Notes under the pieces: model-generated
What the model was told of the DNA's origin: nothing
Database searches by the model: none
The model's input: only the letters and a program-made list of their open reading frames with translations
Virus record (IMG/VR): IMGVR_UViG_3300017727_000158
Coordinates: 1-24,038 of that record
Reading direction: 5' to 3' (one strand)
Source of the DNA: a virus
Length of the DNA: 24,038 nt
In this document: one piece after another, positions 1 to 24,038 of the stretch
How the letters are laid out: each line of letters starts with the position of its first letter
Position numbering within the stretch: position 1 is the stretch's first letter
Made by a program: the position numbers and the translations under genes

Positions 1-1962
1 ATTACCAGGTTCTGCTAAGAATCCATCTTCTATTGAGAAGTCAAAATTTTCTACTGCATCAACTGATATACTACCTTTATATACTCCACTTCCACTATCA
101 GGATTTTCTGTTGCATCATATGACCAGAATCTATTTGAATTAGATTGGGAATTAGATTCTGTATATCGAGTTGTTAATGCAGCATCTGTATAGAAATCTT
201 GACCTCCAATTACAAATGGTGAAGGTTTAAATGGTGCATCCATTAAACTACCTGTATACACTTGTCCATTTACTAATCTATCAGCTCTAGACTGAATGTA
301 TACTACTTGAGTAGGTGTTACTTGACTCCAATTTACATCATCACAAAATGAATCACCATGATTAGTTGTTGTTATACGCAACTTATAAACCCCAGGTGTA
401 GCAGTTGGAGTTGGTGTTGGTGTAGCTGCTGTAGGTGTTGGTGTTCCAGTAGGCGTAGGTGTTACAGGTGTAGCCGTTGGTGTAGGTGTTGGTGCCGTAG
501 GAGTTGGAGTTGGTGTTTCCGTAAATCCAGGAGGCGTTACAGTTGGTGTTGGTGTAGGTGTTCCTGTTGGACTAGGTGTAGGTGTAGGTGTTATACTACC
601 ATCACAAATTAAAGTTGAAATAAATTCTTGTGGTCCATTACCTTGACCATTTGTTGTCTCTAAATGTACAGTACCAGCACCAATAGGATAACTATTTGAT
701 CCTGAATAATCCCAGTTAGTACCATGATCAGATCCCATAACAGCAGAAGTAAATAATGTTGTTAAACTAGAATCAGTGTATATTGGTTGATTTGCTAAAA
801 TATTACCTCCAGTAGATTCAAGTACATAAATCGGATCATCACCAATTGAATAATCAGTTGATGTAGCTAAAATATAAACTGTTTTATTATATCCTCTATC
901 ATAATCATTAGAACATGGAGGTGGATCACCTGTCCATCCAGTTGATGTTTCATTTAATGTAATCTCATAAATGTGATTAAATCCATCAAATGTAGCTGTT
1001 GGAGTAGGTGTTGGTGTACTTGTTGCCGTTGGTGTTGGAGTTGGTGTACCTGTAGCTGTAGGTGTTGGTGTATTTTGTGCTAAACATTCAGTACAATCTG
1101 TATAAATAAAATCTATATCATTTGTAGATGTATCTAATGTTTCTTGAACAACTAACCAACAATCACCTAATAAACCATTTATACTAACTGCACTACCAGT
1201 AGCTAATGGAGTACCATAATTTCTTACAATTAAGTTTTGTGATATATCATCACATTTACTAACATTATAATATCTTAATTCTGTTGTTGGGGTAGGTGTT
1301 GCCGTAGGTGTTGCCGTAGGAGTACCTGTTGGTGTAGCCGTAGGTGTTGCCGTTGCAGTTGGAGTTGCTGTTGGTGTAGGAGTAAATCCTGGTTGTGTAA
1401 CTGTAGGTGTTGGTGTTACTGCTGTTGGAGTAGGTGTTGCAGTTGGTGTAGCAGTTGGTGTTGGAGTAGCAGTAGGTACAGGTGTAGCAGTAGGTGTAGG
1501 TGTTATACGTGGATAATCACAGTAATCATACGTACCTACTGTTTGTATATTAATATTTCCTACCCAACCATATGCTCTATCATTAAATGCCTCTAACGTT
1601 GGTATAATATTGGTAATTTCAATATCATAACCTATTGATTGATTATCTGAGGCTGGACCCCATGTAAACCAACTTCCTACATCATATATTAAAGTCTCCA
1701 TTCTTGACATTACATCAATTGGAGATTCATTTGACAATTTAGGTACATCTAAACAATATAGTTCAAATGATAATTGTCTTAATCTTGTTTCTTGATCATA
1801 ACCAGGTGAAGACATAGGTCTTAAAAACACATACGGATATGCTATATTCTGAGATGATGCATCTAGATAATCTAAACTACCATGAGCAAAAGATGCTACA
1901 TATAAATGTGCATCAGTTGCTTGTACGAATTGATTAACAATGTCTTTATAGGTTATGAACAT
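1..1962 (-). CDS. Tail-terminator-like domain fused to Pro-Thr-rich fibre (C-terminus beyond window)
   Basis: The reading frame is open from ATG at 1962 to the left edge (654 codons), so only the C-terminus is missing. Residues 1-150 form a compact domain resembling the tail-terminator/neck proteins of Bacteroidetes and marine phages (AYPYVFLRP near 41, FELYCLD near 66, YGWVGNINI near 131, then a Cys and YP). This family match is from memory. Three Pro-Thr stalks follow at residues 153-226, 297-324 and 457-523, separated by small beta-type modules. One module has a CW and a CTEC pair (268-293); two carry a YTDxxLTT motif (395-402, 591-598). The gene starts 4 nt after the 1967-2143 gene, with an A/T-rich leader and no Shine-Dalgarno. 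Likely a virion protein at the tail or neck; the role of the stalked part (adhesion or decoration) is inferred. Confidence 0.8.
394..594 (-). repeat. Low-complexity Pro-Thr codon repeat (stalk 3 of the 1-1962 protein)
   Basis: Degenerate repeats (GGTGTAGGTGTTGG-type on the plus strand) encode alternating Pro-Thr with Ala, Val or Gly interruptions. Codon choice varies (CCA/CCT, ACA/ACT/ACG), so selection appears to act on the peptide rather than the DNA. Confidence 0.85.
991..1074 (-). repeat. Low-complexity Pro-Thr codon repeat (stalk 2)
   Basis: A 28-residue Pro-Thr linker between two small beta modules of the 1-1962 protein, using the same degenerate repeat unit as the other stalks. Confidence 0.8.
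1285..1506 (-). repeat. Low-complexity Pro-Thr codon repeat (stalk 1)
   Basis: A 74-residue Pro-Thr stalk that follows directly on the tail-terminator-like N-terminal domain. It is the longest such tract in the window. Confidence 0.85.
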
Positions 1963-1966
1963 GGTA

Positions 1967-2143
1967 TTATTTATTTATTTCCACAGCCGCAGCCTCTTTT
2001 TTTTTTCCTGCTGCTTTAATCGGGGTCTTACCCGCCAATATTTCTGATACTTGTATTGCTGTAATATGATAACGAGCAGCAATTTGATTATTATTTAATC
2101 CTTGCTCATGTGCTTCCTTAACAGCTATATTATAATCCATCAT
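1967..2143 (-). CDS. Small HTH-like protein (58 aa)
   Basis: Starts at the first ATG of a tandem ATGATG and stops 4 nt before the start of the 1-1962 gene; it begins 5 nt after the stop of the 2149-2424 gene. Residues about 10-37 (EQGLNNNQIAARY ... QVSEILAGK) read as a helix-turn-helix of the kind seen in small phage DNA-binding or terminase-like proteins. The rest is Lys/Ala-rich, including four residues encoded over an A10 run. The tight packing between two other genes supports it as real. The function is unknown: a small regulator or a virion-associated DNA-binding peptide are both possible. Confidence 0.6.
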   Translation of the reverse strand: MMDYNIAVKEAHEQGLNNNQIAARYHITAIQVSEILAGKTPIKAAGKKKEAAAVEINK

Positions 2144-2148
2144 AATCT

Positions 2149-2424
2149 TTATTTTTTAGGTTTACGTCCTTTTCTTTTACCTGCTGCCTTAGGTATATCA
2201 TCGATTTGATCTGCTAATTCTTTAGCAGCTGCTTTTACATCTGATATTTCTTCTTTAACACGTTTTACTCTGTGTTTAATATCATCTTTAACTTGCGTTG
2301 CTTTAATTTCAAATGAATCAGGAATGAAATCCTTATCTTCGTCTTTGATTTTACCTTTGTGTAATGCAATAACATATACTGCTATTCCAATAATAATAAC
2401 TGCTGATATAATATATAATAACAT
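2149..2424 (-). CDS. Membrane-anchored coiled-coil protein with basic tail (91 aa)
   Basis: Residues 3-20 are a single hydrophobic membrane segment (LYIISAVIIIGIAVYVIA). A short acidic stretch with DKDFIPDSFE (30-39) follows, then a charged helical region (about 40-75, RVKRVKEEISDVKAAAKEL) and a Lys/Arg tail ending GRKPKK. I recall similar small proteins with a DxDFIPD motif in Bacteroidetes and marine phages, always without an assigned function. The start lies 2 nt after the -1 frame stop of the upstream chaperone gene, which supports both this start and the frameshift. A membrane-associated role is inferred from the anchor; none is demonstrated. Confidence 0.75.
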   Translation of the reverse strand: MLLYIISAVIIIGIAVYVIALHKGKIKDEDKDFIPDSFEIKATQVKDDIKHRVKRVKEEISDVKAAAKELADQIDDIPKAAGKRKGRKPKK

Positions 2425-2426
2425 AA

Positions 2427-3265
2427 TTAAATAATTTTTCTACGTTGTGTTTGTTCTTTTAATGCTTTTTGTTCTTCTTTAATCCAATCACTATCAATTG
2501 ACATATAATTTAATACAAATGTAAAGTTTAAGTCAATGATACTTTTTTGCCCTGTGATATTGAGAATACCTGTGTTGGAGAGTTTATAAATTGTCGCAAA
2601 CCATCCCCAATGTTCACTAAATGACTTAGATTCTCTATCATTAGACTCGTCTTCATCATCGTCTCGTCGTTGGTTGAAGAGGGCAGAGTACTCGTCAAGT
2701 ACGCGCTTGCGCTGCCTAAAAAAAAACCCATGGCACCCAATGCATATTCTACAGGTAATTGTTTCATGTGTTCAGCTGCCTCAAATCTATTATCTGAACT
2801 ATACTGTTTTAATTTATAATGTTTAAAGATATTATCTACTTTTCTCTTATGTAGTAATACTTTATGTGCTTTCTTCCAAAAGAAATTATTGAATATATGT
2901 TTCTTAATTGGGCGATATAATATAGCAGTTATTTCATGTAGGTTTTCTATTGGATCCTGACATAAACGTTCTAAATCAGTAAATTCACCTAATGACATAG
3001 CATTAATATTTGCAAACCCATATTCTATATCTTCGTATTTGAATATAGGATGAAATTCTTCTTTAATGTCTATTACCTTAGCTAAATCTTTGTATATAGT
3101 AGGTATTACACTTGTATCCCATTCTTTGATTTCATCAACACTTATATTACATAAAACAGAAATAATTGTAATTGTTTTTTCTAATTCAGTCAAGTGTTCT
3201 AGAGACGTTATCTGTTGATATTGCTCTATTGTAATAAAATCAGGTATTTCTACTGCTATCTTCAT
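2427..3265 (-). CDS. Frameshifted tail-assembly chaperone (gpGT-like, 279 aa, -1 PRF)
   Basis: This is the long product: 183 codons in frame 0 to the Leu codon at 2719-2717, then a -1 shift onto AGG (2717-2715) and 96 more codons to TAA at 2427-2429. The -1 frame encodes a charged linker and then a well-formed domain (HWGWFATIYKLSNTG, then FTFVLNYMSIDSDWIKEE). Its WGW..IY.L and LxYMS pattern resembles the C-terminal part of phage tail-assembly chaperones as I recall them. The T9-A run at the junction fits a T TTT TTA slippery heptamer. Ending at 2427 leaves only 2 nt before the next gene, whereas the frame-0 stop leaves a 103-nt gap in an otherwise closely packed run. A homopolymer sequencing error would make this one continuous gene instead. 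Confidence 0.75.
2528..3265 (-). CDS. Tail-assembly chaperone, unshifted form (gpG-like, 245 aa)
   Basis: This is the frame-0 product. Residues 1-183 are mostly helical, with MSLGEFTDLERL and EITAILYRPI near the middle and LPVEYALGAMGFFLG just before the slippery run. The SLGEF(T/I)DLE...AILYRP pattern is one I associate with tail-assembly chaperones of Bacteroidetes phages, which bind the tape measure before the tube polymerises. The 62 residues after the slippery site (Ser/Thr-rich, ending SQGKKVSLT) share their DNA with the -1 domain. The gene starts 36 nt after the TerL stop, on an A/T-rich leader. Its place just downstream of TerL and far from the tape-measure-like gene is unusual, so the assignment rests on sequence pattern and the frameshift. 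Confidence 0.7.
   Translation of the reverse strand: MKIAVEIPDFITIEQYQQITSLEHLTELEKTITIISVLCNISVDEIKEWDTSVIPTIYKDLAKVIDIKEEFHPIFKYEDIEYGFANINAMSLGEFTDLERLCQDPIENLHEITAILYRPIKKHIFNNFFWKKAHKVLLHKRKVDNIFKHYKLKQYSSDNRFEAAEHMKQLPVEYALGAMGFFLGSASAYLTSTLPSSTNDETMMKTSLMIENLSHLVNIGDGLRQFINSPTQVFSISQGKKVSLT
2682..2726 (-). promoter_or_regulatory. -1 frameshift element: T9-A slippery run plus predicted three-stem RNA
   Basis: On the minus strand, GGG is followed by nine T (2726-2718) and A (2717), read in frame 0 as GGT TTT TTT TTA. Immediately after comes a stretch that can fold into a three-way junction. P1 is GGCA (2716-2713) with TGCC (2685-2682). P2 is GCG (2712-2710) with CGC (2705-2703). P3 is GTACT (2702-2698) with AGTAC (2692-2688). 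The fold starts with no spacer after the heptamer, closer than the usual 5-8 nt, so P2 or P3 may be the actual stimulator. Confidence 0.65.
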
Positions 3266-3301
3266 TATCGATAAATATTTGATTAATTTTATTTCTATTT
3301 G

Positions 3302-4549
3302 TTATCCGAATGCTACGTTTAAATCTAAATTACCACCTTTACCAACGTATATGCCGCCGGATTTTAAATTTAATCTAGCCTCATTAGCCATTAATAAGGC
3401 ATCAACAGTATCATCGTGATGTCCAGTAGGGTGAGAGAATGACATTTTACCATTTGCTGAAATTTTATAAGTGTATAGTGATAATTCCTCATATAATTCA
3501 GGTGATAGATCTTTAGTTGGTAATTCAACATTCATTTGTTCAATATCCTCAATTAGTTTTCTAACCATTTGAGTTTTATTGTCTTGTGTTGTAGTCCAGG
3601 CTTGTACTTTTCTTACTTTAGGTTTAACTATATCATATAAACCTCTACCAACACCATTTACTTCGACATAACCTCCTTGTATATGGTATTTGCTAAGTGT
3701 TTGAACGACTCTTTCTGCCGCTTCGGTAATGCCGATACCATTAAATCTGTCCAAAGAGCATACTCTCCCTGATTCAGACATGACGCATACAACCGTATAA
3801 TCGGATTGTAAACCGACATCAATTCCAACGAAACATCTGTCTCTTGTGGTTTCATAATTTCTTAGTACACAAACATTTTCTAAACCTCTAAATACATCAC
3901 TAGATGCGTCTGTAAATTCAGCCCAATATTCTTGTCTAAAAATATCTCTAGGTAATGATCGTTCTTGTTCTTGTAAAAATCCATCATCAATATATGGTGA
4001 ATCAAATGATGTACCAGAGAAACTTATATATTGGTCATTATCATCGCTTGTACCACGTAAATACACGTTATAAAACCAGTTACGACCCTTAGGCGTACTA
4101 ATCATTAAACATTTTTTTCCAATAGCAGTTAACGTAGGAAATATAGCCTCGGTCATTGCATTTTCTTTTACGAATGCTGCCTCATCTACTATAATATAAT
4201 TGAATGAAAACCCTCTAATTGAATCAGGTCGTTCAGCTGATAGGAATTGTATTGTAGAACCATTCATAAATTTGATTGTTAAATCAGCTTTATTCTTATG
4301 TTCTATTATTTTATGGGATGCATCAGCTAATTCTTGGAATACTTTTTTAGCTTGATTGTATATAGGAGATATCCATGCACCTTTTTGGTTTGGATTTTGT
4401 AATAACCAGTATATTAATAAGTTTTGTCCTAATAATGATTTACCAAATTGTCTGCCTGTTACAACAACACCAAATTTGTGTTTACTATCCGCAAATCCAT
4501 TTATTATTGGCTTCTGACCCTGATGTGGGGTAAATAAAGTTACCTGCAT
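3302..4549 (-). CDS. terL: Terminase large subunit (ATPase-nuclease)
   Basis: DNA-packaging motor that translocates and cuts phage DNA into the prohead. The N-terminal ATPase has a Walker A variant GRQFGKS (residues 32-38), an aromatic-acid Walker B YIIVDEA (118-124) and a coupling-type motif STPKG (151-155). The C-terminal RNase H-like nuclease shows its acidic residues at GIDVG (Asp244), YVEVNG (Glu296) and HHDDTVDA (Asp380/Asp383). At 415 aa it is compact but has both domains complete. It lies 23 nt after the UVR-motif gene and follows the small-terminase candidate, the usual packaging order. A 65-residue alternative frame inside it (3658-3855) is a shadow. Confidence 0.95.
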   Translation of the reverse strand: MQVTLFTPHQGQKPIINGFADSKHKFGVVVTGRQFGKSLLGQNLLIYWLLQNPNQKGAWISPIYNQAKKVFQELADASHKIIEHKNKADLTIKFMNGSTIQFLSAERPDSIRGFSFNYIIVDEAAFVKENAMTEAIFPTLTAIGKKCLMISTPKGRNWFYNVYLRGTSDDNDQYISFSGTSFDSPYIDDGFLQEQERSLPRDIFRQEYWAEFTDASSDVFRGLENVCVLRNYETTRDRCFVGIDVGLQSDYTVVCVMSESGRVCSLDRFNGIGITEAAERVVQTLSKYHIQGGYVEVNGVGRGLYDIVKPKVRKVQAWTTTQDNKTQMVRKLIEDIEQMNVELPTKDLSPELYEELSLYTYKISANGKMSFSHPTGHHDDTVDALLMANEARLNLKSGGIYVGKGGNLDLNVAFG

Positions 4550-4572
4550 GCTCGCTTATTATATCGTTACAA

Positions 4573-4773
4573 CTAAACATTAATTTTTCTACCTGCATAT
4601 TTTGCATTTCTTTCTAATTGACGTTTTTCCTTTAAGGCAATAATTTCATCTCTTACTATACAAGCCTTTTCATATAACTCATCTCCAACTAGTTCATCTA
4701 ATACTTCTTCCATTGCATCAATCAATGTACCATAGAAATATTCTTGTGCATCATTTAATTTTATTCCCCCCAT
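4573..4773 (-). CDS. UVR-motif-like mini-protein (66 aa)
   Basis: Overlaps the end of the small-terminase candidate by 13 nt and lies directly upstream of TerL, so it is probably translationally coupled. Residues 21-50 (MEEVLDELVGDELYEKA, CIVRDEIIALKE) match the helical hairpin of UVR motifs, which mediate UvrB-UvrC contact in repair and also occur in ClpC and McsA. The rest is a short acidic N-terminus and a basic C-terminus. The motif match is by eye. Its position between the terminase subunits suggests a packaging-associated adaptor, but a generic helical hairpin cannot be excluded. It ends with TAG, so TAG is a normal stop here. Confidence 0.65.
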   Translation of the reverse strand: MGGIKLNDAQEYFYGTLIDAMEEVLDELVGDELYEKACIVRDEIIALKEKRQLERNAKYAGRKINV

Positions 4774-5132
4774 TGTAAGTTAACATTTTCTACTTTAACA
4801 TCTACTTGTGAACGTTCAATTTCTGCACCTGATATTTTAGCCTGGTATTTAATAGCATCTAATTCAGTACGTCTATCATTTTCTTGTATTGCTCTAGCCT
4901 TTAGATTTTCTAATTCAACCATAGCTTTATCAACATGGCCTTTAATAGTATCATCTATTAATTCACCTACTTTAGCCATTGCTTTCTTCCACATACGATT
5001 AGCCTTAGTATGCCCAATACCTTTACGTTCAGTATACCATTGTGTAAATTGTGTCCAACCTGCTTTGTGTTGTAAAATGTATTCAACACATTGGTTTAGA
5101 TCATCTATCATTTCTGCATCTGTTTCTCTCAT
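4761..5132 (-). CDS. terS: Probable terminase small subunit (123 aa)
   Basis: The N-terminal part (residues 1-60, CVEYILQHKAGWTQFTQW followed by a helical KANRMWKKAMAK) fits a small DNA-binding domain. Residues 60-110 form an amphipathic helix ending in NDRRTELDAIKYQAKISG, a pattern typical of small terminases (a Dxx..L.A.K..KI.G motif before a short beta tail). Small terminases recognise phage DNA and regulate TerL. Size, the helical layout and position two genes before TerL support the call, but there is no diagnostic catalytic motif. It starts 30 nt after the glycosyltransferase gene. Confidence 0.65.
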   Translation of the reverse strand: MRETDAEMIDDLNQCVEYILQHKAGWTQFTQWYTERKGIGHTKANRMWKKAMAKVGELIDDTIKGHVDKAMVELENLKARAIQENDRRTELDAIKYQAKISGAEIERSQVDVKVENVNLQWGE

Positions 5133-5162
5133 TTAATGTCTATGTTTTACGATAAGTATTAG

Positions 5163-7457
5163 TTAATTAAATGTCTTAAATAACAGCGATCTAGGTATTT
5201 TCCAGGTCCAATTCGTATTATCTTCTAACCCGCCGGATAAAGTTACATATTCTCCTTCTAATATCCAACCAGTAATAAAGAACAACGCGTATGGTATTTT
5301 ATTAGAAATTAATGGTTTATATGCAACATCTATAATGTTTAGATCCTTATCTAATTTAACCAGATAGTGATTATAACTCCTTTGCTCATACAATTTAGTA
5401 TGAACCATATACATATATACACCTTCATCCTCAAACCAAATAGGAGCCGTTGATCCACCTACTTTACACGCGGCAGTAAAATACAATTCATTTTGTGGGA
5501 ACTTATTATTGAATTGATTATCAACATCTATTATTTTTTCGAATTCCCAATCACCGGTGTGTTTGTATACTTTATAGTTGGGGCTGGTATTATATATGAA
5601 GTGTAATTCATCGTTATGTACGAACGGTAATAGATTTTTATACCATATTACCTCCTTACCGGCCATGAATTCCATTTTATTAGGTTCGTCAAATTCTAAT
5701 TGTTTAACTACCTTATATTTCTCATCTAGAATAGCCGTTGTTGTATTCCAATTTTTGTCAATATATGAAGCAAAATGATATGGTTTGTTTTTATATACTA
5801 CTGTTCTATAATCTTCCCATTTGCTTAATTCATCGTGTTTAATATTGCGAGTTTTAACGTCTTTCAACGTTAAATCTGCGTTGAAACTAAACTCATATAG
5901 ACTACGACAATCACCTAATTCTTTCATGAATTTAGTGCGGTCTGTAAGCTCATCTAATCTGGCAATACCTTTATATCCGTTACCATTTTTCCATAATGAT
6001 AAATTATGTGAGCAATATTCTGTTTTATATGTCTTTAATTCTTGTCTTGGTGTTTCATCTCGCCAACTGCCTTCAAATAAATGTGTTATATAAATTGATT
6101 TATCTGTGTCTTTACCACTAAATACATCATGTTTAATAGCCCCACTATGACTTTGATTACTACCTACTCTGTTTATTGATAATAATTGTGATCTACCATG
6201 TTGTATATCTGTAGTATAATCGTGGTAAATGCCGAAATGAGCTGTAACGTGTTTTGTAAATCTACCTGGCCCTGTATTTTGTAGTACTCCACCTACTGGA
6301 TTATTAATTATATCATCTATAATTCTATTTAATGGTTCTGCTTTAGGTGCTGCTGCTATAAAATAATTTGCTACACTAACCATATTATCATCAGTGTTAA
6401 CTCCTATGCCTTTAAAGAATTCATTATCTTTAGGTAAACATGCTTCTAATCCTGCTATAAATGTTTGACCATGTATCCAATTATCTAATGGTTGATTACA
6501 AAATGTATCAGCATCTACGTATACACCTCCATTTTCCCACAGATAACAATATCTAAAGAAATCAGTACGTTCACCTTTAGTTTTTAGGTTTTTATAAGCC
6601 GCATTATAAATTGATCTAGCAAACCAATTATTTACAGCATTGTCATCAAAATAAATTAAATCCCAATCAGGATTGTGTTTTTCAAAACTATCAATCATGT
6701 ATTGATTTACATCTAATATATCTTTAGTTGTGTAAATTATTCTACGTGGTATATGATTGAATATTGTTTTGGCTTGAACATAATCCCAGAATTTTTTATT
6801 GCCTATGGCTTCCATCTCTTGTAGTTTACCTGGGTATTCTACATGTAAAATGTCTTTACCATCATATGTGTATTTTGTTCTAGCAAAGTCATGCTTCATT
6901 ATTTTTAGATCTCCATGTTGACCTAATTCAAAATCTGCCTCTATATTATTGCCTAATACTTCATTTACAGATTTACCCATTAATGCAGGACCAGTATAAT
7001 CTAAGTAAAACATTTCTTGTTTGCTTTGACAATTATTAACTATCCTATTAATCGCTTCTTTTAAGAATGGATGCTTGATAGACGCAGCAATAAATGCATT
7101 ACCCAACCATTTCATAGCCATTGGGTCATCCCTCGTGATGATAAAATTATCTGTGGCCTCAATTAGATCATCTAAGGGCGTCTCACATATTGTATCTGCG
7201 TCTATATAAACACCTCCTTGTACATAAAGTACACACAACCTGAACAAATCGGCTTTGAATGCTCCTGGAACTAACGAATGGTATGATGTTAGTACTTCAG
7301 GACCGAAATGTTCCTTTATAAATTTTACTCTATCATGTTTATCAAAAAATGTATACTCGTAATCAGGATTTTTAGTTTGCCATGATAAGCATGCTTTAGA
7401 CATACCATGAGGCAAATCATGAGTTTCAAATGTTTGATATATTTTCTTTGGTATCAT
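5163..7457 (-). CDS. Tandem GT32-type glycosyltransferase with C-terminal beta-propeller-like domain
   Basis: The start is taken at MIPKKIYQTFE (ATG at 7455-7457), which overlaps the upstream stop as ATGA; an in-frame ATG at 7484 would add nine residues but overlaps more. Domain 1 (about 1-225) and domain 2 (about 236-470) each have the Gly_transf_sug/GT32 layout: an IP(K/R)(K/R)I start, a (K/R)xDxFRxCxLxxxGG helix (68-82; 297-311) and a DxD metal-sugar motif (YIDAD 84-88; YVDAD 313-317). Residues about 490-764 repeat blade-like segments, with GGSTAPIWFEDEGVYMYMVH (667-686) and a final GWILEGEYVTLSGG. That suggests a five-bladed propeller of the GH43/GH130 type. The likely role is adding sugars to a phage or host glycan; donor and acceptor are unknown. 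Both DxD motifs look intact. Confidence 0.8.
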   Translation of the reverse strand: MIPKKIYQTFETHDLPHGMSKACLSWQTKNPDYEYTFFDKHDRVKFIKEHFGPEVLTSYHSLVPGAFKADLFRLCVLYVQGGVYIDADTICETPLDDLIEATDNFIITRDDPMAMKWLGNAFIAASIKHPFLKEAINRIVNNCQSKQEMFYLDYTGPALMGKSVNEVLGNNIEADFELGQHGDLKIMKHDFARTKYTYDGKDILHVEYPGKLQEMEAIGNKKFWDYVQAKTIFNHIPRRIIYTTKDILDVNQYMIDSFEKHNPDWDLIYFDDNAVNNWFARSIYNAAYKNLKTKGERTDFFRYCYLWENGGVYVDADTFCNQPLDNWIHGQTFIAGLEACLPKDNEFFKGIGVNTDDNMVSVANYFIAAAPKAEPLNRIIDDIINNPVGGVLQNTGPGRFTKHVTAHFGIYHDYTTDIQHGRSQLLSINRVGSNQSHSGAIKHDVFSGKDTDKSIYITHLFEGSWRDETPRQELKTYKTEYCSHNLSLWKNGNGYKGIARLDELTDRTKFMKELGDCRSLYEFSFNADLTLKDVKTRNIKHDELSKWEDYRTVVYKNKPYHFASYIDKNWNTTTAILDEKYKVVKQLEFDEPNKMEFMAGKEVIWYKNLLPFVHNDELHFIYNTSPNYKVYKHTGDWEFEKIIDVDNQFNNKFPQNELYFTAACKVGGSTAPIWFEDEGVYMYMVHTKLYEQRSYNHYLVKLDKDLNIIDVAYKPLISNKIPYALFFITGWILEGEYVTLSGGLEDNTNWTWKIPRSLLFKTFN

Positions 7458-8680
7458 AGTAATTGTTCCTTTCGTTCTGCCCAACCTTTAGATTCACTAT
7501 GAGCCCAAACTATCCATTTATAAGGTTTTTTAATGTTAGCTTCCCTCCATATGTTAACCCAATCTTTTCTATTTACTTGTGCTTGAAAATTAGTTTCATC
7601 TTTTCTAAATAATTCATTACCATCTTTATCTTCGAAAATAACAGCAGCAAAATTATAATCTGTTTCTACAAAATCATTACCGTGTATATCTATACAATGT
7701 TTAAATTTTAAATTAAATTCTCCATCTGGATCTTGACCTGGTAATTCGTTCTTTAATGTTGATTGTTTTACTGCTCTATCATTAAATCTAATACCAGCAT
7801 AATTTTCCCAATCAGTTATTGTACGTTCTATTCCTAAACCATATTTGGGAAATAATTTTTTACGTTGACATGGAGCACATTCACCATCTACACCTAATAA
7901 TTTTCTCATTCGCTCATGAGATGCCTTATTAACCTCATTCCAACCACTATGATTATCCCAGTGTTTAGTTCTACCTTTTCTAGTGTATTCGTGATAAGCT
8001 ATAATTTTATTAGGGTGAAATAAATCATAACCATGTGTGTATGCCCTAACTGCTATACTAATTTCTTCACCATGAAAATATAATTCAGGATCATGTTGTA
8101 CTTCCTCAGCAAATTTACCTGTAGTAAATGCAAAGTGTGCTGAATAAAATCTAGCAGGTACTGGTTCTTCAGGTTGATTATCTAAATAATAAGGTAAAAA
8201 GAATATTACACCTTCAGGTGTAAATCTATCAAATTGCATTGCCCATGGTACTTTAACTCTACCTGCTGGATCATTATCTGGATCAAATGAAGATATATAA
8301 CTTGTTAGTAATGGTTTTTTATGACCTTTCTTCTTTAGACCTTTGTACATTTTAATTAGCTCAGTATCCCAATTATCTACAAATCTATGGTGTGAATCTA
8401 ATTGTAAAGTATATTCTTCACCATCATATAATTGTTGTATTTGGTTTCTAGCCCAACAAGCACCTTTAGAATCCTTGTAGTCTATATCTATAACCTTTAT
8501 TCTTTTATCATTTGCATAATTAGCTAAACTATCCCATTCATCTTCATCTCCATGTTGATGTGCAATACCTACTACTAAGTTTTCTGGTTTTTTAGCTTTA
8601 TCAAATAAATCCTCTAATGTTGGGATTAATTGAGGGTCTCTATAACTTGCAATTTGTACAAAAATTTTATTTTTTTTCAT
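7454..8680 (-). CDS. GlcNAc-transferase-like glycosyltransferase (408 aa)
   Basis: Resembles the GlcNAc/Skp1-type transferase family (Pfam GlcNAc, GT60-like) found in many large phages. Visible features are an IASYRD nucleotide-binding start (residues 10-15), GACWAR (73-78), the DxD-type metal site QLDSHHRF (93-100), and FHGEE (202-206) with HPNK and YHE downstream. A CAPCQRK segment near residue 270 could be a small metal or disulfide site. It starts inside the stop of the 49-aa gene (ATGA overlap) and ends with an ATGA overlap into the tandem glycosyltransferase, so the two enzymes are probably made together and may act in one pathway. The acceptor is unknown; virion protein or modified DNA base are both possible. 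Confidence 0.85.
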   Translation of the reverse strand: MKKNKIFVQIASYRDPQLIPTLEDLFDKAKKPENLVVGIAHQHGDEDEWDSLANYANDKRIKVIDIDYKDSKGACWARNQIQQLYDGEEYTLQLDSHHRFVDNWDTELIKMYKGLKKKGHKKPLLTSYISSFDPDNDPAGRVKVPWAMQFDRFTPEGVIFFLPYYLDNQPEEPVPARFYSAHFAFTTGKFAEEVQHDPELYFHGEEISIAVRAYTHGYDLFHPNKIIAYHEYTRKGRTKHWDNHSGWNEVNKASHERMRKLLGVDGECAPCQRKKLFPKYGLGIERTITDWENYAGIRFNDRAVKQSTLKNELPGQDPDGEFNLKFKHCIDIHGNDFVETDYNFAAVIFEDKDGNELFRKDETNFQAQVNRKDWVNIWREANIKKPYKWIVWAHSESKGWAERKEQLL

Positions 8681-8826
8681 CCACGTTTTGTTTTATCTTC
8701 TACTATTCCATCATCATATAATGGCATGTCATTAAAAATTCTACGTTTGGCTTCATCAATATTCCAAACATATTTTTTATGTTCTTTTTTTAACTTCCAA
8801 TTTGTTATCTTGTCAAGTGATATCAT
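8677..8826 (-). CDS. Small uncharacterised protein (49 aa)
   Basis: Starts at ATG 8824-8826, 14 nt inside the end of the 8813-9031 gene, and its TGA overlaps the ATG of the glycosyltransferase (ATGA). The product is Lys-rich with WNIDEAKRRIFNDMPLYDDG in the middle. I do not recognise a family. Overlaps at both ends and the coupling arrangement support translation. It could serve mainly to couple translation to the glycosyltransferase. Confidence 0.55.
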   Translation of the reverse strand: MISLDKITNWKLKKEHKKYVWNIDEAKRRIFNDMPLYDDGIVEDKTKRG

Positions 8827-9031
8827 TACTCTGCTCATTTTTAAGTTCTTTTAAGTAATCTAAAACGATTTGTTTAACCAATAATTTAAAGCGTTTTTCA
8901 CGTTGTTGTTTACGTGCGCTAAACATCATCGTAGCCTTTGCTACAATATGTTTTCTATTGATAAATAGAACCGTCAATAACGAGGTGATTACTAAACTAG
9001 AAACCCAAAATATTATATATAATTCATTCAT
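8813..9031 (-). CDS. Single-pass membrane protein (72 aa)
   Basis: Residues 4-24 form one hydrophobic segment (LYIIFWVSSLVITSLLTVLF). A strongly basic stretch follows (NRKHIVAKA, ARKQQREKRF), then an amphipathic helix ending ELKNEQSNDIT. The topology is probably N-out or a hairpin-less anchor with the basic part in the cytoplasm. Its ATG overlaps the TGA of the sigma-like gene (ATGA). The function is not recognisable. The neighbours suggest co-expression with the sigma-like factor and the glycosyltransferases; anchoring the sugar enzymes at the membrane is one conjecture. Confidence 0.6.
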   Translation of the reverse strand: MNELYIIFWVSSLVITSLLTVLFINRKHIVAKATMMFSARKQQREKRFKLLVKQIVLDYLKELKNEQSNDIT

Positions 9032-9585
9032 GAAAAATCAACTTTACCTGCTAATAATAATTTTAGTCGTTTTAATGCCTTTTTTATATCCTTAGATAAT
9101 GTACTTTGTGTTATGCCTGTATTTCCGGCTATAAATTTTATAGTTTTATTTTCAAAATAATATTCTTTTAATATATACTGGTCATAAAAATCTAAGGATC
9201 CCATTGCCTTCTTTAATTCTTCATTATTAGCATCCTTTTGTTCCCAATCTGAGTGTAGTGTTTTATCATGGGCTTCAACACTAAATTCATTTGATTTAGT
9301 AGAGAATTTTCTGTATGTGTGGAAAAACATTGAGGTACTGGATTTAATACTTAATGCCATACCTCTTGTTAAATAATTTTCTGGATTACCATTTACTATG
9401 ATATCATATTGTTTGTCTAGATCCATTTTTCTAAATGCTTCCCAAACATAAGGGATAATGTCATCTCCCCATTTATCAATTGCTGCCTGAGAATAACCAC
9501 AGACTTTTATAACATTTATTTTCATCTGGTTATAATTATCAACTAACCATTGATTAATAACCTCTATTTTTTCGTCTTTTGTCAT
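9028..9585 (-). CDS. Sigma-factor-like protein (185 aa)
   Basis: The C-terminal third (residues about 127-178) reads as a sigma-70 region 4: SLDFYDQYILKEYYFE, then IKFIAGNTGITQSTLSKDI and ALKRLKLLL, i.e. a helix-turn-helix that would contact the -33/-35 box. The N-terminal part (10-95) is helical, with WGDDIIPYVWEAF and a Trp/Tyr-rich stretch compatible with a degenerate region 2. Small sigma-like proteins are common in Bacteroidetes phages, where they may redirect host RNA polymerase to late genes. This one heads a run of overlapping genes and follows the largest non-coding gap, which holds a promoter-like box and a long inverted repeat. A non-sigma HTH regulator is the alternative. Confidence 0.7.
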   Translation of the reverse strand: MTKDEKIEVINQWLVDNYNQMKINVIKVCGYSQAAIDKWGDDIIPYVWEAFRKMDLDKQYDIIVNGNPENYLTRGMALSIKSSTSMFFHTYRKFSTKSNEFSVEAHDKTLHSDWEQKDANNEELKKAMGSLDFYDQYILKEYYFENKTIKFIAGNTGITQSTLSKDIKKALKRLKLLLAGKVDFS

Positions 9586-9603
9586 ATAATCTTGAAAACA
9601 GTG

Positions 9604-9647
9604 ACAGCACTAAGAAACAAATACCAATAAGTTATGCTCAGTGCTGT
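9604..9647 (-). promoter_or_regulatory. Inverted repeat in the leader of the sigma-like gene
   Basis: ACAGCACTAAG (9604-9614) and CTCAGTGCTGT (9637-9647) can pair over 11 bp, with one G-U wobble in the minus-strand RNA, and a 22-nt loop. It lies about 20-60 nt upstream of the start codon and downstream of the promoter-like box. It could be an operator or an RNA hairpin controlling translation. Confidence 0.5.
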
Positions 9648-9667
9648 ATGTAAAATTCTAAGTTGCT

Positions 9668-9675
9668 CAAATATA
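9668..9675 (-). promoter_or_regulatory. Candidate Bacteroidetes -7 box upstream of the sigma-like gene
   Basis: TATATTTG on the minus strand fits the TAnnTTTG consensus exactly, 83 nt upstream of the ATG. No TTTG -33 box is visible at the expected 17-23 nt distance, so this may be weak or activator-dependent. Confidence 0.4.
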
Positions 9676-9907
9676 CAACCATCCCTCTGTATTGCCTAGT
9701 TATTCTTGCCTTTTTCTTATCCCTTTCTTTACCCCTATTATAACTATGACAAAAGTCTTCAAAAACATATTTCTTTTATATTACTTCTTAAAGGCAATAA
9801 TAAGGGTGGGGAAAACGAAGGCTTATAAAGGCTATAAATGATAAATTTATATAATTATCTTTTTAAGACTTATCGAGAAGTTAATAACTTATTTTTGGGG
9901 AGACAAA

Positions 9908-10753
9908 TTATCTTGAAAGATCTGTTACAAATGTATTTGCTCTAGTATAAAAATTACCTGCTTCTGTTGAAGTAAATCCTTGTCCTACTGTAGCAAGAGC
10001 ATATCCTCTACCTGATTGACCATCACTTACTGAAGTACCTGCTCCACGATAGGAACCACCAAGTGCAATTGTATTAGAACCCCAACTTAAACTTGTATCT
10101 ATAGTTTGAGCACTTGAAGCCTCTAAAGTAGTACCTCTCCATACCTCAGTAGTATTAGATAAGTTATTACTCATGTAGAAATTTTCTGCTGGTGTATGGG
10201 AATCTGTAGTATAATTTAATGCATTAAAACAAGCATATTGAGTTGAATTACCATATGAAATAATTAATGCCCAATCATCTCTATCACCACCACTACCTCT
10301 AAAAGCACCTAAATCGTAACCTCTTACATTATTAACATTATTACACCATACAGCTAAGTGTGTACCATTTGTTGGTCCATAATCACCTGGTTCATTATAA
10401 GTTTGACCAAAATCATTATTTGTAGTACCACATGTTACACCATCTGAATTAAATGTATTTGTACCATACCAAGTAATTCTATAAGCAGCATTTGTATCTT
10501 GTGGGTCTTTTAAGTTATATTTACAAGCATCAGCATCTGAACCTACAAACGGATAGATAGAATCCATTTTAGTCCATAATGAATCAGCCTTAAGTCCTAC
10601 AACTAAATCATTTACAGCATCTTTTTCAGTAGTAGTTAATGTTATACCCTCAACAGTTTCTATTTGAGTAAAAAATGCTTGTGCATCAGTATCAAATGTT
10701 GGTGCAGGTGGTTCTGGGTATTGTAAACTAGTAAAAGCTCCGTATGATAGCAT
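9908..10753 (-). CDS. Fibre or virion surface protein, paralogue B (281 aa)
   Basis: Shares a core with the upstream gene (10770-11651): FDTDAQAFF, AVNDLVVGLK, W.KMDSIYPFVG, CKYNLKDPQDTNAAYRI, followed by a lectin-like beta region ending in an ALATVGQGFT / FYTRANTF motif. This module recurs in structural proteins of uncultured marine phages as I remember them, usually next to tail fibres. The long N-terminal anchor of the paralogue is replaced by a short segment (MLSYGAFTSLQYPEPP). Function inferred: surface recognition or decoration at the tail. It is the last gene before the 322-nt gap, 16 nt after its paralogue. Confidence 0.65.
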   Translation of the reverse strand: MLSYGAFTSLQYPEPPAPTFDTDAQAFFTQIETVEGITLTTTEKDAVNDLVVGLKADSLWTKMDSIYPFVGSDADACKYNLKDPQDTNAAYRITWYGTNTFNSDGVTCGTTNNDFGQTYNEPGDYGPTNGTHLAVWCNNVNNVRGYDLGAFRGSGGDRDDWALIISYGNSTQYACFNALNYTTDSHTPAENFYMSNNLSNTTEVWRGTTLEASSAQTIDTSLSWGSNTIALGGSYRGAGTSVSDGQSGRGYALATVGQGFTSTEAGNFYTRANTFVTDLSR

Positions 10754-10769
10754 ATTTTATAATTTTAAG

Positions 10770-11651
10770 TTATATAACTCTACCTAAAGTAGTTTGAAAA
10801 TCGATTACTGCAGTACTAAAACTACTTACTTGAGCATCAGATAATCCTTGACCCATACTAGCAAATGCACATTCTCCACCAAAGTAATTTCCATTTGGTG
10901 ATGGTGGTGATGAATTGTTAGTTGATCTATCATTTAATATAATACCTGCTGGTTGTAGACCTGATGAACCATTATTTAATGTTGTCTCTAATGTACCATT
11001 TGCAAAGAATTTAGATTGATTTGAAGCTATTCTTGAACTAACCCAAAATTTTCTCATATCAGTTGGTAAACTAGTTCTTTGGATTTGTGTTGCTGAATTA
11101 GTTTGTTGTGGTGCATAACCAACATTTCCATTATAGTTAGGTGTAAACCACATTCTAGTACCATAGTTATGTCCTATACAAACTCCTTGACCTGTTGTTC
11201 TTACATAATATGAAAGGTGATTACTATTTTGAGTCATATTATTAGCATTAACAATATAATTACAATCAGCCCAAGCATTACCAGTTGGATCTGCTCCAGT
11301 TGAACTAAATGTCCAACTATTGTTAAATACAATTCTATGTGCAGCATCTGTATCTTGAGGATCCTTTAAGTTGTATTTACAAGTAGTTGCAGTTCCACCT
11401 ACCATAGGGTAAATAGCATCAAATAAAGTCCATATATTAGCTGCTTTAAGATCTACTACAAGTGTATTGACGGCAGTAGCATCAGTACCAGTGATACCAG
11501 TTGCAGTAATAAATGCTTGTGCGTCAGCATCAAAAGCTGGAGCTGAACTCCATACTTCAGTACTTCCTAAATAAGCTTTATCAACATCCGTACTTCCAAT
11601 TTTTAAATCGGCACTTGCTAAATCAGTACCACCTAAGTAGATATCTGCCAT
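10770..11651 (-). CDS. Fibre or virion surface protein, paralogue A (293 aa)
   Basis: Residues 1-35 (MADIYLGGTDLASADLKIGS, then KAYLGSTEVWS) are a short beta anchor seen at the start of many phage fibre proteins. From about residue 37 it carries the same module as 9908-10753 (FDADAQAFI, AVNTLVVDLK, IWTLFDAIYPMVG, CKYNLKDPQDTDAAHRI), then a beta-rich, probably lectin-like domain ending with a CAFASMGQGLSDAQ motif. It begins 1 nt after the stop of the long fibre gene, so the two are co-transcribed. Role inferred: receptor binding or virion decoration. Confidence 0.65.
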   Translation of the reverse strand: MADIYLGGTDLASADLKIGSTDVDKAYLGSTEVWSSAPAFDADAQAFITATGITGTDATAVNTLVVDLKAANIWTLFDAIYPMVGGTATTCKYNLKDPQDTDAAHRIVFNNSWTFSSTGADPTGNAWADCNYIVNANNMTQNSNHLSYYVRTTGQGVCIGHNYGTRMWFTPNYNGNVGYAPQQTNSATQIQRTSLPTDMRKFWVSSRIASNQSKFFANGTLETTLNNGSSGLQPAGIILNDRSTNNSSPPSPNGNYFGGECAFASMGQGLSDAQVSSFSTAVIDFQTTLGRVI

Positions 11652-11652
11652 A

Positions 11653-13878
11653 TTATGTTACAATATAAAATGTATTTGCATCTGGTGTTGCAATAGCGGC
11701 ATATTCCGCTGTTGTTAATGTTATAATGTGTTGTACTTCAGCTACTGAAGTATATGTGTCTGTAGAATTTGTTACAATACCTGTTATATCAGCTCCTGCT
11801 ATTGTTTGTAATACATGATTATTTCCTAAGTGTACAAATGTAATTACGTTAAGAGCACTTGTATCATAGCTACCTAATTTCTTATCTATTGTCATTCCTG
11901 ACACTGTAGGTTCTGCTGTATCTTCGTGGAAAATTACTGCAGCCGCCCCAACTACTGCATTTGTAGTACTTAGCGTTATATTACCAGTAGCTCCCGTAGC
12001 AGCTGTATTATATATGGTACCAATTGCATTATCAAATGATAATGTTGTACCTGTATCAGTAGCACCAGCAGGATCACCTGCTATATCTTGGAATGTTAAT
12101 ACTCCTAAACCATCTGTTACAATTGCTTGACCATCTGTTCCATCTGAAGTTGGATAGGTAAGTGAATTAATTACTGGAGCATTATCAGCTATTAAAGCAT
12201 GTGAAGCACTTATTGCTGTATCTGCTTGTAACGCATGGCTTGAAGAAATTGCAGCATCAGAATTTAATGCATGTGATGCACTTGTAGCTGTTGCTACTGT
12301 TCCATCTACATTTGCTCCTGCAACATAAGAAGCAGTATTAGCTGTTGTAGCAATATCAGCATTTACTGCATGTGAAGAAGAAATAGCATTTGTAATACTA
12401 CCATTAATTGTTCCTGTTACTCCTAAACTACCAGTTATTTCTGTATTTGATCCTAATACAATTGTAGTACCATCATCTGAGATATTAGAATCTTCTAAAT
12501 GATGATCTCCTACTCCTTTAGGTATTCTATCTTGAGTAATATATGCGGGGGCACCTTTGGTAGCATATTCAGGTCCAAATAGCGCAACACCAAAGTGTGC
12601 TGATCCCGTTACGTCTTTTTCAAAAAACCAATCATCGGTTAAACCATCATATGCAAATGATGATGTATTATTTGCTGAACCAGAATCATAAACAGCTAAA
12701 CCAGCATATCTTTCATTTGGTGTATCATTGTTTACTACAATAAAGGCATCACCAATTATTTTAGCACTACCAGTAATACTTTCTAAGTATCCAATACTAG
12801 CACTGTTAAAAGTAGCAAATGATGCTGTAATAGAGGTTACATTTAAATTAGCAGATGAAATTACATCTAATGCTAAACTTGCTGTTCCTACTGTTAATGC
12901 ATCTTTATTTGTTGCTGCTGCAACTCCATCTGCATTACCTACCCATAAATGATCTTCTGCAATATTAGGTAAATCGTTTGATCTACCACTACCTTGTATT
13001 ACAATTTCTCCATCAGTAGCATCCACTTTACCAACTACACCAATATTCTGTATTAGTGCTGAACCTGTTGGTTTAGTCTGAGTAAAGTTACCATTGTGTA
13101 CATAAATGTTTCTACCTGCTGTAAATCCATCTGTATCTACTCCTATAATTCTACCTGTTACTGTAGCTTCACCAGTAGCGTTAGTTGCTATCTGTACCTG
13201 TGAAACTGCAATAGCTGGCATTGTTGCTGCTGAAGTATTAGATGCTGGTGATACATTTATATTCTCTCCAGTTACTCCTGTTGCATATAAAGGTGTTCCT
13301 TTTGCTATTATTCCTCCAGAAGTATTTTTAACATTAATTACTACTTCCTGTGTAGTATCTGAATGTGCCGCTGATATTGCTCTAGATGCTGATATAGCAC
13401 TATCTGCATTTATTGCATGAGAAGAACTAATAGCACTATCTGCACTTAAAGCATGTGATGCACTTACTACGTTATTTACGGTTAAATCAAATGTACTTGC
13501 GTCGGCCTTCTCAAATGTAATAGTAGCATCGCTAATAGAAGCAGTAAGTAATAAACTACCGGTATCTACAACAGGCACATTTAAGGCAAATGATGCTGTT
13601 TGTGCAAATGATGCTGATGTAGCATTGTCTGCTTGTAATGCATGTGATGATGATATTGCATTATCTGCATTTAAAGCAATAGAAGCAGTATCTGCATTTA
13701 TTGCTGTTGTTGCTTGGTTAGCAATTGATGCTATATCTGCTTGGATAGCATGAGAAGATGTAATTGTTAATTCATCTACTTGACTACCTGTAGCCGTACC
13801 AATTGTACTACCTGATATTTGTAGTAATTGTTGAAATGATGCGGATATCGCTAAATTGGAAATGTCTTGTATCGCCAT
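11653..13878 (-). CDS. Long trimeric-type tail fibre with Ala/Ser repeats (741 aa)
   Basis: Built around repeats of the form (I/T)SSSHAL(N/Q)AD(S/T/N)A, concentrated at residues about 40-100, 136-172 and 490-570. This heptad-like Ala/Ser periodicity suits a triple beta-spiral or coiled stalk. Between the blocks are beta domains (for example GRIIGVDTDGFTAGRNIYVH). The C-terminus, with HIITLTTAEYAAIATP and ending NTFYIVT, is a common end of phage fibre proteins. Repeats of this type are frequent in marine T4-like and Bacteroidetes phages. It sits between the neck gene (4 nt) and paralogue A (1 nt). Local 24-36 nt DNA similarity follows the protein repeats. Confidence 0.75.
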   Translation of the reverse strand: MAIQDISNLAISASFQQLLQISGSTIGTATGSQVDELTITSSHAIQADIASIANQATTAINADTASIALNADNAISSSHALQADNATSASFAQTASFALNVPVVDTGSLLLTASISDATITFEKADASTFDLTVNNVVSASHALSADSAISSSHAINADSAISASRAISAAHSDTTQEVVINVKNTSGGIIAKGTPLYATGVTGENINVSPASNTSAATMPAIAVSQVQIATNATGEATVTGRIIGVDTDGFTAGRNIYVHNGNFTQTKPTGSALIQNIGVVGKVDATDGEIVIQGSGRSNDLPNIAEDHLWVGNADGVAAATNKDALTVGTASLALDVISSANLNVTSITASFATFNSASIGYLESITGSAKIIGDAFIVVNNDTPNERYAGLAVYDSGSANNTSSFAYDGLTDDWFFEKDVTGSAHFGVALFGPEYATKGAPAYITQDRIPKGVGDHHLEDSNISDDGTTIVLGSNTEITGSLGVTGTINGSITNAISSSHAVNADIATTANTASYVAGANVDGTVATATSASHALNSDAAISSSHALQADTAISASHALIADNAPVINSLTYPTSDGTDGQAIVTDGLGVLTFQDIAGDPAGATDTGTTLSFDNAIGTIYNTAATGATGNITLSTTNAVVGAAAVIFHEDTAEPTVSGMTIDKKLGSYDTSALNVITFVHLGNNHVLQTIAGADITGIVTNSTDTYTSVAEVQHIITLTTAEYAAIATPDANTFYIVT

Positions 13879-13882
13879 CTGA

Positions 13883-14488
13883 TTATTGTTTTAACGGTGG
13901 GTATTGTGGATAAGCTGAATCAACAATTGGTATACCTGCTCTTCTAGCTAAGTTTAAGAATCTTGCTCTTGTATTAGATGAAAAAGTAATAGGTGCACGA
14001 TATTGTGAACCATAATCAGCTATTTGTTGATATAATAATGTATTTTCTGATAATTCTGGGAAATCATTTTGTGTTTCAACTAGATATTTAGATAATCTAT
14101 CAGCATAGTATTCAAATTTATTTCGAACACTTTGTCTTTTCATTTCATAAGTTGATTTATCTACACTAGATGAATTTTCTCCACCTTGTGGTGTTAATAA
14201 TCCATTATTACGCGTGCGTATAAACGTATTTTCCAGTATATTATAATAGGAAGCATATAATAACATATCTTGTATGTAATCATTTACTAACGTTTGGTAA
14301 GCACCAGTAAGTGAATCTGCCTGTACATCACCAATTAGTTTTTGATACAATAAAGTACCAATAACACGTTGCAACTCTATATCTTGAGCCTCACGTATAG
14401 CATTTTTTATTAAGTCTGCATCCAGACTATCATTGATGTCTGTATATTGCTTTACTTTTGTCCATGAAATTAATAATGTATCAGTCAT
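13883..14488 (-). CDS. Probable neck/head-tail adaptor protein (201 aa)
   Basis: Mostly helical, with an N-terminal SWTKVKQYTDINDSLDADLI and then IELQRVIGTLLYQKL. A central helix (VNDYIQDMLLYASYYNI) and a C-terminal ARFLNLARRAGIP precede a Pro/Tyr-rich tail. Size, helical layout and position immediately after the portal (1-nt gap) match head-tail adaptors (gp6/gp15-like) that extend the portal ring. I recall close relatives in Bacteroidetes phages and prophages annotated as unknown-function families. There is no catalytic motif. The call depends on context and fold impression. Confidence 0.6.
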   Translation of the reverse strand: MTDTLLISWTKVKQYTDINDSLDADLIKNAIREAQDIELQRVIGTLLYQKLIGDVQADSLTGAYQTLVNDYIQDMLLYASYYNILENTFIRTRNNGLLTPQGGENSSSVDKSTYEMKRQSVRNKFEYYADRLSKYLVETQNDFPELSENTLLYQQIADYGSQYRAPITFSSNTRARFLNLARRAGIPIVDSAYPQYPPLKQ

Positions 14489-14489
14489 C

Positions 14490-15692
14490 TTATTCTAGTG
14501 TTGTTTCTACTTTATCTTCTATTTCAGCAATTTCTTCTACATCTGCTTCTTGTGATGTTACTACTTCAGTTTCCCCATTTAATTCACCTTCATATAATGG
14601 ATTTTTCTGTATAACACCTAATGTTATATCATCATAATTGTATCCTAATATAGTTTCAAAGCAAGATAAAATAGATTGTTGAAATGGTAATACTACAGTA
14701 TTTAAGAATAATCTATATGCTGTTTCTAATTCATCAGCATTATTACCTAATCCAGTGTTTTCTTTAATACCTAATAAAGCAGGAGAAGTAATTCTATGTG
14801 ATGTTAATATCTTTTGAACTACCATGTCATTCACGGTAGTATAATATGTGTCACCACCATTTTGATTAATTGGTGTGATTACAGGAGCATTAGCGGGATC
14901 ATCAACGTCTATATACATTAGATTTCCTGCATTATTTGTTCCTGAATATTGATCTCTCAACATTTGTTCTATAGCCTGTCTTTCATCGTCAGTTGCATTA
15001 GTAAATGTTGTGATAGATAAGGATGGTGTTAAACCATTCTTGATGTTGTTTATATGGAAATTATCTACCTCTTGATCTAAATCTACTACTTTAGTACCTG
15101 AAGCATAATCAGGTAAGGGATAATATTGTTTTCCTGGAGAATATGGTTGATGAACATATATTTGTTTTGGTTCATCTATTTTTGTGTTAGGATTGTATAT
15201 GGGTAAAAATGGAATATCATCTAAATCCATTATAGTGTTCATCCTATGTGTCTTAGCCCAATCATCATAGACATAATAGCCGGGGCATATATTGCGGTAG
15301 TTTTTTTCTTTTGCTCTTATATATGAAAAGTCAATATGATATACTTCTGATATTCTAGATCTATCTTTTGACCATATAACTTCTAAAGCAAAACCACCAA
15401 ATAATTTATAATCTAAAGCTACTTTATTAAATATGTCATTCCATGACTCATATTTGTTAGCTCTTTCTAATGCGAATTCTTTATCAGAAGTTAATCCTTC
15501 TCCTTTAACAGCTTCTACAATTGCATTTACACATGCAGCATGTGTTGAACTGTGGTTAAATAACTCGATTAAATAATTGGGATAGTCATTAGTGACACCC
15601 CATTTTATAAATTTATTATCTCTTTTTTCGCTTGCATATTTCTTAGAATATGAATCTCTTTGAATATTTGCGAATTTAATTTTATTAGCCAT
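14490..15692 (-). CDS. Portal protein (400 aa)
   Basis: I choose ATG 15690-15692 (MANKIKFANIQRD); it overlaps the upstream stop by 8 nt, whereas an in-frame ATG at 15746 would overlap 62 nt and add a Gln/Asn-rich stretch of no obvious value. The protein has the portal pattern: KWGVTNDYPNYLIELFNHSS and HAACVNAIVEAVKGEG in the wing, then an LDQEVDNFHINNIKNG strand. A crown/stem region with TNATDDERQAIEQMLRDQYS and a C-terminal helical SPALLGIKENTGLGNNADEL follow, and the tail is acidic. Portals form the dodecameric channel for DNA at one capsid vertex. Its position between capsid and neck genes agrees. At 400 aa it is on the short side. Confidence 0.8.
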   Translation of the reverse strand: MANKIKFANIQRDSYSKKYASEKRDNKFIKWGVTNDYPNYLIELFNHSSTHAACVNAIVEAVKGEGLTSDKEFALERANKYESWNDIFNKVALDYKLFGGFALEVIWSKDRSRISEVYHIDFSYIRAKEKNYRNICPGYYVYDDWAKTHRMNTIMDLDDIPFLPIYNPNTKIDEPKQIYVHQPYSPGKQYYPLPDYASGTKVVDLDQEVDNFHINNIKNGLTPSLSITTFTNATDDERQAIEQMLRDQYSGTNNAGNLMYIDVDDPANAPVITPINQNGGDTYYTTVNDMVVQKILTSHRITSPALLGIKENTGLGNNADELETAYRLFLNTVVLPFQQSILSCFETILGYNYDDITLGVIQKNPLYEGELNGETEVVTSQEADVEEIAEIEDKVETTLE

Positions 15693-16131
15693 TGTATACT
15701 GTGAAATTTGATTCTTCTTCAAATTGGTGTTTATAAACTGGGTCATAATCTGATCCAGATACTAATGCTCTATCTGATTCTAATAATTCTCCAACTTCTT
15801 GTCCTGCAGAGTAATTAATCCAATCACTTGTTTCATTAGTCCAAGTAGATGTTGCATCAATCCAGATGTCACTACCACTAATTTCCAACTCATAAATATT
15901 AGCATCATATTGTCCCGAATTGGTAGGAACATATTTTGATTCTATTTCATATAAAACCCAACCACCATACTTACTTGTTTTATTAGAAATTATAGTAGCA
16001 TCAATAGGAGTAACTTCCCCTGAGAATGAAGAAGTTAAATATAGTCTCAATAAACTACCTGTATACTGTGTATTTAGATATACTGTTTTATTTTGAATTT
16101 CAGAACCTGATGCGTATTGAAGTTGAATCAT
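15685..16131 (-). CDS. Uncharacterised virion-module protein (148 aa)
   Basis: A beta-rich protein: LRLYLTSSFSGEV, GGWVLYEIESKYVPTNSGQY, then NIYELEISGSDIWIDA, ending in SGSDYDPVYKHQFEEESNF and a TVYNG terminus. The same layout (a Y.P..SGQYDA..YEL segment and a short acidic end before YNG) recurs next to portal or capsid genes in Bacteroidetes and marine phages in my memory, without an assigned role. It follows the capsid-side genes by 69 nt and overlaps the portal start by 8 nt. A minor head or neck protein is the best guess. Confidence 0.6.
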   Translation of the reverse strand: MIQLQYASGSEIQNKTVYLNTQYTGSLLRLYLTSSFSGEVTPIDATIISNKTSKYGGWVLYEIESKYVPTNSGQYDANIYELEISGSDIWIDATSTWTNETSDWINYSAGQEVGELLESDRALVSGSDYDPVYKHQFEEESNFTVYNG

Positions 16132-16159
16132 AGTATTATTTTTATAATAATAGAAGAAT

Positions 16160-16182
16160 GGGTTGCCATATTATGACAACCC
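16160..16182 (-). terminator. Hairpin between structural genes (possible terminator or attenuator)
   Basis: GGGTTG (16160-16165) pairs with CAACCC (16177-16182); CAT and ATG inside add a second 3-bp stem around one mismatch. On the minus strand only a loose T-rich tract follows (ATTCTTCTATT), so read-through into the portal genes is expected. On the plus strand it is followed by TTTTC. It may lower expression downstream of the capsid genes. Confidence 0.45.
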
Positions 16183-16200
16183 TTTTCTCCTAAGTATTAA

Positions 16201-16743
16201 TTAGCCTAGTGTTATTCCCGTAAGAACGTCTGCTAGACTTGATCCGCTAACTTCACTAGCAGGAAGTGGTTCCTGTCCTGTAAATGTTAGAGAATATCCA
16301 TTTAGATCGCCAAATGCGGTTCCAGTTTGACCAGTTCCACCTGATAATGTCATTCCGTTTTGTTGTCCTGCTAAGAATAGCACTCCAATTCCATCGTCTT
16401 GTCCATTATTAGTTTCAACCACTACTTTTAAAGCTGGATTTTGTGCCAATACTTTAATTTGATTTCTTGTAGATGATTGCATTTTATGGAATGGTGCGTT
16501 TACTACTTGTTCGTAGAAAACTGTACCATTTTCAGTGGATGCGTTAATGGTTTCTGTTAAATCACCTGTTTGTTTTGCAAGCTCAAACTTATAAAAAGTT
16601 CCTGCTCCATCTATATCAGTGATGTATCCATTTTCGTATCCAGTTACTGTATCAATAGAACCAGAAAGGATATAAATGTTCTTTATTCCTCCGGAATTAT
16701 CTCGGCAACCGAGTGTAAATCCTGATGTAATATCACATGCCAT
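16201..16743 (-). CDS. Putative tail tube-like structural protein (180 aa)
   Basis: Starts MACDITSGFTLGCRDNSGGI, then NIYILSG, FYKFELAKQTGDLTETI, ENGTVFYEQVV and NQIKVLAQNP. A central VVVETNNG...GVLFLAGQQNGMTL and a final GYSLTFTGQEPLPASEV follow. This order of motifs is conserved in a family I remember from Bacteroidetes and uncultured marine phages; the beta-rich layout and size suit a tail tube or a related small structural subunit. It sits directly downstream of the major capsid protein (26 nt). A head decoration protein is the main alternative, since no lysin or enzymatic motif is present. Confidence 0.55.
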   Translation of the reverse strand: MACDITSGFTLGCRDNSGGIKNIYILSGSIDTVTGYENGYITDIDGAGTFYKFELAKQTGDLTETINASTENGTVFYEQVVNAPFHKMQSSTRNQIKVLAQNPALKVVVETNNGQDDGIGVLFLAGQQNGMTLSGGTGQTGTAFGDLNGYSLTFTGQEPLPASEVSGSSLADVLTGITLG

Positions 16744-16769
16744 AATTTTCTGGTTTTAAAGGTTCAACA

Positions 16770-17720
16770 TTAAACTAGATCGTTACTCACCCAATTTTCC
16801 GGATGACCGATCTGCATTCCTAATTTATTTCTCAATCTGTAACGTAGAGTATCAGTGTTGATATCATACCATAGTGAGAAGTTATTTGTATCGCTAATAA
16901 GATCAGTTCCTACAAAAGCATCAGATGCTTTACCTAGTACTACTCTTTCAGATGCTCTTAGTCCATAAGTACCAACGATTTTTACGTTAGGATATCCTGG
17001 TAGTGGCACTTCATAGAATCCACCTCTTTTAGCTACTGTAGTAGGATCAAAGTGGAACAAGTTTTGTGTAGTTAAACCACTGATTACTCTTTGGAATACA
17101 GAAGTACCCATAAAGAATGTTAAATCATCAGCATCTAATACATTTACATTAGCATCAGCTAACATTGCAGTTAATTGATCATATGCAGTTGCAGCAACAA
17201 TAGCAGTTGCACCAGTACCTGTAGCAGCTACTACTCCAGTAGTGTTACCTGAATCGATGATATATTTCAACCCACTAGAGATAGGAGTAAGACCAGCTGA
17301 ATAAGCAGATCCTGAAACAGCATTCCAGATAAAGTTATCGTTGTCTTGTTGTACTTTAGCTACTAGGTCAGTTGTTACATCTCCTAATAGTTTAAAAGTT
17401 TCTTCATAAGAACCAGCAGGTAGTGCAGAGACACCTAGGTACTTAGAAGTTAATGATTGTAGGTTCATAGAATCTAGGAACGTACGTTTGTTTACAGTGA
17501 TGTTTCTCTGTGTAAAAGAAATTGAACCAGTAAAGTTAGTAACTGAATCTCCACCTTGTGCATAAGGATCAACTGAGATTAGGTTAATGGGTTCTTCAAA
17601 TTTTATTCCTTCCTGAATAGAAACGTACTCTGCTGTGTTGCCTTTATAAACTGTATCTAATACAATTTTACCGGCTACTTCATTATTGAAGTCAGATAGT
17701 GCGCTTACGTCAAAAGCCAT
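16770..17720 (-). CDS. Major capsid protein (HK97 fold, 316 aa)
   Basis: The position after the scaffold gene (19 nt) and the sequence layout support this. The N-arm (FNNEVAGKIVLDTVYKGNTA) leads to an E-loop-like FTGSISFTQRNITVNKRTFLD and the spine helix SYEETFKLLGDVTTDLVAKV. An A-domain segment VLDADDLTFFMGTSVFQRVI and the C-terminal GTDLISDTNNFSLWYDINTD/LRYRLRN strands follow. The fold is inferred, as HK97 proteins share little sequence. Codons are somewhat richer in GC-ending choices than in neighbouring genes, as expected for a highly expressed protein. It would assemble on the scaffold and be matured by the protease at 19773-20990. Confidence 0.85.
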   Translation of the reverse strand: MAFDVSALSDFNNEVAGKIVLDTVYKGNTAEYVSIQEGIKFEEPINLISVDPYAQGGDSVTNFTGSISFTQRNITVNKRTFLDSMNLQSLTSKYLGVSALPAGSYEETFKLLGDVTTDLVAKVQQDNDNFIWNAVSGSAYSAGLTPISSGLKYIIDSGNTTGVVAATGTGATAIVAATAYDQLTAMLADANVNVLDADDLTFFMGTSVFQRVISGLTTQNLFHFDPTTVAKRGGFYEVPLPGYPNVKIVGTYGLRASERVVLGKASDAFVGTDLISDTNNFSLWYDINTDTLRYRLRNKLGMQIGHPENWVSNDLV

Positions 17721-17739
17721 AATTGTGTAATTTTAATAA

Positions 17740-18447
17740 TTAATTTTTGTTTTTCATTTTGTTTAACATGTTCTCATAACGAGTTTTAGCTCTTTTATTT
17801 GAGAACTTATCAGCAGTTGAAAATTTACTGCTAGCAGCAGGTATTGTTTTCTCTTCAGCTGGTTCAGAAGCGAATGAGGACATTTTTTCTTTAATACCCA
17901 TTACTTCTTTTTCGATTTCCGCCATTTTTTCATCTACTTTAGTCATTTTTGCTTCAACGACTTCGCCGATTACTTCAATGATGTCTTCTAATTTCGGGCC
18001 TTCTTCCATCATATCCTCGTCCTTAGCTTCTTCGAATTTTTCTTCTACTTCTTCTTTAACCTCATCTTCTGTAGTTTCAGCAGACATTTCCTCTTCTACT
18101 ACAGTAGACTCAGTTTCCTGAGAGGACATTTCTTCTTCTTTCACAGATTCTTCAGCTAAATCAGCAGAACCATCACCTTCTTCATCTGGGTATTTAACAC
18201 CAGTTAAAGTACCCTCAGCATCAACAATAAGTTGAATACCTGATTCGGTAACATGTTCTCCTTCTGGAGCTGCTACTTTTTCTCCTTCTTCTGTTTCTAC
18301 AAACAGTTTTTGACCTTCAGCAAACTTACCGTCTTTGTCATTAGAGATTTTAGTACCATCTTCCAGTTTGGCAGAAGCAAATTCTTCAGATACTTCGACA
18401 AGATTAAAATGTTGTTTGACCAACTCTTTTAACTCATTTTTAGTCAT
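17740..18447 (-). CDS. Capsid scaffold-like acidic protein (235 aa)
   Basis: The N-terminal 85 residues form a small beta region (GQKLFVETEEGEKVAAPEGE, then GIQLIVDAEGTLTGVKYPDE). A long Glu-rich stretch follows (about 90-150). A coiled-coil helix (about 155-195, EDIIEVIGEVVEAKMTKVDE) leads to a basic C-terminus with RAKTRYENMLNKMKNKN. Acidic coiled-coil proteins with a basic end immediately upstream of the capsid gene are typical scaffolds: the basic end binds the capsid protein and the rest is cleaved by the protease. The first 85 residues resemble an N-terminal module seen in Bacteroidetes phage scaffolds. No catalytic residues are visible. Confidence 0.75.
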   Translation of the reverse strand: MTKNELKELVKQHFNLVEVSEEFASAKLEDGTKISNDKDGKFAEGQKLFVETEEGEKVAAPEGEHVTESGIQLIVDAEGTLTGVKYPDEEGDGSADLAEESVKEEEMSSQETESTVVEEEMSAETTEDEVKEEVEEKFEEAKDEDMMEEGPKLEDIIEVIGEVVEAKMTKVDEKMAEIEKEVMGIKEKMSSFASEPAEEKTIPAASSKFSTADKFSNKRAKTRYENMLNKMKNKN

Positions 18448-18524
18448 AATCTAAATGTTTTTGCGAATTAATGATAATTGATTTTATCATGAATAAATAT
18501 ATAGATAAATTATTTTCAAAAAAA

Positions 18525-18556
18525 TTTGGCTACCTAGTGTACTTTTCTTATCTTAT
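18525..18556 (+). promoter_or_regulatory. Promoter-like element for the endonuclease gene
   Basis: TTTG at 18525-18528, within TTTGGCTA, is followed after 20 nt by TATCTTAT (18549-18556). The first box matches the Bacteroidetes -33 TTTG; the second is a partial match to TAnnTTTG. The same TTTGGCTA with the same 20-nt spacing recurs at 19235. The start codon is 25 nt downstream. Confidence 0.5.
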
Positions 18557-18580
18557 ATATAGTTATAATAAAACAATATT

Positions 18581-19234
18581 ATGGAAACTAAATGCTGTAC
18601 ACAATGTAAACAAGTAAAATCGTTAGATTTATTTTACGATCGTACAAATGGTCGTAAACAATCATGGTGTAAACAATGTCAATTAAAACAATTAAATGAT
18701 TATTGGAAAACGCCTGAAGGTGTAGCCTATAGAAAACAATACTATTCTGAAAATAAAGAAATATATGCAAAGGCTGCTAAGAAATGGGTAAAGAATAACA
18801 GGAAAAAAGCAAATCAATTTGTTTATAACTGGTATGAACAACATACTGAACAATTTGTTGGTATACAAGACAAATATCAATCTAAAATACCGCCATCTGT
18901 CTACTGTATAAAATATGATGATGAAGTAATTTATGTTGGTAAAGCTCGTAAACCATTAGCCAGAGTAAATGTGCATTTATCAACTATAAAAACCGATAAT
19001 AACTTAAGTAAAGTAAATAAGTTGCATAGCTATTGTGGCTTTGATAAGTCCCGTTTTAGCTACGAGTTTCTAGAGGAAGGTGAATATGATAAATTACTAG
19101 ATATAGAACGTTATTATGAAAATTTATATGATGCTAAAGGCAATTATAAACGTATATTTGGTAAAGTTAAATCAATAAACCAAATATTAAAAGATATAGG
19201 TGGTAAAACAGCTTATGAGAAATATCATAAATAA
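18581..19234 (+). CDS. GIY-YIG endonuclease with N-terminal zinc finger (217 aa)
   Basis: Residues 5-33 hold a CxxC...CxxC zinc ribbon (Cys6/Cys9, Cys30/Cys33). A basic helical linker follows (about 40-85, RKQYYSENKEIYAKAAKKW). Residues 105-185 form a GIY-YIG nuclease domain: VYCI (107-110) for GIY, IYVGKA (117-122) for YIG, catalytic-type Arg128, His132, and Glu176 in DIERYYENLY. Free-standing GIY-YIG enzymes in phages are usually homing endonucleases. This gene is the reverse of its surroundings, has its own promoter-like boxes, and lies between the protease and scaffold genes, as expected for a mobile insertion. The C-terminal RIFGKVKSINQILKDI could be a DNA-binding helix. Whether it still homes cannot be told. 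Confidence 0.8.
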   Translation: METKCCTQCKQVKSLDLFYDRTNGRKQSWCKQCQLKQLNDYWKTPEGVAYRKQYYSENKEIYAKAAKKWVKNNRKKANQFVYNWYEQHTEQFVGIQDKYQSKIPPSVYCIKYDDEVIYVGKARKPLARVNVHLSTIKTDNNLSKVNKLHSYCGFDKSRFSYEFLEEGEYDKLLDIERYYENLYDAKGNYKRIFGKVKSINQILKDIGGKTAYEKYHK

Positions 19235-19266
19235 TTTGGCTATCGTTATAATGGTTCGTATATTTA
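19235..19266 (+). promoter_or_regulatory. Promoter-like element for the 19291/19461 genes
   Basis: TTTG at 19235-19238 (in TTTGGCTA), a 20-nt spacer, then TATATTTA (19259-19266), one base off TAnnTTTG. It begins at the base after the endonuclease stop. A TATAAATA (19269-19276) just downstream also matches a T4-type late promoter word, but may be chance in A/T-rich DNA. The first gene starts 24 nt after the box. Confidence 0.55.
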
Positions 19267-19290
19267 CGTATAAATAAATAAATAAAAGTT

Positions 19291-19461
19291 ATGTTCAAAA
19301 CGCAATTAGTTACAAGTAAAGGTGATGTTATTAAAACATTTATTTCATCATCAAGACCATCAACCAGATTTGGTAGTGAAGGTGTAGAAGTTAGATCAAA
19401 TGATAGTAATAATGATTTTACTATTATGGGATCATTTAATGTTATTATAGAAACTGCCTAA
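19291..19461 (+). CDS. Uncharacterised small protein (56 aa)
   Basis: Reads MFKTQLVTSKGDVIKTFISS, then a Ser/Arg-rich segment and a hydrophobic end FNVIIETA. No family is recognised. It has a promoter-like element 24 nt upstream, and its stop overlaps the lipoprotein start by one nucleotide (TAATG), which supports coupled translation. Codon use matches the neighbouring plus-strand genes. No signal peptide or membrane segment is visible. A job tied to the lipoprotein is possible but not shown. Confidence 0.55.
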   Translation: MFKTQLVTSKGDVIKTFISSSRPSTRFGSEGVEVRSNDSNNDFTIMGSFNVIIETA

Positions 19462-19652
19462 TGAAAAAATTAATATTATTAGCTTTGTTGTTTGCATCAT
19501 GTTCAAAAGATCCCATCTGTGGAGAGGTCACAGGTGGGGGCGTAAATAGATTTACAGGTGAACTGTATTTAGAAGTTGATGGTCAACGTGAATGGGTAGA
19601 TATGAAAACCTATGATTCGTTTTATATAGGAGATTCTATATGTTTAGATTAA
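19461..19652 (+). CDS. Small lipoprotein (63 aa)
   Basis: A short type II signal peptide: MKKLILLALLFASC, with the lipobox-like LFASC cysteine at residue 14, followed by SKD. Bacteroidetes lipoproteins often show such a polar start after the cysteine. The mature part is about 50 residues (ICGEVTGGGVNRF, then LYLEVDGQREWVDMKTYDS) with two cysteines and a small beta fold. Phage-encoded lipoproteins in other systems (T5 Llp, for example) block receptors against superinfection. I infer that possibility here from the signal, small size and location away from the structural operon, but no experiment-like evidence exists. Its stop overlaps that of the convergent 19649-19792 gene. Confidence 0.65.
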   Translation: MKKLILLALLFASCSKDPICGEVTGGGVNRFTGELYLEVDGQREWVDMKTYDSFYIGDSICLD

Positions 19653-19792
19653 TCTATATTAGAGGCTTGTCTAGCACATACTGCTAGACGTTGTCTTATA
19701 TTAGGATATTCGTCTTTCATTATTGTATCTTGCATACAACGTTTAACGAATTCATCTCTTGTTTCTGATGGTTTAATTACTGGTAATGGCAT
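19649..19792 (-). CDS. Small protein with CMxD...RxAVC motif (47 aa)
   Basis: Starts 20 nt inside the end of the protease gene and reads MPLPVIKPSETRDEFVKRCM, then QDTIMKDEYPNIRQRLAVCA. The (E)xxxxFxxRCMxDxxMKxEYPxxxQRxAVC pattern is a short module I recall from many phages, usually fused to the N-terminus of protease, portal or other head proteins. Here it is a separate gene. The two cysteines could bind metal or form a disulfide. It overlaps the protease gene and ends convergent with the lipoprotein gene, overlapping it by 4 nt. The function of the module is unknown; an assembly-related role is inferred from the fusions. Confidence 0.65.
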   Translation of the reverse strand: MPLPVIKPSETRDEFVKRCMQDTIMKDEYPNIRQRLAVCARQASNID

Positions 19793-20990
19793 TGTTTAAA
19801 ATTAATTTATCTCTGAATATGCCTTCAACACTAAAGCCTTTAACTTTACCTGTTTTAACATAATCATCCCATACTTGTTTGTTATTTACTTTGTATACTC
19901 CAAACCAACTACCTTTAGATAGTTTATAGCCATAAGCAGCAGATTTATCTTTTTCTGGATCATCTACAAGCCATGTCTCTACCAATGTTATATCACTTAC
20001 TTTTTGATCAGCATTATGTTCTATGTTTACTGAATCAATTTGTTTGTTTTGCATTAGTTTATACGATAATTTTTTAATACCCTCAGCATCAAAGAAAACA
20101 TAATATTTGTTACCTTCATCATCAACACGAGGTATTAATTTATCAGCTATCATTAATGGACCAGCTAATATTTGTTGGTCTTGATTTATAGCACTAAATC
20201 CTTCTTTAACAGTAGATACTTCTTCATTTAAAACATCTTGAACTACTTTATAGTAAAGATCATAAATGTTAAAATCATCAGGTTTTTGAATTTTACGTAA
20301 GCCTTTAGTATATTGTCCTACTACTTTACCTGATTTAAGTTTAATAATTGCTAATGGATTATCTTTAGTAGGTTTAAATTCAAATGATGTACCCGGTATT
20401 TTTACAGTACCTTCTACTCTAATATCTGTTATTTGTCCTCTTGATCTATCTTTATCTTTAGTTTTACCTGCAAATCCAAATGATACAAAATCACCTACAC
20501 TAAATCCATCTGCTGATTTAACAAAATAATCTCTAATAATTTCTTCATTTTGTTTTTCTAATAAACCAGCTTGTCTTAATTTTTTTTCTGCCCATGGTAA
20601 TGCACTAGGTCCACCCCATAGTAAATAAGATATGTAACCACATGCTTCATAATCTTTTCTTTTAACAGCTAAATCATAATTATCTCTTTGACGTAACAAA
20701 AATGAACGCATACGTTTGATTGTATCAATTGTTACATTCTTACCTTGAGCTAATTGTTGAGCACGTTGTTTTCCAACTAATGTGCCACATTTATTTCCCA
20801 ATTCTTTATTGCGTTTAATTCCTTGTTCGGCCGCCTTGCGTGCTGCTTGAGGGTAATCATTAAATGACGCGAATTTATGTTCTGAAAACATTAAAAAATC
20901 CATTTCAATAGCTGGTTCTTCAACCAATGCTACTGCATCTAATCCTTCTAAATCGTTTTCTTCGTCAATTGTTAATTTAACTATTTTCAT
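19773..20990 (-). CDS. Prohead maturation protease with Tudor-like insert (405 aa)
   Basis: Processes scaffold and capsid proteins during head maturation. The N-terminus (GLDAVALVEEPAIEMDFLMF, 16-35) and the C-terminal domain (about 270-400: GPLMIADKLIPR, VNIEHN with His325, KGSWFG with Ser361, KGFSVEGIF) fit XkdF-type phage serine proteases. A helical block (about 48-142, AARKAAEQGIKRNKELGNK, then YLLWGGPSALPWAEKKLRQ) and a small beta domain (about 158-234, FSVGDFVSFGFAGKTKD, then GQITDIRVEG) are inserted between. The beta domain has the GDxVSW...G.I..I pattern of the hypervirulence-associated Tudor family (DUF2945-like). Its 4-nt overlap with the tape-measure gene (ATGA) suggests coupling. 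Domain calls are by eye; the third catalytic residue is not clear. Confidence 0.75.
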   Translation of the reverse strand: MKIVKLTIDEENDLEGLDAVALVEEPAIEMDFLMFSEHKFASFNDYPQAARKAAEQGIKRNKELGNKCGTLVGKQRAQQLAQGKNVTIDTIKRMRSFLLRQRDNYDLAVKRKDYEACGYISYLLWGGPSALPWAEKKLRQAGLLEKQNEEIIRDYFVKSADGFSVGDFVSFGFAGKTKDKDRSRGQITDIRVEGTVKIPGTSFEFKPTKDNPLAIIKLKSGKVVGQYTKGLRKIQKPDDFNIYDLYYKVVQDVLNEEVSTVKEGFSAINQDQQILAGPLMIADKLIPRVDDEGNKYYVFFDAEGIKKLSYKLMQNKQIDSVNIEHNADQKVSDITLVETWLVDDPEKDKSAAYGYKLSKGSWFGVYKVNNKQVWDDYVKTGKVKGFSVEGIFRDKLILNNAITSN

Positions 20991-22582
20991 CCTATTCTTC
21001 GTTTTGAATTTAGTCGAGCAGATGCTTCTTGTGATGATGATACATCTCCACTTACAACATAAGCTCTAATCATTTGATCCCCTGCATTTACTTCAGGAGA
21101 TACTCCTGATGGTGGTGCTGAAGGAACTGATGCAACTCCTCTACCTATGTTTGCAGATGGTGTTGGTATACTACCTCCTACACCTTTAGATGCTGATTTA
21201 GCACCTTTAACTGCTGAAACAACTGCTGCTATAATACCTGCTGCTTGAACTGCGTATGCTATAAGTAACGGAATATTTTGTGGGAATCCAACCGCTGCTG
21301 TTTTTGCTGCACCTGTTGCTGTAGCAACTGTTGCTTCTGATGCTTTTAAAGTAGAGAATGTAATGGTTTTCTTTGCTTCCATTATCAATTCTTTAGCAGC
21401 TAATACTTGTTTTGCAATTAATAAACCTCTACCTACTTTTGTTTCTGCACCTGCTAAAGCAATCATATTATCAAGTGAATTAGAACGTGCTGCATCTAAT
21501 TTCATTTGATTTTCTATAACGGCTACAGCATATTCACCATCTGCATTTTGCTTTTCTTTGTTAATTATTTTAACACCTGTAGCTACAACTGCTGCTGTTT
21601 CAACTTCTTTTAAACCTGCTGATGTAATAGCATTTACTGTTGTTACTTTTTCTCTAACAACTGTATTTGCACTTTCATCTCTAATACGTTTTTGTTCAGC
21701 AGCATTTAATGCTAGTATTTCTGTTTCCTTAGCATATATTGCTTCTTTCTCAGCAGCATTTGTTTTTAATTGTAATAATTCTGCTTCTAATAATTTCTTT
21801 CTCTCATCATATATTTCTTTAGCTGATGCTCCTGATGCTTGTAGTATTGCTAATTCACGTTGTGTTGCTGCAATTAATTCTGAATTAACTTGTTTTGCAG
21901 CCATTAAAGCACGTTCTGCTTCATCAGGTAAAATACCTAAGAATTCTAATACAGGTCTAGCTGCATCAAATAAAGCATCAAATGAACTTTTAATAAAGTC
22001 AATTGCTTGTCCTATAAATGGAACATTATTAGCAAATCGTTTTGCTGCCTTAGTTATGTCATCCCAATAGGCTATAACTGTACCTAATGCTACTATAAAA
22101 GCACCAACTCCAGTAGCAATTAAAGCCTTTTTAGTTGTACTACCAAATAGTTTAGCTGCTATACCTGATTTTTTCATTACAGTACTAAACTGCATAAATC
22201 CTTCAGATACATCTTTTATACCTAAACCAACAGCAATTGCTGAGGCTGCTTTAGCTTCAAATTCACCAAATCGTTCTGATTCAATACCTAAAGCACCTAA
22301 TGTACCTACTGCTGCTGTTAAACTACCAGCAAATATTTTAGCTGCACCATCAGCAGCCATTAATTTATCTTCAAACTGTAGCCCTGTAATCGCATCATTA
22401 ACCTTATCTAATTCTTTAGTTAATGCCTGAGATTGTTTTGATAATTCTTTAAATGCCTGACTACCAGCAGGAACATCTCTCAGTTCATCATTAATTGCTG
22501 ATAATTCGTCTTCAAGTTGACCAAGCGACTTTATTGCCGCTTGATCATTGACTTTTACATTATATTCTAAAGTTGTGGCCAT
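20987..22582 (-). CDS. Tape-measure-like protein (531 aa)
   Basis: N-terminal coiled coil (LGQLEDELSAINDELRDVPA, FKELSKQSQALTKELDKV), then hydrophobic helices at residues about 78-100 and 152-173 (KALIATGVGAFIVALGTVIA). A long heptad region runs from about 220 to 345 (ELLQLKTNAAEKEAIYAK), with a second hydrophobic segment near 425-460 (NIPLLIAYAVQAAGIIAAVV). The C-terminus is Gly/Pro/Ser-rich and ends ARLNSKRRIG. This is the layout of Bacteroidetes phage tape measures, which set tail length and may pass through the membrane. At 531 aa the predicted tail would be short to medium. It lies upstream of the protease and far from the chaperone candidate, which is unusual. Confidence 0.7.
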   Translation of the reverse strand: MATTLEYNVKVNDQAAIKSLGQLEDELSAINDELRDVPAGSQAFKELSKQSQALTKELDKVNDAITGLQFEDKLMAADGAAKIFAGSLTAAVGTLGALGIESERFGEFEAKAASAIAVGLGIKDVSEGFMQFSTVMKKSGIAAKLFGSTTKKALIATGVGAFIVALGTVIAYWDDITKAAKRFANNVPFIGQAIDFIKSSFDALFDAARPVLEFLGILPDEAERALMAAKQVNSELIAATQRELAILQASGASAKEIYDERKKLLEAELLQLKTNAAEKEAIYAKETEILALNAAEQKRIRDESANTVVREKVTTVNAITSAGLKEVETAAVVATGVKIINKEKQNADGEYAVAVIENQMKLDAARSNSLDNMIALAGAETKVGRGLLIAKQVLAAKELIMEAKKTITFSTLKASEATVATATGAAKTAAVGFPQNIPLLIAYAVQAAGIIAAVVSAVKGAKSASKGVGGSIPTPSANIGRGVASVPSAPPSGVSPEVNAGDQMIRAYVVSGDVSSSQEASARLNSKRRIG

Positions 22583-22617
22583 ACTAATAAATAGTTAGTT
22601 TGATTATTTTAAATTTG

Positions 22618-23451
22618 TTATGGAGGACAACTACCACAACTTGTATGGAATGAAACAAAAGTTGCTTGGTAATCTACAATTCCACCAGTATAGTTATTAT
22701 CTATAATTTCCCAACATTTACCATCTAAGAATGCACCACTACTTTGTAATTTAAGTGCTGCTCCATTAAAGAAATTACTTGAATATTGAAATTCAATATA
22801 ATAAGTATTAAATTGACCACATTCTCTAATTTGCATTCTTTGTGTTGGAACAGTTGCTGTTGGAGTAGGTGTAGTTCCAGTACAAGGAACATTAGTACCT
22901 AATGATCCACCTGCATTAACTATCCTATATGTTGTTCCATCACTTAAAGTATAACCTCCTGGTACTGGATTATTAATGTAAGGATCAGTCCAAACATATG
23001 TTGCAGTTTGTAATTGTGTTCCATCAAAATAGTAAGTATTTGTTGGTGAACTTAGCAAACAAGCATCAGGATTAGGTGCTCCAGTAGTTCTATATCTTAC
23101 TGTTATTGCAGTTCTAGCTGAAGTTGGTGTTGGAGTAGCCGTAGGAGTTGCTGTAGGCCCTACAGGTGTTGCTGTTGGTGTACCAGTTACTGTTGGTGTA
23201 GGTGTGGGTACTGCAGATGTTGCTGTAGGTGTAGGTGTTATTGTAACACATCCTGTAACAGTTACTGCATTTGTACATGTCCCTGTTGAACGAATTATGT
23301 AAGTATTATAAGGAGTTACTGAATAACCACTTACTAATTCTGATCTTGAAACCCCACTAGCCAGCAAGTTTCCACCTACCTCACTTGTGTGGTATATGTC
23401 AAATGGGCCTACTGATGCTCCCATCGTCGTTGCTGTTAATATTACTGCCAT
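22618..23451 (-). CDS. Pro-Thr-linked fibre or decoration protein (277 aa)
   Basis: Residues 1-68 form a small beta module (GPFDIYHTSEVGGNLLASG, then CTNAVTVTGC). A Pro-Thr stalk (71-111), a second beta module (about 113-190) and a short stalk (192-203) follow. The C-terminal module (204-277) has KCWEII and ends TSCGSCPP. The CW...CxxC module also occurs in the 1-1962 protein, and the stalk type is shared too. Such modules recur in structural proteins of uncultured marine phages. A surface-exposed virion component is inferred. The start (MAVILTATTM) has an A/T-rich leader, 33 nt after the preceding gene. Confidence 0.7.
   Translation of the reverse strand: MAVILTATTMGASVGPFDIYHTSEVGGNLLASGVSRSELVSGYSVTPYNTYIIRSTGTCTNAVTVTGCVTITPTPTATSAVPTPTPTVTGTPTATPVGPTATPTATPTPTSARTAITVRYRTTGAPNPDACLLSSPTNTYYFDGTQLQTATYVWTDPYINNPVPGGYTLSDGTTYRIVNAGGSLGTNVPCTGTTPTPTATVPTQRMQIRECGQFNTYYIEFQYSSNFFNGAALKLQSSGAFLDGKCWEIIDNNYTGGIVDYQATFVSFHTSCGSCPP
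22843..22878 (-). repeat. Short Pro-Thr linker repeat
   Basis: A 12-residue TGTTPTPTATVP linker between the second and third beta modules of the 22618-23451 protein. Confidence 0.6.
23119..23241 (-). repeat. Low-complexity Pro-Thr codon repeat
   Basis: A 41-residue Pro-Thr stalk with Ala, Val, Gly and Ser interruptions in the 22618-23451 protein, using the same degenerate unit as the stalks at the left edge. Confidence 0.8.
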
Positions 23452-23483
23452 ATTATTTTATTTAATATTAATTTTATTATTTT

Positions 23484-24038
23484 TTAACATAATGTTTCAC
23501 CTGTTCCTACTGTACCTAAACTATTTGTTGATGTCCAATAGTAATCATTTGCTCCATCATTGTAAGAATAGAATCCACTTCCTATAAAGTTAGTGTATGT
23601 AGCACCTGCAGCATATACTCTATCACCTGATTCTATAAGGGCACCTGTATTACCACTACGTTTCAATAATCTAAATGCTCTTAATTGAGTATATCCACAA
23701 GCTGTAGTACTACTTCCAGCACCTCCATCATTTGGATCCCAACTTGAATCAACTACTTTAGCATTGAAATCATAGAATGTACCACATACTCCACTACCTT
23801 GTACTGCAGTATCTCCAGGTCCATATTCAACAAAGAATAATGGTAAATCACCTTGTACATCACTTAATCCCCAGTATCTGTCAGCAGCCGCTCCATTTGA
23901 TAATGAAGTAGTTAAATTAGCATCTTGATATAATTGAGCACCAACTTGAACTGCTGCCATTAATGTAGGTTGTTGTGAGTAAACCGCTGTATTAGCATTT
24001 CCAGCACAAGCACCACTACTATCTGTATAAGGTGTTGG
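23484..24038 (-). CDS. Fibre-like protein, C-terminal fragment (start beyond window)
   Basis: The frame is open through the right edge, so the ATG at 23960 is probably internal: upstream in-frame residues read PTPYTDSSGACAGNAN and continue the same style of protein. The fragment (184 residues) begins at the tail of a Pro-Thr linker and carries a QLYQDANLTTSL motif, matching the YTDxxLTT modules of the 1-1962 protein. Two beta segments follow, with GVCGTFYDF and ACGYTQLRAF, and it ends YYWTSTNSLGTVGTGETLC. It is probably another modular surface or fibre protein. Its N-terminal domain is not visible. Confidence 0.7.
   Translation of the reverse strand, partial: PTPYTDSSGACAGNANTAVYSQQPTLMAAVQVGAQLYQDANLTTSLSNGAAADRYWGLSDVQGDLPLFFVEYGPGDTAVQGSGVCGTFYDFNAKVVDSSWDPNDGGAGSSTTACGYTQLRAFRLLKRSGNTGALIESGDRVYAAGATYTNFIGSGFYSYNDGANDYYWTSTNSLGTVGTGETLC

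Follow-up and report, generated by a model that had tools for sequence, protein, structure and literature searches.

Does the gene beside the terminase of this marine phage encode one protein or two, and if two, what shifts the frame and what might the proteins do? The gene lies in a 24,038-nt stretch of viral DNA (positions 1 to 24,038 of virus record IMGVR_UViG_3300017727_000158), analysed here in full and referred to as the window. Directly upstream on the same minus strand is the gene for the terminase large subunit, TerL (3302–4549; phrog_2, E 1.9e-53; Pfam Terminase_6N and 6C). The initial annotation, made from the sequence alone, had proposed a programmed -1 frameshift in a candidate tail-assembly chaperone.

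Two overlapping reading frames meet at a run of nine Ts

The frame-0 open reading frame (ORF), as read from the sequence, runs from 3265 to 2528 on the minus strand and encodes 245 aa. It passes through a run of nine Ts (T9) at 2718–2726 in the frame-0 context GGT TTT TTT TTA GGC. The part up to the slip site (2715–3265, minus strand) encodes a chaperone-like N-terminal domain of 183 aa that both products would share, and its AlphaFold2 model is confident (mean pLDDT 92.8). Beyond the run, the two frames overlap. The tail of the short product continues in frame 0 for approximately 62–65 codons to a TAA ending at 2528 (2528–2717, minus strand), while the -1 frame encodes the C-terminal domain of the long product in 96 codons plus a stop (2427–2717, minus strand; translation FFFRQRKRV...QRRKII*, with the TAA ending at 2427). 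This domain has a WGW-type core that is conserved in relatives, as is its length; a predicted structure was set aside due to low confidence (pLDDT 59). The ATG of the next gene, which encodes a small protein whose N-terminal part includes a hydrophobic stretch (2149–2424, minus strand), is at 2424, leaving a gap of 2 nt after the -1 stop compared to 103 nt after the frame-0 TAA. The coordinates, the T9 run, the length of the -1 extension and both gaps given in the initial annotation all agree with the sequence.

The slip site is conserved across a large group of aquatic phages

Comparison of the slippery run across related genomes had been suggested as a check on the frameshift. We collected relatives down to approximately 25–30% identity, searching with the N-terminal and C-terminal parts separately. 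Among 210 distinct 200-nt sites, which are counts of distinct sequences rather than of independent events, T9 was present in 178 and T10 in 32, with no shorter run at any site; T11 was found in one further contig. Four shorter runs that had been flagged were located downstream of T9 within the same genes. The -1 domain was conserved over its full length, with relatives 29–59% identical to the window.

The individual searches agreed. Using the C-terminal domain alone, we recovered nine loci (L008–L014 at 43–58% identity), all sharing the -1 relation and a run of precisely nine Ts, and mining of TerL neighbours revealed a second, more distant branch that also has T9 or T10. Slip codons were excluded from later pattern searches to avoid bias. 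T9 was present in 80 of 80 loci found with C-domain patterns and in 80 of 80 found with N-domain patterns, including two of the latter where the contig ends too early for the extension to be checked. An N-domain search of the sister branch gave 34 sites with T9, 45 with T10 and one with T11. In the group of Nonlabens phage P12024L, followed down to 25% identity, 62 sites had T9 and one had T10, although one of the six patterns used in that search did span the slip site.

Homopolymers of at least nine A or T are rare elsewhere in these phages (15 in 394 kb), yet the run occupies the same exact codon in every relative, so its occurrence by chance is excluded. No relative lacking the run was found, and the T11 contig is the only one with a single fused gene. 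The conservation of both the site and the -1 relation strongly supports the proposed programmed frameshift, by which the slip gene would produce two proteins from one start. What is conserved is a run length of nine to ten, not merely a slippery heptamer.

The family also occurs in cultivated flavobacterial phages. In the Nonlabens phages P12024L (ORF40/41) and P12024S (ORF38/39), both of the genus Inhavirus, the same gene follows directly after TerL with T9 at the point where the two ORFs meet, and the ORFs are annotated as separate hypothetical genes. The fold of the N-domain matched a P12024 protein in BFVD (I6R9M9, E 1.4e-10). These phages differ from the window in that T9 is in another codon phase and the frame-0 tail is only approximately 28 codons long. 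The shared slip site explains these two orphan ORFs and was missed by existing annotation; more broadly, it is a conserved recoding site for marine and freshwater phages of a large group that is mostly unannotated. We found no relative of the slip gene in GTDB contigs (host genomes), and no published work on the family in the open-access literature.

Both tails of the overlap are kept open

In most relatives the frame-0 tail extends for 57–70 codons, and nearly all relatives lack stops in it. When the -1 protein was held fixed and its synonymous codons were randomised, 1.5–4.6 frame-0 stops per sequence were expected in this tail, compared to 0.00–0.02 observed. Stops in the third frame, and in the region past the frame-0 stop, were about as frequent as expected or more so. 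Since the deficit is confined to the frame-0 tail, these results support the interpretation that this tail is selectively stop-free and that both tails are kept open. We also considered selection on the frame-0 tail at the amino acid level, and rejected it: the codon conservation ratio was 1.24–1.32 in the overlap versus 1.28–1.30 beyond it. Due to this lack of extra codon conservation, our claim is limited to openness and does not extend to a conserved frame-0 sequence.

RNA polymerase slippage is slightly favoured over ribosomal slippage

The shift could be made by RNA polymerase, through insertion of one U on T9, or by the ribosome, through -1 slippage. Most relatives read the run as xxT TTT TTT TTR, phages related to L020 read it as TTG TTT TTT TTT ACG, and L059 together with the P12024 group reads it as xTT TTT TTT Txx. 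Thus, T9 is found in all three codon phases, and in each a heptamer lies inside the run, with flanking codons supplying the Ts needed for nine. At the wobble position ahead of the first TTT, all 76 distinct loci had T, spanning six codons (AGT, AAT, GGT, TCT, ACT and GCT) and five amino acids (log10 p of approximately -24 under a star phylogeny, which overstates independence). Both the three phases and the constant wobble T speak for selection on the length of the run itself. No downstream stimulatory stem-loop or pseudoknot was detected across 38 loci (mean z -0.01 and 0.18). The occurrence of T9 in all three phases, along with the lack of a downstream structure, tips our interpretation slightly towards RNA polymerase.

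In many bacteria, selection against RNA polymerase slippage becomes apparent once a run reaches nine As or Ts, and slippage on runs of this length is documented (PMC1088944, PMC5009743). As would be expected for transcriptional slippage, a run of at least this length is conserved at the frame junction in all 210 sites. Thermus thermophilus dnaX and bacterial insertion sequence (IS) elements similarly use a nine-base A/T homopolymer to make two products (PMC1088944, PMC5009743). Those, however, are cellular or IS genes with transcriptional slippage, whereas for the phage gene polymerase use is a candidate mechanism only.

There is only slightly less than an even chance that the same two-product chaperone gene shifts purely on the ribosome, by tandem -1 slippage on U_UUU_UUU or U_UUU_UUR, an alternative that opposes the polymerase mechanism and leaves the two-product gene intact. 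A valid in-frame X_XXY_YYZ heptamer (U_UUU_UUA/G or U_UUU_UUU) is available in every phase of T9, and the amino acids of both frames fix part of the run, both of which weigh against the polymerase. The closest characterised homologue, P2 E, has a TTTTTTG junction annotated as a -1 translational frameshift. The missing downstream structure is dispensable in known phage frameshifts (PMC5009743). Against a purely ribosomal shift, seven bases are enough for a heptamer, yet no relative falls below nine; the wobble T is invariant across five amino acids, and the two extra Ts are supplied by different flanks in the three phases.

Returning to polymerase slippage, it is plausible, if a little short of an even bet, that in a large group of aquatic phages, flavobacterial phages included, the ratio of chaperone products is set by slippage of the polymerase on a fixed T9, within a long, doubly coded open overlap. 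The main points of interest at this locus are a run length that stays fixed in all codon phases and an overlap that is open in both frames, and a single site in three phases provides a natural test of polymerase versus ribosome.

The slip gene resembles frameshifted tail-assembly chaperone genes

The slip gene is strongly conserved and unannotated, and is a variant of an already known kind of gene. Setting aside which enzyme slips, we consider it quite probable, from sequence comparisons, that it is a two-product tail-assembly-chaperone-like gene. One gene would give rise to two proteins with a common 183-aa N-terminal domain. The majority product would end in the frame-0 tail (245 aa), while in a minority a slip on T9 to the -1 frame would add the C-terminal domain of 96 residues. 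Analogy with lambda gpG/gpGT and P2 gpE/gpE+E' suggests a tail assembly chaperone, with a common part that would coat the tape measure protein and an extension that would recruit tail tube subunits. The frames and their conservation are read directly from the DNA; the chaperone role is suggested by this analogy.

The closest characterised homologue is P2 gpE/gpE+E' (Pfam Phage_TAC_7, PHROG 103/166). It too has an N-terminal chaperone domain and shifts by -1 at a T-run, close to a GF(F)L motif, to add a C-terminal extension; the sister branch resembles it remotely at the profile level. In P2, however, the shift occurs at T6G, a few codons ahead of the frame-0 stop, in a gene directly before the tape measure gene, whereas the slip gene has T9 or T10, a larger N-domain, the long frame-0 tail shared by most relatives, and TerL as its neighbour. 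Lambda gpG/gpGT (Pfam Phage_TAC_2) resembles it in making two overlapping products by a -1 shift and in its proposed role in tail assembly, but there is no detectable sequence similarity, and in lambda the G and T genes are flanked by V and H.

To compare profiles, we used an alignment of ten P2 gpE relatives, as HHalign comparisons with individual sequences from P2, Mu or lambda were uninformative. The N-terminal alignment of the sister branch scored 32.5 against this alignment, whereas none of 150 column shuffles exceeded 15.8. For the alignment of the whole family, including the window, the score was 23.7, and no shuffle exceeded 16.2. The score for the window's own branch alone was not significant. 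P2 gpE matches phrog_103 (6e-45) and phrog_166 (4e-7), and relatives of the slip gene also match both (best 7e-5). With Pfam Phage_TAC_7, the best relative reached 16.3 bits against a cut-off of 25 (E 0.01), and the window protein had no match. We found no meaningful fold or sequence match in the PDB, and named chaperones matched weakly in the BFVD fold search. Another BFVD match, Flavobacterium phage 6H R9VW65 (E 9e-5; presumed from its length to be gp10), has no T9 at its end and was left aside.

The position of the gene differs from that of canonical chaperone pairs. A probable tape measure gene in the window is at 20987–22582 (minus strand; phrog_24676, E 7e-4), and in relatives a tape-measure-like gene follows the slip gene approximately 7–11 kb downstream or, on other contigs, precedes it. 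The initial annotation had correctly placed the gene beside TerL rather than next to the tape measure gene, and this arrangement recurs in relatives. As in G/GT-type genes, two overlapping frames are joined at a conserved slippage site, which would yield a short product and an extended one, but the gene is not immediately upstream of the tape measure gene and is therefore filed as chaperone-like rather than as a canonical G/GT member. Position-based annotation will miss chaperone-like frameshift genes located this far from the tape measure.

It is unlikely, though deserving of some weight, that this is a real frameshift pair with a different virion or head-tail role, one particular to these phages and perhaps linked to packaging. 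Such a role would fit the adjacency to TerL, repeated in closer relatives and in P12024L/S, as well as the distance to the tape measure gene and the N-domain fold, for which the PDB holds no match. The remote similarity to the P2 gpE families argues against it, as does a relative of the tail completion/Neck1 family among the genes downstream of the slip gene (phrog_5, 6.7e-6). In addition, coupling to TerL is not strict, since other genes intervene in some relatives, such as L022. The chaperone proposed in the initial annotation is the preferred reading, with the resemblance of the sister branch to P2 gpE/Phage_TAC_7 and the nearby tail-completion gene in its favour; it is not proven, and the window's branch on its own lacks that similarity.

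Run-length exceptions and neighbouring features

A homopolymer error in sequencing or assembly that split one gene, a concern raised in the initial annotation, has a negligible probability and is ruled out by conservation: one contig (L112, the same as L408) has both frames joined, compared to 210 distinct sites with T9 or T10 across many independent metagenomes, as well as two isolate genomes, with a constant -1 relation and a frame-0 tail that is kept open. The run in that contig is T11, as opposed to T10 in its kin, which may be an error or a rare natural fusion. The window has only one other homopolymer of at least nine, an A10 (minus strand) at 1997–2006, which falls within a small ORF of helix-turn-helix-like character a short distance past the slip gene.

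In L022, TerL is separated from the slip gene by several extra ORFs at 1999–3929, one of them methyltransferase-like. We considered whether the window closes into a circle and rejected this, as L001 runs past the left end into other genes. Upstream of the terminase, two adjacent large glycosyltransferase-like genes lie within the structural run (5163–8680, minus strand). The same phage encodes proteins with, or bordering, long Thr-Pro rich repeats, possibly linkers, at 1–1962, 22618–23451 and 23484–24038 (minus strand). A lone plus-strand ORF at 18581–19234, between structural genes, has a zinc-finger-like start and a GIY-YIG-like segment and is perhaps a homing endonuclease.
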